Below are positions 1-64,000 of a stretch of 64,000 nt of DNA, piece by piece. The notes under the pieces are model-generated. The model was not told the origin of the DNA. It searched no databases and worked only from the letters and a program-made list of their open reading frames with translations. The position numbers were made by a program, and so were the translations under genes. Each line of letters begins with the position of its first letter. Position 1 is the stretch's first letter. The DNA is taken from NCBI GenBank assembly GCA_017535785.1, contig JAFXTN010000027.1, forward strand, positions 51,426-115,425, written 5' to 3'. The stretch is from Butyrivibrio sp. (GTDB taxonomy: Bacteria; Bacillota; Clostridia; Lachnospirales; Lachnospiraceae).

Positions 1-936
1 ATCAAGCGCAAAGAAATCAAGGATATGATAAAAATGCTCGGGAATATGCTTCATTACAGGCATAAGTTCAACCGTGTCAAAGCCATGATCTTTTACATAG
101 CTTAAGATATCCTGAGTGATCTCTTCGATAGTAGTCTTATACTCGTGCCTCTCTGCAAACGCGTCAAGTGAAAGCTCGCAGATAGAAAGAGCTCCCTCAT
201 CCTTATCAAACTTCCTTCTCTCGGCGATCCATTTTTCATCAGTCCATTTAAATGGCGCAAACTTATTTATAACGGATATAACTCCGTTTTCGCCCTTGGA
301 CTTTGTTGCGTATGGATCGGGTCTTTTATAGATATGACCGCTTCTTGTCTTAACTTCAAACTGATAGCCGTCATCTACCTTAGCACCGGGAACAAATATC
401 TCGAAGATCCCGATGGGATCAAGTCTGTGCATCTGGCACATCCTGCCGTCCCAATTATTGAAATCTCCTATAACGCTGACTCTGGCAGCAGAAGGAGCCC
501 ATACCGCGAACTGCGTGCCGGCAACGCCACCACGCTTCATGGGATGAGCTCCTAATTTTTCATAGATACGGTAATGTATACCGCTTCCGAACTTTATAAA
601 ATCCTCTCGGTCCATCTTAGGTCCGAAGGAATATGGATCGATTACAGTTTCTTCATTATCGTTTTCATCTGTGATAATGAATTTGTATCTCAATTTGTCG
701 ACATAAGGAACGATAGCTGCAAAAAAGCCGGCTTCATCCGCAAGTTCCATCTCATAAGCCTTCTTGTTATTCTCAACAAGAACACTTACAGATTTGGCAT
801 TCGGATAAAAAGCCTGAACAAGATAGTTCGACCCAACCTTGTGTGCTCCGAGGATTCTGTGTGGATCGTCTCCATCAGAATAAATGATCTCCTCAATCTC
901 CGGCCAGTTCATCATCTTGTACAGTCTGTTATTCAC
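1..936 (-). CDS. GlgB-like 1,4-alpha-glucan branching enzyme, N-terminal part (cut by window edge)
   Basis: The reading frame is open from 936 to the window edge (312 codons), so only the N-terminal part is seen. The GTG start at 936 has GGAGGGG eight bases upstream. Codons about 10-100 look like the first N-terminal beta-sandwich of branching enzymes (motif DPHRILGAHK). They are followed by a CBM48 domain (FAVWAPSAARVSVIGDFNNW) and the beginning of the GH13 barrel (GFDTVELMPV). Family members transfer alpha-1,4-glucan segments to alpha-1,6 branch points during glycogen synthesis. After ELMPV the sequence reads MKHIPEHFYHILDFFALD, where typical GlgB proteins have a WGYQ...YFAPTSRYG motif, so this copy is divergent. 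Whether it is catalytically active cannot be judged without the rest of the gene. It lies 40 bases downstream of the DUF1015 gene on the same strand and may be cotranscribed. Confidence 0.75.
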   Translation of the reverse strand, partial: MNNRLYKMMNWPEIEEIIYSDGDDPHRILGAHKVGSNYLVQAFYPNAKSVSVLVENNKKAYEMELADEAGFFAAIVPYVDKLRYKFIITDENDNEETVIDPYSFGPKMDREDFIKFGSGIHYRIYEKLGAHPMKRGGVAGTQFAVWAPSAARVSVIGDFNNWDGRMCQMHRLDPIGIFEIFVPGAKVDDGYQFEVKTRSGHIYKRPDPYATKSKGENGVISVINKFAPFKWTDEKWIAERRKFDKDEGALSICELSLDAFAERHEYKTTIEEITQDILSYVKDHGFDTVELMPVMKHIPEHFYHILDFFALD

Positions 937-976
937 TATTGTCCCCTCCAAATAAAAAACAATACTTAAATTGTTG

Positions 977-2233
977 TTATTTAGATAATTGTACCATTAA
1001 TTTCGTGAATAAATATCCACTTAAGAGTTTAGGCTCGAACCAAGTCGACTTCGGAGGCATAAGCCTCTTCTCATCTGCAACGGCAAAAAGCTCTGAAATA
1101 GATGTAGGATACATAGAAAAAGCAAGCTTCATATCTGCATGACATCTGTCTTCAAGTTCTTTGAGCCCTCTGATACCGCCAACAAAATCGATTCTCTTAT
1201 CCGTTCTCGGATCACCGATTCCAAGGATAGGAGAAAGAACTTCATTCTGAAGAACGGAAACATCAAGTCCGTCAACCGCATCGCTCTTTAATATATCAGA
1301 ATGAGCAGTAAGTCTGAACCATTCATCATCGATGAAAAGTCCGAATTCTGCTTTCTTTGCAGGCTTTACAGCCTCATTTTCTTTTACGATATCAAACTTC
1401 TCTTTGAGCTTTTCAAAGAACTCCTCCTTGGAAAGGCCGTTAAGATCCTTAACTACACGGTTGTAGTCCATGATCATAAGCTCATTGTCAGGGAAAAGAA
1501 CTGAGAGGAAGTAGTCATACTCCTGCTTACCGCGAACCTTTCCTTCATTCTCTTCTCTTTTCTTAAGTCCGACCTTTACCGCAGATGCGCATCTGTGATG
1601 TCCGTCAGCAATATATACGGCATCGATAGTTGCAAAAATACGGCTGATAGTATCAGTCTCTTCCTTGTCATCGATTATCCAAACTCTGGACTTTACATCA
1701 TCTGCCGATACAAAATCGTAAACAGGTTCATCAACCTCTTTTACCTTGCTGATAAGATCTGAGAGCATCTTGTTCTCTCTGTAGCAAAGGAAAATAGGTC
1801 CTGTCTGAGCTTCACATGTATATACATGCTTGATCCTGTCCTCTTCCTTGTCGGCTCTTGTATTTTCGTGCTTCTTGATAACACCGTTTAAATAGTCATC
1901 AATCGAAGCGCAGGCAACTATTCCGGTCTGTGTTCTTCCGTTCATTGTCTGCTCATAGATGTAATAGCACTTTTCCTCATCCTGCACGAAAACACCACTC
2001 TCCATCTGCTCATGGAGCATGTCATGTGCCTTCTGATAAACTTCGGGAGCGTACATATCCTGGTCTTCAGGGAACTGTGTCTCCGGTCTGTCTATAGCAA
2101 GAAATGATCCGGGATTCTCTTTTACGTACTCAAGAGCCTCTTTTCTGCTAAAAACATCATAGGGAAGAGCCGCAACTCTTCCCACTTTTTCTTTTGTCGG
2201 TCTGTATGCCTTAAAAGGTCTGATATCCGCCAT
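977..2233 (-). CDS. DUF1015 family protein
   Basis: This 418-residue soluble protein matches the DUF1015 family from its N-terminus (MADIRPFKAYRP, then ALPYDV) and its hallmark ADGHHRCASA motif near residue 210. No biochemical function is established for the family that I know of. The ATG starts 2 bases after the serA stop codon, so the gene is almost certainly translated from the serC-serA message. That placement suggests a link to serine or phosphoserine metabolism, but this is only association. No signal peptide or membrane segment is visible. The length is normal for the family. Confidence 0.88.
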   Translation of the reverse strand: MADIRPFKAYRPTKEKVGRVAALPYDVFSRKEALEYVKENPGSFLAIDRPETQFPEDQDMYAPEVYQKAHDMLHEQMESGVFVQDEEKCYYIYEQTMNGRTQTGIVACASIDDYLNGVIKKHENTRADKEEDRIKHVYTCEAQTGPIFLCYRENKMLSDLISKVKEVDEPVYDFVSADDVKSRVWIIDDKEETDTISRIFATIDAVYIADGHHRCASAVKVGLKKREENEGKVRGKQEYDYFLSVLFPDNELMIMDYNRVVKDLNGLSKEEFFEKLKEKFDIVKENEAVKPAKKAEFGLFIDDEWFRLTAHSDILKSDAVDGLDVSVLQNEVLSPILGIGDPRTDKRIDFVGGIRGLKELEDRCHADMKLAFSMYPTSISELFAVADEKRLMPPKSTWFEPKLLSGYLFTKLMVQLSK

Positions 2234-2235
2234 AA

Positions 2236-3405
2236 TTATGCTTCTTTCTTTACAACTCTGACTCTGATAACACCGTCAACTTTAGTAAGCTTCTTAACAA
2301 GATCATCAGTGATCTTATCCTCAAGATCAATAAGTGTATATGCATAATCTCCCTTAGACTTGTTAGTCATATCGGAGATGTTGTAGCCTGCATCACCGAG
2401 CGCAGTTGTGAACTGGCTGATCATGTTGGCAACATTCTTATGGAAAATTCCGATTCTGGGACGTGTGCAGATGCCCATGTCGCAGTTAGGATAGTTAACC
2501 GAATTATTGATATTACCGTTCTCAAGATAATCCTTAAGCTCAAGAACTGCCTTAACAGCGCAGTTATCCTCAGACTCCTCTGTTGAAGCACCAAGGTGAG
2601 GGATAACGATACATCCATCGTGACCTGATGTTGTAGGGTTCGGGAAGTCTGTTACATACTTACGGATCTTGCCTGAGTTGATGCCTGCAAGAACATCAAC
2701 TTCGTTGCAAAGGATATCTCTTGCAAGGTTGATGATGATAACACCCTTTTTCATCTTAGCGATAGCTTCAGCATTGATCATGCCCTTTGTAGAATCAAGA
2801 GCAGGAACGTGAACTGTGATGATATCGCACTTTGAATAAATATCATCAACGTTTGTAACGTGCTTAACGTCTGAAGAAAGTCTCCAAGCAGCATCGATAG
2901 AAAGATAAGGATCATATCCGTAAACATCCATACCAAGCTGTCTTGCAGCATTAGCTACTCTTACACCGATAGCTCCAAGACCGATGATACCAAGCTTCTT
3001 ACCGAAGATCTCAGTTCCGGCGAATTTCTTTTTGGATTTCTCTGTGAGCTTAGCAATATCAGGATCGCCTGCATTAGCCTTAACCCACTCTGTTCCGCCG
3101 ATGATGTCTCTTGATGCGATGAGCATAGCAGCAAGAACCATCTCCTTAACGCCGTTAGCGTTGGCACCGGGTGTGTTAAATACAACGATACCCTGCTCAG
3201 CACACTTATCAAGAGGAATATTGTTAACACCGGCACCAGCTCTTGCGATCGCAAGAAGGTTGTCGGAAAACTCCATCTCAAGCATATTGGCACTTCTTAC
3301 GAGGATACCTTCTGCATCATCAACATTATCAACTACCTGATACTCATCAGTGAAATTATTAAGACCGATCTTAGCAATCGGGTTCATGCATTTATACTTG
3401 TACAT
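2236..3405 (-). CDS. serA: D-3-phosphoglycerate dehydrogenase
   Basis: The product oxidises 3-phosphoglycerate to 3-phosphohydroxypyruvate with NAD, the first step of serine synthesis. At 389 residues it is the short SerA form. The substrate domain is split around a Rossmann domain (GLGAIGVRVANAARQLGM near residue 145), with catalytic Arg in NLARD and the His in PHLGAST. A C-terminal ACT domain (from about residue 315, RPRIGIFHKNVANMI) probably mediates serine feedback. The start codon overlaps the serC stop by one base (TAATG), implying translational coupling. The order serC-serA-DUF1015 forms one operon. Confidence 0.97.
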   Translation of the reverse strand: MYKYKCMNPIAKIGLNNFTDEYQVVDNVDDAEGILVRSANMLEMEFSDNLLAIARAGAGVNNIPLDKCAEQGIVVFNTPGANANGVKEMVLAAMLIASRDIIGGTEWVKANAGDPDIAKLTEKSKKKFAGTEIFGKKLGIIGLGAIGVRVANAARQLGMDVYGYDPYLSIDAAWRLSSDVKHVTNVDDIYSKCDIITVHVPALDSTKGMINAEAIAKMKKGVIIINLARDILCNEVDVLAGINSGKIRKYVTDFPNPTTSGHDGCIVIPHLGASTEESEDNCAVKAVLELKDYLENGNINNSVNYPNCDMGICTRPRIGIFHKNVANMISQFTTALGDAGYNISDMTNKSKGDYAYTLIDLEDKITDDLVKKLTKVDGVIRVRVVKKEA

Positions 3406-4487
3406 TATGAATTCTCCTTCTCAAACTTAGCCATGAATTCTACGAGCTTCTGAACGCCCTCGATAGGCATTGCGTTGTAGATACTTGCTCTCATACCGCC
3501 AACAGTTCTGTGTCCCTTAAGGCTTACAAAGCCGGCAGCTGTTGCTTCCTTGATGAACTTAGCATTGAGCTCTTCGCTGTCTGTTACGAAAGGAACGTTC
3601 ATAAGTGATCTGTCCTCAGGTCTTACTGTGCCCTTGAACATCTTGCTCTGATCGAGATAATCATAAAGAACCTTAGCCTTAGCCTCGTTTCTCTTCTTCA
3701 TCTCCTCAAGTCCGCCCTGCTTCTTGAGCCACTTGAACACAAGACCGCACATGTAGATGCTCCAGCAGTTAGGTGTGTTGTAAAGTGAACCGTTGTCTGC
3801 CTGAGTCTTCCACTTGAGCATTGTAGGTGTGTATGCGGGAACATCATCAGTGATGAGATCTTCTCTGATGATAGCGATAACAAGACCTGCAGGTCCTACG
3901 TTCTTCTGAACACCACCGTAGATAACGCCGTACTTTGTTACATCAACGGGCTCTGAAAGGAAGCATGATGAAACGTCAGAAACAAGGATATGTCCCTTAG
4001 TATTGGGAAGAGTCTTGAACTTTGTTCCGTAAATTGTGTTATTCTCGCAGATGTAAACATAGTCAGCATCTTCGGGAATATCAAGATCTGAGCAATCAGG
4101 AATATATGAGAAAGTCTTATCAGCACTTGAAGCAACCTCAACAGCCTCTCCGTACTTCTGAGCCTCCTGATATGCCTTCTTAGCCCACTGTCCTGTTACG
4201 ATATATGCAGCCTTGCCGTTCTTCATAAGGTTAAGAGGAACAGCTGCGAACTGCTGGCTTGCGCCACCCTGTAAAAAGAGAACCTTGTAGTTGTCAGGAA
4301 TATTCATAAGATCTCTGATATCCTGCTCGGCAGTCTGGATAACCTCATCAAAGGTTTTGGATCTGTGGCTCATCTCGTTGATAGACATTCCACATCCGTT
4401 GTAATCAAGCATCTCTGCAGCAGCCTGCTTCAATACTTCCTCGGGTAACACTGCCGGTCCGGCAGAAAAATTATAAACTCGTGACAC
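3405..4487 (-). CDS. serC: phosphoserine aminotransferase
   Basis: This PLP enzyme of the class V aminotransferase family converts phosphohydroxypyruvate and glutamate to phosphoserine. The 360-residue length is standard. Visible signatures are the N-terminal YNFSAGPAVLP, FLQGGASQQF, and the PLP lysine in GGVQKNVGPAG near residue 195. Its C-terminal region (KGHRTVGGMRASIYNAMP) is typical of the family. The start is GTG with a perfect AGGAGG eight bases upstream. It is the first gene of the serCA operon and follows a strong sigma-A-like promoter at 4545-4572. Confidence 0.97.
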   Translation of the reverse strand: MSRVYNFSAGPAVLPEEVLKQAAAEMLDYNGCGMSINEMSHRSKTFDEVIQTAEQDIRDLMNIPDNYKVLFLQGGASQQFAAVPLNLMKNGKAAYIVTGQWAKKAYQEAQKYGEAVEVASSADKTFSYIPDCSDLDIPEDADYVYICENNTIYGTKFKTLPNTKGHILVSDVSSCFLSEPVDVTKYGVIYGGVQKNVGPAGLVIAIIREDLITDDVPAYTPTMLKWKTQADNGSLYNTPNCWSIYMCGLVFKWLKKQGGLEEMKKRNEAKAKVLYDYLDQSKMFKGTVRPEDRSLMNVPFVTDSEELNAKFIKEATAAGFVSLKGHRTVGGMRASIYNAMPIEGVQKLVEFMAKFEKENS

Positions 4488-4544
4488 TTTTGTATCCTCC
4501 TGTGTTTTTATCCTATTAAAGCATTAAAATACCTCAATAATTTT

Positions 4545-4572
4545 ATTCTATACGCAGAAGAAAAAATGTCAA
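4545..4572 (-). promoter_or_regulatory. sigma-A-type promoter of serC-serA-DUF1015
   Basis: Read on the minus strand there is a perfect -35 box TTGACA (4567-4572), a 16-base spacer and a -10 box TAGAAT (4545-4550). The predicted transcript starts about 50 bases before the serC GTG. No riboswitch-sized leader is present. Confidence 0.75.
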
Positions 4573-4633
4573 TAACGTCATTCCATAATCTTTGTTATTT
4601 TATTTTTTTGAAACCAATTTTTGTAAAAAAATA

Positions 4634-4662
4634 ATCTGCTCTTTCAAGTTAAAAGAGCAGAT
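4634..4662 (-). terminator. intrinsic terminator after the L,D-transpeptidase gene
   Basis: A perfect 11-bp stem (4634-4644 with 4652-4662) encloses a 7-base loop. On the minus strand it is followed by TATTTTTTT. It lies just after the stop of the L,D-transpeptidase gene and closes the leuB-to-ldt unit. A short T run on the plus side means it could also stop transcription from the other direction. Confidence 0.85.
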
Positions 4663-4666
4663 CTTT

Positions 4667-6193
4667 TTAATAATATAATATTACAGGAGTGCCTTCTGTA
4701 GCGACATTCCACAATTGTTCCACCTGATCCAGAGGACAATTAATACATCCGTGAGAGCCATTAATCCTATAAGTTTCTCCGCCAAATTCGTCCTTAGTTC
4801 TCCATGTTGCGTCATGAATTCCGACGCCTTTATTAACACCCAGCCAATAATTTACATAAGAAACATAATCAGTTCCGCGAAGATAAGTATGATATCTTTT
4901 ATTATATACATTGAAGAGTCCGGCGGGAGTTCCTCTTCCTCTGTTTACATTACCGGTAACTACAGGCATCTGCATGCTGAGCTCACCGTTTACATAGTAC
5001 GAAAGAAGCTGTTCTCCCATATTAACTTCAATATAAGTATCTCCAAGCTGAGACGGACCGTCGTAAGTTGCAACAGAATCAAAATAAGTAAGCGGCCTGT
5101 TCTCCTCGGCAGATATATCTCCCGACTGATACTTATCTCTTATATAAGCAAATTCGCCGTTAACATCATAAAGGTTTCCGTTACCTCTGCTTCCGAGATT
5201 TACTAAGATACTGCCCTCATGAGTTTCTCTGTATTTGTCCATCAACCGTGCCGTGCTGTGGCTTCTGGCAAGCTCGTTCAAGGAATCAAATATCTTCTTT
5301 TCACTAAGGATCGGATTTCCTGAAGAATCACAGACAAAGCCGTCTATCGCATAAGTCTCTTCTTCTCTGGGAAAAGCCCGCTCATTACCGCCTATGATAA
5401 AGAGTCCGCTCGCAGGGTTTGATGAAGATATCTCTTCAAGCCTCGCTTCCTCGATCTCTCCGCTTGTAACGATCCAAGATGAAGCAAGAGCAGGACCAAA
5501 GCTTATCTGCTCTCCTCCTATCTCATATGTGATGCCGCAAGACTGAAGCTCTCTGATCTTTTCAAAAAGATCCATCGTAGCCCTCTGCTGTTCTGTGGCC
5601 TCAACTTCTATATAACACCCTTCTGTAGACCCGAGGTCTGCAGTATCGATGAGATGAAGCATGCAATGATATACGGTATTTACGATCTTTTCTTTATCAG
5701 GGACGTCGGTTATACCATTGATAAGAATATAGCCGTTATCTGCCTTTTCAATGGAAACATCATTGCTTCCGATATCAGAAAAGATCTCCCAGTCATTCAC
5801 ATAGCCCAGAAGCTTATCTTCATCAAGAGTTACTCTTGGTTCAACTTTTACAACGAGATTTTCAAACAGATTATATCCCCAGGCAAAAGGATTCCTGGAT
5901 TTTATAAAAGAATTGAGTGACTCGGTATAATCCGCCGAAAAATCGACAGAATCCGCACTGATATAAAGCTCGGCTCCGCCGGCGTCAATAACATTGACTC
6001 CGGCGTATCCTTGCTTTGAAATAAGTTCTTTATTAACTGTTTCTACACTCTTTCCTGTACAATACACTCCGTTTATCCAACAGCAGCAAGGGAATCCTTC
6101 GCTGTAATAGAAAGCAAGAGCAATGTACAAAGCTATAATGGCAAGAAGGTTTATCACCAGCATAAGCCATATTCGCCTAACTTTTCTCTTCAT
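4667..6193 (-). CDS. membrane-anchored L,D-transpeptidase (YkuD domain)
   Basis: This 508-residue protein has a short basic cytoplasmic N-terminus, one membrane segment (about residues 9-29) and a large outer part. The C-terminal YkuD catalytic domain carries the SHGC signature, with Ser480, His481, Cys483 and an upstream His460 in GIHDATWR. The middle region resembles the VanW/peptidoglycan-binding type-4 segments found in clostridial L,D-transpeptidases. These enzymes form 3-3 crosslinks or attach proteins to peptidoglycan using a nucleophilic Cys. The gene lies 30 bases after ilvB and is followed directly by a terminator, so it appears to be the last gene of the leuB-GT-ilvD-ilvB unit. Its exact cell-wall substrate cannot be told from sequence. 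Confidence 0.9.
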   Translation of the reverse strand: MKRKVRRIWLMLVINLLAIIALYIALAFYYSEGFPCCCWINGVYCTGKSVETVNKELISKQGYAGVNVIDAGGAELYISADSVDFSADYTESLNSFIKSRNPFAWGYNLFENLVVKVEPRVTLDEDKLLGYVNDWEIFSDIGSNDVSIEKADNGYILINGITDVPDKEKIVNTVYHCMLHLIDTADLGSTEGCYIEVEATEQQRATMDLFEKIRELQSCGITYEIGGEQISFGPALASSWIVTSGEIEEARLEEISSSNPASGLFIIGGNERAFPREEETYAIDGFVCDSSGNPILSEKKIFDSLNELARSHSTARLMDKYRETHEGSILVNLGSRGNGNLYDVNGEFAYIRDKYQSGDISAEENRPLTYFDSVATYDGPSQLGDTYIEVNMGEQLLSYYVNGELSMQMPVVTGNVNRGRGTPAGLFNVYNKRYHTYLRGTDYVSYVNYWLGVNKGVGIHDATWRTKDEFGGETYRINGSHGCINCPLDQVEQLWNVATEGTPVILYY

Positions 6194-6223
6194 CTTTATT
6201 CCCCAAACTTAAATGAAGTATTT

Positions 6224-7915
6224 TTAATGATCACTTTTTTTCTTTGCAAGGTCCTTGGCATCGAAAGCTTCACTTATAGATGCTCCGGCAGGAACCATCG
6301 GAAATACCTTATCATCTTCTTCGATAACACAGTCAATGACAACAGGTACCTTTGAGCTAAGCGCTTTTTTGAGCGCATCCTCAACTTCCGATTTCTTGGT
6401 AACTCTGATGGCCTTGCATCCAAGTGCCTCAGCAACCTTACAATAATCTACTTTATCAGAGAAGACAGTCTGTGAGTAGTGCTTTTCATAGAAAAGTGTC
6501 TGCCACTGTCTTACCATACCAAGTACGCTGTTATTGATGATGATCTCAACTATCGGAATACCATAGCCGGAAGCTGTAGCAAGCTCGTTCATATTCATTC
6601 TGAAGCATCCGTCACCTGTTATGTTTACGCATACCTTATCAGGCATTCCAACCTTGGCTCCAATGCAGGCGCCGAGACCGTATCCCATTGTTCCGAGTCC
6701 TCCGGAAGTAAGGAGGGTTCTGGGATTTCTAAACTTGTAATACTGCGCTGTCCACATCTGATGCTGTCCTACATCTGTAGATATGATTGCATCGCCCTTT
6801 GTGAGCTTATCGAGAGTCTCGATGATATAAGGGCATGTAAGCTTATCCTTCTCATAGCTGAGAGGGAACTGCTTCTTATAATCATTGATCTTTTCAACCC
6901 ATTCGGAATGATCCATCTTTTCAAGCTTTGCATTGATATCCGAAAGAACTTCCTTAAGATCTCCAACGATCGAATAATTTGTCCTGATATTCTTATTGAT
7001 CTCTGCAGCATCAATATCTATCTGAAGGATCTTTGCTTTTGAAGCAAATGTCTTGGCATTACCTGTAACTCTGTCTGAGAATCTTGCTCCGAGCGTTACA
7101 AGAAGGTCGCACTCACTGACGCCGAAATTTGCAGCCTTTGTTCCGTGCATACCGATCATGCCGGCATATAACTTATCGGTTCCGTCAAAAGCACCTTTAC
7201 CCATAAGTGTGTCGCATACGGGTGCATTGAACTTCTTTACAAACTCAGCAAGTTCCTTGGACGCACCTGAAATAACAGCACCGCCACCTACATAGATAAA
7301 AGGACGCTTTGATGCCTTGAGCATCTTAAGAGCAGCATTTATATTTTCATCAGTATAAGACTTCTTGGAAGCTTCCTTCTTCTCCTGCTTAAGAGGCTTA
7401 AAGTCGCAGGTCTTCGCAGTTACATCCTTGGTTATATCAACAAGAACGGGGCCGGGACGACCTGTAGTAGCGATCTTAAAAGCTTTTCTGAGCGTAGGAG
7501 CAAGCTCTTTTATATCCTTTACGATATATCCGTGCTTTGTGATGGGCATTGTGATTCCGGCAATATCTGCCTCCTGGAATGTATCTTTTCCGAGAAGAGG
7601 AAGATTGACGTTACAAGTCACAGCAACCATGGGAACTGAATCCATATAAGCGGTTGCGATACCGGTAACGAGATTGGTAGCACCGGGGCCACTTGTAGCA
7701 AAGCACACTCCGACTTTACCTGTAGCTCTGGCATAACCGTCGGCAGCATGTGCAGCGCCCTGCTCATGAGAAGTTCTTATATGTAAAAAATCATTCTGCT
7801 GTTTGTACAGCTCATCATAAATATTGAGAATGCTTCCTCCGGGATAACCGAAAACAGTATCTACTCCCTGTTCTTTCAAACATTCCAATACGATCTGTGA
7901 ACCAGTAAGTTGCAT
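6224..7915 (-). CDS. ilvB: acetolactate synthase large subunit (first copy)
   Basis: The product is a thiamine-diphosphate enzyme that condenses two pyruvates to acetolactate, or pyruvate with 2-oxobutyrate, for valine, leucine and isoleucine. It has 563 residues. Seen are the catalytic Glu in SHEQGAAHAADGYARA, the SGPGATNL motif, and the ThDP/Mg loop GDGCFRMNMNELATA near residue 435. The ATG starts 23 bases after the ilvD stop, in the order leuB-GT-ilvD-ilvB. No small subunit gene is next to it; the two ilvN-like genes lie 35 kb away beside a second large-subunit gene. The biosynthetic context argues for an anabolic AHAS rather than a catabolic AlsS. Confidence 0.95.
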   Translation of the reverse strand: MQLTGSQIVLECLKEQGVDTVFGYPGGSILNIYDELYKQQNDFLHIRTSHEQGAAHAADGYARATGKVGVCFATSGPGATNLVTGIATAYMDSVPMVAVTCNVNLPLLGKDTFQEADIAGITMPITKHGYIVKDIKELAPTLRKAFKIATTGRPGPVLVDITKDVTAKTCDFKPLKQEKKEASKKSYTDENINAALKMLKASKRPFIYVGGGAVISGASKELAEFVKKFNAPVCDTLMGKGAFDGTDKLYAGMIGMHGTKAANFGVSECDLLVTLGARFSDRVTGNAKTFASKAKILQIDIDAAEINKNIRTNYSIVGDLKEVLSDINAKLEKMDHSEWVEKINDYKKQFPLSYEKDKLTCPYIIETLDKLTKGDAIISTDVGQHQMWTAQYYKFRNPRTLLTSGGLGTMGYGLGACIGAKVGMPDKVCVNITGDGCFRMNMNELATASGYGIPIVEIIINNSVLGMVRQWQTLFYEKHYSQTVFSDKVDYCKVAEALGCKAIRVTKKSEVEDALKKALSSKVPVVIDCVIEEDDKVFPMVPAGASISEAFDAKDLAKKKSDH

Positions 7916-7938
7916 TTCTATACCATCCTATTTATTAA

Positions 7939-9621
7939 TTATTTGGAAGTACCGGGAACCTCAAGGATAGCTCCTCTGTTTCCGCTGGTAACAAGCTCTC
8001 TGTATCTTGCAAGATAACCTGTTGTAACCTTAGGCTCTCTGGGCTCCCATTTCTCTTTTCTCTTAGCAAGCTCCTCATCAGATACCTTAACGTTAAGAGC
8101 ATTGTTGGGGATATCGATGCTTATGATATCGCCTTCCTCGATAAGAGCAATAGGTCCTCCGACAGCAGCTTCGGGTGAAACGTGTCCGATCGAAGCACCG
8201 CGGCTTGCACCTGAGAATCTTCCGTCTGTGATAAGAGCAACGCTTGAGCCAAGTCCTCTACCTGCAATAGCTGATGTAGGATTGAGCATCTCTCTCATTC
8301 CGGGGCCGCCCTTAGGTCCCTCATATCTGATAACAACAACGTCTCCGGCAACGATCTTACCTGTAAGGATAGCCTCAATAGCATCTTCCTCGCAGTCGAA
8401 TACTCTTGCAGGTCCTTCATGAACCATCATCTCGGGAACAACTGCAGACTTCTTAACGATACCTGTATCGGGAGCGATGTTACCCTTAAGTACAGCAATT
8501 CCGCCTGACTCCATGTAAGGATTCTCGATAGGTCTGATAACCTCGGGATCAAGATTCTTAACTCCCTCAAGGTTCTCTTTTACAGTCTTTCCTGTAACAG
8601 TGAGCGCATCAAGATTGATAAGATCCTTCTTAACAAGCTCAGACATAACAGCAAGAACACCGCCTGCCTCGTTGAGGTCTTCCATGTAGGTTGCACCAGC
8701 GGGAGCAAGGTGGCAAAGGTTAGGAGTTCTGCTTGAAACTTCATTGGCTACTTCCATGTTGATATCAACACCTGCTTCATGTGCGATAGCAGGAAGATGA
8801 AGCATTGTATTTGTAGAGCATCCGAGAGCCATGTCCATAGTCATCGCATTCATGAATGCGTCCTTAGTCATGATATCTCTGGGACGGATATTGTTCTTGA
8901 TAAGGTTCATAACAGCATAGCCGGCATGCTTAGCAAGACGGATCCTTGCTGAATAAACCGCAGGGATAGTTCCGTTTCCGGGAAGTCCCATACCGATCGC
9001 CTCTGTAAGACAGTTCATTGAATTGGCTGTGTACATACCTGAACATGAACCGCATGTAGGACAAGCCTTCTCCTCAAACTCGCAGAGCTTTTCATTTGTC
9101 ATCTTGCCGGCAGATACAGATCCGACAGCTTCGAACATAGAAGAAAGAGATGTCTTATGACCATCTACTCTTCCGGCCATCATAGGTCCGCCTGAAACAA
9201 ATACTGTAGGGATATTTACTCTTGCAGCAGCCATAAGAAGTCCGGGAACGTTCTTGTCGCAGTTGGGAATGCATACCATTCCGTCAAAAGCATGAGCTGT
9301 AGCAAGACATTCTGTACTGTCCGCAATAAGATCTCTTGTTACAAGTGAATACTTCATTCCGATATGACCCATAGCAATACCGTCACAAACAGCAATTGCG
9401 GGAACAACAACAGGCATACCACCGGCTTCAGCAACCGCGAGCTTAACAGCCTCAGTGATCTTATCGAGATTCATATGACCGGGTACGATCTCATTGTATG
9501 AACTTACAATACCGACAAGCGGTCTCTTTCTTTCCTCCTCGGTAAATCCGAGAGCGTTAAACAAGCTTCTGTGAGGAGCTTGCTGCAAACCTTCCATAAC
9601 TCTGTCACTATTCATAGCCAT
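7939..9621 (-). CDS. ilvD: dihydroxy-acid dehydratase
   Basis: The enzyme dehydrates 2,3-dihydroxyisovalerate and its isoleucine counterpart to the 2-oxo acids, using an iron-sulfur cluster. Cluster cysteines are visible in PNCDKNVPG and [11 protein letters not shown], and the C-terminal GRFSG motif is present. I place the start at the ATG at 9621 (MAMNSDRV), which has AGGAG seven to eight bases upstream. This gives 560 residues, normal for the family. An in-frame GTG at 9642 would overlap the upstream stop as GTGA but has no comparable ribosome site. The gene follows the GT-C glycosyltransferase and precedes ilvB. Confidence 0.96.
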
Positions 9622-9638
9622 AACATTTCTCCTTTTTC

Positions 9639-11333
9639 TCACTTGATATATAAAATAAAATTGTCATTTTCATAAAAAACACGAAGCGTATCCAGATAAT
9701 CCCAATCAATAGTCTCATAGGTCTGATAGAATTTCCAGAAATCATTGCCGGAATATCCCGGAACAGCCATGTTCTTATCAAGGATAACACAATCTGCATC
9801 ACTTACATCAGTCTTTTCGCAGTCTATATCCCATCCGAATTTAAGAAGATACTGCTGATCGCAATCAAGAACAGTCATATTCTCTCTTTTCGGAACATCC
9901 GCAATATAAAGGATGTTAAACACTTCATTTTCTCTTCCGCCGAGCTGCGAGCTGAAAGCGGGATCAAAGAATCTAAAAATAAATACAAGGACCATAAGTG
10001 CCATTGGAATATATACCCCAAGTCCGAAATACCACTTTTCGGTATTTTCCACGGTCTCATTTTCCCGTGTTACTGAGCTGTCCCAAGCACCTTCAGCCTT
10101 CTTTCGATTATAAAGTCTTATCGTGACATTGATAAGTCTTTCCATAACCGTACACACGCATAGCGTTATTATAAATCCGAAATAACTGAACACCCTAAGA
10201 TATGGGAGCTTGCGCTGCAAGACCAGGATTAGTCCAATAAAAAGCACGTTAACGATAACAACGAGATTTATGACCGTTCTGCTATACTCAAAATGCTTGA
10301 TACACTCATAAAAAAGACATACCAGACTTATTATGACGATAAGCAGAAGGAGAACTCCTCCCCTCGGTATCATATACTCATAAAAGCTCATGATCCAGCC
10401 GGGATATCTCGTCTTAAATTCAAAAAAGCTTACACTCTGAATATATGGCTGAGATAGCATATAATCTATGCCTGTCTTGGCTGCGGCAAACGGTGCATGA
10501 AGGATAACACTTGCATGTGACATTCCAAAGTATGCCGAATTCTCAGCTTTGACCAAGAGATTGGAGCCTATCGCAAGCCATATGAGCAAATACAGCATAA
10601 ATGTCGAGACAGCCGCGACAACTCCTGAAATGATAAGGGCTCTCAGCTTTTTAAAATAAATATTATCCTCTATCTTCTTGTAGACGTTCTTACTTCTGTA
10701 TGCATTGATGACAAGAAAAAGAACTGCCGATAAGGATACCGGGATCACCCAATATACGCTGCTTGGAACCGTATAAAGCCCTAGCGTAAGCGCAATTATC
10801 AACTTGGCATATGGGAATTTATTGTCCTCTCCGACTCTGCATATATCACCGATAACAAAAATAGAAAGTAAAAAGCAGGTAGTCGCAAGTGTATAACCTC
10901 TTCCCTGTATACTATACTCATTTACAACCTGCATGGCACCGTATAAGCAAACCGCACCAAATGGTATTCCGTGAGCATAATATCTCTTACATATCCTGTA
11001 GACCAGGATAAGATTGGAAACCGCACAAAGGAAAGAAACTCCGCGAAGTCCGATATAGGAATTACCAAAAAGATCAAGTATCGCTGATAAAACCGAATAT
11101 CCCACATGGTTATTGGGAAGAGGCCAATGGATCGCCGAATAGATCGGTCCTCTGCTAATAAAAGTATAATAAGTATAAAGCTCATCATACTGCGGCGTGA
11201 TAGCAAACATACGCCAAAGATAATAGACAGCCATACCGATTATATATAAGGTAACCGCTATCGTTTCAGGTTCATGCGGCAAAAAATCATATATTCTTTT
11301 TTCACTCTTTGCTACAAATGATTCGTTCAGCAA
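9639..11333 (-). CDS. polytopic GT-C (ArnT/PMT-like) glycosyltransferase
   Basis: This 564-residue membrane protein has about ten hydrophobic segments and a C-terminal soluble tail of about 100 residues. After the first membrane segment it has PQYDELYTY, matching the acidic D-E motif in the first outer loop of GT39/ArnT-like GT-C transferases, which use polyprenyl-phosphate sugars as donors. The acceptor is unknown. The start is TTG at 11333 with GGGAG six bases upstream. It overlaps the 3' end of leuB by 32 bases, and its stop lies 17 bases before the ilvD start, so it is embedded in the leucine/valine unit. The specific sugar and target cannot be inferred. Confidence 0.75.
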
Positions 11334-12411
11334 TAAGATCTCCCATCCGGCTGCATCCTACAAGCTCAAACTTATCTTCCTGTCCCTTAGGTAAAAGGTC
11401 TACAGTTCTGAAACCGTCCTCAAGAACTTTCTCAACAGCTTTTTCTATGGCATCCGCCTCCTTATCAAGGTTGAACGAATACCTGAGCATCATTGCAGCC
11501 GATAAAACAGTTGCAATGGGATTGGCAATGTCCTGACCCGCGATATCGGGAGCACTTCCGTGACTGGGCTCGTAGAGTCCAAAGCTTGTATCATTTAAGG
11601 ATGCACTTGAAAGCATTCCGATAGATCCTGTGATCATGCTGGCTTCATCCGAAAGAATGTCACCGAACATGTTCTCTGTAAGAACCACATCAAACTGAGC
11701 AGGATTCTTAACAAGCTGCATTGCGCAGTTATCTACAAGCATATGCTCCAAAGTTACATCGGGATAATCCTTTTTAACTTCCTCAACAACTTTTCTCCAA
11801 AGTCTTGATGAATCAAGAACGTTGGCCTTATCGACACTGATAACGCTCTTTCTGCGCTTTCTTGCTACATCAAAAGCTCTGATAGCTATTCTTCTGATCT
11901 CGCTCTCCTTATATGTAAGAGTATCAGTAGCAACAAGCTCGCCATCAACTTCCTTGGTGTTTCTCTCACCGAAATAAAGACCGCCGGTAAGCTCTCTCAT
12001 GATGAGCATATCAAAGCCCTCATCGGCAACAGACTCTTTTAACGGACAAGCGTCCTTGAGCTGAGGATAAAGATAAGCAGGTCTTAAGTTGGCAAAAAGA
12101 TTAAGCGCCTTACGAAGCTTAAGAAGTCCTGCCTCGGGGCGAAGCTGAGGCTCAAGCTTGTACCAAGGTGATGTTGAAGTATTTCCTCCGATAGATCCCA
12201 TAAGAACGGCATCTGCAGCCTTTGCATCTGCAATGGCCTCATCCGTAAGAGGAACTCCGTGTACATCTATTGAGCAACCGCCCATCAAAATATCTTTATA
12301 ATCGATCTCATGGCCATAGGCCTTGCAAACTTTATCGAGGACCTTCTTGGCCTCTGTGACTATCTCGGGTCCAATTCCGTCGCCCGGGATACATGTGATG
12401 TTTAATTTCAT
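11302..12411 (-). CDS. leuB: 3-isopropylmalate dehydrogenase
   Basis: LeuB oxidatively decarboxylates 3-isopropylmalate to 2-oxoisocaproate with NAD in leucine synthesis. The 369-residue length and motifs fit: [10 protein letters not shown] at the N-terminus, [12 protein letters not shown], the metal-binding aspartates in [14 protein letters not shown], and [13 protein letters not shown]. It has a run of five co-directional genes downstream ending at the terminator at 4634-4662. A preceding terminator at 12469-12492 separates it from yajC, and a TATAAT box lies at 12455-12460. Confidence 0.97.
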
Positions 12412-12454
12412 AATGACTCCCTGATGCTTTAATGTAGTAGATTATTAAATCGTT

Positions 12455-12460
12455 ATTATA
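12455..12460 (-). promoter_or_regulatory. probable -10 box of the leuB unit
   Basis: The minus strand reads TATAAT at 12460-12455, about 44 bases before the leuB ATG. The expected -35 position falls inside the upstream terminator hairpin and shows no clear TTGACA match at 17 bases. The promoter call therefore rests on the -10 box and on position between a terminator and an operon. Confidence 0.45.
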
Positions 12461-12468
12461 CAACAAAC

Positions 12469-12492
12469 GCCCGATTGGCATGCCAATCAGGC
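12469..12492 (-). terminator. terminator after yajC
   Basis: A 10-bp stem (12469-12478 with 12483-12492, one G-T pair on the transcript) with loop CATG lies 19 bases after the yajC stop. On the minus strand it is followed by the weak T run GTTTGTTG. It separates the vanY-tgt-yajC unit from leuB. Confidence 0.7.
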
Positions 12493-12511
12493 TTTAAGAA
12501 TTCGAAAATGA

Positions 12512-12871
12512 TTACTTTTTCTTGGAATCCTTGGCATCTTTGTTGTCAGCCGTAACAGTTGCATCTTCGGGTTTCTCAACCTCAACGATCGCTTCCTTTA
12601 CCATAGGGATACGGCAGTTCTTGTTGTTACCGAACTCAACGATAACCATATCGTCGTTTATATCAATTACTGTTCCGATGAATCCGCCTGTTGTTCTTAC
12701 ACTGTCACCGACAGCAAGTGAAGCAAGTAACTGTGCTTTCTGCTTCTGATCTTTTCTTCCGGGACGAACGAACAAAAAGTAAATTGCAACAAAGAATACG
12801 GCGTATATAGCCAATGTTCCGTAAATAGGCGTGCCGGCAGCGGCATCCTGAGCTGTTAAAAATAATCCCAT
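12512..12871 (-). CDS. yajC: preprotein translocase accessory subunit YajC
   Basis: This small protein of 119 residues has one N-terminal membrane segment (IYAVFFVAIYFLFVRPGRK) followed by the conserved QKAQLLASLAVGDSVRTTGGFIG-like region and an acidic/basic tail. YajC associates with SecDF at the Sec translocon. I chose the ATG at 12871 because GGAGG lies six bases upstream; a GTG further upstream overlaps the ribosome site itself. It follows tgt, the usual tgt-yajC order, but secD and secF are not next to it here. Confidence 0.9.
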   Translation of the reverse strand: MGLFLTAQDAAAGTPIYGTLAIYAVFFVAIYFLFVRPGRKDQKQKAQLLASLAVGDSVRTTGGFIGTVIDINDDMVIVEFGNNKNCRIPMVKEAIVEVEKPEDATVTADNKDAKDSKKK

Positions 12872-12934
12872 AACATCCTCCACATTTAGTTTTAAATATA
12901 TACCAATAAATAATACTAAAAAGAAAAGCTAAAT

Positions 12935-14116
12935 TCAACCTTTTCTCCAATTAACGGCGATGTTATATTTGCTCTTCGATTCAGCACCGTCAAACTCCAT
13001 CATTCCGTCAATAGTCTGCTTCTTAAACGAAGCGTATTCTCCCTTTTCGATAGCCGCTCTGATATCTGTCATAAGATGATTGTAAAAATACAGATTATGA
13101 AGAACGCAAAGCCTCATTCCAAGCATCTCTCCGGCCTTCAAAAGATGTCTTATATATGCCTTTGAATAGCGTGTGCACGCAGGGCACTTACATCCTTCCT
13201 CGATCGGAGTATCATCATACTCATATCTCGCATTGAGGATATTGATATGTCCTCTTCTGGTATAAAGATGACCGTGACGACCGTTTCTACTCGGATATAC
13301 GCAGTCAAAAAAGTCTATGCCTCTGTCCACGGCTTCAAGGATATTGGCAGGTGTTCCGACTCCCATAAGATAAGTAGGCTTCTCTACAGGAAGATACGGT
13401 ACCGTAGTCTCAAGCACGTGGTACATCTCCTCATGGCTCTCACCAACCGCAAGACCTCCGACAGCATAGCCGTCAAGATCCATCTCACTTATCCTCTTTG
13501 CGTGTTCAATCCTTATATCATCAAAGATTGCACCCTGATTTATACCAAAGAGCATCTGATGAGGATTGACCGTATAGGGAAGGCCGTTAAGCCTATCCAT
13601 CTCTTTTTTGCAGCGCTCAAGCCATCTAGTGGTCCTGTCGACCGACATCTGAACATATTCATGCTCTGCCTTCGCCGAAGGACATTCGTCAAAAGCCATA
13701 GCGATCGTGGATCCCAAATGAGATTGGATCCTCATACTCTCTTCAGGTCCCATAAAAAGCTTGTGTCCGTCTATATGAGAATGGAAATAAACGCCTTCTT
13801 CCTTGATCCTTCTCGTCTTTGCAAGAGAAAAGACCTGGAATCCACCCGAATCTGTAAGAATAGGCTTATCACACGACATAAACTTGTGGAGTCCGCCCAT
13901 CCTGTAGATCAGATCATCTCCCGGTCTTAAGTGTAAGTGGTATGTGTTCGACAATACCACCTGCGTATCTATACCTTCAAGATCATAAGTGGAAACACCG
14001 CCCTTTATTGCCGCTACAGTCGCAACATTCATAAATACGGGAGTCTGAATCACTCCGTGAACAGTAGTAAACTCAGCTCTCTTGGCGTTTCCATCCTTTT
14101 TAATTATTTTGTACAT
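12935..14116 (-). CDS. tgt: tRNA-guanine transglycosylase
   Basis: Tgt exchanges guanine-34 of tRNAs for Asp, Asn, His and Tyr with preQ1 during queuosine synthesis. The 393-residue length is typical. It shows TPVFMNVATVAAIKG at the N-terminus, the nucleophile region LTDSGGFQVFSL, the DFFDCVYPSRNGRHG motif, and the zinc site with CKCPAC and a later Cys and His. The start ATG has AGAGGA upstream. It lies 9 bases after the vanY-like gene and 63 bases before yajC, as part of a three-gene unit. Confidence 0.97.
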   Translation of the reverse strand: MYKIIKKDGNAKRAEFTTVHGVIQTPVFMNVATVAAIKGGVSTYDLEGIDTQVVLSNTYHLHLRPGDDLIYRMGGLHKFMSCDKPILTDSGGFQVFSLAKTRRIKEEGVYFHSHIDGHKLFMGPEESMRIQSHLGSTIAMAFDECPSAKAEHEYVQMSVDRTTRWLERCKKEMDRLNGLPYTVNPHQMLFGINQGAIFDDIRIEHAKRISEMDLDGYAVGGLAVGESHEEMYHVLETTVPYLPVEKPTYLMGVGTPANILEAVDRGIDFFDCVYPSRNGRHGHLYTRRGHINILNARYEYDDTPIEEGCKCPACTRYSKAYIRHLLKAGEMLGMRLCVLHNLYFYNHLMTDIRAAIEKGEYASFKKQTIDGMMEFDGAESKSKYNIAVNWRKG

Positions 14117-14125
14117 ATATATCCT

Positions 14126-15289
14126 CTACTTAACGTATGTATTCCAGAATTCCTCCAGGCAGATATCATTTTCGTAGATAATCGTTGCTGCGTCAACCCC
14201 TACATATCTAAAATGCCAAGGTTCATACTCGATACTTGTGATATTCTCCTTACCTGCGGGATATCTTAATATGAATCCATACTTGTAACTGTTGTCATAT
14301 AGCCATTTACCGGCCGGTGTATTTGCAAATCCCTCATCGAGGTTGGAATAATTGTCACTGATGATATCAATCGCAAGACCGATCTGATGCTCTGATGAAC
14401 CCGGAACTGTAACTGCCTGTGAAGCAAGATTGTAAGCTTCCATATAAGACATTCCGCCGTTCATATATCTATCGATCTTAGTGTCAAAGAGCATAGTCTG
14501 TCTGTCCAGGTCTCTGTAAGGAGAACAGATTATAAGGCTAATGCCATCGCTGCTTGCAGCCCTCATCATATCGAGAAGCGGTGATATTATCCTCTCATCG
14601 CATTTCATGCTTCCGCTGATAACGCCGAGCGGGAACTCATAATCATCGGGAATGGGATGCTGCTTATTAACAAGAATGATATTCCATTCGCTGCCGTCAA
14701 AGCTTCTGTCATCCTCATCTTTAAACTGAGAAAAATACTCAGCTACGGGATCGGCCTTCTCTTCAACATCAACTGTTGTAATGCTCTCTAGCTCAGCTTC
14801 ATTTTGCTCATCTTCTCTCGTTGACTCCAAGATATCGGAAAGAGATGCCTGTTTCTCCGGATCAAGATGCTCAGCCTCGGCTACATCCGGATTGACACTG
14901 TCTCTTGCCTCTTCTATAAGAGTCTCATCAACATCGTTAACAACAGCAAGTTCAGCATTAGATTCCGCCACTTCGGTTTCGGACAGACTTATAGAATCAT
15001 CCACCGTATAATCTTCAATGCTCATATCTGTTGCGAAACTGATGTTAAGGGACATTGCAGGATAAGAAAAGCTGCTGCTGAAGACAAAGAACAATAAGAT
15101 ACAGGCAAGACAAATATGCCTCTTTGCATTTCTGTAAAAACAAAACAGAATATTGTAAACAGTAATAGCCAACAATGCATAGGCGATACCAAGGAAAGAT
15201 AACGCCTTATGCTTCCTGTTAAATTTGCTCACAGTGCTTATCACCTTATTCTTAAAGGTGAGCTTCATCTGTAGATTACTAGCGTTCAT
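14126..15289 (-). CDS. membrane-anchored D-alanyl-D-alanine carboxypeptidase (VanY/M15B)
   Basis: The 387-residue protein has two N-terminal hydrophobic segments, an acidic low-complexity linker (about residues 90-180) and a C-terminal M15B peptidase domain. Zinc ligands are visible as His301 and Asp308 in SSEHQIGLAIDI and His359 in EPWHFRYVG. Enzymes of this family trim the terminal D-Ala of peptidoglycan stem peptides or precursors. It is the first gene of the vanY-tgt-yajC unit and divergent from aroC. The ATG has AGGGG at a good distance. No vancomycin resistance genes are near, so a housekeeping wall role is more likely than resistance. Confidence 0.9.
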   Translation of the reverse strand: MNASNLQMKLTFKNKVISTVSKFNRKHKALSFLGIAYALLAITVYNILFCFYRNAKRHICLACILLFFVFSSSFSYPAMSLNISFATDMSIEDYTVDDSISLSETEVAESNAELAVVNDVDETLIEEARDSVNPDVAEAEHLDPEKQASLSDILESTREDEQNEAELESITTVDVEEKADPVAEYFSQFKDEDDRSFDGSEWNIILVNKQHPIPDDYEFPLGVISGSMKCDERIISPLLDMMRAASSDGISLIICSPYRDLDRQTMLFDTKIDRYMNGGMSYMEAYNLASQAVTVPGSSEHQIGLAIDIISDNYSNLDEGFANTPAGKWLYDNSYKYGFILRYPAGKENITSIEYEPWHFRYVGVDAATIIYENDICLEEFWNTYVK

Positions 15290-15445
15290 ATCGGAAATCC
15301 CCTCATATTTCGATATTATGCCTTAATCAAATACTTTATATATTATATAACATTTTTGTACCCATTTCATCTTTTTTTACTATTTTAGCCCAATGTAATG
15401 TATTATATTATGATATAGATTCTAAATATAGAAAGAGGAAATCAA

Positions 15446-16543
15446 ATGTCAGGTTCAATTCTCGGAAATAACATAAAAATATCGACATGGGGAGAATCTC
15501 ACGGAGCTGCTCTCGGTGTAGTAATAGACGGCTTTCCTGCCGGAATGGAACTAAGTGAGGAAGACATCCAAGAGCTTCTTGACAGAAGAAAGCCCGGCAC
15601 AAGTGCTGCCACAACCTCAAGAAAAGAGGATGACAAGGTGAGGATTCTTTCAGGCATATTTGAAGGAAAAACAACCGGTACTCCCATCTCTCTTATCGTT
15701 GAGAACACATCACAGCGCTCATCGGATTACAGTGAGATCGCTAGCTACTATCGTCCCGGTCATGCCGATTATCCGTTTGATATGAAATACGGCTTCAGAG
15801 ATTACAGAGGAGGCGGAAGATCCTCAGGAAGAGAGACTATCGGAAGAGTCGCTGCAGGCGCCCTTTGCAAGAAGCTTCTTTCCGAAATGGGAATCGATGT
15901 CTGTGCATATACAAGATCTATCGGCGATGTTGAGATAGATGAATCCAAGTTTGACAGAGATGCTATCAGCCAGACTCCTACCTCAATGCCCGACAGAGAT
16001 GCCGACGTAAAAGCCATGGAGCTCATCGCTTCAAAGCGTTCCGAATGCGATTCTGTAGGCGGCGTCATAGAATGTAAGATAACCGGAGTTCCCGCAGGAA
16101 TCGGAGAACCCGTATTTGATAAGCTTGATGCTCTTCTATCAAGAGCTGTTATGAGCGTAGGTGCCGTAAAAGCAATAGAAATAGGCGACGGAGTAAGCGT
16201 GTCCAAATACTTTGGATCTGATAACAACGATGAATTTACCTGTGAAAATGGTGTTGTTTCCAAGGCTACAAACCATTCCGGCGGTATCCTCGGCGGAATG
16301 TCTGATGGATCTATCATTACACTCAGAGCCCACGTTAAGCCAACTCCTAGCATAGCCAAGACTCAGAAGACAGTAAATAAAAACGGTGAGAACATAGAGA
16401 TCAACATCAAAGGTCGTCATGATCCCGTTGTTGTTCCAAGAGCCGTAGTTGTTGTCGAGAGCATGTGTGCCATCACTATCCTCGATCTAATGATGTCTAA
16501 TATGTATGCTAAGGCTGAGAATATAATAAACTTCTATAAATAA
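15446..16543 (+). CDS. aroC: chorismate synthase
   Basis: AroC converts 5-enolpyruvylshikimate-3-phosphate to chorismate with reduced FMN, the last step of the shikimate pathway. The 365-residue protein begins with the family motif GNNIKISTWGESHGAALGVVIDG. It also has RPGHADYPFDMKYGFRDYRGGGRSSGRET and the C-terminal RHDPVVVPRAVVVVE region. AGAGGAA lies upstream of the ATG. It is the only plus-strand gene in the left 58 kb, has no aro neighbours, and ends at a hairpin shared with the lactonase gene. The upstream 156 bases are A+T-rich and hold divergent promoters for vanY and aroC that I could not place with confidence. Confidence 0.98.
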   Translation: MSGSILGNNIKISTWGESHGAALGVVIDGFPAGMELSEEDIQELLDRRKPGTSAATTSRKEDDKVRILSGIFEGKTTGTPISLIVENTSQRSSDYSEIASYYRPGHADYPFDMKYGFRDYRGGGRSSGRETIGRVAAGALCKKLLSEMGIDVCAYTRSIGDVEIDESKFDRDAISQTPTSMPDRDADVKAMELIASKRSECDSVGGVIECKITGVPAGIGEPVFDKLDALLSRAVMSVGAVKAIEIGDGVSVSKYFGSDNNDEFTCENGVVSKATNHSGGILGGMSDGSIITLRAHVKPTPSIAKTQKTVNKNGENIEINIKGRHDPVVVPRAVVVVESMCAITILDLMMSNMYAKAENIINFYK

Positions 16544-16571
16544 AGCAAATAACAGATCAAAGCAATAAAAT

Positions 16572-16601
16572 AAGCCACAGGATGATCAAATCCTGTGGCT
16601 T
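16572..16601. terminator. bidirectional terminator between aroC and lactonase gene
   Basis: A perfect 12-bp inverted repeat (16572-16583 with 16590-16601) with a 6-base loop sits between the convergent 3' ends of aroC and the lactonase gene. It has A/T residues on both flanks (TTGATTATTT on the plus side, TTATTTTATTG on the minus side), as expected for a shared terminator. Confidence 0.85.
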
Positions 16602-16614
16602 TGATTATTTACGA

Positions 16615-17679
16615 TCACTCAGCCAACTGATGGAATACGATACAGTTGGGTCTTGGGATAGGAAGCTCGGGACCGTTCATAACGATAGTGCCTGCCTTCA
16701 TATCTACAGTAAAGAATGTCATTGAATCAGACTCATGGTTGAGTGATACAAGATGCTTATTGTCAGGGAAAAGAGCTGCATCCTTAGGATACTCTCCCGC
16801 AACCGGAAGCTGGATAAGCTTCGTAAGAAGTCCTGTAGTCTTATCAACCTTAAATACGATAACGTTGTTCTCTCCCGCTGTTGAGCTTACGAGATAATTG
16901 TAATCCTCGGAGAATGTAAGCGCACTGCTTGCTACACCGAGTGAATCGGATTCATCAGAGCATGAAACGGATTGAACCTTGTTAAAATCAGGATCTCCGT
17001 TATTATCAACATACTCATAAACGTCGATCGCACATTTCTGCTCAAGACATACATACAAGAATTTTCCGTCCTTAGAAAACTGCATATGTCTGGGTGATGA
17101 CTCCTGATCACAGTGGATAACGTCAACTTCCTTGATCTTACCTGTCTCAAGGTCGAGGTTATAGACATTGACTCTGTCCATACCAAGATCAGCGGCAAGA
17201 AGATAATTATTATCCTTAGAAACCTTTATACACTGAACATGAGGTACATGGTTTCTTCCTGCAGCGGTTCCGAGACCCTTATGATATCTCTCATCTGTTA
17301 TCTCGCCGATGCTTCCGTCCTTATTAAGCTTAAGGATTGTAACCTTGCCGTCATGATATCCTGCAGTGATAAGGTAATTGTCATTCTGATCCATGTTAAC
17401 ATAACAACCACGCATACCGTTGATAGAAGCTTCATTAAGGAACTTAAGGCTTCCGTCCTTCTCGATATGATATGCCTCAACACCCTCATCGGTGATCGAG
17501 TACAATGTCTTCTTGTTATGTGCAATTCCTATATAAGAAGAATTGGTGATCTCAACCTTCTGCTTCTCGGTGAGTCTACCTTTCTTAAGATCTACATCAT
17601 AGATCCTGATGCCGTATTTTGAGCCAAGTCCAGATGTATAACTTGACACATAAGCAACATACTTTTTATTAGCAGCCAT
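16615..17679 (-). CDS. lactonase family protein (6-phosphogluconolactonase-like beta-propeller)
   Basis: The 354-residue protein fits the YbhE/Pgl seven-bladed propeller family. It has GIRIYDVDLKKG in blade one, AAGRNHVPHVQCIKVSKD, then SSPRHMQFSKDGKFLYV and the terminal RPNCIVFH. Characterised members hydrolyse 6-phosphogluconolactone in the oxidative pentose phosphate pathway, but many homologs are untested. It is the last gene of the long minus-strand run and ends at a clear terminator. A 62-base gap separates it from the carboxypeptidase gene, so an additional promoter is possible. No signal peptide is visible. Confidence 0.88.
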   Translation of the reverse strand: MAANKKYVAYVSSYTSGLGSKYGIRIYDVDLKKGRLTEKQKVEITNSSYIGIAHNKKTLYSITDEGVEAYHIEKDGSLKFLNEASINGMRGCYVNMDQNDNYLITAGYHDGKVTILKLNKDGSIGEITDERYHKGLGTAAGRNHVPHVQCIKVSKDNNYLLAADLGMDRVNVYNLDLETGKIKEVDVIHCDQESSPRHMQFSKDGKFLYVCLEQKCAIDVYEYVDNNGDPDFNKVQSVSCSDESDSLGVASSALTFSEDYNYLVSSTAGENNVIVFKVDKTTGLLTKLIQLPVAGEYPKDAALFPDNKHLVSLNHESDSMTFFTVDMKAGTIVMNGPELPIPRPNCIVFHQLAE

Positions 17680-17741
17680 TGTTAATATATGCCTCCCTAA
17701 AGCGATTTATAAAGCTTTGTCTGTTCCCATTTTATCACATA

Positions 17742-18872
17742 TTATTGATATTTTATAGTAAGGTCGTTTCCGATTGCACTAACCTGCGCATCCGCTCCCA
17801 TGATGATCGGAAGCATCGGATTAACATGACCTATATCCGCATCCATGATGATAGGCGCACCGATAGGTGCAAGGATTTCGGTCACAGCGTTAAACCTGTC
17901 AACGCCCATCATATCACCGTCAAAGAAATTCCCGGGGCGTCCGATAAGAAAGCCTGCGGCACCGTCAAACCAGCCCGCTTCTCTGAGATTCCAAAGCGAT
18001 CTCCTATAACTCATTGGATTCATCTCACATTTCTCGATAACCCATATGATATCTTTATTTTCTTTCTTAAACTCTTTTACCCTGTCAAACCTTGTTCCGA
18101 CAAGGTTTTCAAGGACTTCAAGACATCCGCCTAGAAGTATGCCTTTAGCGCTGACTTCCCGATCATCAGAAACTTTAACAGCCTTTCCGCCGTCGCAGGA
18201 AAATGAAGTCAAAACCTTCTTTTCATTCAGATCAAATCTATACTCTCGAAGCACCTTAAAAATCTCATCCCTAGGCTTGGAAAAAAGATCTTCCTGCTCC
18301 TCTTCACTCTTTGCTTCAGCCTCGGTTTCTGAATTCTCATCAGTATTCTCAGGCTCTTTTACAAACATATCATAGCCTTTAAATACGTCTTTTGTTCCTT
18401 CCAAAATAGCAAAAGCATCTTCTTCGGTATTCTCCCAAACCTTTCCGTAGCCGGAAATACAGGGGCCGTAAATTCCCTGAACACCGGTTATGGTAACGAG
18501 CGGAAATATAAAATTGGTGTTGTCTGAATATCCGACAAACCACTTGGGCTTTGCGCTCTTAAGTGCTTCAAAGTCAATATGAGTTATCGTTTCATTCATG
18601 AGCTCACCGCCGCCTGCCGAAATGATAGCGTCGATGTCATCTCTTTTATAAAACTCAGTAAGCTCCGCCGCTGCAACCTTGGGATCTGTGCTGATACCGA
18701 TACCGTCTCCCAGTCGCGCGGTCTTACCCTCCAATATCTTATAGCCTCTCTTTTCGATGTTTTCGATAGCAACATCGATCAAATAGCTGTAAGGTTCCGT
18801 AGCAGCGCCGAAAGATGGCGCAGTTATTCCGATAACCGAGCCTTTTCCAATACTTTCAGGTCTCTTTATCAT
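17742..18872 (-). CDS. LD-carboxypeptidase family protein (S66, LdcA/MccF-like)
   Basis: S66 peptidases cleave the L,D bond to the terminal D-Ala of tetrapeptides in muropeptide recycling, or microcin-type acyl-sulfamoyl adenylates in MccF. The 376-residue product has the serine nucleophile in VGYSDNTNF, the Glu in LGGCLEVLENLVGT, and the catalytic His in GHVNPMLP near the C-terminus. Between the two domains, around residues 165-195, it has an acidic insertion rich in Glu and Ser. The start overlaps the aldolase stop by 4 bases (ATGA). No signal peptide is seen, so it acts in the cytoplasm. Confidence 0.88.
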   Translation of the reverse strand: MIKRPESIGKGSVIGITAPSFGAATEPYSYLIDVAIENIEKRGYKILEGKTARLGDGIGISTDPKVAAAELTEFYKRDDIDAIISAGGGELMNETITHIDFEALKSAKPKWFVGYSDNTNFIFPLVTITGVQGIYGPCISGYGKVWENTEEDAFAILEGTKDVFKGYDMFVKEPENTDENSETEAEAKSEEEQEDLFSKPRDEIFKVLREYRFDLNEKKVLTSFSCDGGKAVKVSDDREVSAKGILLGGCLEVLENLVGTRFDRVKEFKKENKDIIWVIEKCEMNPMSYRRSLWNLREAGWFDGAAGFLIGRPGNFFDGDMMGVDRFNAVTEILAPIGAPIIMDADIGHVNPMLPIIMGADAQVSAIGNDLTIKYQ

Positions 18873-19987
18873 TCATTCTCCTTCTCGCGCTTGTACATAT
18901 CTGCAAGCTTGGAATACTTATTCCTGTAAAGTCTGTTCATTCTTATGCAGTCAAGGATTGATAAAAAGTGACACTCACCGTGTCTTAAAGCTGCAAGATG
19001 GGCGATACATCCCTTATCAAGAACTATTGAAGCATCCATTGCATCGTCATATGTTACGCCCAGGCAATATGCTCCGTCGTTAAGCGCAAACACAGCGTTG
19101 ACGTTCTTCTTGATATTGTGGAAGTTGCGTCCGTCCTTACCGTGCTCATTGCTCGGCACCTTTACGCTGTAGCCGATGAGCTGCGCAAAATCATACAAAA
19201 GAGGTCTCATATGAGTTGCAGTTCTTGAAACAGTAACAACAGCCTCAGACTTATTGTGGATAATATATCTGATATCGGGACGCTTAGCGTAAATCTCCTT
19301 ATGGATATCTTTTACCCTGTTGGGTGTATCGTGGATATCATAGACGATATGTCCGTTCTCAAGATGGCTGCTGTAGCCCTCCTCAACACCGTGTGTCATA
19401 TCTGTCTTACACACGTCGATAAGGAAGTTGTTGCATGCGATCTCCATCCTCTCGGCAACAATGATAGCCTCTTTGGAGTCTTTTCCGATACAGAGAGCGC
19501 CGTGATTAGCCATGATGATACCGGGTGCTTCGCTGTACTTTTTAAGAGTCTCCTCAACATTCTTGGCAAGCTTGTCCGTCCAAGGAAGCGCAAAAGGAGC
19601 GCAAGGGATCACTATATCTTCATCGTCAAAATATGTATAGATCTTCTTTTGTCCGAGCGCGCTGCAGCAAGATGCGTATACCTGATGGGTATGGATGATA
19701 AATCCCGCATCTTTTCTAACTTTATATGCTGCCGCATGGACAGCCGTCTCACTTGACGGCGCATAATCGCCTTTACAGGAAAGATCCGAGATCTTAACTT
19801 CACAGATCATATCCGGTGTAAGGTCCTCATACCTGATCCCCGTAGGTGTGATCAAAAAGTGTTCGTCGTCAATCCTTTGACTTATGTTCCCCCAGGTACG
19901 CACGAGTAATCCGACTTCGTGGAGTTCTCGTGATACCGCTATGATGTGCTTTTTTGCTTCAAGTAACTCCATTTCGTTGTTTATCAT
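18869..19987 (-). CDS. duplicated class II aldolase/adducin protein
   Basis: The 372-residue protein holds two class II aldolase/adducin-type halves. The first (about 1-205) has the expected metal ligands: Glu80 in SSETAVH, His99 and His101 in IIHTHQ, and His162 in ANHGA. The second (about 215-372) aligns in pattern, but the matching positions are His244 with Lys246 (IIHNKS) and Asp304 (LNDGA), so metal binding is probably lost there. Such enzymes act on phosphorylated or free sugars or keto acids; the substrate is unknown. Both ends overlap neighbours by 4 bases, between proA and the S66 gene. The second half may be structural or sense a ligand. Confidence 0.8.
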
Positions 19988-21228
19988 CCCCTGATCTGTC
20001 CTTCCCCAACAATTTGATATTTGTATGATGTAAGCTCTTTAAGCCCCATGGGTCCCCTAGCATGAAGCTTCTGTGTACTGATACCGATCTCGGCTCCGAA
20101 TCCGAACTCAAATCCGTCCGTAAATCTTGTGGATGCATTAGCATATACGCAGGCTGCATCAACTCTGTCAAGGAACTTCTTAGCAGTCTCTTCATCCTCT
20201 GTGATGATGGACTCCGAATGTCCCGTGTTGTATTTATTGATATGGGCAATAGCCTCATCAACATCCTTTACCGTCTTAACAGAAATAATATAATCAAGGT
20301 ACTCTTTTCCGAAATCCTCTTCGGTTGCGGGATTAGCTGAGCTCATAAGCGCAGAGCTTTCTTTGTCAGCCCTGATCTCAACATTATGCTCCTTCATTGC
20401 TTTTTCAAACTTAGGAAGGAACTCGTCCTTGATCGCCTCATGTACCACAAGAGATTCAGCGGAATTACATACACCGATCCTCTGAGTCTTAGCATTTATG
20501 ACAATGGGTATAGCCTTTTCAAGATCGGCAGCCTTATCAACATAGATGTGGCAATTACCTGTTCCTGTCTCAATGACGGGAATTGTTGAATTCTCTACAA
20601 CGGCTCTTATAAGTCCCGCACTTCCTCTGGGAATGAGAACGTCAACATAACCGTTCATCTGCATGAACTGAGTTGTAACGCTTCTCTCTGTATTCTCAAT
20701 AAGCTGGATCGCATCGGCATTTATGCCTTCATCAGTAAGAGCCTCTCTCATTGTGTTTGCGATAGCGATATTTGAATTGATGGCATCACTTCCGCCCTTT
20801 AAGATAACTGCATTTCCGGCTTTAAAAGTAAGCGCAAAAGCATCAGCTGTAACATTGGGACGAGCCTCGTAAATGATACCGATAACGCCCATAGGTACAC
20901 GTACTTTCTTTATCTTAAGACCGTTCGGTCTCTCAAACTCTTCCGTAACTTCTCCGACGGGATCGGGTAAAGCGGCAACCTCTCTAAGTCCGTCAGCCAT
21001 AGCCTTGATCCTCTTCTCATCGAGCATGAGTCTGTCAAGAAGTCCCTGATGCATGCCGTTCTTGACACCGTTTTCACAGTCAAGCTTATTGGCAGCAATG
21101 ATATCGGCAGCCTTTGATTCAAGCTTATCGGCAACAGCCAAAAGCGCTTTGTTCTTTTCATCCGTGCAAAGATTCTGTACCTCGTACTTAACTTCCTTGG
21201 CACGTTTGCAGATCTCTAAAAGTTCCAT
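19984..21228 (-). CDS. proA: gamma-glutamyl phosphate reductase
   Basis: ProA reduces gamma-glutamyl phosphate to glutamate semialdehyde with NADPH in proline synthesis. The 414-residue length is typical. It shows [16 protein letters not shown], the KGGSDA motif, the catalytic cysteine in [10 protein letters not shown], and the C-terminal [21 protein letters not shown]. The partner proB is not in the window. The gene precedes the aldolase with a 4-base overlap and follows the MTHFS gene after 55 bases. Confidence 0.97.
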
Positions 21229-21283
21229 GTGATACTCCTATCCTCTTAAATTCTTCAAATCTTCAATACATTATATCCGAAAA

Positions 21284-21838
21284 TCACTCACAAATCACCT
21301 CATTTACGGGAATATCATGAATTTCGGGAATTATTTCTTCCAAAATCTGAAAATTATATGCGACGGCAATACTGTAAACATCCTTGTTATCAGCCAAAAA
21401 TCTGTCATAAAAACCACCCTTGTATCCAATCCTGTTGCCGTTTTTATCAAACGCAACCCCCGGAATGACTGCAAGTGTCTTGGCTCTACGGGCGTAGATC
21501 TCGGAATTTTCGGTTATTTCAGGCTCCCTTATACCAAAGTAGCCTTCAGAAAGCTCGTCGATATCATATATCCTTACAAACTTCATAAAACCAAGGTCCC
21601 TATTAGTTACCTTTGGGCAAAAGACTTTTTTCCCAAGGCTCAATGCGTCGAGAATAATGTCATCCGTCTTTACTTCGCTCAAAAAAGATGCATACACCAG
21701 AATATTCTCGGCCGACTTATACGCCTCCGTATCAGTCAGCTTTTCAAAGATCACCCTGCTCTTTTCATCTATCTCCGATAGTGTGAGCGTATCTCTCTTT
21801 TTAAGCATTGCTTTTCTAATCTCATCTTTACTTCGCAT
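21284..21838 (-). CDS. 5-formyltetrahydrofolate cyclo-ligase
   Basis: The enzyme uses ATP to convert 5-formyltetrahydrofolate to 5,10-methenyltetrahydrofolate. The 184-residue protein shows the family pattern: an N-terminal basic helix (KAMLKKRDTL), YASFLSEVKTD, and the ATP-binding signature PGVAFDKNGNRIGYKGGFYDRFL-like segment near residue 135. It sits between the GH39 gene and proA with short gaps in the same direction. Confidence 0.93.
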   Translation of the reverse strand: MRSKDEIRKAMLKKRDTLTLSEIDEKSRVIFEKLTDTEAYKSAENILVYASFLSEVKTDDIILDALSLGKKVFCPKVTNRDLGFMKFVRIYDIDELSEGYFGIREPEITENSEIYARRAKTLAVIPGVAFDKNGNRIGYKGGFYDRFLADNKDVYSIAVAYNFQILEEIIPEIHDIPVNEVICE

Positions 21839-21862
21839 GTCGTCCCCTCTTAATAAAAATTA

Positions 21863-23359
21863 TCAGTGAAAAGAAATCACTTTATCATAATAGTATCCGC
21901 GATCCGGAGTGTAATTTCTCTTTGTAAGTGTAAAATAAACTACTCCGTGCCTTTTTACAGAAAAAGGTACAGTGCCCTTGCCGCTTGAAGGCTTAAGTAT
22001 GCTACTTGAAACAAGTGGCCACGCTCCGCTCTTTATGAGTTCAACTTCCTCATCTGTAGGATATGCCGGCTCCCCCAAGTCGTGCCATATCTTTAACGGA
22101 TTGCAGCATGTCTCATCAACAGTCTTAGTGATGAGTGTATATTCTTCGCCATCGAGTTCAAAAGAAAAATCCGGAGCAATATCTTTTTCCTCAAAATTCC
22201 AGAGTATTCCGCTATAGCCCTTATCACTCTTTACTATAACGCTGTTTTCATCCCTATGAACACAATCGCTTCCAAAGAGCTTTAGCTGTTTATAGAAATA
22301 AAACGTCCAGAATGTGGGCTTTGGGATATTTCCTGCAGCGACCATTCCGAAGCCACCGTGGAACAGCGAATCAGGAACTCCCTGCTCCTCGAACACATCA
22401 CCGAAAGTCCAATATGAATATGCCTCGTTCACGTCTCCGAGTCTTGAAAGCTGCTTAGCAAGATATGCCGCGTTTATATTCGTATCATGAATGACTCCCT
22501 TGGGAGTATATGAAGTGCTGAACTCCGTAAGATGGATCGGAAGATCTTTAAATTCTTCAAAAGAATCTACTATATCGCGCGTAGACTGTAGATTCGCAAA
22601 ACGCATCTCACTGTCTTCAAGCGTCGAATAATCGTAATGACCTATCCTTTCAGGGAAATCAACAGTATAGTGATGTCTCGTTATCCTGTCGGGACGGATG
22701 CCCTCTTTTTTACAAAGCTTAAGGAATCCTTCGATCCATTCCGCATCCTTAACTCCGCAGATAGCAGGTCCGCCTACCATAAAGCGGCTGTCATATTCCT
22801 TGATCGCATAAAAGGTCTCTTTAAACAGCTTAAAATACTCATCCATATCGGCTTCGTACCAAAAGCCTGTAAGATTGGGCTCATTCCAGACCTCGATAGG
22901 CCATGTCACCACCTCTTCGCCGTAACGACCTTTAAGGTGTTTTAAAAGAGCTATCACCATATCCGTCCATTTCTTGTAATCCTTGGGCGGTGTTGTATTT
23001 CCTTTCCAGTAAAAGATCGTCTGTGTGCCGCTTGCAAGCTGTTCAGGCATAAAACCAAGCTCAAGATAAGGTCTGATACCAAGCTTTAGATAGCTGTCAA
23101 AGATCCTGTCTATATAAGTATAATTGTACTCAACTTTGGTCTCGCCGTTTTCCTCATACTCATGATAAATTGAAACATCATCGGAAAACAGGCCGTGTCC
23201 TCTTATAAAAGAAAAGCCGATCATGTCCTGAACAAATTTCAGCTCTTTGAGATATTCCTCGGTAAGAGCAAGTCCAAGACGTCCCGTTCCTACGCAGTAA
23301 TCCACATTGTTGTTAAAGGTGACTCTGCTTTTCGCATTTACATTAATAGTGTTGCCCAT
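21863..23359 (-). CDS. GH39 beta-xylosidase
   Basis: The 498-residue protein lacks a signal peptide and so acts on imported xylo-oligosaccharides. It matches GH39 retaining beta-xylosidases throughout. The acid/base Glu160 is in WNEPN and the nucleophile Glu279 in LTEFSTSY, almost the same numbering as the well-studied Thermoanaerobacterium enzyme. The N-terminal barrel is followed by a C-terminal beta-sandwich (from about residue 355). It lies in a long operon between a flavoprotein and MTHFS rather than beside xylan transporters, so it is not part of an obvious polysaccharide locus. A xylan-using gut or rumen lifestyle is suggested. Confidence 0.92.
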   Translation of the reverse strand: MGNTINVNAKSRVTFNNNVDYCVGTGRLGLALTEEYLKELKFVQDMIGFSFIRGHGLFSDDVSIYHEYEENGETKVEYNYTYIDRIFDSYLKLGIRPYLELGFMPEQLASGTQTIFYWKGNTTPPKDYKKWTDMVIALLKHLKGRYGEEVVTWPIEVWNEPNLTGFWYEADMDEYFKLFKETFYAIKEYDSRFMVGGPAICGVKDAEWIEGFLKLCKKEGIRPDRITRHHYTVDFPERIGHYDYSTLEDSEMRFANLQSTRDIVDSFEEFKDLPIHLTEFSTSYTPKGVIHDTNINAAYLAKQLSRLGDVNEAYSYWTFGDVFEEQGVPDSLFHGGFGMVAAGNIPKPTFWTFYFYKQLKLFGSDCVHRDENSVIVKSDKGYSGILWNFEEKDIAPDFSFELDGEEYTLITKTVDETCCNPLKIWHDLGEPAYPTDEEVELIKSGAWPLVSSSILKPSSGKGTVPFSVKRHGVVYFTLTKRNYTPDRGYYYDKVISFH

Positions 23360-23375
23360 TTAAAAAAATTCTCCT

Positions 23376-25112
23376 TTATATCTCAAGACCGGCAGCTATA
23401 AGCTCCGCAGTCTTTATTCCGTCCATTGCAGCAGACATGATACCGCCTGCATAACCCGCGCCTTCCCCGCACGGATAAAGTCCTTTTATATTAACGGACA
23501 CTCCGTCTGCGCCTCTAAGTATCCTTACGGGAGACGATGTCCTTGATTCAACTCCGGAAACAAGCGCTCCGTCGCTGTTATAGCCATGTATCATCCTTCC
23601 AAATTTCTCCATTCCCTGGATAAAGTCCTTATTAAGCTCATTTGGAAAGATCTCATGAACATCGGAAAAAGAATGATCACCCTTCATACACGGCTGATTC
23701 GTCTTTTTATCTAATTCTATTAAAAGCTCATTATCTTCACCGGACTTATTATCTGAAGCAGCAAAGCTTTGAAGTAATGTATCGTCTTTATTCTCAGCTT
23801 TTTCGATAACAGCCTTTTTGAAATCACCGTAGTACTCAACGGGTATCTTACCGCTTCCGATCTCATAAGCTTTTTCTTCTAGGCGTCTCTGGAATTCAAC
23901 ACCTGCCAAAATATCGCTTCCGCCAAACTCATCGGGTGATACTGTCATGATGATCGCGGAGTTTGCATTCCTCGAATCACGTCCGCTGTAGCTCATCCCG
24001 TTAACGGCAAGCCTCCCCTTTTCGGAAGAAGCATTTACAACATAGCCGCCGGGGCACATGCAAAACGAATATACACCACGGCCCTTGTCAGTATTCATGA
24101 CTAGCTTATAAGGCGATGCCGGAAGAGATTTCGGCTCAGCAATTCCGTATTGAGATAAGTTGATTATGTTTTGCGGATGCTCAACTCTGTAGCCGACTGC
24201 GAAAGGCTTCGGTTCCATACTGACTTTTTTGTCCTTGAGCATATAGAAAGTATCTCTTGCGCTGTGACCTATCGCAAGAACAGCACAGCTGCAAACGATC
24301 ACATCATCGCCGACTTTAACGCCGGTGAGCTTACCATCATCATTTATAACAAGCTCATCGACCTTTGAATCAAACATGAACTCGCCGCCGTTTGATATTA
24401 TCTTTTCTCTCATGCTCTTGATGACCTTGCATAAGATATCTGTTCCGATATGCGGCTTCGCTTCGTACATGATATCCTCTTTGGCCCCATGCATAACAAA
24501 GATAGATAAAGCTTTTCTGCCTCTGCCGTCCTTGTCTTTTACCATGGTATTGAGCTTACCGTCAGAAAAAGTGCCTGCGCCGCCTTCGCCGAACTGAACG
24601 TTGGTATGCTCATCAAGCTCTTTTCCGCTCCAGAAATCCTCTACAGCCTGTAATCTCTTATCAACATCAGAACCCCTCTCAATAACAAGAGGCTTGTAGC
24701 CTGCTTCCGAAAGCATATATGCGCAGAAAAGTCCCGCAGGACCCGCTCCGATGACAACTATCTTTCCGGCTTTAGCATCAATCTTCTCAGTTACCTTTGA
24801 AGCCGCTGCTTCAGCCATTTTTCCAAAATCATACTTCTTCGGAGCGATAACCGATACATTGTTATCCTTGCATCTCTTCACTGTCTTTTCTTCAGACCCC
24901 GAAGCTAATGCGATATCAACCATATAGATATCAAAAATCTGCGGCTTTTTGCGAGCATCGATAGAGTGCCTTATTATCTCAAGGCTCGCAATATCACTTC
25001 TATTTATCCGCAAAAGCTTAGAAGCCTTTTGACACAGAACATCAAAAAGCTCCTCCTTTGTTATGCTTTTATTCGGGTCGTTTTGTAGTTTTATCTGATT
25101 AATACGAATCAT
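23376..25112 (-). CDS. FAD-dependent dehydrogenase (COG2509 type)
   Basis: The 578-residue flavoprotein starts with a small alpha/beta domain (about 1-100; IRINQIKL) followed by a dinucleotide-binding fold VIGAGPAGLFCAYMLSEAG near residue 122. It also has FGEGGAGTFSDGKL and the C-terminal GEGAGYAGGIMSAAMDG. This pattern is typical of the broadly distributed uncharacterised FAD-dependent dehydrogenases of COG2509; no reaction is established. I use the ATG at 25112 (GAGG eight bases upstream) rather than the TTG codon before it. It is 36 bases downstream of another FAD protein gene. Confidence 0.85.
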   Translation of the reverse strand: MIRINQIKLQNDPNKSITKEELFDVLCQKASKLLRINRSDIASLEIIRHSIDARKKPQIFDIYMVDIALASGSEEKTVKRCKDNNVSVIAPKKYDFGKMAEAAASKVTEKIDAKAGKIVVIGAGPAGLFCAYMLSEAGYKPLVIERGSDVDKRLQAVEDFWSGKELDEHTNVQFGEGGAGTFSDGKLNTMVKDKDGRGRKALSIFVMHGAKEDIMYEAKPHIGTDILCKVIKSMREKIISNGGEFMFDSKVDELVINDDGKLTGVKVGDDVIVCSCAVLAIGHSARDTFYMLKDKKVSMEPKPFAVGYRVEHPQNIINLSQYGIAEPKSLPASPYKLVMNTDKGRGVYSFCMCPGGYVVNASSEKGRLAVNGMSYSGRDSRNANSAIIMTVSPDEFGGSDILAGVEFQRRLEEKAYEIGSGKIPVEYYGDFKKAVIEKAENKDDTLLQSFAASDNKSGEDNELLIELDKKTNQPCMKGDHSFSDVHEIFPNELNKDFIQGMEKFGRMIHGYNSDGALVSGVESRTSSPVRILRGADGVSVNIKGLYPCGEGAGYAGGIMSAAMDGIKTAELIAAGLEI

Positions 25113-25148
25113 CAAATTTCCTCAAACCAATATATGTGATGATCACCG

Positions 25149-26387
25149 CTATTTCCCTGAAGCGGTGCTTCCCGCAATATAACCTGAGCTCCAGGCAAAT
25201 TGGAGATTATATCCTCCGCACCTTCCGTCGACGTCTAAAAGCTCGCCGACTACATAGATGCCCGGATCCTTATCATACGAAAAATCATCATTTATATCGC
25301 CTATACTGATGCCGCCCGTGGTTACCTGCGACGCCTGATAGCCGTTACTTTCCTTGATATTGAACTTTAGCTTCCTGTAATTTTCAAATATACAGGTAAG
25401 CATACTTTCCGAAATGTTGCTGACCTTCATGGACGGAGAAAGCTTCATTCTCTTAAGTATCATCTCATTTATATTGCTGTTTCCAAATCCTGAGAGCAGA
25501 TCTGCTATGCTCCTGTCATCGCGAAGCTTAAGCATCTCTTTTATAAGTCTGTCAAAAGAGCCTTCATCGTAATCGGGATACAGATCAAGGACCGCATAGA
25601 CAGGTTTATTTTCAGAGATAAATCGGATTATCTCTCTGCTCGCCTGCATAACAGGGATACCCGAAATCCCATCGGGAAGAAGCTGGACTTCACCCTTTTC
25701 TGAAGTTAATAGTTCCTCACCAAGGTAAAAAGATATTTCGGCCATGCTCCTCACACCGGCAGCAGGCATAACATCCTCATCCGCAGTCTTAAATCCTACA
25801 AGCGCAGGGAACGTATCCTTTACATTCATTCCAAGCTTCTTGCAGATATAATATCCGTCTCCGGTCGACATGGTTGTCTTGGCACCTGACAAAGAACCTG
25901 TTGCAACGATCACTCTGTCGCAATCATAAAGACCTTCAGATGTTTTAACAAGGTAACTAGCCTCGCCATCTTTATGCTCTATGCTTTTAAGCTGGCTGTT
26001 ATAGACGATCTTTACGCCAAGTCGTACAAGCTCACTTTCAAGAGCACTGACCACGCTGCTTGCCTGCTCAGATACGGGATAAACATAACCGTCTTCACTC
26101 ATCGTTACGATGCCGAGCGATCTGAAGAAATCTATCGTATCAAGAGGACCGAACTTATCAAGCCAAGCTTTCATGCGAGCCTTCGCGGCTGCATTATAAT
26201 ACGAGCCGTCAATTTTAAGATTGGTCAGATTGCATCTGCCGTTTCCTGTCATTGACAGCTTTTTTCCAAGAAACGTATTCTTTTCAAGAACAGTCACCTC
26301 AGCGCCGTTCCTTGCAGCGATCACAGCAGCGCAAAGACCGGCTGCTCCGCCTCCGGCAACTATTATCCTTCTTTTTCCTTCACTCAT
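25149..26387 (-). CDS. HI0933/BaiN-type flavoprotein
   Basis: The 412-residue protein has an N-terminal FAD-binding motif VAGGGAAGLCAAVIAARNGA, KLSMTGNGRCNLTN, and the C-terminal signature VVGELLDVDGRCGGYNLQFAWSSG. This matches the HI0933/YhiN family, sometimes annotated as aminoacetone oxidase and including BaiN, which is linked to bile-acid reduction in gut clostridia. The true substrate here is not known. The start overlaps the flippase stop by 4 bases (ATGA). Confidence 0.9.
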   Translation of the reverse strand: MSEGKRRIIVAGGGAAGLCAAVIAARNGAEVTVLEKNTFLGKKLSMTGNGRCNLTNLKIDGSYYNAAAKARMKAWLDKFGPLDTIDFFRSLGIVTMSEDGYVYPVSEQASSVVSALESELVRLGVKIVYNSQLKSIEHKDGEASYLVKTSEGLYDCDRVIVATGSLSGAKTTMSTGDGYYICKKLGMNVKDTFPALVGFKTADEDVMPAAGVRSMAEISFYLGEELLTSEKGEVQLLPDGISGIPVMQASREIIRFISENKPVYAVLDLYPDYDEGSFDRLIKEMLKLRDDRSIADLLSGFGNSNINEMILKRMKLSPSMKVSNISESMLTCIFENYRKLKFNIKESNGYQASQVTTGGISIGDINDDFSYDKDPGIYVVGELLDVDGRCGGYNLQFAWSSGYIAGSTASGK

Positions 26388-28024
26388 TCCTCATCTCCAT
26401 CAAAGCCGCCAAACATCGACAAAAGTCCTGAAAAAGCTTTGCCAAAAGGAATAGATCTAAGCTCATAAGAATTAACGAGCCTAAGCAGTATTATCGCAGC
26501 TAAATAGATCACATAAAACAGCACTAAGCAAATCGCTATCGTGAGAATATCACCGATAACATTGACAAGTGCCATACTGAGCAGGAATACAACAAATCCT
26601 GCGATCGCACTGCATGCAATAGGAAATACATAAGTGCGGAGTTTATTTACTCTTACCTTGAACATCTTCGCAAACATGAGAAGACATGCAATATCATATA
26701 CAAGAAGCGAGATCAACGTTGCTATCACAGTTCCGTAGAGCCCCATTTTAAGAATGATCTCAAAAACAACAGTCATTCCGATATGGAACAGCCATGCCAT
26801 GGTAAGGTTTGTGACTATAAGGATAGTCTTACCCATCTGGCTTAGCATCCAAGATGTAAATACAGCGATCGGAACAAGGAAAATCATAAGACATCCTATT
26901 CTCAAAAGATTGTCCGCAAGCTGTGAAGTCTTTCCGAAAAATGCCACTTCTATCGGTGAAGCAAGTGCAAATACAAATATAACAACAGGGAAAACAAGCA
27001 AAAGAAATCTCTTTACGAATGTAGCATATCTGTCCCTAGCTCCTTCAAACTCATCCCTTGCAGCTCTTGCCATAATCCTGTTCCAACTCTTGATAAACGG
27101 AAGGCAGACAAGTATTGAAAGAAGAATGACCAAAGGGATCACTCTGCCCGCATAGATGCCGAAATTAAGGATCGTATCGGCTTCGCTTCCGATCTTTCTT
27201 TGATGGATCACATAAAAGATCTGATCAAAAAGGATCATGACACCGGGTGTTGCATATAACATGATAAGCGGTCTTATATTAGTAAGCACATCATTACTGC
27301 TGTCAAGATATCTGGGCGCCCCGCCCTTAACTATATCTCTGAGCTCGTCTCTTCTGACATAATAGCTGATACCGATCTGGATAAGACCCGCTATTGAAGC
27401 TACAAGTATTCCCATCATCATACCTGTTGAGCCGTAAACCGCGCTGAACTCTCCGACATGGAAAAGCGCATTGACTTTAATACCATAGCTATAAAGAAGA
27501 GATGTAAAAAGTATTCCGGATACAAAAGCAACCGAAGCTATGATGACATCAGAAATAACTATAGGCTTCGTATATCCGATTCCCTGAAGATATCCTCTAA
27601 GAACTCCCTGCACAGCAAGAAACAAAATGCTGACAGCAGCAATAAGTCCCTGTATAAGTCCTCTTGAAGAACCGAACAAGATCTTAGATCCAAATATGGT
27701 CAAAAGCACAAGCAATCCCGCAAAAACTGCTCCGGTGATCGCAAAGATCCTAAATGAACTGCGCATATTATTCTGTGCATTGACAAACTGCGAACGCCTT
27801 GCACGAACTCTTACCATGATCCATACAGCCTTCTGAACGGCAAGTACAAATATCGCATATGCTATATAAAAGAACGCAAGCGGTGCACATGCAAATCCCG
27901 TTCCTTTGTCTCCGAAAATGCGGATCGAAAAGATCGAATACAACATCATTATGATAACGGCCAGATATACTGCAGATGTGAGAATATCGGGACGTATTCT
28001 ATTTTCTTCAGAATATATTTTCAT
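26384..28024 (-). CDS. MOP-superfamily polysaccharide/lipid-linked oligosaccharide flippase
   Basis: The 546-residue protein has about 14 predicted membrane segments. The VLRGYLQGIGYTKPIVISDVI region is typical of SpoVB/MurJ/Wzx-type exporters of the MOP superfamily. These move undecaprenyl-linked sugars or lipid II across the membrane. Which cargo it moves is not clear. It lies between ybeY (24 bases upstream) and the BaiN-like gene (4-base overlap). The ATG has TTGGAGA upstream. Confidence 0.8.
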   Translation of the reverse strand: MKIYSEENRIRPDILTSAVYLAVIIMMLYSIFSIRIFGDKGTGFACAPLAFFYIAYAIFVLAVQKAVWIMVRVRARRSQFVNAQNNMRSSFRIFAITGAVFAGLLVLLTIFGSKILFGSSRGLIQGLIAAVSILFLAVQGVLRGYLQGIGYTKPIVISDVIIASVAFVSGILFTSLLYSYGIKVNALFHVGEFSAVYGSTGMMMGILVASIAGLIQIGISYYVRRDELRDIVKGGAPRYLDSSNDVLTNIRPLIMLYATPGVMILFDQIFYVIHQRKIGSEADTILNFGIYAGRVIPLVILLSILVCLPFIKSWNRIMARAARDEFEGARDRYATFVKRFLLLVFPVVIFVFALASPIEVAFFGKTSQLADNLLRIGCLMIFLVPIAVFTSWMLSQMGKTILIVTNLTMAWLFHIGMTVVFEIILKMGLYGTVIATLISLLVYDIACLLMFAKMFKVRVNKLRTYVFPIACSAIAGFVVFLLSMALVNVIGDILTIAICLVLFYVIYLAAIILLRLVNSYELRSIPFGKAFSGLLSMFGGFDGDEE

Positions 28025-28048
28025 ACAAGTTCTCCAAATGCCTTATGA

Positions 28049-28552
28049 TCAGTCTCTTGTAATTCCAAGTTTATTTAATACATCGCTCTGCTTCTTTTCC
28101 ATGACCTTTGCTTCTTCTGCCTCCATATGGTCATATCCGCAAAGGTGAAGCATGCTGTGAGCAACAAGAAAAGCAAATTCTCTCTTTAGGCTGTGACCAT
28201 ACTCATCAGCCTGTTCACGAACTCTTTTTTCATTGATGACAATATCTCCGAACATGATACAGTTCGTATCCGGATCAAAAAGATCTATCTTCTGCTCTCC
28301 GTCCATAACGGAAAAATCTCCGGGTTCTTCATAGGAAACATTGGGAAAAGAGAGAACGTCCGTAGGCTTATCTATACCTCTGAACTCTCTGTTCATCTCT
28401 TGGATCCCGTCATCATCTGTAACGGTAAGGCTTATCTCAACTTCATGAGTGCAGCCCTCCTGTCTAAGGACTTCCTCTGAAACCGTCCTTGCAACCTCTT
28501 CTATATCAAAATCGAATTGTGCATCTACCTCATTCTCAACGTAAAAAATCAT
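28049..28552 (-). CDS. ybeY: endoribonuclease YbeY (rRNA maturation)
   Basis: YbeY is a zinc RNase needed for 16S rRNA 3'-end maturation and ribosome quality control. The 167-residue protein shows the metal motif HSMLHLCGYDHMEAEE (three histidines) near the C-terminus, and the conserved NREFRGIDKPTDVLSFP. The start overlaps the 3' end of the HD-family gene by 17 bases. The order phoH, HD protein, ybeY is classic for Firmicutes, although dgkA, cdd and era do not follow here. Confidence 0.96.
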   Translation of the reverse strand: MIFYVENEVDAQFDFDIEEVARTVSEEVLRQEGCTHEVEISLTVTDDDGIQEMNREFRGIDKPTDVLSFPNVSYEEPGDFSVMDGEQKIDLFDPDTNCIMFGDIVINEKRVREQADEYGHSLKREFAFLVAHSMLHLCGYDHMEAEEAKVMEKKQSDVLNKLGITRD

Positions 28553-29747
28553 AGTAGAGCTTCTCCTTCTTGAGTATCTTTCCTATTCCGTCAAACTCCT
28601 TGAATGTAACATCAAAATCCTTAAGACTGCCTTCGGTCATCTTTTTCTCAAGGACAGAATCTATAAGGCGGTCGTAATCTATCTTCATATCCTTATCCTT
28701 CTTGATAAGATACATTATCGATGCAATAACGGTCTCACTTAGCATGACAGAAAGTGATTCCTTAGATTTAACACTGTCCTTTGCAGGCTCGATGTACTCA
28801 TGAAGGAGCTCCGTAGCTTCGATCGGAAAATTGTTCTCCTCATAGTAGTGCTTTACATCATCCCATTTAAGCTTTCCCTCAGGCGCTCCGATCCTGTGAT
28901 AGTAAGAACATGTCTTTGCAGCCCTTGCATTAAACCCAAGTCCCAGCGCGATCCTCTCAGCAAGATATGCGGTATGGATAGCTCTGAAATACTCATCCTT
29001 ATCTTTTTCCTTTAAAGAAACAAGGAGCGGAAATTCGGGATCGTTGATCTCCATGTACATATCATTGGATTTTCTTATCACATACACTCCGAAAAGATTA
29101 AGGAAAAGAAGTAAAAGAATAAGATTGATCATCAGATTGAGTGCAGGAGCAACAAAAATATTGAATGAAAGCGTCCTGTTAAGAAAAAGAATATTAAACG
29201 CTATAAGAAGCACAGCCTGCATAAACAGAGAAACAAAAGTCGGAAGTCCTATCGAGCTGTTTTCTTTTAGATCTCTGAACATCGCAAGTGCAACAACACC
29301 TGCAAGCACGTACATAAACAGCTCACTGTATCCGCCGCTCTCACATAACATGACCGACAAAGATACAAAGAAAACTCCTGTGACAAGGCCGATCTCAATA
29401 TTTGATAAAAGAGCCAGCATAACAAAAACAGCCAGATAAGGCCAAAACTGATCGGGAACAAGCGAAAGCGCAAGAGAAAGCAAAAGCCCAATCATATACG
29501 CAACAACAAATCTGTTTCTCTGATCAAAGTTGTCGTAAAAAAAGCCTTCTCTTCCCCTTGAAGATGCATCTAAAAGCATAAATATGACCGTTCCGGACAT
29601 CATAAGAGAAACTATGGTGTTCCTTATGATTGCTTCGATGCTCTTATCCGTGAAATATGAAAATGCAAATACAAATAAACCTGTAAGAAAAAACATTACC
29701 GAATATAATAGCTTGATATTCTTAGCCGGTGAATTCTCATTTGCCAT
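28536..29747 (-). CDS. PgpH-like membrane protein with a degenerate HD domain
   Basis: Starting from the ATG at 29747 (overlapping the phoH stop by 11 bases), the product has 403 residues. It has roughly seven to eight membrane segments, then a cytoplasmic domain that fits the HD domain of PgpH (7TM-HD c-di-AMP phosphodiesterases). Position between phoH and ybeY also matches pgpH. It lacks the long extracellular 7TMR-HDED domain. In the HD domain the first His remains (AIHTAYLAE), but the HD pair reads HR (YYHRIG), the later HH reads HE (LLHEYIEP), and the final Asp region reads SETVIAS. Metal-dependent hydrolysis is therefore unlikely. It may be a ligand-binding or scaffold remnant. An upstream start at 29846 in the same frame would overlap phoH by 110 bases and is less plausible. 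Confidence 0.72.
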   Translation of the reverse strand: MANENSPAKNIKLLYSVMFFLTGLFVFAFSYFTDKSIEAIIRNTIVSLMMSGTVIFMLLDASSRGREGFFYDNFDQRNRFVVAYMIGLLLSLALSLVPDQFWPYLAVFVMLALLSNIEIGLVTGVFFVSLSVMLCESGGYSELFMYVLAGVVALAMFRDLKENSSIGLPTFVSLFMQAVLLIAFNILFLNRTLSFNIFVAPALNLMINLILLLLFLNLFGVYVIRKSNDMYMEINDPEFPLLVSLKEKDKDEYFRAIHTAYLAERIALGLGFNARAAKTCSYYHRIGAPEGKLKWDDVKHYYEENNFPIEATELLHEYIEPAKDSVKSKESLSVMLSETVIASIMYLIKKDKDMKIDYDRLIDSVLEKKMTEGSLKDFDVTFKEFDGIGKILKKEKLYYDFLR

Positions 29748-30786
29748 TCTTTGAACGTCTCTCCATCTTCTGTATTTCTTTCTTAGTCTTCTTATTGGCA
29801 GACTTCTTCTCGAAGTCCTCATATGCTTTAACGATCTTCTGAACAAGAGGATGTCTTACAACGTCACTGCTTGTCAGCTTGCAAAATGCAATGTCATCAA
29901 TGCTCTTAAGTACACTCTGAGCAACATCAAGTCCGCTTCTGACATCTGCGGAAAGGTCCTTCTGCGTCTCGTCTCCGGTGATTATGACCTTTGAACCGAA
30001 TCCAATTCTTGTCAGAAACATCTTCATCTGAGCAGGTGTCGTATTCTGCGCCTCATCAAGAATGATAAATGCATTATCAAGTGTTCTTCCTCTCATATAT
30101 GCAAGAGGTGCAACCTCAATAAGCCCCTTCTCCATGTTCTTGATGAAGTTCTCGGTGCCCATGATCTGATAAAGAGCATCGTAGAGAGGCCTTAAATAAG
30201 GATCTACCTTACTCTGAAGATCGCCGGGAAGGAATCCAAGCTTCTCGCCCGCCTCTATCGCAGGTCTTGTGAGTATGATCCTGCTTACTTCCTCTCTCTG
30301 AAATGCGGTGATAGCCATTGCCATCGCAAGGTAAGTTTTACCTGTTCCGGCAGGACCGATCCCGAATACTATCATCTTATTTCTGATAGCATCGATATAT
30401 TTCTTTTGACCGAGAGTCTTGGGCTTTATAGGCTTACCCGATATCGTATGACAGATAATATCTCTGTCAATGTCTGCAAGTACATTGGCACTGTCGGTCT
30501 CGGGAATGTTCTTTTTTTCTTCGTCGTCCTTTAAAAGGATGGCATAATCAACGCTCTGTTCCTCTATATCCGAACCTCTTCTTGAAAGCTGAACGAGCTC
30601 TCTTATTATCTCGGAAGCCTTCTGTGCACCCTCTTTATCACCAATGATATGAAGCTCGCCGTTTCGGTCGATTATCTCAACATGAAGACTGTCCTCGATC
30701 TTTCTGATATAGGTGTCGTTGCCGCCAAAAATATTGCGCTCATCTTCAGCCGTGAGCGCCAAGCTAAGTTCTGTGATCTCACTCAT
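29737..30786 (-). CDS. PhoH family P-loop protein
   Basis: The 349-residue protein has an N-terminal KH-like segment (about 20-65), then the PhoH ATPase domain with the P-loop GPAGTGKTYLA near residue 145 and the Walker B FIILDEAQNTTP. A lysine-rich tail ends the protein. PhoH proteins are ATPases tied to RNA metabolism and ribosome maturation; the neighbouring ybeY and rlmH support this. The start overlaps the rlmH stop by 4 bases (ATGA). Confidence 0.94.
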   Translation of the reverse strand: MSEITELSLALTAEDERNIFGGNDTYIRKIEDSLHVEIIDRNGELHIIGDKEGAQKASEIIRELVQLSRRGSDIEEQSVDYAILLKDDEEKKNIPETDSANVLADIDRDIICHTISGKPIKPKTLGQKKYIDAIRNKMIVFGIGPAGTGKTYLAMAMAITAFQREEVSRIILTRPAIEAGEKLGFLPGDLQSKVDPYLRPLYDALYQIMGTENFIKNMEKGLIEVAPLAYMRGRTLDNAFIILDEAQNTTPAQMKMFLTRIGFGSKVIITGDETQKDLSADVRSGLDVAQSVLKSIDDIAFCKLTSSDVVRHPLVQKIVKAYEDFEKKSANKKTKKEIQKMERRSKNGK

Positions 30787-31265
30787 TTATGATATGGTTC
30801 TCCGCTTATAATTTTATAGCCCCTGTAAATCTGCTCAAGAAGCACTACTCTCATCATCTGATGAGGAAACGTCATATCGGAAAAGCTTATCTGCGAATCA
30901 GCTCTATTTAATACCTCATCGCAAAGTCCGAGAGAACCTCCGATAACAAACTGGATACGATTTATTCCTCTTACACCGCAGTCCTTTATGAAATCGGAAA
31001 AAGACTCTGAACTATGCTTTTTGCCTTTTATGGCAAGTGCACATACATGGGCTTTATCATCTATATTTTTAAGGATCCTCTCTCCCTCTTTTTGCTTGAT
31101 CTGCTCTTCAATTGCAGGCGGAGCGTTGTCGGGAGTCTTTTCATCGGGAACTTCTATGATGTTTAGCTTGCAATACCTCGATAATCTCTTGGAATATTCT
31201 GCGATTGCATCATTCCAGTATTTCTCTTTGATCTTACCGACGCATATTATATCTACAGAGCTCAA
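30783..31265 (-). CDS. rlmH: 23S rRNA (pseudouridine1915-N3)-methyltransferase
   Basis: RlmH is a SPOUT methyltransferase acting on helix 69 of 23S rRNA in assembled ribosomes. The 160-residue product shows FVIGGSLGLCDEVL (SAM site) and the C-terminal FPHQMMRVVLLEQIYRGYKI...PYHK. The start is TTG at 31265 with AAAGGAG eight bases upstream. It is followed by phoH with a 4-base overlap. Confidence 0.96.
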   Translation of the reverse strand: MSSVDIICVGKIKEKYWNDAIAEYSKRLSRYCKLNIIEVPDEKTPDNAPPAIEEQIKQKEGERILKNIDDKAHVCALAIKGKKHSSESFSDFIKDCGVRGINRIQFVIGGSLGLCDEVLNRADSQISFSDMTFPHQMMRVVLLEQIYRGYKIISGEPYHK

Positions 31266-31276
31266 TGATTACTCCT

Positions 31277-32329
31277 TTAATTAACGGCCTTTCCGCTAGT
31301 AATGACACCCTTTACGCCATTCTCTGCGTTTTCCTTCTCTGTCATGTAAAGATGAGTATCTTCGTTTTTCTTAAGTGAAAGAACAGGGCTTCTTCCTGTT
31401 TTATCCTTGGAAGCATGTGCGGGAAGATTGAATTTACCTTCTGTGCATGTACCGATCCACTCATCAGTATGACCTGTCTCATCTACAGTGATGATGTACA
31501 TGTCCTTGTCATAATAGGAATCCTTGAAGCTTCCTATCGCATTCTGAAGATAGATGTCGGAGCTGTTCATCCTGCTCGCATCATAATCATAATGCTCCTG
31601 TCCCTTGCCGTTTGGACGATCTTCTTCCCAAGCACCCGTATAGCTGTGCTCGGTAACTACATTTCCTGAATATGAGGGATAAAAGCAGAACCAAGATCCT
31701 TCTCCGCTTCTCTTGCCTTCTTTAAACTCTCCGAAATAATACTGGTCGTTGGCATATACGGCAAGTCCCTTTCCTTCGGGATCACCGTCCTCATTTTTCT
31801 CACCGTAATAGTAGAAATCATAGCTGTCCTTGAGTGAATAAGACATAGCTTCGTATCTCTCAAGATGAGCAAGCTCTCTTACTGCATCCATATTATTTTT
31901 AGCCCAGTAGTCGTGCATTTCCTTAAGCTGAGCTTCTCTGTCGTATTTGACCTTACTGTATTTATCCTTAAGCTCGGCTGCATCTGTCTTTGCAAAAACA
32001 CTTCCGGGCTTAGTATTGACCTTTTCCTTAGCAGCGGTACTTGATGATGAAGCTGCATCTGCATTCTCTGAAGAAGCTGCACTTGAAGCATCCTCTGCGC
32101 TGTCTGATGAAGCGCCTTCATTGGTCACGCCCTCAGATACACCAGTACTGCTGTGATCGTCTGAAACACCTGAATTGGCATATTCCATGATATTGCTTGC
32201 AAGCAGCTCATCCTCAGCCTTCTTATCAACCTTTTTACCTGATATTGCTAGATAGCCAACTAATATCAATAAGATAACGGCTACAACGCCCGCTGTGATC
32301 GCTATTCTGATTTTTTCTTTATTATCCAT
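31277..32329 (-). CDS. membrane-anchored MORN-repeat protein
   Basis: The 350-residue protein (ATG at 32329; an upstream ATG at 32350 overlaps the ribosome site) has one N-terminal membrane segment (AGVVAVILLILVGYLAIS). A long Ser/Ala/Glu-rich linker (about 35-100) and a basic helical part follow. After this come at least two to three MORN-like repeats, visible as YYGEKNEDGDPEGKGLAVY, YFGEFKEGKRSGEGSWF and YTGAWEEDRPNGKGQEHY. MORN repeats bind lipids or proteins; function in bacteria is mostly unknown. It is the first gene of the 14-gene run and lies 11 bases before rlmH. Confidence 0.8.
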   Translation of the reverse strand: MDNKEKIRIAITAGVVAVILLILVGYLAISGKKVDKKAEDELLASNIMEYANSGVSDDHSSTGVSEGVTNEGASSDSAEDASSAASSENADAASSSSTAAKEKVNTKPGSVFAKTDAAELKDKYSKVKYDREAQLKEMHDYWAKNNMDAVRELAHLERYEAMSYSLKDSYDFYYYGEKNEDGDPEGKGLAVYANDQYYFGEFKEGKRSGEGSWFCFYPSYSGNVVTEHSYTGAWEEDRPNGKGQEHYDYDASRMNSSDIYLQNAIGSFKDSYYDKDMYIITVDETGHTDEWIGTCTEGKFNLPAHASKDKTGRSPVLSLKKNEDTHLYMTEKENAENGVKGVITSGKAVN

Positions 32330-32362
32330 TTCTCTTTCCCCTTTTTTCATACTACAACGCTC

Positions 32363-32371
32363 ATTATATCA
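32363..32371 (-). promoter_or_regulatory. extended -10 promoter of the MORN-rlmH-phoH unit
   Basis: The minus strand reads TGATATAAT (32371-32363), an exact extended -10 element. It lies about 33 bases before the MORN gene ATG and directly after the ilvE terminator. No good -35 box is present, which is common for extended -10 promoters. Confidence 0.6.
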
Positions 32372-32396
32372 TACTTACAGGCTTATTCGCACAAAA

Positions 32397-32421
32397 AAAG
32401 AGCCACAAAGCGTGGCTCTTT
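32397..32421 (-). terminator. intrinsic terminator of ilvE
   Basis: A perfect 10-bp stem (32397-32406 with 32412-32421) and 5-base loop is followed on the minus strand by a run of T residues (complement of 32393-32399). It lies 12 bases after the ilvE stop. Confidence 0.92.
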
Positions 32422-32433
32422 AATAATTTTCTA

Positions 32434-33465
32434 TCAGCAGATCGAATGGATCCATCCCTCGGGAGCTTCAACTGTTCCCATCTGGATACCTGTAAGTGTA
32501 TCATAAAGCTTTTTGATAACAGGTCCCATCTCGTCCATTCCGCTTGCGAAGCAGATCTCCTTGCCGTGGTCGTTGATCTTGCCAACAGGGCTAATAACAG
32601 CGGCTGTTCCGCAAAGTCCCATCTCAACAAAGTTCTCAACTTCTGAAAGCTTAACAGGTCTCTCCTCAACCTTAAGACCAAGGATATCTCTTGCAACCTG
32701 TACAAGTGATCTTCTTGTGATAGAAGGAAGGATTGAATCTGTATGTGACTGAGGAACTACGAGGCCGCCTTCCTTAGTAACAAAGATGATGTTGGCTCCG
32801 CCTGTCTCCTCAATGTATGTTCTGCTCTCAGCATCAAGGTATACGTTCTCAGCAAAACCTTCTTCGTGTGCTGTTACGATAGCGTGAAGGCTCATTGCGT
32901 AGTTAAGTCCGGCCTTGATATTACCTGTTCCGTGCGGTGCTGCTCTGTCGAAATCACTAATCTTAACAACGATGGGCTTAGCGCCACCCTTGAAGTAAGG
33001 TCCTACGGGAGTAACAAAGATCCTGAACTGATACTCATCTGCAGGCTTAACACCGATAACATTACCTGTTGCAAACATAACAGGTCTAATATAAAGAGTT
33101 GCGCCGCTTCCGTAAGGAGGAACCCAATCCTTGTTGGCTTCTACAACCTTCTCAACGGCTTCTATGAATTTATCTTCAGGAAATGCAGGCATCTCAAGTC
33201 TCTTTGCTGAGTCTACCATTCTCTTGGCGTTAAGATCGGGTCTGAAGGTTACGATCTTGCCATCCTCTGTCTCATAAGCTTTAAGTCCCTCAAAGCACTC
33301 CTGTGCGTAATGAAGAACGCCGGCATCCTCGCTGAGCACGATAGTGTTGTCGCTTGTAATGACACCATCATCCCACTTGCCGTCTTTATAGTTGGAGACA
33401 AATCTCTTATCAGCAACCATATAACTAAAACCAATATTTGCCCAATCTAAATTCTTCCTACTCAT
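32434..33465 (-). CDS. ilvE: branched-chain amino acid aminotransferase
   Basis: The class IV PLP aminotransferase interconverts leucine, isoleucine and valine with their 2-oxo acids. The 343-residue protein shows YAQECFEGLKAY, TLYIRPVMFAT and the PLP lysine in GTGNIKAGLNYAMSL near residue 192. A later EETGGANIIFV and LCGTAAVISPVG also fit. It has its own promoter (33515-33542) and terminator (32397-32421), so it is a single-gene unit. AAGGAG precedes the ATG. Confidence 0.97.
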   Translation of the reverse strand: MSRKNLDWANIGFSYMVADKRFVSNYKDGKWDDGVITSDNTIVLSEDAGVLHYAQECFEGLKAYETEDGKIVTFRPDLNAKRMVDSAKRLEMPAFPEDKFIEAVEKVVEANKDWVPPYGSGATLYIRPVMFATGNVIGVKPADEYQFRIFVTPVGPYFKGGAKPIVVKISDFDRAAPHGTGNIKAGLNYAMSLHAIVTAHEEGFAENVYLDAESRTYIEETGGANIIFVTKEGGLVVPQSHTDSILPSITRRSLVQVARDILGLKVEERPVKLSEVENFVEMGLCGTAAVISPVGKINDHGKEICFASGMDEMGPVIKKLYDTLTGIQMGTVEAPEGWIHSIC

Positions 33466-33514
33466 CTTTCCATCTCCTTAGATTACTTTAGCACGTCAAA
33501 ACACTAATGTATAA

Positions 33515-33542
33515 ATTATAACCCTTTATTTTTGTGCGTCAA
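33515..33542 (-). promoter_or_regulatory. sigma-A-type promoter of ilvE
   Basis: On the minus strand TTGACG (33537-33542), a 16-base spacer and TATAAT (33515-33520) form a near-consensus promoter about 50 bases before the ilvE ATG. The leader is too short for a T-box. Confidence 0.75.
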
Positions 33543-33555
33543 GCAATCTCTTTTA

Positions 33556-34944
33556 TTATTTCTTATTTTTTTCCGCCGTATTGTTTTTATTCTTTTTGGC
33601 GAGAATTTTTTCTTTTATCTTGAAGATCTTATTAAAGGTCGAAGGCTCTTTTTCCAAATTAAACTTAGTATTGTTCGGATCGCTGAGCGGCTTATACTCA
33701 TTATCTTCTATATACGCAAGATCATAGTAATCCTTGGTATTCGTACTGAGTCCTTTTTTCTCCAAAAGCTTATTTGTAAGTCTGGAGGCAAGTGCATAAA
33801 TAACGGCAAAGATCGGAACACCGATAAGCCAACCTACGATTCCCCAAAGTCCGCCAAAGAGCATGATCGAGAAAATTACCCAGAAGCTTGAAAGTCCGGT
33901 TGAATTTCCAAGGATCAACGGTCCCAAAATATTACCGTCAAACTGCTGAAGGACGATAACAAATATCAGGAAGATCAATGCCTGGATGGGATCGATGAGT
34001 ACCAGTAAAAGTGCACCCATAAAGCCTCCGATGTAGGGTCCAAAGAAAGGAATGATATTGGTAACACCTACGATAACGGAGATAAGGAGCGGGTACTTAA
34101 GATTAAGTACAAGGCATCCTATATAGCAGATAATACCGATGATGAGCGAGTCCACAAGCTTGCCGCCGACAAAGCCCTCAAAGGTATTGTTTACAAATCT
34201 GAAGCCTCCGATAAGTTCGTTGGCAAAATCCTCTTTAAAGATCGCATAAGCGAGCTTCTTGCCGCTGGTTGTAAAACGTTCCTTTGAAAGAAGGACATAG
34301 ATCGCAACGATAAATCCTACAACAAGATCCAAGACAACACCGAAAACAGAAAGGAAACTCTGTGACGCAAACTTCATTATAGTGTTTACGCTCGGCATCA
34401 TAGGAATAAGCTGCTTGGTTACATATGAGCTTAAGTTTTCATAGTAGGTATCAAGCTGAGAATCTATAAACCTTTGAAGATCCGGGTTATCAGCCAGATA
34501 TTTGTTGGATTCCGTATCGATCTTACTTATGTAATACGGCATATTCCAGATGATCTCTCTTAAGCTCTTAACGAGTTCGGGAATGATGATCCTGAACAAT
34601 CCGTAGAGAACAAAAAGAAAAATGACCATTGTAAGGAAAACAGAGATATATCTTATCTGCTTTCTCTTTTTCTTATCAGCGGAAGCCGCTCTCGAAACAT
34701 CATAACCTCTCCAATTATATATTGGAGTAAGAAGCTTCTCTTCAATAAACTCAAGAAGCGGGATAAGCACAAATGCAATTACTATACCTATGACAATTCC
34801 CGAAAGAGAATCGATTATGGATGAAAATGTTTTTACGATCGTCTTGCCGTCAAACAAAACATAATATGCAAGCATTAGGGCAACACAGAGACAAAAGATC
34901 GTGATTGCCCATGTAACCTGATTTTTCTCGGGTTTCATCTTCAT
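33556..34944 (-). CDS. AI-2E family transporter (UPF0118)
   Basis: The 462-residue protein has paired N-terminal membrane segments, a large loop (about 90-170), then a cluster of C-terminal segments with the family motif IIPFFGPYIGGFMGALL near residue 275 and LGPLILGNSTGLSSFWVI. A basic tail of about 60 residues follows. Members are implicated in export of AI-2 or small ions in other bacteria, but most are untested. It is the last gene of the YfhO-leuCD-GT2-Mrp run, 41 bases after Mrp. Confidence 0.88.
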   Translation of the reverse strand: MKMKPEKNQVTWAITIFCLCVALMLAYYVLFDGKTIVKTFSSIIDSLSGIVIGIVIAFVLIPLLEFIEEKLLTPIYNWRGYDVSRAASADKKKRKQIRYISVFLTMVIFLFVLYGLFRIIIPELVKSLREIIWNMPYYISKIDTESNKYLADNPDLQRFIDSQLDTYYENLSSYVTKQLIPMMPSVNTIMKFASQSFLSVFGVVLDLVVGFIVAIYVLLSKERFTTSGKKLAYAIFKEDFANELIGGFRFVNNTFEGFVGGKLVDSLIIGIICYIGCLVLNLKYPLLISVIVGVTNIIPFFGPYIGGFMGALLLVLIDPIQALIFLIFVIVLQQFDGNILGPLILGNSTGLSSFWVIFSIMLFGGLWGIVGWLIGVPIFAVIYALASRLTNKLLEKKGLSTNTKDYYDLAYIEDNEYKPLSDPNNTKFNLEKEPSTFNKIFKIKEKILAKKNKNNTAEKNKK

Positions 34945-34985
34945 AATAATATTCTCCTTTTATATGACGTGAACAGGAAACAAGA

Positions 34986-35801
34986 TCACTCGATCATTCC
35001 ATCCAGTACATAAACAAGGCTGTCTAAATAGTCCTCATCAATATCTTCTACCTTACCGGAATCACACAATCCGGCGATCTTAGGATCTAAGGGAAGTCTT
35101 CCGAGTACATCGATTCCCTTAGATGCTGCGTATGAATCAAGTCCGCTCTCTCCGAAGATATTTATCATCTCTCCGCAGTGAGGGCAGCTCATATAGCTCA
35201 TGTTCTCTACAATTCCGAGAACAGGGATATTCATCATATTAGCCATGTTAACAGCCTTCTCGACGATCATGTTTACAAGCTCCTGAGGAGTTGAAACAAC
35301 GATAATACCGTCAACGGGAAGTGACTGGAAAACAGTCAGCGGAACATCGCCCGTTCCGGGAGGCATATCTACAAACATATAATCAACATCGCCCCAATTG
35401 ACGTCTGACCAGAACTGCTTAACTATTCCGGCAATCACGGGACCTCTCCATATAACGGGATCTGTCTCGTTATCCATCAGCATATTAAGTGACATAACCT
35501 TGATGCCGTTCTTGGATTCTGCAGGCAAAAGACCTGTCTCATCGGCGTTCTTGACCTGTCCGATACCAAACATCTTGGGTATTGAAGGTCCTGTGATGTC
35601 GGCATCCATGATCGCACATTTATAACCTTTTTTATTCATATAAACGGCTGAAAGTCCGGTTACAAGGCTCTTTCCGACACCGCCCTTTCCGCTCACGATA
35701 CCGATAACCTTTTTAATATGTGAATGTTCTGAAGGCTTAACCTTGAAATTATCCTCCATCTGCTTCTTAAAATCTGCCGGTGTTTTGTGACTGTTTGACA
35801 T
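34986..35801 (-). CDS. Mrp/NBP35 family iron-sulfur cluster carrier ATPase
   Basis: This 271-residue P-loop ATPase has the deviant Walker A GIVSGKGGVGKS near residue 32, DADITGPSIPKMFG, and a CPHC pair near residue 210 (MSCPHCGEMI) for a bridging Fe-S cluster. It is the Mrp/ApbC type that carries clusters to apoproteins. Possible clients nearby are LeuC and IlvD, both 4Fe-4S or Fe-S dehydratases, although this is inferred from position only. It lacks the N-terminal DUF59 domain found in many Mrp proteins. Confidence 0.93.
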   Translation of the reverse strand: MSNSHKTPADFKKQMEDNFKVKPSEHSHIKKVIGIVSGKGGVGKSLVTGLSAVYMNKKGYKCAIMDADITGPSIPKMFGIGQVKNADETGLLPAESKNGIKVMSLNMLMDNETDPVIWRGPVIAGIVKQFWSDVNWGDVDYMFVDMPPGTGDVPLTVFQSLPVDGIIVVSTPQELVNMIVEKAVNMANMMNIPVLGIVENMSYMSCPHCGEMINIFGESGLDSYAASKGIDVLGRLPLDPKIAGLCDSGKVEDIDEDYLDSLVYVLDGMIE

Positions 35802-35855
35802 AACCTACTCCAATTAAGTAATTATAGTTTTAGAAAAAAAGCTTGAAAAAAAAGC

Positions 35856-36839
35856 TTATCGCTTGTATGTAAATTCTGCGATCTCTTCATCCTCTTCATC
35901 GCCCACATAGGCCTCAATGAAAAACCTTGGTCTGTTCTTGGTCTCAAGATAGATCTTTCCGATATATTCACCGATGATCCCGATGGACATCATGGTGAGA
36001 CCTCCGATAAACCATACGGACATAACGATAGTCGCCCAACCGGGAACTGTCATTCCTGTGAAGAAACGGAACAAAATATAAGCAAAAACGAGCACTGTAA
36101 CTAACAAGATAGTAAAGCCCAAAGATGTAATGAGCTTGATAGGCTTGGTACTGAGACTGGTGATACCCTCGATCGCAAAGCTGAGCATCTTCTTTAAGGG
36201 ATACTTACTCTCTCCCGCAAATCTCTCGGCTCTCTCGTAATATACAACTTCCTGATTGAAGCCGATCATAGGAACAATACCTCTGAGGAAGAGATTGACT
36301 TCTCCAAACTCTGAAAGAGCAAAGAGAGCTCTCCTACTCATGAGTCTGTAATCCGCATGATTATATACTGTATTGCCGCCCATGGAATTGATGAGCTTAT
36401 AAAAGCCCTCAGCGGTAAATCTCTTAAAGAATGTATCCGTAGCGCGCTTGGATCTTACACCGTAGACAATATCAGCGCCTTCATTGAACTTATCAACCAT
36501 GGCATCAATCGCATTGATGTCATCCTGAAGATCTGCGTCCATGGAAATAGCCATGTCGCAAAGATCCTTTGCGGTCATAAGACCTGCAAGCAAAGCATTC
36601 TGGTGTCCCATGTTCTTGGACAGATTGATTCCCTGGAAAAGCTTATCCTCTTCATGAAGTTTTTTTATCATATTGAAGGTTTCGTCTTTGGAACCGTCAT
36701 TTACAAATAAAACCCTACTGTCCTCAGAGATCTTCCCTGCGGCTATAAGACTTGTGAATTTCTCTTTAAGTCTCTTTGCTGTCTCGGGAAGGACCTCCTG
36801 TTCATTGTAACAGGGGATTACACAGAACAATCTGCTCAT
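35856..36839 (-). CDS. GT2 polyprenyl-phosphate glycosyltransferase (DPM1/GtrB/CsbB-like)
   Basis: The 327-residue protein has an N-terminal GT-A fold (FCVIPCYNEQEVLP; VNDGSKDET; the metal motif SMDADLQDDI) and two C-terminal membrane segments (about 230-300). This is the layout of bacterial GtrB/CsbB enzymes that make undecaprenyl-phosphate sugars. The sugar is unknown. Its start shares one base with the leuD stop, so it is translated with the leucine genes. A YfhO-type transferase, the usual downstream partner of CsbB, is encoded two genes upstream. Confidence 0.9.
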   Translation of the reverse strand: MSRLFCVIPCYNEQEVLPETAKRLKEKFTSLIAAGKISEDSRVLFVNDGSKDETFNMIKKLHEEDKLFQGINLSKNMGHQNALLAGLMTAKDLCDMAISMDADLQDDINAIDAMVDKFNEGADIVYGVRSKRATDTFFKRFTAEGFYKLINSMGGNTVYNHADYRLMSRRALFALSEFGEVNLFLRGIVPMIGFNQEVVYYERAERFAGESKYPLKKMLSFAIEGITSLSTKPIKLITSLGFTILLVTVLVFAYILFRFFTGMTVPGWATIVMSVWFIGGLTMMSIGIIGEYIGKIYLETKNRPRFFIEAYVGDEEDEEIAEFTYKR

Positions 36840-37336
36840 TATTTATCCTCCGATGAGTTAATGTAGTTGATAAGACCTTCAGAATCGATGATCTTCTGCA
36901 TGAAAGGAGGGAATGCCTGTCCTTTGAATGACTTTCCCGTTGTTTCATCAGTGATGATACCGGAATCAAAATCAACACTTACAACATCGCCGTTTGAAAT
37001 AGCATCAGCGGCTTCTTCACACTCGATGATGGGAAGACCGATGTTGATGGAATTTCTGTAGAAAATTCTTGCAAAACTCTTAGCTATAACGCAGGAAACA
37101 CCTGCAGCCTTGATAGAAATGGGCGCATGCTCTCTTGATGAACCGCAGCCGAAGTTCTTCTCAGCTACGATGATATCGCCCTTCTTAACGTTCTTGGTAA
37201 AATCCTTATCTATATCTTCCATGCAATGCTTAGCAAGCTCTTCTCCGGTTGTGCTGTTGAGATATCTTGCGGGGATGATAACATCCGTATCCACATTGTC
37301 ACCATATTTAAAAACTGTACCCTTAGCAGCTTTCAT
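36839..37336 (-). CDS. leuD: 3-isopropylmalate dehydratase small subunit
   Basis: The 165-residue swivelling subunit pairs with LeuC to isomerise 2- to 3-isopropylmalate. It shows [17 protein letters not shown] at the N-terminus and the [10 protein letters not shown] loop near residue 65. The length is that of the short LeuD type found with separate 420-residue LeuC proteins. It lies 24 bases after leuC. Confidence 0.96.
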
Positions 37337-37360
37337 TTTAATTCTCCTCTATATTAGTTA

Positions 37361-38632
37361 TTATAATCCAATCTCTGAAGGCTGAGAAATCTTACCTGTA
37401 ATAGCACTGGTTGCTGCAACTGCAGGTGAAGCAAGATAGATCTCTGAATCGATCGCTCCCATTCTTCCTACAAAGTTTCTGTTGGTCGTTGATACACACT
37501 TCTCACCTGATGCAAGAACGCCCATGTATCCGCCAAGACAAGGTCCGCATGTAGGGGTTGAGATGATAGCTCCTGCTTCAACAAATGTCTTTACAAGTCC
37601 CTCTTCCATAGCCTTTAAGAAGATATCCTGTGTTGCGGGAATGATGATACATCTGATTCCGTCAGCAACATGATGACCCTTGAGCACTTCAGCAGCGCAT
37701 CTAAGATCGTCGATCCTTCCGTTTGTACAAGATCCGATAACAACCTGATCGATCTTGATATCCGCGATATCATCAAATGTATGTGTATTCTCGGGAAGGT
37801 GAGGGAAAGATACAGTTGACTTAAGTGTGCTTAAGTCGATCGTATACTCCTCATCGTAAACAGCATCGGGATCAGCCTCATATACTGTATACTTCTTGCC
37901 GGGTGCATGCTCCTCAAGATATGCAACAGTAAGCTCATCAACAGGGAAGATACCATTCTTTCCGCCTGCTTCAATAGCCATGTTTGCAATAGTAAATCTG
38001 TCGTCCATTGAAAGGTTCTTGATGCCCTCTCCGACAAATTCCATAGACTTATAAAGAGCTCCGTCTACACCGATCATACCGATTATGTGAAGGATAACGT
38101 CTTTACCGCTAACCCACTTTGAAGGCTTTCCAACAATATTAAACTTGATGGCTGAAGGAACCTTAAACCATCCCTTACCTGTAGCCATACCGGCAGCCAT
38201 ATCAGTTGATCCGATACCTGTTGAGAAAGCACCGAGTGCACCGTATGTACATGTATGAGAATCAGCTCCGATTATAAGATCACCGGGAACAGTAAGACCT
38301 TTCTCAGGTAAAAGAGCATGCTCAATGCCCATCTTACCAACCTCAAAATAATTGGTGATCTCGTTCTTTCTGGCGAACTCACGAACGCACTTACAGTTCT
38401 CAGCCGACTTGATATCCTTGTTGGGAACAAAGTGATCGGGAACAAGCGCGATCTTATCCTTATCAAAAACTCCCTTTGTTGTAAATTTGCTCATCTCATT
38501 GATGGCAACGGGACTTGTAATATCATTGCCAAGTACAAGATCCAGATCTGCCTCGATAAGCTGTCCTGCCTGAACCTGCGAAAGTCCTGCATGAGCAGCT
38601 AAAATCTTCTGGCTCATTGTCATTCCACTCAT
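37361..38632 (-). CDS. leuC: 3-isopropylmalate dehydratase large subunit
   Basis: The 423-residue aconitase-family subunit carries the 4Fe-4S cluster. Cluster cysteines are visible in [13 protein letters not shown] and [14 protein letters not shown]. The substrate region [24 protein letters not shown] is intact. The length marks the short LeuC clade of clostridia and archaea, as opposed to the 466-residue E. coli type. AAGGAG precedes the ATG. The upstream 93 bases hold a probable promoter. Confidence 0.96.
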
Positions 38633-38670
38633 AGTCTGTCTCCTTCACATCTAAGTTAATATAAATCAAA

Positions 38671-38699
38671 ATTATAAGAGTAAATATAACATAACCCAA
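38671..38699 (-). promoter_or_regulatory. probable promoter of leuC
   Basis: The minus strand has TTGGGT (38694-38699), a 17-base spacer and TATAAT (38671-38676), about 38 bases before the leuC ATG. The -35 is only a half match, but the -10 is perfect and the gap between yfhO and leuC is otherwise A+T-rich with nothing else visible. Confidence 0.5.
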
Positions 38700-38725
38700 T
38701 TATAAAAAACACATAACAAATTTAA

Positions 38726-41182
38726 TCACTTTTTCTTGATGTATTTTAATGCAATAAACAGATATGCCCCAAGAACAGTGATTCCTACGATACTAAAGAT
38801 CAGTCCAAGCTTGAAGCCTTCCGGTATATAAGTAACTTTGATCTCATGAACACCCGCAGAAACTGGTATTGCCATTAGTCCGTAGTCTGCCTTTATAAGC
38901 TCAGTGTCTTTTCCGTCTACACTGCAAACAAAGCCCTCAGTACAAGGAACTGAGAAGAACACAAGCGTATCATCGGAAAGCATCGAAGTCTGAGCAGTAA
39001 AGCCATGTGTATCATGATCAAATGATGTACATGATGTCTGTCTTCTCTTCTTGCATTCCTCTTTAAATCTTGAATATGAAAGCTCATCATTTGTGATATC
39101 TTCGGCAGTGATCTCTGTCATAGCGATCTTATCGCCGTATTTATCCGCATCTTCATCGGAAAGGATGAGAACTCTGGAAAGATCATAGTCATGATCCGCT
39201 GCATTCAGATCTTCCCACTCCGACTCAGTAATGTAATTGTCATAAACAAATCCCATAGGGATGAAGTTCTTATTTTCGAAGACATCAAAGCCGTTAGTGT
39301 TTTCAAGGAACTCATACCCCTCGGTGCCTTCGTCATTATTAAAGATCCTGTTCTTGCTGATCTCGGCATTTTCCATGTAATACCTTGCGGAAAGGATTGC
39401 CCTTGCGCCGCATCTGTTTACAGGGATAGTCGTCTCAACAGTTCTCTTTATAGCCGCTGTTCCATAAAGGAAATCAAATATCTCTGAAGGAACGGTACTT
39501 AAGAAGCAATGAATTGAAGGTATTCCCCATACCATGTCGTAGTTGGTAGATGTGCTATCCACCTCACCTCTGCAGAAATCACTCATGTCCACAGTGACTT
39601 TGTTAAAGAGCATCTGCTCCTGCCACATCTTCTTTCCTCTGTCACTTATGATAGAGCTTCCGTTCTTGATCGGAACAAAAGTAGATACAATACAGCTGAG
39701 CATAACAACAACAAGGACTACGCGGTCTCTCCATGATACTCTTCTGCCCGCAAGGTCTTTTTCCTTCTTAAATTTCTTGGGCACGACAAATACGATCATC
39801 AAAAGAACAAAGCAAAGTATAGCTGTTCCGATAACATCGCGGATAAAGATCTCGGTATTCTCAGTCATATTAAAGAATACCGTCTCTCCGTCGTCATTCT
39901 TTGAAGGCAGATAATAAACAAGAACAAAGAACAGGAACAAGATAACGGTAACAACCGCACCCTTCTTAAGTTGCGGAGACTTTCCTCTCTCTGCAACCTG
40001 AGCCGTCATAAGGCACATGATAAGAATGGGCATATAGAACCATCTTGCATAATATGAGCTGTTAAACATCGAAAATGCTGCGTTAAATACAGGGATCGCA
40101 GCGATAACTGCACATGCAACGATAAGCGTCTTTTCCCAATTCTTCTTTTTCTTATTAAGTAAAAAGTACGCAATAACGCCGGAAATACCAAATAAAGGTA
40201 TATATGCGGCAAGTGAAGCGTTCTTGACAGTTCCAGTGTAAAAAAGGGTTCCTTTACCGATGATGTCGGGAAGCATAGAAACACTCTTAACGATATCCCA
40301 CAGCATCTTCTCACTGGGATATACAAGCATGTCATAACCAAGTACAAAGTTATTAAGTCTCGTATTGCCCTTTAATCCGGCAAAAGCCTGAAGCAGGAAG
40401 AATGACGCAACAAGGATTCCGACAACGCCAGCACTGATCACTCTAAAGAGCATCATGAGTGTTGTCTTAAGCTTATTATTAAAGGCATATCTGATAAAGA
40501 AATAGATTGCCATGAAGACTACCTGTCCGAAGAAGAAATAATAATTTATCACGGACATAAGGGCAGTCATAAATGCAAAACGTACAAAAGGAAGTCCCGA
40601 AAGCTTGAACGAAGCAACTTCTTTACCGTCATCAACCTTCATGAGTTCTTCAAACGCAAGAAGGAAAAGCGGGAAGAAAGCCACCGCTTCGGTAAAGTGG
40701 TTAAATACGATATTGCAGGCATTGAAGCCGGAGAAAGCATAGAGATAAGCTCCGATCATCGCATAGGTGTACTTGTGCACATATCTTCTGATATATACAT
40801 AAGCACATGCTGCAGCCGTAGCATACTTAAGAGCCATCAAAAACGGCATCAGATATGGAATTGCTGACTCGGGAAATAAAGTCGACAACCAAAAGAACGG
40901 ACTACCCATGAGGTAAAAAGCAAAGTCACCCAGCATGGTACCGCCAAGATCTATATTCCAGTTCCATAGTAAGCTTCCGCTTCTCACCGCTCTGTGAGCG
41001 ACTATATAAAACGGAATCTGCTGAACATTGTAATCACCGTAATAAAAGAATGGCAATCCTCTCTGTATGAATATCGGAAGTGCCGCAAGTACATAAAACA
41101 GAAATGCACTAAAGAAGACAACTACCGTCACATACCATCCCTTAGTCTTGGTATTATTTTCTAAACTTTCAACAGTTTTCAA
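38726..41182 (-). CDS. YfhO family membrane glycosyltransferase
   Basis: The product of 818 residues has about 12-14 membrane segments and a large outer domain (about residues 520-780) before the last segment. It matches the YfhO family, GT-C proteins that in Bacillus and Listeria transfer sugars from undecaprenyl phosphate to lipoteichoic acid with CsbB-type partners. The acidic motif GDYNVQQ follows the first membrane segment. I chose a TTG start at 41182 because AAGGGGAAATGT precedes it. Longer frames would run into the ilvC terminator at 41240-41266. It is the first gene of a run with leuC, leuD and the GT2 gene. Confidence 0.85.
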   Translation of the reverse strand: MKTVESLENNTKTKGWYVTVVVFFSAFLFYVLAALPIFIQRGLPFFYYGDYNVQQIPFYIVAHRAVRSGSLLWNWNIDLGGTMLGDFAFYLMGSPFFWLSTLFPESAIPYLMPFLMALKYATAAACAYVYIRRYVHKYTYAMIGAYLYAFSGFNACNIVFNHFTEAVAFFPLFLLAFEELMKVDDGKEVASFKLSGLPFVRFAFMTALMSVINYYFFFGQVVFMAIYFFIRYAFNNKLKTTLMMLFRVISAGVVGILVASFFLLQAFAGLKGNTRLNNFVLGYDMLVYPSEKMLWDIVKSVSMLPDIIGKGTLFYTGTVKNASLAAYIPLFGISGVIAYFLLNKKKKNWEKTLIVACAVIAAIPVFNAAFSMFNSSYYARWFYMPILIMCLMTAQVAERGKSPQLKKGAVVTVILFLFFVLVYYLPSKNDDGETVFFNMTENTEIFIRDVIGTAILCFVLLMIVFVVPKKFKKEKDLAGRRVSWRDRVVLVVVMLSCIVSTFVPIKNGSSIISDRGKKMWQEQMLFNKVTVDMSDFCRGEVDSTSTNYDMVWGIPSIHCFLSTVPSEIFDFLYGTAAIKRTVETTIPVNRCGARAILSARYYMENAEISKNRIFNNDEGTEGYEFLENTNGFDVFENKNFIPMGFVYDNYITESEWEDLNAADHDYDLSRVLILSDEDADKYGDKIAMTEITAEDITNDELSYSRFKEECKKRRQTSCTSFDHDTHGFTAQTSMLSDDTLVFFSVPCTEGFVCSVDGKDTELIKADYGLMAIPVSAGVHEIKVTYIPEGFKLGLIFSIVGITVLGAYLFIALKYIKKK

Positions 41183-41239
41183 AACATTTCCCCTTAAAAA
41201 AGCATTTATTGATAGGATACAAAACACATATCCATGAAA

Positions 41240-41266
41240 AAAAGAGTGCCTGTACGACACTCTTTT
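41240..41266 (-). terminator. intrinsic terminator of ilvC
   Basis: A 9-bp stem (41240-41248 with 41258-41266) with a 9-base loop is followed on the minus strand by a T run (complement of 41237-41243). It lies 47 bases after the ilvC stop and ends the metH-ilvB2-ilvN-ilvN-ilvC run. Confidence 0.85.
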
Positions 41267-41313
41267 AATATTAGTCTAATTAGCAAAGTTTTTCAATGTA
41301 AACCTTGGTAAAA

Positions 41314-42402
<1,089 letters not shown>

Positions 42403-42405
42403 TCA

Positions 42406-42909
42406 TCAATCATCGAGATAGATAACGTTGTCTGTACCTCTTCCAAGTCCGGCAATACCTGTTCTTGCAAGCTCAAGGATCTCATAGCCCTCAAGCAGCT
42501 TTAAGAATGCATCGATCTTGGACTGACTACCGGTGATCTCAATGATGAGCGAATCAATACTTACATCTACAATGTTGCCTCTGAACACATTTGCAGTAGC
42601 AAGAATGCTCTGTCTCTGATCTGCATGTGCTCTTACCTTGACCATTGCAAGCTCTCTGTATACGCTGTCCGCAGGGATAAGCTCATGGATATCTCTTACA
42701 TCGACAAGCTTAGCTACCTGTTTCTCGATCTGGTCAAGGATCACGTCATCTCCCGCCGCTACAATTGTGATCCTGGTGTACCTTGAATCTGCTGTAACAC
42801 CGGCGGTGATGCTCTCAATATTATATCCTCTTCTCGAAAACAGTCCCGAAATTCTGGAAAGTACACCGGGATTGTTATCTACAAGAAGCTGAAAAACCTT
42901 TTTCTGCAT
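42406..42909 (-). CDS. ilvN: acetolactate synthase regulatory small subunit (copy 2)
   Basis: The 167-residue protein has an N-terminal ACT domain (LLVDNNPGVLSRISGLFSRR, NIESITAG) followed by the conserved C-terminal small-subunit domain (MVKVRAH, then EITGSQSKIDAFL and the terminal GIAGLGRG). It binds valine and stimulates the large subunit. It lies directly before ilvC and 67 bases after a different small-subunit gene. Residues are only partly identical to its neighbour, so the two may pair with different large subunits. Confidence 0.94.
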   Translation of the reverse strand: MQKKVFQLLVDNNPGVLSRISGLFSRRGYNIESITAGVTADSRYTRITIVAAGDDVILDQIEKQVAKLVDVRDIHELIPADSVYRELAMVKVRAHADQRQSILATANVFRGNIVDVSIDSLIIEITGSQSKIDAFLKLLEGYEILELARTGIAGLGRGTDNVIYLDD

Positions 42910-42976
42910 TACTTAGCTCCCATATATAATTGATTCTTTTACACTTTAATCTTTTAACCAATTAAATCAGATTATA

Positions 42977-43459
42977 TCACTGCTCTTTACACTTCGTCAA
43001 TGCTACTGTTCCTGTGCGTGCGATTTCAACAATACTCACGCTTTTGAGCATTTCTATGAAGAGTTCGATCCTCTCCGAAGTGTCACAGATCTGGATCACC
43101 ATAAGGTTTTTGGACATGTCTACGATGGACGCATTCATGATCTCACAGTTCTCCATGATATCTCTTCTGTTCTCTTTGTTGTATTTAACCTTTATGAGCA
43201 TAAGCTCTCTGTTGATACTAAGGCTCTCCTTAAAGGTCTTGACCTTGATGACATCGATCTTCTTATTAAGCTGTTTCTCAATCTGCTCGATCGTACGCTC
43301 ATCGCCCGATGAAACGATAGTCATGCAGGAAACACTCTTGTCAGCGGTCTCACCTACAACAAGGGATTCAATATTAAAATTTCTTCTGGAAAATAGTCCC
43401 GATACCTTAGAGAGCACACCTGCTCTGTTCTCTACCAAGACTGAATAAATTCTTCTCAT
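42977..43459 (-). CDS. ilvN: acetolactate synthase regulatory small subunit (copy 1)
   Basis: The 160-residue protein again has an ACT domain (VLVENRAGVLSKVSGLFSRR, NIESLVVG) and a small-subunit C-terminal domain (LMLIKVKYN, QICDTSERIELFIEML, ARTGTVAL). I take the ATG at 43459 (MRRIYSVL), which has AAGGGGG upstream; a GTG at 43477 would overlap the ilvB2 stop. Its adjacency to ilvB2, with 14 bases between, suggests this pair forms one holoenzyme. Confidence 0.93.
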   Translation of the reverse strand: MRRIYSVLVENRAGVLSKVSGLFSRRNFNIESLVVGETADKSVSCMTIVSSGDERTIEQIEKQLNKKIDVIKVKTFKESLSINRELMLIKVKYNKENRRDIMENCEIMNASIVDMSKNLMVIQICDTSERIELFIEMLKSVSIVEIARTGTVALTKCKEQ

Positions 43460-43473
43460 AATTGTCCCCCTTA

Positions 43474-45105
43474 TCACTTAGTAAGCGCCTTGGGATCAAC
43501 AATGACCTCCATAAGCGCAGATGTATCATCTGAAAGGAAAGATTTAAGTTCTTTTTCAAGATCGCTCGATCCGTCAACCTTCGCATAGCCCATACCGTAT
43601 GCAGCCGCGATAAGTGAAAGATCGGGATCGCCCTTAAGCTCAACCATGGAATAGTTATCGTTATACGCAAAGTGCTGATGCTCTCTTACCATTCCGAGAT
43701 AACCGTTCTTCATTACCACGATCTTGACCGCAACGCCGTACTGTCTCATCGTCGCAAGCTCCATCATGGACATCTGAAATGCTCCATCTCCGGTAACGGC
43801 AACTACCTGCTTCTTGGGACTTGCAAGCTTTGCTCCGAGCGCAGCGGGAATTGAATATCCCATGGTTCCCATACCGCCCGATGTAATGAAGCGGCCGTTC
43901 TTTACTATATGATGTGCACAAGACCACATCTGGTTCTGTCCGACATCAGCAACGTAAACCGCATCGTTCTTCATTGCATTCGAAAGCTTGGTGATAAACT
44001 CCTTAGGCTCAACGTACTTACTTTTCTTAGCAGCCTTTTTTGCCTTCGAAAGAGCTGTCTTCTTATATTCATTAATAGTAGCTATCCAATCCGAATGATC
44101 GTCAGCATGATCGTCCTGAGCAAGAAAATCCTGGAAGATATGCTTGATATCACCTACAAGAGGGATCGTAGGACCAACATTCTTACCGATCTCAGCGGGA
44201 TCGACATCAATGTGGACCATGACCTTGTTCTCAGTTATAAGATCCGGTCTGTTAACGGCTCTGTCCGCAACTCTCGCTCCGACCATCAAAAGAAGATCCG
44301 ATTCGTTCATAGCTTTGTTGGCATAAGACTGACCGTTGTTTCCTACCATTCCAAAGTAAAGCGGATGCTCTGTCGGCATAACACCGATACCCATCATCGT
44401 CGAAACAACAGGAACGTTATTGAGCTCAGCGAACTCGCGAAGTTCTTTTGTTGCGTTACTTAAATGAACGCCACCGCCGACACAGATGATAGGCTTCTTA
44501 GCCTTCTCAACTTCCTTGATGACTTTCTTTATCTGAACCATATTACCCTTAACTGTAGGCTTGTAGGTTCTCATTGAGATAGTGTCGGGATATACGAACT
44601 TACCGGGGAACTCTGCGTTCTGGATATCGAAAGGAATATCGATAAGAACGGGACCCTTACGTCCGGTGCTCGCAATATAAAATGCTTCCTTAAATATCCT
44701 CGGAATATCAGCAACATCTCTTACGAGATAGCTGTATTTAACAAAAGACTCAACGGCGCCGGTGATATCAGCCTCCTGGAATACATCGCTTCCGATCATA
44801 TCGCTGTTAACCTGACCCGTGATAGCTACAAGAGGAATACTGTCAGCATATGCTGTTGCAATACCTGTTATAAGATTGGTCGCACCGGGACCCGATGTGA
44901 CGGCGCACACTCCCGTTTTACCGCTTATACGAGCATATCCGCTTGCACAGTGAGCAGCATTCTGCTCAGTCCTGATGAGAACACTCTTGATATTGGTATC
45001 AAGTATCTTGTTCCAAAAAGGATCAATTGCAACTCCGGAATAACCAAAAACGTATTCGGTCTTCTCTTTTTCAAGGCACTTTACTATCGCCTCAGCTCCA
45101 ATCAT
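43474..45105 (-). CDS. ilvB: acetolactate synthase large subunit (second copy)
   Basis: The 543-residue ThDP enzyme has the catalytic Glu in RTEQNAAHCASGYAR, SGPGATNLITGIATAYADS, and the ThDP/Mg loop GDGAFQMSMMELATM. It differs clearly from the copy at 6224-7915, with an N-terminus reading EKEKTEYVFGYSG rather than KEQGVDTVFGYPG. It is followed by two small-subunit genes and ilvC, supporting a biosynthetic role. AGGAGG precedes the ATG. Another ThDP enzyme of the family (such as a decarboxylase) is possible but less likely in this setting. Confidence 0.9.
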   Translation of the reverse strand: MIGAEAIVKCLEKEKTEYVFGYSGVAIDPFWNKILDTNIKSVLIRTEQNAAHCASGYARISGKTGVCAVTSGPGATNLITGIATAYADSIPLVAITGQVNSDMIGSDVFQEADITGAVESFVKYSYLVRDVADIPRIFKEAFYIASTGRKGPVLIDIPFDIQNAEFPGKFVYPDTISMRTYKPTVKGNMVQIKKVIKEVEKAKKPIICVGGGVHLSNATKELREFAELNNVPVVSTMMGIGVMPTEHPLYFGMVGNNGQSYANKAMNESDLLLMVGARVADRAVNRPDLITENKVMVHIDVDPAEIGKNVGPTIPLVGDIKHIFQDFLAQDDHADDHSDWIATINEYKKTALSKAKKAAKKSKYVEPKEFITKLSNAMKNDAVYVADVGQNQMWSCAHHIVKNGRFITSGGMGTMGYSIPAALGAKLASPKKQVVAVTGDGAFQMSMMELATMRQYGVAVKIVVMKNGYLGMVREHQHFAYNDNYSMVELKGDPDLSLIAAAYGMGYAKVDGSSDLEKELKSFLSDDTSALMEVIVDPKALTK

Positions 45106-45143
45106 ATTATTCCTCCTAAAAAGAAAAATCTGTTTATTCTATA

Positions 45144-47612
45144 TTATTCTATATTAAGTATCTGCTTAACCAATCTTACGGCATCGGCAGCATCGGATGA
45201 ATATCCGTCCGCTCCGATCTCCTCGGCATAATCGGGTGTGACCACCGCTCCGCCAATTATTATCTTTGCATCAAGATGCTCGTCCTTGGCAAGATCGACC
45301 ACATTCTTCATCTCTTTCATAGTGGTCGTCATGAGTGCGGAAAGAGCTATGATGCTGGCATTGTTCTCTTTGGCTGCCTTTACGATCTCTTCCTTCGGAA
45401 CATCTTTGCCAAGGTCCACGACCTTAAAGCCATAGTTCTTAAGCATGAGTGCAACGAGGTTCTTACCGATATCATGGATATCTCCGTGAACCGTCGCAAT
45501 AACGATCGCAGGAAGTTCCTTACCGTCATCCGCACTGTCTTTAAGAAGCGGTTCAAGATATCCGATAGATAGCTTCATTGCTTCAGCACCCGCGATGAGC
45601 TGCGGAAGGAAGAACTTTCCTTTATCAAAAAGATCTCCGACTTCATTGATCGCCGGCATGAGAACCGTATCAAGTATCACTCTCGGTTCGATTCCCATAC
45701 TAACGGCTTTCTCTGTATCTTTTACGATATTTCTCTTCGAGCCGTTAAGCACATCTTTTTTTATTATACCAAGAATATCACCATCAGCGGCAGTGTCCTT
45801 TTTAACCTCTTTTGCCGGAGCATCACCCTGTGCATTATTAATCTCATATCTCTGCATTCTCTGAATGTATCTCAGATCCGCGCCTTCCTTATTGCGCAAA
45901 AGATCCGACGCAAATGCAGCATTAACGAGCATTTCCTGTGATGGATTGGCGATTGCCATTGTAAGTCCGTTCTGGATCGCCATTGTTAGAAATGCGGTAT
46001 TTACATTACTTCTCTGAGGAAGACCAAAAGAGATATTGGAAAGTCCGCAGATCGTAGCATAGCCGTTGTCATGGCAATATCCGATCGTATCAAGCGTATT
46101 GAGCGCTGCCTTCGGATCGGCACCGACCGTAGCTACAAGACCATCCACAACAATGTCTTCTTTTACCATTCCCATATCAAAAGCCATCTTGGAAAGCTTA
46201 TTGATATTGTCGATCTTCTCCTGCGAAGACTTAGGAAGTCCCTCGGGATTAAGAGGAAGCAGGATAAACATCGCTCCGTATTTCTTGGCAAGAGGAAGAA
46301 ACACTTCTGCCTTACCTTTTTCAAGCGAGATAGAGTTCATAAGCGCTCTTCCGGGATATCTTCTGAGAGCTGCCTCCATGACCTCCGCACTACTTGAATC
46401 AATACATAAAGGTAGATCCGTAATAGAGCTGACCTCTTCCATAACAGTCAGCATCATGCTCTTTTCGTCGATTCCACTCATTCCGACGTTTATATCAAGG
46501 ATCGACGCGCCGTCTTCTTCCTGGCTCTGCGCAAAATCCATTACCATCTCGAGATTGCCTTCACGAAGCTGCGCCTGAAGCTTCTTTTTTCCCGTAGGAT
46601 TGATCCTCTCTCCTACTATCATGAAAAGATCGTCCATTCCAAATGATAATGAACTTCTCTCTGATGAGAGATATCTTTTGTGAAGATCCTTTCTCTTTAT
46701 GTGATTACCCTCGGCATCTACGATGGTACTTGGCTTAACTTCGCCGTATTTCTCTTTGATGCCTCTTATGAAATCAGGTGTAGAACCGCAGCATCCGCCA
46801 AGCACTGATGCTCCGACATTGACAAGTCTTTCCATCTCGACAACGAATGTATCACAGTCCATGTCATAGGTCGTGTTTCCGTCTTCATCAACTGAAGGAA
46901 GTCCGGCGTTGGGCTTGGCGATTATCGGTATGCTTGTAACCTCCGCCATGCTCCTTATGATCTCTTCCATCTTATCGGGGCCTGTAGAACAGTTCGCTCC
47001 GACAGCACATGCGCCGAGCGCTTCCATTGTAATGGCACTTGCTGCCGCGTCAGAACCAAAAAGCGTTCTTCCGTCAGCTTCAAATGTAAGAGTCACCATA
47101 ACGGCAAGGTCCGAAACCTCTTTTGCCGCGATAAGAGCAGCTCTGCATTCCTGAAGACTCATCATGGTCTCCACAACGAGAAGATCGCACCCTGCATCTT
47201 CAAGGATCTTTATCTGTTCCTTATATACATCAACAAGCTCTTCGAAATCTAGATCTCCGATAGGCTTAAGCTGCTTACCTGTCATTGTAAGGTCGCCAGC
47301 GACAAGCGCTTTGCCTGCAACCGCTTCTTTTGAAAGCTGTACAAGCTCAGTGTTTATCTTAACTATATCTTTATCAAGTCCATAATCGGCCAGCTTGATC
47401 CTATTTCCTGTAAATGTCGGTGCATAGACAATATCAGAACCCGCCTCGGCGTAGTTCTTCTGAAGTTCCTTCATTACATCTTTATGTTCAAGGATCCACG
47501 CCTCCGGACAGACTCCGACCGGCATTCCGGCTTTGATCAGATTAGAGCCGGTAGCTCCGTCCAGAAATATGATCCTGTCATTACAAAATTCCAAAAACTG
47601 TTCTCTTGTCAT
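45144..47612 (-). CDS. cobalamin-dependent methionine synthase without reactivation domain
   Basis: The 822-residue protein contains, in order, a homocysteine S-methyltransferase domain (GATGSNL; zinc cysteines in GANCS and GGCCGS), a pterin-binding domain (MIVGERINPTGKK), a cobalamin cap helix region and a Rossmann B12 domain with DIHDIG (His713 as the lower axial ligand). It transfers the methyl group from methyltetrahydrofolate to homocysteine. It ends right after the B12 domain, so the C-terminal SAM-dependent activation domain of E. coli MetH is missing. In clostridia this is often a separate gene, not seen here. Its start overlaps the acyltransferase stop by 4 bases. Confidence 0.93.
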   Translation of the reverse strand: MTREQFLEFCNDRIIFLDGATGSNLIKAGMPVGVCPEAWILEHKDVMKELQKNYAEAGSDIVYAPTFTGNRIKLADYGLDKDIVKINTELVQLSKEAVAGKALVAGDLTMTGKQLKPIGDLDFEELVDVYKEQIKILEDAGCDLLVVETMMSLQECRAALIAAKEVSDLAVMVTLTFEADGRTLFGSDAAASAITMEALGACAVGANCSTGPDKMEEIIRSMAEVTSIPIIAKPNAGLPSVDEDGNTTYDMDCDTFVVEMERLVNVGASVLGGCCGSTPDFIRGIKEKYGEVKPSTIVDAEGNHIKRKDLHKRYLSSERSSLSFGMDDLFMIVGERINPTGKKKLQAQLREGNLEMVMDFAQSQEEDGASILDINVGMSGIDEKSMMLTVMEEVSSITDLPLCIDSSSAEVMEAALRRYPGRALMNSISLEKGKAEVFLPLAKKYGAMFILLPLNPEGLPKSSQEKIDNINKLSKMAFDMGMVKEDIVVDGLVATVGADPKAALNTLDTIGYCHDNGYATICGLSNISFGLPQRSNVNTAFLTMAIQNGLTMAIANPSQEMLVNAAFASDLLRNKEGADLRYIQRMQRYEINNAQGDAPAKEVKKDTAADGDILGIIKKDVLNGSKRNIVKDTEKAVSMGIEPRVILDTVLMPAINEVGDLFDKGKFFLPQLIAGAEAMKLSIGYLEPLLKDSADDGKELPAIVIATVHGDIHDIGKNLVALMLKNYGFKVVDLGKDVPKEEIVKAAKENNASIIALSALMTTTMKEMKNVVDLAKDEHLDAKIIIGGAVVTPDYAEEIGADGYSSDAADAVRLVKQILNIE

Positions 47613-48661
47613 TTACTGAATTCCTTTTTAAATAATGATGGTCCCAAATAAAATAAGATCAAACATATCACCATGATAAGAAGCGGTTTCAGCCACATAG
47701 GCGGATAAGGCACGATCTCATCATATGATAGTCTGTCTAAGATCGCAATTATGAGTACATGATAATAGTAAATGTAGTTCGAGCTCTTTTTTCCTATCTT
47801 ATATAGATGCTCGCCTGCGTAAACTCTGCACTCGGACAAAAGAAATACTCCGATGACCGCGATCAGCGAACCGATATATATTTCTTTCTTATCAAAGATA
47901 AATGTCTCTATTACAGACATGATGATACCAAGTACTATCATAAAGATAAACTTCTTTTTATGAGAAGACATCATATCGGTATAAGAATCGCCGTATTTAA
48001 GCCTCTTTTCCCTGAATATATCAGCCAAAAGAATTCCCAGGAGCACGAAAGGGAGTCCGAAAAAAAGCCAGTTTCTAAGGATAAACCATGTTGTGATGCT
48101 GATACCAAAGGGTCTTATCGGATAAAAGACCTCAAGCGCCTCACCAAAATACAGCATAAACAAAAGAAATGCTATAAGAACCTTATACCACTTTCTGAGT
48201 ACTCCCGCAAAGATATAAATAAGTCCTACCGAATAAAGAAGGGCAAAAAGAAACCACATATGGTCGAACACGAAAGCAGAATCATATATGAAGCTGCTCG
48301 TGTTAAAAAGAACAAAATAAATAAATTCTTTTAATGAATACTTGGTCATGAGCCATTCTTTTATCGAATCGCCAAGATATAAATGTATAAGAAGCGAAAA
48401 GATAAAGTAAACGGCGTAAACTATCACAGTTACCTTGAGTAATCTTATGAAATACCTTCCGCTCTTTTCTCTTATCTTTTCAACCGTATCATCACCGTCA
48501 CGAAGCAGATATCTTCCGGACAAAACAAAGAAAAACGGCACAGCCGTCCTGGTCACAGCTTCAAGTGCAAAGCCGAAAGTTCCGGGAAATCTCGTATGTA
48601 TGATGATAACGAACATACACGCTATGAAACTTATTAGATATAAAAATTTATTCTCTTTCAT
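47609..48661 (-). CDS. acyltransferase family 3 membrane protein
   Basis: The 350-residue protein has about ten membrane segments and the acyltransferase-3 pattern: an early His-containing helix (IIHTRFPGTFGF) and VPFFFVLSGRYL. Family members O-acetylate or acylate cell-wall polymers, exopolysaccharides or small molecules at the membrane. The substrate is unknown. It begins 23 bases after the hairpin at 48685-48708, with only a weak ribosome site (GGAAAAAAG), and overlaps metH by 4 bases. Confidence 0.82.
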   Translation of the reverse strand: MKENKFLYLISFIACMFVIIIHTRFPGTFGFALEAVTRTAVPFFFVLSGRYLLRDGDDTVEKIREKSGRYFIRLLKVTVIVYAVYFIFSLLIHLYLGDSIKEWLMTKYSLKEFIYFVLFNTSSFIYDSAFVFDHMWFLFALLYSVGLIYIFAGVLRKWYKVLIAFLLFMLYFGEALEVFYPIRPFGISITTWFILRNWLFFGLPFVLLGILLADIFREKRLKYGDSYTDMMSSHKKKFIFMIVLGIIMSVIETFIFDKKEIYIGSLIAVIGVFLLSECRVYAGEHLYKIGKKSSNYIYYYHVLIIAILDRLSYDEIVPYPPMWLKPLLIMVICLILFYLGPSLFKKEFSK

Positions 48662-48684
48662 GGGCTTTTTTCCGACTAGAAAAG

Positions 48685-48708
48685 AAGCACTGATATTACT
48701 CAGTGCTT
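48685..48708 (-). terminator. hairpin at the end of the ATP synthase unit
   Basis: A perfect 9-bp stem (48685-48693 with 48700-48708) has a 6-base loop that includes part of the lipoprotein gene's TAA stop (48696-48698). On the minus strand it is followed by CTTTTCT. It probably ends the atp operon, although the next gene begins only 23 bases after it, so some read-through may feed the acyltransferase-metH unit. Confidence 0.65.
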
Positions 48709-49220
48709 GAATCTGAATCTACGGTTGATAACTGATATGCATCTTCTGTGGTGACAGAAACTCCTTCACCCGAAGGGACCTCTCCGTGAAGCACCTGGAG
48801 AATCACAACCGCTCTGTTGTTGGCTCTCTCATAATACTGAGAAGCGAGCTGTTCATTCTCTTCATCAAATCCGCCGTCGTATGCAAGATGATAACATTCA
48901 TTGGCTTTCTGCATATACTCGGCCGCTTCAACTGTAATATCCGCAACACCCGAAAACTCATCGGGTACTTCACACTGTCCCATCTTCTGATAAATCTCAT
49001 TCATCTCATCAAGATAACCAAGAAGTTCTTCCTTTGCTCCCTCGGATTCTGAATCTATTGAATCGATAGAATTACCAAGTTCTGCAAGTTTATCATAAAA
49101 CTCAGACATTTCAGCCTTATATGCTTCAAGCTTTTCGTTCTTTTTGCCACAACCGATAGCCATGAATATTGAAACTAATATAAGTCCCAAACAAAAACTC
49201 TTTTTCAAAAACTTTTTCAA
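48696..49220 (-). CDS. small putative lipoprotein downstream of atpC
   Basis: I place the start at a TTG (49220) with GGAGAGAG upstream, giving 174 residues. The N-terminus is KKFLKKSF, then a hydrophobic stretch ending in the lipobox MAIGCG, so Cys is likely lipidated. The rest is acidic and helical (about 30-150), with a Ser/Thr-rich end. I do not recognise the family. It lies 16 bases after atpC and before the unit's terminator hairpin, so it is cotranscribed with the ATP synthase. A role in ATP synthase function is possible but unproven. Confidence 0.75.
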   Translation of the reverse strand: MKKFLKKSFCLGLILVSIFMAIGCGKKNEKLEAYKAEMSEFYDKLAELGNSIDSIDSESEGAKEELLGYLDEMNEIYQKMGQCEVPDEFSGVADITVEAAEYMQKANECYHLAYDGGFDEENEQLASQYYERANNRAVVILQVLHGEVPSGEGVSVTTEDAYQLSTVDSDSSTE

Positions 49221-49236
49221 AATCTCTCTCCGTATG

Positions 49237-49662
49237 TCAATCAGAATATTTAGCTGCCGCCTTAAGTCTGGTGAGAGCTCTTGCAAGTCCCGCCTGAGAC
49301 TTCCTAAACTCTTTTATAGACTGCTTATGCTGAAGATGTTCCATTGCAAACTCATAAGCTTCCCTTGCTCTTTGCTTATCGATATCCTCAGGTCTTTCGA
49401 CGGTATTCACAAGAACTATACACCTATTGTTAGCTACTTGTACTGACCCAAGACTGACAACACCGTAAAGCCACTCTCCGCCGGGCTGTTTTATCTTGAT
49501 AACTCCATCGGAAAGCGCGAGGATCATCTCCTCGTGATTGGCCAAAAGCGCAAGCTCACCGTCAGCGCAGGGAAGAATGATCTCCTCAGCTCTGTCATCA
49601 TAAAATATTCCGTTTACAGATATGACCCTCAGTCCGAAGGTCGGGGCTTTTTCACCGTTCAT
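49237..49662 (-). CDS. atpC: ATP synthase F1 epsilon subunit
   Basis: The 141-residue protein has the N-terminal beta-sandwich (LRVISVNGIFYDDRAEEIILPCADGELALLANHE) and the C-terminal helical hairpin (RAREAYEFAMEHLQHKQSIKEF). It is part of the central rotor and can inhibit ATP hydrolysis. It begins 3 bases after the atpD stop. The motif normally reading PG in the first strand (PGxxGxxxxLPxH) is here CADGELALLANHE. Confidence 0.93.
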   Translation of the reverse strand: MNGEKAPTFGLRVISVNGIFYDDRAEEIILPCADGELALLANHEEMILALSDGVIKIKQPGGEWLYGVVSLGSVQVANNRCIVLVNTVERPEDIDKQRAREAYEFAMEHLQHKQSIKEFRKSQAGLARALTRLKAAAKYSD

Positions 49663-49665
49663 ATA

Positions 49666-51075
<1,410 letters not shown>

Positions 51076-51098
51076 TCAAATCTAAAATCAAATTAAAA

Positions 51099-52031
51099 TT
51101 ATGACTGTTTCTTTTTCTCTTTTGCCATTTTTACTTCTTTGGCATGTTTAAGAGCCTTGGCTCCGCTGACAACCTCTGTTATCTCCTGGGTTATCATCGC
51201 CTGTCTCTGCCTGTTGTATGTCCTTTGAAGCTCATTTATCATCTTCTCGGCATTCTTATTGGCAGAATCCATGGCCATCATACGGGCACTCTGCACACTG
51301 CAAAACGCTTCTACAAGAGCACCGTATATAAATCCCGTGATATAATTGGGGACAATATTGTCCAAAACCGCTGAAGGACTGGGTTCCATGAGGAATTCCT
51401 CGAGAAGAGTTCCCGCAGGTATCTTCTCCTGTCTGATATCGGTGATGAGATCAAGCGGAAGAAGCTTTTCAAATCTTGTCTCGGTCTTATTCCCGTGAAC
51501 AGTTGTATATATTATGTAAAACTCATCAATCTTTCTTGTATAGTAATACTCAAGTATCTCTGCTGCGATCTTCCTCGCCCTGTGAAGTGTAGGATTCTGA
51601 GATGTAAAGATAAAAGATTCTTCAATCTTCATATCTTTAGACGCAAAATGAAATCTTCCCACCTCACCGATAACAAAGAGCTTCCATTTATCACCGTCGT
51701 TTCTGATATGCTCTTCGGCAAGCTTTAAAACATTGTGGTTATAAGCTCCCGCAAGGCCCTTATCATCAGTAAAGACGATGTAACCGCGCCTTCTCTCTTC
51801 TTCCGGGATATCAAGCCTTGTCTCCAAAAAGATATTTTCAACTCCTTCGGGGAGATGACGGACTATTCTGGAGATCATAGCCTGTGTGGAAAAGAAAAAC
51901 GGCTCGGTATCGGTAAGCATCTTCCTTGCTCTTCTAAGCTTGGTGGAAGATATGAGATACATCGCATTTGTAATTTTTCTGGTATCGTTAACGCTTTCTA
52001 TACGATCCCTTATTTCTTTAATAGTTGCCAC
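51099..52031 (-). CDS. atpG: ATP synthase F1 gamma subunit
   Basis: The 310-residue rotor subunit has the N-terminal helix ([20 protein letters not shown]) and the C-terminal helix (ASAR-like segment [36 protein letters not shown]). It is about 20 residues longer than many gamma subunits, with a lysine-rich C-terminal tail. The start is GTG at 52031, overlapping atpA by 14 bases. Confidence 0.96.
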
Positions 52032-53805
52032 TTGCTATCTCTTCCTTAAGCTTTTTGTTCTCAGCATCGTTAAATGCATCTACGGCATCAAGGATTCTCT
52101 TTTTCAAATTATCCGAAAGATCCTTACTGGTCCTAAGATCGTCGCAGATCTCGCCCTGCTCCGTATTAAAGTATGTAAGAAGTCTTTCCTTATATTCTCT
52201 GACGCTCTTAACCGGAACAATATCAAGCTTTCCTGAACCAACCGCAACAAGTATGATAACCTGCTCATGCATTGCAAGCGGATGCTCCAACGGCTGCTTA
52301 AGAAGTTCCATAAGAACATTGCCATGATCAAGCTGCTTCTTGGTCGTCTCGTCAAGATCTGAACTAAACTGTGTGAATACAGCCATCTCTCTGTACTGTG
52401 CAAGATCCACCCTGATACTGCCCGCAGCCTTCTTCATAGCCTTGGTCTGGGCTGCAGATCCTACACGGGATACCGAAAGTCCGACGTTAACTGCAGGTCT
52501 CATTCCTTCGAAGAAAAGATCACTCTCTAGGAATATCTGTCCGTCGGTAATGGAAATGACATTGGTCGGAATATATGAAGATACATCTCCGGCCTGTGTC
52601 TCTATAATAGGAAGGGCCGTTATGGATCCTCCTCCGAGCTCTGAAGAGAGCTTACTTGATCTCTCCAAAAGTCTTGAATGCAGATAGAAAACATCTCCGG
52701 GATAAGCCTCACGTCCGGGTGATCTCTCAAGAAGCAGCGAAAGTGCTCTGTACGCAACCGCATGCTTGGAAAGATCGTCGTATATGATAAGTACATCCTT
52801 GCCCTGATACATGAAATACTCGGCAAGTGCAGTTCCCGAATAAGGTGCGATATACTGAAGAGGCGCCATATCAGAAGCTGTGGAGCTTACTACAATAGAA
52901 TAATCCATAGCTCCGGTCTTCTTAAGCGTCTGTACGATCTTAGCTACAGTAGATGCCTTCTGACCTATAGCTACATAGATACAGATAACATCCTTACCCT
53001 TCTGGTTGATGATCGTATCAAGAGCGATCGAGGTCTTACCGGTCTGTCTGTCACCGATAATAAGCTCTCTCTGTCCTCTTCCTATAGGAAACATTGTATC
53101 AATAGAAAGAATACCGGTTTCCATAGGCTCGCAAACAGACTGTCTCTCAACAATTCCGGGTGCGGGTTCTTCAACCGCCCTGTATCCGGATTCCTTTATA
53201 TCACCCTGTCCGTCGATAGGCGCTCCGAGCGCGTCGATAACTCTTCCTATAAAAGCTTCTCCGACAGGTATTCCGGCCTCTTTATAAGTTCTTACAGCTC
53301 TGGTTCCCTGTCTTATAGAAGTATCATTACCAAAAAGGATACATCCGATATGGTCATCTCTGATATCCTGAGCCATACCCTTGGTACCGCCTTCAAACTC
53401 TATGATCTCGCCATAGAAAGCGTGCTCGATACCATCGATATTGGCAATACCGTCGCCCACCCAGGTAACGGTTCCGACCTCTCTATCCTCAATGGCAAGG
53501 TCGAATCCCTCAACCTTATTACTGAGCATAGAGATTATCTTACCGGTCTCTCTGTCCCCGGTCTTGCGACTGATCTTATTAAGTTCAGCACGAAGCTGTC
53601 TGGCTCTTCCCGCATCGGACCAATCGTATTCATAGTTCATGCATGATACGATGAATCCTCCGCCTATTGAAGGGTCACTTATAAGCTCAACATCTATTTC
53701 CGTCACATCAAACTTCTTGCAGAGAACAGCCTTGATCTTATCAAGCTGCTCGCTGCTCGGAGCTGTTTCGGCATAGCGGAGCTTTGCTTTTAAAACATCA
53801 CTCAT
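52018..53805 (-). CDS. atpA: ATP synthase alpha subunit fused to a delta-subunit C-terminal domain
   Basis: The product has 595 residues, about 90 more than a normal alpha subunit. Residues about 92-595 are a full alpha subunit: the start of the N-terminal helix ([13 protein letters not shown]), [12 protein letters not shown], the P-loop GDRQTGKTS at 251-258, and the [17 protein letters not shown] motif. Residues about 5-75 resemble the C-terminal domain of the delta/OSCP subunit: [21 protein letters not shown], then [10 protein letters not shown], then [13 protein letters not shown], matching the order of delta proteins (lsxxQ...l, DpsliGG, D.S...kL..l). No separate atpH gene lies between atpF and atpA, its normal place. 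The start ATG at 53805 has GGAG at 7 bases and overlaps atpF by 8 bases. The N-terminal half of delta, which normally binds alpha, is absent. The fusion is seen in the sequence; the delta identity is by pattern reading and I am fairly sure. Confidence 0.9.
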
Positions 53806-54289
53806 TATTTACTCCGGCTTCAACGATAAATTTGTCATAAAGTTTCATGTCGTCTTCGCTGCTATGCTTGGTCGCTGCAATCTTGGAAGCGGCATCAATT
53901 ACCATATCGGTAAGCTGAGCTGCATAAACCTCTTTGGCACGCTCATTCTCAACCTCGGCATTATGTCTAGCTTCCATAATGATCTGCTCGCCCTTTTTCT
54001 TGGCATCGCTGACGATGCGCTCATACTCAACATAACCTTGCTTCTTGATGTCAGAAATAATTGTCTCCTTCTGCGCATCAATTTCAGCAATCTTGTTCTC
54101 ATATTCTACTTGGGTCGTTAGAGCCTTATGAGCAGCTTCATCGGCGGATCTTGTAGCATCATCCACTTCTTCCATTCTCTTGGCGATAACTGCGTCAACT
54201 CTTCCAAACAGAAATTTTTTGGCGACAAAAAACAAAAGTAAAAGATTAAAAATTGTACACCCAATACTCAAAATACTTATATTTAACAC
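53798..54289 (-). CDS. atpF: ATP synthase F0 b subunit
   Basis: The 163-residue peripheral stalk subunit has one N-terminal membrane segment ([16 protein letters not shown]) and a long charged helix to the C-terminus, expected to form a coiled coil. It is of normal length for b, so no delta domain is fused here, unlike the b-delta fusion of mycobacteria. The start is GTG with GAGGG upstream; the ATG two bases earlier is out of frame and hits a stop at once. Confidence 0.93.
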
Positions 54290-54322
54290 ATCTATACCCT
54301 CGTCACTTTATTTTATAAACGA

Positions 54323-54541
54323 TCATGAGAAAAGAATGATCATAATAGCTACAACGAAACCATAAATAGCTGTAGCCTCGGCAAGTGCACAACCAAGAAG
54401 AAGAAGTTTCATGATCTTTCCGTCTGCTTCGGGCTGTCTTGCAACCGCATCAGTAGCCTTAGCTGTAGCAAGGCCGATACCGATTCCTGCTCCGATTCCT
54501 GTGAATGCAGCGATAGCCGCACCGATTGCTGTTAAATTCAT
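54323..54541 (-). CDS. atpE: ATP synthase F0 c subunit (proton type)
   Basis: The 72-residue hairpin has two membrane helices joined by the RQPEADGK loop, with the ion-binding Glu55 in helix 2 (CALAEATAIYGF). The Na-specific signature is not complete: the helix-1 Gln of Ilyobacter-type c subunits is Ile22, and the Ser after the Glu is Ala56. By known families this points to proton rather than sodium coupling. Confidence 0.96.
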   Translation of the reverse strand: MNLTAIGAAIAAFTGIGAGIGIGLATAKATDAVARQPEADGKIMKLLLLGCALAEATAIYGFVVAIMIILFS

Positions 54542-54569
54542 CTTTAAATCCTCCTTAGCGCCAAATCTA

Positions 54570-55253
54570 TTATTCGACAGCTTCTTTTATATATAATGAT
54601 GTCAAAAATACAAATACATATGCCTGTATTGCTCCATCAAATATATCAAAATAAACACTTAAGAGTGCCGGGAATATAACGGGTGCCACGTGCTTGATAA
54701 GCTCCATGATAACGGTCGCTCCCAAGATATTACCGAAAAGTCGCATGCAAAGAGACAACGGTCTGATCGCAAGCTCTAAAACATTCATGGGGGCTATTAC
54801 CGGCATAGGCTCGGCAAAACCCTTAAACCATTTTCCCAATCCTTTCTTACGAAGTCCGGCTGCTTCAACGAGTATAATACTCATCAAAGAAAGAGCAACT
54901 GTCACGGTAAGGTCCATGGTCGGAGGCGTAAACCCAAACAATCCGATCATATTTGATGCTGCTATAAAAATCAGAACAACAGCCAAATAATCCTGATATC
55001 TGATTGCTTCCTCTCCGAGCATGCCACCTGTCACGCCTCTTATCCAGAGGACGAAACTCTCAACAGCTGCTTGCCTTTTGGAAATATTATGAACTTTAAA
55101 ATCGCGGGTAAGAAATAAGATCAGAAGAAAAAGGACTCCCAAAATTATCCATGTGACGACAACAGACTTATAAAGATCAAATAAACCATTGCCGTAAGGA
55201 ATATGAATAAAAGCTTTATCTTCCTTAAGAAGTTCATTAAGTAGCTCTTTCAT
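54570..55253 (-). CDS. atpB: ATP synthase F0 a subunit
   Basis: The 227-residue membrane subunit provides the ion half-channels. It shows the essential Arg in ELAIRPLSLCMRLFGNILGATVI and several membrane helices. I use the ATG at 55253 because GAGGAGA lies just upstream; a longer frame would run through the promoter at 55285-55313. It is the first gene of the operon; no atpI lies upstream. Confidence 0.95.
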   Translation of the reverse strand: MKELLNELLKEDKAFIHIPYGNGLFDLYKSVVVTWIILGVLFLLILFLTRDFKVHNISKRQAAVESFVLWIRGVTGGMLGEEAIRYQDYLAVVLIFIAASNMIGLFGFTPPTMDLTVTVALSLMSIILVEAAGLRKKGLGKWFKGFAEPMPVIAPMNVLELAIRPLSLCMRLFGNILGATVIMELIKHVAPVIFPALLSVYFDIFDGAIQAYVFVFLTSLYIKEAVE

Positions 55254-55284
55254 GCCGTATCTCCTCTTTCCAAAACTATCTTCT

Positions 55285-55313
55285 ATTATAGAAAAGATGC
55301 GGTAATTGTGCAA
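55285..55313 (-). promoter_or_regulatory. sigma-A-type promoter of the ATP synthase operon
   Basis: On the minus strand TTGCAC (55308-55313), a 17-base spacer and a perfect TATAAT (55285-55290) lie about 32 bases before atpB. It sits immediately downstream of the FapA terminator. Confidence 0.8.
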
Positions 55314-55317
55314 CCTA

Positions 55318-55348
55318 AAAGGCGATGAGAATATCTCTCACCGCCTTT
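55318..55348 (-). terminator. terminator of the FapA-like gene
   Basis: A 13-bp stem with one G-T pair (55318-55330 with 55336-55348) and a 5-base loop lies 22 bases after the FapA-like gene and ends in TTTT on the minus strand. It separates that gene from the atp promoter. Confidence 0.75.
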
Positions 55349-55370
55349 ATCAACTCATTTATAATGATTG

Positions 55371-57890
55371 TTACAGTATCTCAATACCGTCTTTCTGAGC
55401 ATTTGCTTTGACTATCATCTTATCATAGGTCTTCCTGTCATTCTCGATCCTAAGGACTATTCCGTCGATAACAAATATTGTACCCGCATATGCAACCTCA
55501 GAAATGACCGCCTGCGCAGAGCTTCCTTTATCTATCTCCGCCTGTATCCTTACCTTCTTGGCAGAAAGCTCTTTTATCTTAGCTTCCTTCATACCGACTG
55601 CAGCATTTATCTTGATCTTCCACTGCATCTTCTGTCTGTCGACAGCGCCTGCTTCCTGGAGCTTAAGGCTCTCTGTCTGAAGCGTCCTAAGATCCTCTTC
55701 CTCTCTGCTTATCATCTTTTGAATATTGTTATACTCGGTAAGGAGTGAGCCGTTCACACCAAGATTGATGATGGTCTTGGCTCCGGATCGGTTTCCTACC
55801 GATGCAGTCTCTATTCCGACAAGGCTCTGACACGTTCCGCCATATATGATACCGACACGGCCGTATGTCTTTATAAGTCCGTTGGAACTGATCTTACAAT
55901 TAATAAAGTAGTTACCCGAAATGTTCCTTCCGGTAATTGTTACACCCTCAAAGAACTTAGCTGAAATATCACCTTTTGCGGTGATCGAACCTCTGATGGG
56001 ACAAGTCGCGCCGCCCTTGATGATAACATTTCCTCCGCTCACGATCTCAGAGCTCTCCATATGACCGCCTATGATGATATCTCCGGTAGCCTTGATATCA
56101 CTGCTTGAGTGGACATCACCCGTTACATATACAACGCCGTCGTAATTGATCTTCTTATCGGTAACCTTAACTTCAGGAAGTATCATAACCTTCTGAATAT
56201 TAATGACGCCGTCGACCATACTGATGGCACCGGAGTACTTTGCGACATATGTAACCCTGTCATTAAGGATCATAAAGCCTTCGCCCTTAAGGATAGGGAT
56301 TTCTTTTCCATTTCTGGCCTTAAGAGTTTCTCCGAATACATTGTATCCGTCTTCTCCCTTTGTAGCCCTGTGATAATAAGCAAGCTTATCGCCGACACGA
56401 ACCTGCTTAAGCGTATCCATATTGGAAAGATCGGCTGTACCGTCTTTTAATATGATAGGTTCCGTATTGGTCTCTGTATCAAAGAAGAAATCATAATATC
56501 CGTCAACACCGTCAACAGGGCCCTTTCCGGCCGCAACAACATAATTCTCGTTGGAATTAAGGTGACGGAGCATCCTTGCAATTCCTTCTTTATCTATACC
56601 CATTTTGATACGGCATTTTAAAAGGAAATTTATCACAAGCTCTTCCGTATATGTTGCACCGTCGCTTCTAAGCGGAAGCTTTAACATGCATAACATATCG
56701 TCTGCTGTAAAAGAGATATAGTCATCCCTATGTGCCAGCATAGAATTAAGAAGAACCGCATCATCGCTGACTCCCTCAGTTCTGTCGAGCGCAATAGGGC
56801 TTTCTTGACGTCTGATCTTCTCGCTTGCAGACATCTCGCCGCTTTCAAGCTTCTCTCTGATCCGCCTCATATCAACAGCCGTATACATCATAGTCGTATA
56901 CTTGCTGATATCAAGACCTTCCTCTATTCCAAGTCTGATCTCGCGCATCTGATCTGCCTGATAAAGAGGCTTTGCATAAGGCGTAATATCTATCTGATGC
57001 TCTAGACCGGTCCTCAATTCATACATCTGCATCCAACCGTATGACGGATCTGCGTATCTTCCGACATCGACTCCGCTCTCAAGTCCGAGTCTGATCTCTT
57101 TTATCGCATCACCTCTCATGTCACCGGTGATATGCCTGTCTATATCGATACCTTCTTTTAAGCATATCCTGATCTGTTCGATCTGCTCGGCATCAAAATT
57201 GTCTTTGATATATCTTCCTATATCAACACCGTCAAGATAAGCAAGATGTAACTGCTCAAGAATACTCGCATTATGCTGAGTTATCTCTGCACCTGTAAAA
57301 ACAAGTCCGTCCGCAGCACTCTTTCTCACGGCTCTCATTTTCATATAAGGAATGTTCGGTGATGCATAATGAGAAATATCAATCCCGGCTTCAAGGCCCT
57401 TTCTGATCTCTCTCATCTGCCTACTGTCATAGGAAGGATCCTGGTAAAAGATAATGGGAACATCGTGATCTTTGGACAGACCAAGTCGAAGCTCTCGCAT
57501 CTGATCGGCAAGATATTCAGGCTTAGCATAAGCAGACACATCTATACCGGAAGCTATGCCCTGGCGTATCTGTGAAAGCTGTTGAAGATCAAATCCCTGT
57601 TCTCTATATGAAGACATATCTATTCCCTGAGACATCTCAAGACGAAGTTCCTCCATCTCCGTCCAAGGCATTTCAGGGTTTGTATATTTTGTTACATCAA
57701 CTTTATCTGCAATTCCCTTCCTGATCTCAGCCAGCTGAAGGGCATTAAAACCAAGAGCCTTAAGCTTTTCAACATCGGCTCCCAAGTTTGCACACAACTC
57801 TAATTCTCTCTCATAGGCGTTCTTATTAAAAGATTCAAGTCCGGCATAACTATTTAATTCGTTCACAAGTTCATCATCCTGCACAGTCAT
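55371..57890 (-). CDS. FapA/DUF342 polymer protein with a 26-residue repeat domain
   Basis: From the ATG at 57890 (GAGGG ten bases upstream) the product has 839 residues. Its N-terminal part (about residues 50-350) is made of 12 copies of a 26-residue unit with the core Q-M-R-E-I-R-x-G-L-E-x-G-I-D-I-S-x-Y-A-x-P. The C-terminal part is a FapA/DUF342 domain: a beta-rich lead-in, then a right-handed beta-helix (YVTGDVHSSSDIKATGDIII, GGNVIIKGGATCPIRGSI), then a coiled coil and a final strand region. FapA-type proteins are associated with polymer secretion or membrane-proximal assemblies in some bacteria, but function is uncertain. It is a single-gene unit with its own promoter and terminator, and is divergent from the secreted paralog array. 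Confidence 0.85.
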   Translation of the reverse strand: MTVQDDELVNELNSYAGLESFNKNAYERELELCANLGADVEKLKALGFNALQLAEIRKGIADKVDVTKYTNPEMPWTEMEELRLEMSQGIDMSSYREQGFDLQQLSQIRQGIASGIDVSAYAKPEYLADQMRELRLGLSKDHDVPIIFYQDPSYDSRQMREIRKGLEAGIDISHYASPNIPYMKMRAVRKSAADGLVFTGAEITQHNASILEQLHLAYLDGVDIGRYIKDNFDAEQIEQIRICLKEGIDIDRHITGDMRGDAIKEIRLGLESGVDVGRYADPSYGWMQMYELRTGLEHQIDITPYAKPLYQADQMREIRLGIEEGLDISKYTTMMYTAVDMRRIREKLESGEMSASEKIRRQESPIALDRTEGVSDDAVLLNSMLAHRDDYISFTADDMLCMLKLPLRSDGATYTEELVINFLLKCRIKMGIDKEGIARMLRHLNSNENYVVAAGKGPVDGVDGYYDFFFDTETNTEPIILKDGTADLSNMDTLKQVRVGDKLAYYHRATKGEDGYNVFGETLKARNGKEIPILKGEGFMILNDRVTYVAKYSGAISMVDGVINIQKVMILPEVKVTDKKINYDGVVYVTGDVHSSSDIKATGDIIIGGHMESSEIVSGGNVIIKGGATCPIRGSITAKGDISAKFFEGVTITGRNISGNYFINCKISSNGLIKTYGRVGIIYGGTCQSLVGIETASVGNRSGAKTIINLGVNGSLLTEYNNIQKMISREEEDLRTLQTESLKLQEAGAVDRQKMQWKIKINAAVGMKEAKIKELSAKKVRIQAEIDKGSSAQAVISEVAYAGTIFVIDGIVLRIENDRKTYDKMIVKANAQKDGIEIL
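56838..57749 (-). repeat. 12-unit, 26-residue protein repeat in the FapA-like gene
   Basis: Counting from the TTG codon at 57935, the E-[IL]-R core falls at residues 69, 95, 121, 147, 175, 201, 227, 254, 279, 305, 331 and 357. Spacing is 26 in eight of eleven steps (the others 25, 27 and 28). The seventh unit is degenerate (EQLHLAYLDGVDIGRY). Each unit reads as a helix followed by a turn ending near D-[IV]-S-x-Y. Confidence 0.9.
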
Positions 57891-57947
57891 TAATTTTATG
57901 CCCTCATAAGATATAGAATATTCAGATATATCCAAATATATATGTTA

Positions 57948-57977
57948 ATTTTACCATATATTCTGCACTTTACTCAA
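57948..57977 (-). promoter_or_regulatory. probable promoter of the FapA-like gene
   Basis: The minus strand has TTGAGT (57972-57977), an 18-base spacer and TAAAAT (57948-57953). A transcript from here would start near 57941, which supports the ATG at 57890 over the TTG at 57935 as start codon. Confidence 0.55.
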
Positions 57978-58023
57978 TAAAGTCAGATATTAAGAAAATT
58001 ATAAAAAATTTCTTAAAAAAGTA

Positions 58024-58029
58024 TTGACA
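58024..58029 (+). promoter_or_regulatory. -35 box of the secreted paralog array
   Basis: A perfect TTGACA is followed by very A+T-rich sequence. The -10 is less clear: TAATGT lies at the 17-base position and TAATAT five bases further. It sits 70 bases before the first array gene. Confidence 0.5.
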
Positions 58030-58099
58030 TATTTTTTAATATCCGTTAATGTAATATTACGTTGAAATTAATATTTGAGTTTTAGAGAGGAATCGAAGT

Positions 58100-58834
58100 A
58101 TGAAAAAAAGTATAGTAGTTATCTTGATAGCTACCATGATCGCATTTGGGGTTGTCGGTTGTGGAAAAGCTGTCGCGATCGAACCTGCTGCTTTAAATAC
58201 ATCAACAGGATTTTCCTTAAAGTCAGCAGATGACACAGTACTCGGCAAAAAAGAAACGTCAACAAGTTCGGCAAGCGAAACTTCCTCTTCTAACGGCGAA
58301 TTTACATCGGGAGAGATTAAAGACAACGTTTATGAAAACACTTTCTTTAATGTTAAATTCCCCGTAGCAGATGACATGGTATTCGCAGATAGTGTTAAAC
58401 TGGCAGAGCTAAATAACACAGTTATCGACACACTTGATAACAAGGGAGCCAAAGAAACAGTTAAAAACGGCAATCCAATGGTTGTAGCTTATGCGGAGAA
58501 CGCTCGTGCTACAAGCTTCAATGTAGCAATCACTTCTGCCGGCAAGCTTGCAACAGCAGTTTTTAATGAAAAGAAAGTGCTGGAAGCAAACAGAGAAACT
58601 GTAGTAAAAGAATTTGAGGGAATGGGACTCTCTGATGTAACTACCTCTGTAGAAAAGACAACATTTCTTGGGGAAGAACATGATTCTTTAATTGTCAGAG
58701 GAAAGATTCAGGGACAGAACTTCTCACAAAAGATGATCATTCTTATTAAAGACGGATATATGGCTGCATTCACGATAAGCGGTCTATCCGAAGATAGCTT
58801 CTCTCTCTTCGACGGAGCTACAAAAATAGAGTGA
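58100..58834 (+). CDS. array lipoprotein P1
   Basis: The 244-residue protein has a lipoprotein signal (MKKSIVVILIATMIAFGVVGCG, lipobox Cys22 within VVGC), then a Ser/Thr-rich linker (to about residue 70) and the array domain. That domain has EIKDNVYENTFFNVKFPV, TTFLGEEHDSLIVRGKI, LIKDGYMAAFTISG and ends GATKIE. No known family is recognised. The overall plan (a short strand-rich N-terminus with FFN, then a C-terminal stretch ending in a terminal strand) recalls PsbP/Mog1-like folds, but this is a guess. It is the first gene of the array and divergent from the FapA-like gene. AGAGGAATCGAAGT precedes the ATG. Confidence 0.8.
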   Translation: MKKSIVVILIATMIAFGVVGCGKAVAIEPAALNTSTGFSLKSADDTVLGKKETSTSSASETSSSNGEFTSGEIKDNVYENTFFNVKFPVADDMVFADSVKLAELNNTVIDTLDNKGAKETVKNGNPMVVAYAENARATSFNVAITSAGKLATAVFNEKKVLEANRETVVKEFEGMGLSDVTTSVEKTTFLGEEHDSLIVRGKIQGQNFSQKMIILIKDGYMAAFTISGLSEDSFSLFDGATKIE

Positions 58835-58886
58835 ATCAAATTGGGGAACATTTAGTTTTTTTGTTTTTAAAAAAGGGGAAAAAAGT

Positions 58887-59123
58887 ATGAAAAACGAAAA
58901 AGAAAAGAAAAACTGGGGAATCTATGTTGTTGGGACTCTAATATTTATCACCATAAATTTCCTAACTATGACACATTTTAATGAAGCAAAAGCAGAAGAA
59001 CCCGCGCAAGCTGCGCAGGATAAGCTGATCGAGATTCAGCAGGACATCCCTGCGGAAAACGCACTGCTTTCACCCAATGCGGGTTTTTCAAAGCTATTAT
59101 CTGATATAACATTTGAGAAATAA
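58887..59123 (+). CDS. 78-residue single-pass membrane or secreted protein in the array
   Basis: The product starts with a highly charged MKNEKEKKN, a hydrophobic stretch (WGIYVVGTLIFITINFLTM) and a short polar tail with NEAKAEEPAQAAQ. It may be a membrane anchor or have a signal peptidase site after AKA. It shows no similarity to the paralogs around it. A strong AAGGGGAAAAAAGT ribosome site and a 17-base gap to the next gene argue that it is real. No function can be named. Confidence 0.65.
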   Translation: MKNEKEKKNWGIYVVGTLIFITINFLTMTHFNEAKAEEPAQAAQDKLIEIQQDIPAENALLSPNAGFSKLLSDITFEK

Positions 59124-59140
59124 AAGGAGAGAAAATATAA

Positions 59141-59803
59141 ATGAACAGAACAATGAATAAGAAAAATATAATTGCACTATTGATCACAGGATTTATGCTC
59201 TTTGGAGCATGCATGTTTGGTTTTACCGCTGACGTACACGCAGAAGGCAATGTCGATCAGAGATTACTCGGAACAACAGACGGCAAAACTTATGTAAATG
59301 AATATTTTAATATCAGAATTCCTTTGTTTAAGAACATGACTATCGCAGATGACGCAAATCTTGCATTGCAGAATGAAGCAGACGCAAACGGTTATACTGC
59401 TGAGAAAAGACTTGCTGATATAAATGCCGGTATTCCTACATATGTACAGTATTTTTCAACAGATAACAATGATATTTATGTACTTGTCGGAAAGTTTCAA
59501 TCAAAGGAAGAAAAGGATTATTTTAAGAAAAATTATCTAAATGAGGATCTTAGCGAGACTGTTGAAAGTTGGAAAAACGACCCCAATGCTTCAGATTTTA
59601 AAAGCGGGTTCAAAAAGGTTGAATGTCTCGGAAAAACACGCCCCATTGTTTTAGTTAAGGGTAAATATTACGGAAAAGATTATACAGAAGCTCATCTTCT
59701 CTATATCTCAGGCGACTACTATGCTATATATGCAGTAAGCGGTTACGGAACCAATCAGCTTGAGCTTTTCCAGAAGGCTACTCGTGTTAGAAAACAGAAA
59801 TGA
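59141..59803 (+). CDS. array secreted protein P2
   Basis: The 220-residue protein has a signal peptide ending near TADVHA, then the array domain in its most divergent form: TYVNEYFNIRIPLF in place of YENxFFN, ECLGKTRPIVLVKGKYYGKDY in place of the FLGEEH block, and SGDYYAIYAVSGYG in place of KDGY. It ends KATRVRKQK. The early FGAC is a poor lipobox, so it is probably released rather than lipidated. GGAG lies 11 bases before the first ATG. Confidence 0.75.
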   Translation: MNRTMNKKNIIALLITGFMLFGACMFGFTADVHAEGNVDQRLLGTTDGKTYVNEYFNIRIPLFKNMTIADDANLALQNEADANGYTAEKRLADINAGIPTYVQYFSTDNNDIYVLVGKFQSKEEKDYFKKNYLNEDLSETVESWKNDPNASDFKSGFKKVECLGKTRPIVLVKGKYYGKDYTEAHLLYISGDYYAIYAVSGYGTNQLELFQKATRVRKQK

Positions 59804-59845
59804 TAAATGATCATAATATTAAAAAAGAAAGAGATGGGAAAAAAT

Positions 59846-60649
59846 ATGAATAAAAAAATTATCGCTGCCATCGTTGCAGCCGCTACTGTCCTCTCCGTAA
59901 TGGGTTGTTCGGATGAAGACTTTGAAGAAACAGTTGAGCAGACAGAAACAGTTTCAAGTGAAAATGGTTCAGCAGATATTTCATTTGATGATCCTTCCGG
60001 AGATTTTTCTTTGGAAGATGATCTTGAAGAAAGCGGGGAATCTACTACTGCTTCCGCAGATACAACCGCTGCTCAGACTGCAGACACAAACAGTACAGCA
60101 AACACACAGGCTCCTTCATATATATTAGGTGAAGTGATCAAAGCAGAGGCTGAAAATACAGACAGTGCTTACGAAAATGCTTTTCTTAATCTTAAGATGA
60201 ACGTTCCCAAAACAATATGGTTTGATGGGGATGACTATAAGGCAGACAAAATAAATACTTCAGTTAATGAATTTCCCTCTGCCGCACTCAAACTGATCGA
60301 ATCAGGAAAGCCTGTACTTGCTCAAATCGGTAATCTTGATATGGATACATTTAAGGTCACTATTGTAAAAGGCGGTGATTATTCCAAAGAAAAGTATTTT
60401 GAAGAATCAACTAATATTTACAAGACCACCAACGGAGATACTCCGCCTCAGAATGTATCATCAGAAGTCAGATCGATAACTTTCCTTGGTGAAAAGACTG
60501 ATGTTCTTACAATGAAAGGTACTTTAGTAGATGAAAATTATATTGCTAATTACCTCTACTATTCTAAGGATGGTTATTCTTACATGTTCGAACTTAGTGG
60601 TTTTGGTGATTATATAAATTACTTCGAGGAAGCTACAACATTGAACTAA
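59846..60649 (+). CDS. array lipoprotein P3
   Basis: I use the ATG at 59846 (MNKKIIAAIV), which has GATGGGA upstream, giving 267 residues. A lipoprotein signal ends in VMGC. A long acidic, then Thr/Ala-rich linker (about 25-90) follows; it is the longest in the array. The domain keeps YENAFLNLKM, SITFLGEKTDVLTMKGTL, SKDGYSYMFELSGFG and EATTLN. It was likely exported and tethered to the outer face of the membrane. A longer frame from 59807 would begin just after the P2 stop and place extra residues before the signal sequence. Confidence 0.78.
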   Translation: MNKKIIAAIVAAATVLSVMGCSDEDFEETVEQTETVSSENGSADISFDDPSGDFSLEDDLEESGESTTASADTTAAQTADTNSTANTQAPSYILGEVIKAEAENTDSAYENAFLNLKMNVPKTIWFDGDDYKADKINTSVNEFPSAALKLIESGKPVLAQIGNLDMDTFKVTIVKGGDYSKEKYFEESTNIYKTTNGDTPPQNVSSEVRSITFLGEKTDVLTMKGTLVDENYIANYLYYSKDGYSYMFELSGFGDYINYFEEATTLN

Positions 60650-60727
60650 ATCATTTTACAAAAAGAGCTAAAACATGATACTCTAGTTAAGACGCTTATA
60701 TAAAAAATAGGAAAGAGAGAAAAGCTA

Positions 60728-61408
60728 ATGAAAATCAAACGTCTTATTGTATCTGTTTTAGCTCTATCTATGCTAATGGGCATGCCTGTTTTTGCATGCG
60801 AACAATCTGAACATCACCACAAAACTACTAAGGAAATTGTAGAAGAAGCTGTAGAAAACAACTTCAGCATCGGTGAAGTAAAAGGTAACGTATATGAGAA
60901 CCCTTTCTTCAATGTCCGCATTGAAGCTCCCGAGGGTTATAATTTTAATTCATACGGCCTGATGACGATCGTCAACAATTATTCAACCACCGACAAAGCA
61001 AAAGAAATCACTAAGAGATTAGTCGAAGTTGCACTGTCACAAGATTATGCTGTTCCGCTTCTTAATGCAGACAATGGATCGAATTCTGAATTAGAGATCC
61101 TCGTTGGTTACGTAGCCGATAATACTGACGATTATCTCAACGAAAGCGCACTTATTGAATCCAAGCTTGATTATATTGCTGATAGTTTTAAATCCAGAGG
61201 TTTTTCTGATGTAAAGACTTCTCTGGGCACGACTACATTCCTTGGTGAAGAGCATCCTTGTATGGATATTACAGGAACCATTGATGGAACTACATACAAC
61301 CAGAAATATGTATGCATTCCCAAGGATGGATATGTACTTGTAATTGGATTTGGCGGATCAGAACAAGAAGATTTCGCTCCAATTAAGAACGCTACAAAAC
61401 TTAACTAA
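60728..61408 (+). CDS. array secreted protein P4
   Basis: The 226-residue protein has a signal peptide ending at PVFA, followed by CEQSEHHHK, then the domain: EVKGNVYENPFFNVRIEAP, TTTFLGEEHPCMDITGTIDG, YVCIPKDGYVLVIGFGG and NATKLN. The Cys after the cleavage site lacks a proper lipobox, so lipid attachment is doubtful. The His cluster right after the signal is unusual in the array. AGGAAAGAG lies upstream of the ATG. Confidence 0.78.
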   Translation: MKIKRLIVSVLALSMLMGMPVFACEQSEHHHKTTKEIVEEAVENNFSIGEVKGNVYENPFFNVRIEAPEGYNFNSYGLMTIVNNYSTTDKAKEITKRLVEVALSQDYAVPLLNADNGSNSELEILVGYVADNTDDYLNESALIESKLDYIADSFKSRGFSDVKTSLGTTTFLGEEHPCMDITGTIDGTTYNQKYVCIPKDGYVLVIGFGGSEQEDFAPIKNATKLN

Positions 61409-61450
61409 TCTTTTTATCTAAAAAAATAAAATATATAAGCGTCAAATATG

Positions 61451-61482
61451 AGACCTATAAGAGCATTTGCTCCTATAGGTCT
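61451..61482 (+). terminator. terminator between array genes P4 and P5
   Basis: A 9-bp outer stem (61451-61459 with 61474-61482) extended by GAGC/GCTC pairing lies 42 bases after the P4 stop and is followed by TTATTT. It indicates that P5 is transcribed separately. Confidence 0.8.
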
Positions 61483-61571
61483 TTATTTACTACTCTTCTG
61501 ATTTCACATATATATTAAAACGTGATACAGTATATATGATTCAAAAAACACAAAAGGAATAAAAAAGAAAT

Positions 61572-62237
61572 ATGAAGAAAAAAATATTAGTATCAGTCCT
61601 TACTTTATCTATGCTCACATGCTTGCCGGTTTATGCAACCGAGCAGGTATCTCAGCCTGCGCCTTTAGCAGCAGAAATACATGAACCTCAGGCTCCCGCT
61701 TTCAATCTTGGTGAGATCAAAGACGGAGCTTATGAAAATTCTTTTTTTAATATACGCTTCCCTGTTCTAAAGGGTATGAAGTTTGACAAGATAGGTAAGA
61801 TCACGGAGCTTGGCAAAAAAATTTCCGATGAAGCATCCGTAGATGCTGTAATAGATCAGATCAACGCCCAGAACCCCGTTATCCTTGCAAATGCTACAAC
61901 AGACAAATCTTCTGTTTTCACCGTTATAGCGACCTATGTCGGAAAAAACATAACCGATAAATACGATGAAAGGACTTTTGTTGAATCAAAAGAAAAGCAG
62001 GTATTCGATGATTATAACAATGTCGGAGGCTTTACAGACCTTAGCATCAATATTGATTCTGTCTCATTTCTCGGCGAAGAACACCCTTCTCTCAATGTTA
62101 CGGGTAAGATTGACGGAGTCAATTTCAATCAACGATTTTTATGTCTTACAAAAGACGGATATGTGATGCTCTTCTCAATTGCGGGAACCAGTGATAGGCC
62201 ATTCTCTCTTATCTCACAGGCAACCAGATTGTATTAA
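61572..62237 (+). CDS. array secreted protein P5
   Basis: The 221-residue protein has a signal peptide ending at LPVYA, then a short Pro/Ala linker (QPAPLAAEIHEPQAPA). The array domain reads EIKDGAYENSFFNIRFPVL, VSFLGEEHPSLNVTGKIDG, CLTKDGYVMLFSIAG and QATRLY. Its sequence is closest in layout to P1 and P4. It follows a terminator and a 163-base gap, so it has its own promoter (A+T-rich, no clear boxes). Its stop overlaps the stop of the opposing DMT transporter gene by 4 bases. Confidence 0.8.
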   Translation: MKKKILVSVLTLSMLTCLPVYATEQVSQPAPLAAEIHEPQAPAFNLGEIKDGAYENSFFNIRFPVLKGMKFDKIGKITELGKKISDEASVDAVIDQINAQNPVILANATTDKSSVFTVIATYVGKNITDKYDERTFVESKEKQVFDDYNNVGGFTDLSINIDSVSFLGEEHPSLNVTGKIDGVNFNQRFLCLTKDGYVMLFSIAGTSDRPFSLISQATRLY

Positions 62238-63145
62238 TCTCCCTCTATTACTGCCAGTATCAATATTCCTATTATTACAAGGAATAAGAAAAAGTACTGC
62301 TTGGCTTTAAGCTTTTCTTTCAATATGATCCTGGAAAGCAAAAGAGAAACTACGCATACCGATGAAATGATGGGTGCTGCTATCGCACCGTTCCCACTCA
62401 TGGCATATACATAAGTAAATTGTCCGGCGGTCTCACATACCGCTGCAAGTATCTTGTCCCTCTGTATGGGAAGTTCAAATTTAACTCCCTTGATAAGCAT
62501 AAATACGATAAGAATAACTGCAACGATAAAGAATGAAAGCTCATATGAAGTATTGGCCACCTCTTCTATCGTTTCTTCCGATACACCTATCAACGGGCTA
62601 GTTTCAAGTTCAAGGAAATAAATATCCAAAAAGCTTCCGATCGCATCTATGATCGCATAGCAAAAAGGCATAGCAAAGGCTATTATAGCCATCTTCTTGC
62701 CTATCTTCTTCTTTCTGTCTGTGTCTCCGTTATTATCAAGAAATCCTATTCCGAGAATACCGATAACAATGATAATGATGGCCGCAACTGAGCCGCCGGA
62801 TAATCTCTCACCGAGAATGATAACGCATAAGATCGAGCAAAGTGCTCCTGAAGTATTTTCTATAGGATCCGAAATAGATTCTTCTATAAATCTCATTCCA
62901 AAGAAAGAAAATGCCATAGAAAAAATATAGCAAAGTGATACCGGAAGATATCTTATCAGATTGACCGGATCGTATGCTATATCCTTGGTAAGAAGTGTGA
63001 AGAGCGCGTGTAGCCCCATAACTACACCGACACAAACACAGATCTTGAGATGAGCGTACTTCTCGTTCTCTCTCGCTCCTTTTTTATAAAACAGCTCGGC
63101 AAGTCCCCAAATAAAGGTCGTTGCCAGTGCAAAAAACAACCACAT
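62234..63145 (-). CDS. DMT/EamA-type transporter
   Basis: The 303-residue protein has ten membrane segments in two EamA-like halves (WLFFALATTFIWGLAELFYKKG; GERLSGGSVAAIIIIVIGILGIGFL; and TAGQFTYVYAMSGNGAIAAPIISSVCVVSLLLSRIILKEK). The substrate is unknown; relatives export amino acids or metabolites. I use the ATG at 63145 with GAGGAGA upstream. It is convergent with the P5 gene. Confidence 0.85.
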   Translation of the reverse strand: MWLFFALATTFIWGLAELFYKKGARENEKYAHLKICVCVGVVMGLHALFTLLTKDIAYDPVNLIRYLPVSLCYIFSMAFSFFGMRFIEESISDPIENTSGALCSILCVIILGERLSGGSVAAIIIIVIGILGIGFLDNNGDTDRKKKIGKKMAIIAFAMPFCYAIIDAIGSFLDIYFLELETSPLIGVSEETIEEVANTSYELSFFIVAVILIVFMLIKGVKFELPIQRDKILAAVCETAGQFTYVYAMSGNGAIAAPIISSVCVVSLLLSRIILKEKLKAKQYFFLFLVIIGILILAVIEGD

Positions 63146-63227
63146 AACAATATTCTCCTCAACAATATATTTCCACAACACAGTATATCATAATAAAGAA
63201 ACACACTAATAAAAAAGAATTTCAAAA

Positions 63228-63255
63228 AAGGGACTGTCATCACTGACAGTCCCTT
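63228..63255 (-). terminator. intrinsic terminator of ppdK
   Basis: A perfect 12-bp stem (63228-63239 with 63244-63255) and 4-base loop is followed on the minus strand by TTTTTT. It lies 21 bases after the ppdK stop. Confidence 0.93.
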
Positions 63256-63276
63256 AAAACCATATCTTAACGGATA

Positions 63277-64000
63277 TTAGTTATTCTTATTGCTGTTGTA
63301 AACCTTCTTAGCCTCTTCGATTCCGGCCTTAAGACCAGCGAGACCAGCCTTAGCTACCTCAGCTGATGCCTTGCAAAGATCGTTTGCAAGAGCCTCTGCC
63401 TTCTCAGCAGCGTCCTTAAGCTTCTCCTTAGTCTCATCATCTACGAAAGACTTGCTGTCAGAAGCCTTGCTAGCCTTGTCAGCGATTGCAGCCTGTGCTG
63501 CTGCAAGTCTTGCAACAGGTACACGGAAAGGTGAGCAAGATACATAGTCAAGACCGATCTTGTGGCAGAACTCAACTGATGAAGGATCACCACCGTGCTC
63601 ACCACAGATACCAACGTGAAGGCTGGGATTAACGGGCTTTCCGAGCTTGAGTGACATCTCCATAAGCTTACCAACACCAGTCTGATCAAGCTTAGCGAAA
63701 GGATCGTTCTCGAAGATCTTTGTGTCATAGTAAGCATTGAGGAACTTACCTGCATCATCACGAGAGAATCCGAATGTCATCTGTGTAAGGTCGTTTGTAC
63801 CGAAGCAGAAGAAATCAGCTTCCTTAGCGATCTCGTCAGCTGTAAGAGCAGCTCTCGGGATCTCGATCATTGTACCAACCTCATACTTAAGGTCAGCGCC
63901 TGCAGCCTTGATCTCCTCATCAGCTACCTTTACGATGATATCCTTTACGAACTTGAACTCCTTAACTTCGCCTACGAGCGGAACCATGATCTCCGGAACT
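63277..64000 (-). CDS. ppdK: pyruvate phosphate dikinase, C-terminal part with extension (cut by window edge)
   Basis: The frame is open to the window edge; about 240 C-terminal residues are visible. They include [10 protein letters not shown], the PEP-site [15 protein letters not shown], the catalytic Cys in GICGEHGG and [17 protein letters not shown], where PPDK of related clostridia ends. Beyond this the protein continues for about 65 residues, rich in Ala, Lys, Glu and Asp and probably helical, ending [12 protein letters not shown] interconverts pyruvate, ATP and phosphate with PEP, AMP and PPi, and in clostridia often acts as a PPi-using glycolytic enzyme. The extension is unusual. Confidence 0.95.

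Follow-up and report, generated by a model that had tools for sequence, protein, structure and literature searches.

A natural fusion of the delta C-terminal domain to the alpha subunit of ATP synthase in Butyrivibrio: spread among relatives and a possible route to several peripheral stalks

An F-type ATP synthase operon of Butyrivibrio sp. encodes an alpha subunit that begins with the b-docking C-terminal domain (CTD) of the delta subunit, the N-terminal domain of delta being absent. We lean towards the reading that the product is a working and probably H+-coupled synthase, in which every alpha carries its own b-docking domain and up to three a-b2 stalks are bound. To our knowledge, it is treated as universal that an ATP synthase has a single peripheral stalk and a single a subunit, and the number of ions per ATP is usually given by the number of c subunits divided by three. 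The analysis was performed on a stretch of 64,000 nucleotides (hereafter the window) and on genomes of the same family, class and phylum.

The closest parallel is an engineered enzyme. In the FoF1 of Bacillus PS3, the delta N-terminal domain lies on the three-fold axis of alpha3beta3 and limits the stalks to one, while a designed PS3 delta(105-178)-alpha fusion, described in 2025, bound up to three b2 stalks and a subunits (PMC12229609). The H+/ATP ratio of this deltaDeltaN-alpha FoF1 was 5.8 +/- 0.4 against 3.0 +/- 0.2, and its equilibrium proton motive force at Q = 2.5 was 68 against 133 mV, about half (PMC12229609). The window has the same layout, with the delta CTD on the alpha N-terminus, the N-terminal domain deleted and no separate delta gene in the operon, and the engineered chain (PDB 9jc1) is the best sequence match of the natural fusion among the solved structures. 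By analogy, the natural fusion has the parts that sufficed for multiple stalks in the engineered enzyme. In the proposed mechanism, removal of the delta N-terminal domain from the three-fold axis would lift the single-stalk limit, a short linker would connect the delta CTD on every alpha with the alpha N-terminal helix, and up to three a-b2 stalks could then bind one complex. Additional a subunits would raise H+/ATP, the H+ per turn being the product of the c and the a subunits, and ATP synthesis would be possible at a low proton motive force, with a second, ordinary synthase of the Na+ type alongside.

The features of the operon are collected in Table 1. The PF00213 (OSCP/delta) profile was found to match residues 17-75 of the fusion with profile positions 114-172, which belong to the C-terminal domain, at 24.5 bits against a curated cut-off of 22.3 (E 3e-5), and our own delta profile aligned to residues 4-72; no PF00213 alignment to the fusion begins before profile position 113 or 114. 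TIGR00962 (atpA) matched residues 89-580 at 757.4 bits (curated cut-off 484.45), which identifies an F-type alpha, and the score with TIGR03324, for the alternate F1F0 N-ATPase, fell below its cut-off (602.9 against 750.5 bits). The proposal of the sequence-only reading that a delta CTD precedes a full-length alpha and that the N-terminal domain of delta is missing was thus borne out, and it was also right in that the link is covalent and that as many as three delta CTDs may be present per complex. Residues 1-126 were modelled with AlphaFold2 from an alignment of 12 rows (the window and 11 Butyrivibrio). The confidence is modest (mean pLDDT 62.8, pTM 0.51), with pLDDT values of about 65-78 per block of ten in the delta CTD part (residues 5-82). 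The model contains a strand at 5-11, a helix at 18-32, strands at 37-43, 51-55 and 58-61 and a helix at 64-82, followed past the delta CTD by a further helix at 87-99, which we read in this model as alpha H1, the hydrophobic pattern of which is retained in the CTD-only forms. Measured from the G of GRARQL to the first I of IISML, the linker has 24 residues in the window, nearly equal to the 22 of the engineered 9jc1, and a median of 23 (18-35) in 52 natural fusions.

Table 1. Features of the ATP synthase operon in the window (positions are those of the window)
Feature	Position	Strand	Basis
atpA, delta CTD-alpha fusion, 595 aa, ATG start	52018..53805	-	ORF, PF00213, TIGR00962
delta C-terminal domain, b-docking part, residues 4-75	53581..53796	-	PF00213, own delta profile, AlphaFold2
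linker, about residues 76-85, limits approximate	53551..53580	-	residue count GRARQL to IISML
alpha N-terminal helix H1, about residues 86-101	53503..53550	-	model helix 87-99, hydrophobic pattern
alpha subunit proper	52018..53541	-	TIGR00962 residues 89-580
atpF (b), 163 aa, overlaps fusion by 8 bases	53798..54289	-	PF00430
atpE (c), 72 aa, I-E-A-T-Y at 32, 65, 66, 67, 70, H+-like	54323..54541	-	profile match, motif
atpB (a), listed TTG start may be too early	54570..55313	-	profile matches
atpG (gamma), 310 aa, basic C-terminal tail	51099..52031	-	profile match
atpD (beta)	49666..51060	-	profile matches
atpC (epsilon), both domains	49237..49662	-	profile match

Every subunit of the F-type operon was recognised with Pfam and NCBIfam in the order atpB-atpE-atpF-atpA-atpG-atpD-atpC, and both this order and the 8-base overlap of atpF with the fusion, as read earlier from the letters, agree with the open reading frames and the domain matches. 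Since atpF overlaps the start of the fusion, there is no room there for a delta N-terminal domain, which takes about 255-300 nt, and a hidden or frameshifted N-terminal domain upstream of the CTD was rejected for lack of space. The first set comprises 52 CTD-only loci; in the 51 of them with a separate b gene, no more than 61 nt lie between the b stop and the delta CTD, and in the 52nd, L119, b is part of the fused ORF. For the other 32 CTD-only loci the distance is at most 151 nt (maximum at L183). The b of the window is not fused to delta, as its ORF is separate and PF00430 alone exceeds its cut-off there, and the C-terminus of b (LYD.F) is conserved across the fused operons (69 b sequences). 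The gamma subunit of the window ends in a basic tail of 19 residues (51102-51158, minus strand); the median tail length is 18 in CTD-only loci, 12 in full-length fusions and 9 and 4 in the two separate-delta kinds, 11 loci being left out of these medians. A longer basic gamma tail as a substitute for the lost delta domain was considered and dropped, the difference not being significant after correction for kinship on a tree in which the L119 row begins inside b. Upstream of the operon lies an 854-aa FapA-domain protein (PF03961, PF20250; 55371-57935, minus strand), the first 400 residues of which are repetitive by eye, and at 58100-60649 on the plus strand three ORFs (244, 220 and 280 aa) begin with signal-like sequences and have C-terminal ends similar by eye, while no Pfam match over cut-off was found for any of them.

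A survey of related genomes, proposed with the first reading, revealed a wide distribution of the fusion. Of 397 genomes of the family, 141 gave a match to a profile of the fused N-terminus. In 66 of these, that of the window among them, the match lies in a stop-free open frame of at least 571 aa, and the other 65 family loci were taken for reading. A junction profile identified at least 25 clean fusions outside the family, in at least 14 further families, among 391 genomes of the class (leaving out G475, with a 509-aa frame, and G450, with only the alpha part matched), and at least 14 more outside the class, in at least six families, among 398 genomes of the phylum (leaving out the incomplete G964). 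Loci read outside the family comprise 20 of the class set of 25 and all 14 of the phylum set. In total, 111 fused loci were read, including the window and 11 named ones, of which 84 are CTD-only and 27 carry a full-length delta. Among the long open frames with internal stops, those inspected (L213-L218) were judged to be separate in-frame neighbours, and no frame of this sort was counted as a fusion.

Sixteen relatives with a single weak PF00213 match and a CTD-only fusion were chosen from 299 genomes, 250 of which have a PF00213 match. The fusion is the sole alpha over the TIGR00962 cut-off in all 16, and the sole PF00213 match (E up to 0.01) lies within the fusion in each, over the cut-off in 15 and just under it in G293; since these genomes are 81-100% complete, a gene may have been missed in some. 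On this evidence a CTD-only fusion can serve as the sole F-type alpha. Many of the 16 also have weaker matches, which, judged from their lengths, look like V/A-type, FliI and beta proteins. The PF00213 match extends upstream of the CTD in three of them; in G137 and G062 it runs through stop codons and the DNA there is the b gene (L129 and L088), for which reason these extensions were read as probable chance matches, and in G068 it lies within a single b-delta-alpha frame. This 778-aa frame (L119:5156-7492) joins b, the delta CTD and alpha, no separate b is present in the stretch read, and an assembly error is possible in this one genome.

The c subunits of the fused operons vary at positions 32, 65, 66, 67 and 70. 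Among the 64 nearer CTD-only loci, 37 have I/L-E-A-T-Y (35 + 2) and 27 have T at 66, M-E-T-A-Y occurring in 21 of the 64; in all 27 full-length fusions position 32 is I and position 66 is A or G, and the motif is mixed in the 20 remote CTD-only loci. The fusion is therefore not tied to one ion motif. Several other peculiarities were observed in these operons. The c subunit is of about 106-150 aa in many CTD-only operons (including L118, L122, L125, L126, L132-L138 and L179-L190), compared with the 72-93 aa usual elsewhere. Gamma and beta share one open frame in two loci of two families (L184:6597-8957, 786 aa; L185:6115-8499, 794 aa); such a fusion could not turn freely, because a rotor part would be joined to a stator part. 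At the expected beta start there is an ATG preceded by a purine-rich stretch, so that translation of beta may begin internally. At the start of the L183 fusion (G498), a peptide of about 21 residues recurs almost three times.

The CTD-only and the full-length fusions were intermixed in a first alpha tree of 108 rows, in which the 30 loci L003-L032 are represented by the 17 whose alpha was usable. On a second tree of 136 rows, which drops seven near-identical fused rows and five separate-delta rows (among them both copies of the G265 gene, which is thus missing from it), the three states CTD-only, full-length and separate delta need 19 changes and fused versus separate needs seven; the L119 row begins inside b in both trees. 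Fusions stand at several places on the second tree, namely in a Lachnospiraceae-type group, in families f7, f10 and f52 (97, starred), in a 14-row group of six other families (90, unstarred), at L193 and in the f20 pair, which is sister to a separate-delta form (99, starred). These placements suggest that the fusion probably arose more than once; fission may have occurred instead of repeated fusion. A single CTD-only clade, in which 32 CTD-only rows were held together against 27 full rows on a thinned tree of 66 rows without L119, was rejected (log-likelihood lower by 251, p-AU 0.0009), as it was in an earlier test that included the wrongly cut L119 row (p 7e-7), and six independent CTD/full pairs stand on starred branches of the 66-row tree. 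The trees are quick ones with SH-aLRT support only, and the groups of the clade test were named after the first tree had been seen. As the regain of a homologous domain is unlikely, we read the intermixing as repeated loss of the delta N-terminal domain after the fusion. In the full fusions, the mean identity is 0.47 for the CTD and 0.35 for the N-terminal domain; this lead of the CTD is smaller in the separate type-2 deltas (0.43 and 0.37) and absent in the canonical ones (0.37 and 0.38).

With a full-length fused delta, three N-terminal domains would converge on a single site, and their shedding would be expected after the fusion had made the link covalent. The same shedding agrees equally well with an enzyme of one stalk, in which b2 is held by a single CTD and two CTDs stay idle, the fusion does no more than secure the link between F1 and the stalk, and the N-terminal domain has become dispensable. 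We regard this as a serious alternative, if the less probable of the two: N-terminal loss after fusion needs no additional stalks, at most one N-terminal domain of a full fusion should fit the axis, going by the PS3 arrangement (PMC12229609), and the 27 of 111 fused loci that keep the domain imply that fusion alone need not be a multi-stalk device; but the free CTDs of the engineered enzyme did recruit more stalks (PMC12229609), and the natural sequence shows no evident obstacle to this. Some further points call for caution with the multi-stalk reading. The epsilon CTD is deleted in the engineered three-stalk enzyme, whereas the natural operon keeps both epsilon domains; atpB, atpE and atpF are present in one copy each in the window operon; ion motifs differ among the fused operons; and three-stalk particles of the engineered enzyme were very few on the grid, which its authors blame on loss during preparation, and its pump activity was reduced (PMC12229609). 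The PS3 enzyme is, moreover, a designed one, and its stalk number and H+/ATP are measured values, those of the window enzyme being predictions.

Fusions of this kind are already in print. The sequence-only reading, which was aware only of natural fusions of b to delta in mycobacteria, was out of date in this one respect. In the mycobacterial and Gordonia enzymes a stator stalk part is likewise naturally fused but delta is joined to b (PMC5709465), unlike the window, in which delta is joined to alpha and b is separate. Natural deltaDeltaN-alpha fusions have been named in Acidaminococcus fermentans and under UniProt G4Q3K6 and A0A1I2C5T3, and multi-stalk enzymes were predicted for them (PMC12229609). 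The A. fermentans case, compared by its authors' description, is like the window a natural CTD-only fusion in an atp operon, but from the class Negativicutes (PMC12229609). The Discussion of that paper makes no mention of full-length fusions, repeated loss or Lachnospiraceae, and no report of full-length delta-alpha fusions, Lachnospiraceae cases or repeated loss was found among the open-access papers listed in our searches, subscription papers being mostly outside this scope. The kind of fusion is thus known, and the present survey adds how widely it is spread, that full-length fusions occur and that the domain was, on our reading, lost repeatedly.

In the genome of the window, two alpha genes and no more score above the TIGR00962 cut-off, namely the fusion and a gene on contig C26. 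The latter belongs to a second operon (L139) in the order a-c-b-delta-alpha-gamma-beta, where the contig ends within the beta gene, putting epsilon beyond reach. It resembles the fused operon in the other subunits seen and in their order and differs in having a separate full-length delta (179 aa, 145.7 bits), as expected of an ordinary one-delta F-ATPase, and in its c motif. The earlier statement that atpH is missing is therefore correct for its usual place in the fused operon but not for the genome. That this delta acts in trans on the fused enzyme is very improbable: although it is encoded in the same genome, which formally answers to the separate atpH that the first reading had taken as counting against itself, it sits between its own b and alpha, and PF00213 matches nothing besides the fusion in the 16 chosen relatives. 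The fused CTD and this delta are far apart, a direct BLAST giving only 28% over 29 residues (E 0.015). The two-carboxylate Na+ rotor of the Fusobacterium type has a carboxylate at position 32 besides E65. The c of the window has I at 32 and lacks this motif, and that of the second operon has E at 32 (E-E-T-T-Y). Set against the known Na+ rotor, these motifs suggest that the fused operon is probably H+-coupled and that the second looks Na+-coupled. An rnfC and a 365-aa PF00346 protein, perhaps an Ech hydrogenase, are also present, and together with the two c motifs they fit the pair of one H+ and one Na+ ATP synthase published for butyrivibrios (Schoelmerich et al. 2020, as cited in PMC11026938). 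By alpha, a Butyrivibrio MAG stands closest to the window among the named relatives, with 97% over 480 alpha columns.

The extension is present in 11 named Butyrivibrio loci with 73-89% identity over all 99 query residues. The dN/dS ratio is about 0.10 for codons 1-84 (48 of 66 pairs passing the filter 0.05 < dS < 3) against 0.024 for codons 127-500 of the fusion, figures that are rough because dS is near or above 1. By this measure the extension is under purifying selection, and it is probably made as protein. It had been conceived earlier that alpha might be translated only from an internal start near residue 93; residue 93 is indeed Met, but the start is unsupported. That Met93 serves as an additional start, giving a mixture of one fused and two plain alphas, is hardly credible either. 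The window and its 11 Butyrivibrio relatives all have Met93, but the position is Met in only five of 30 CTD-only rows from other genera (I in 11, L in nine, V and K in two each and N in one), and the Shine-Dalgarno energy in 12 of 12 is weaker at Met93 (-1.5 to -3.9 kcal/mol) than at codon 1 (-5.6 to -6.1 kcal/mol).

The natural series of separate delta, full delta-alpha and CTD-alpha offers a way into the role of the delta N-terminal domain, and the CTD-only form occurs in named Butyrivibrio strains. A wider proposal, to which we give a little under an even chance, is that many Clostridia-type anaerobes run multi-stalk synthases with two or three a subunits, in which H+/ATP far exceeds c/3 and which arose by repeated fusion and subsequent N-terminal loss, and that in Butyrivibrio a low-gear H+ enzyme of this sort shares the membrane with an ordinary Na+ enzyme. 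If true, a natural enzyme with several stalks would be at odds with the c/3 rule for the ions per ATP, and it could explain how rumen anaerobes synthesise ATP on a weak gradient.
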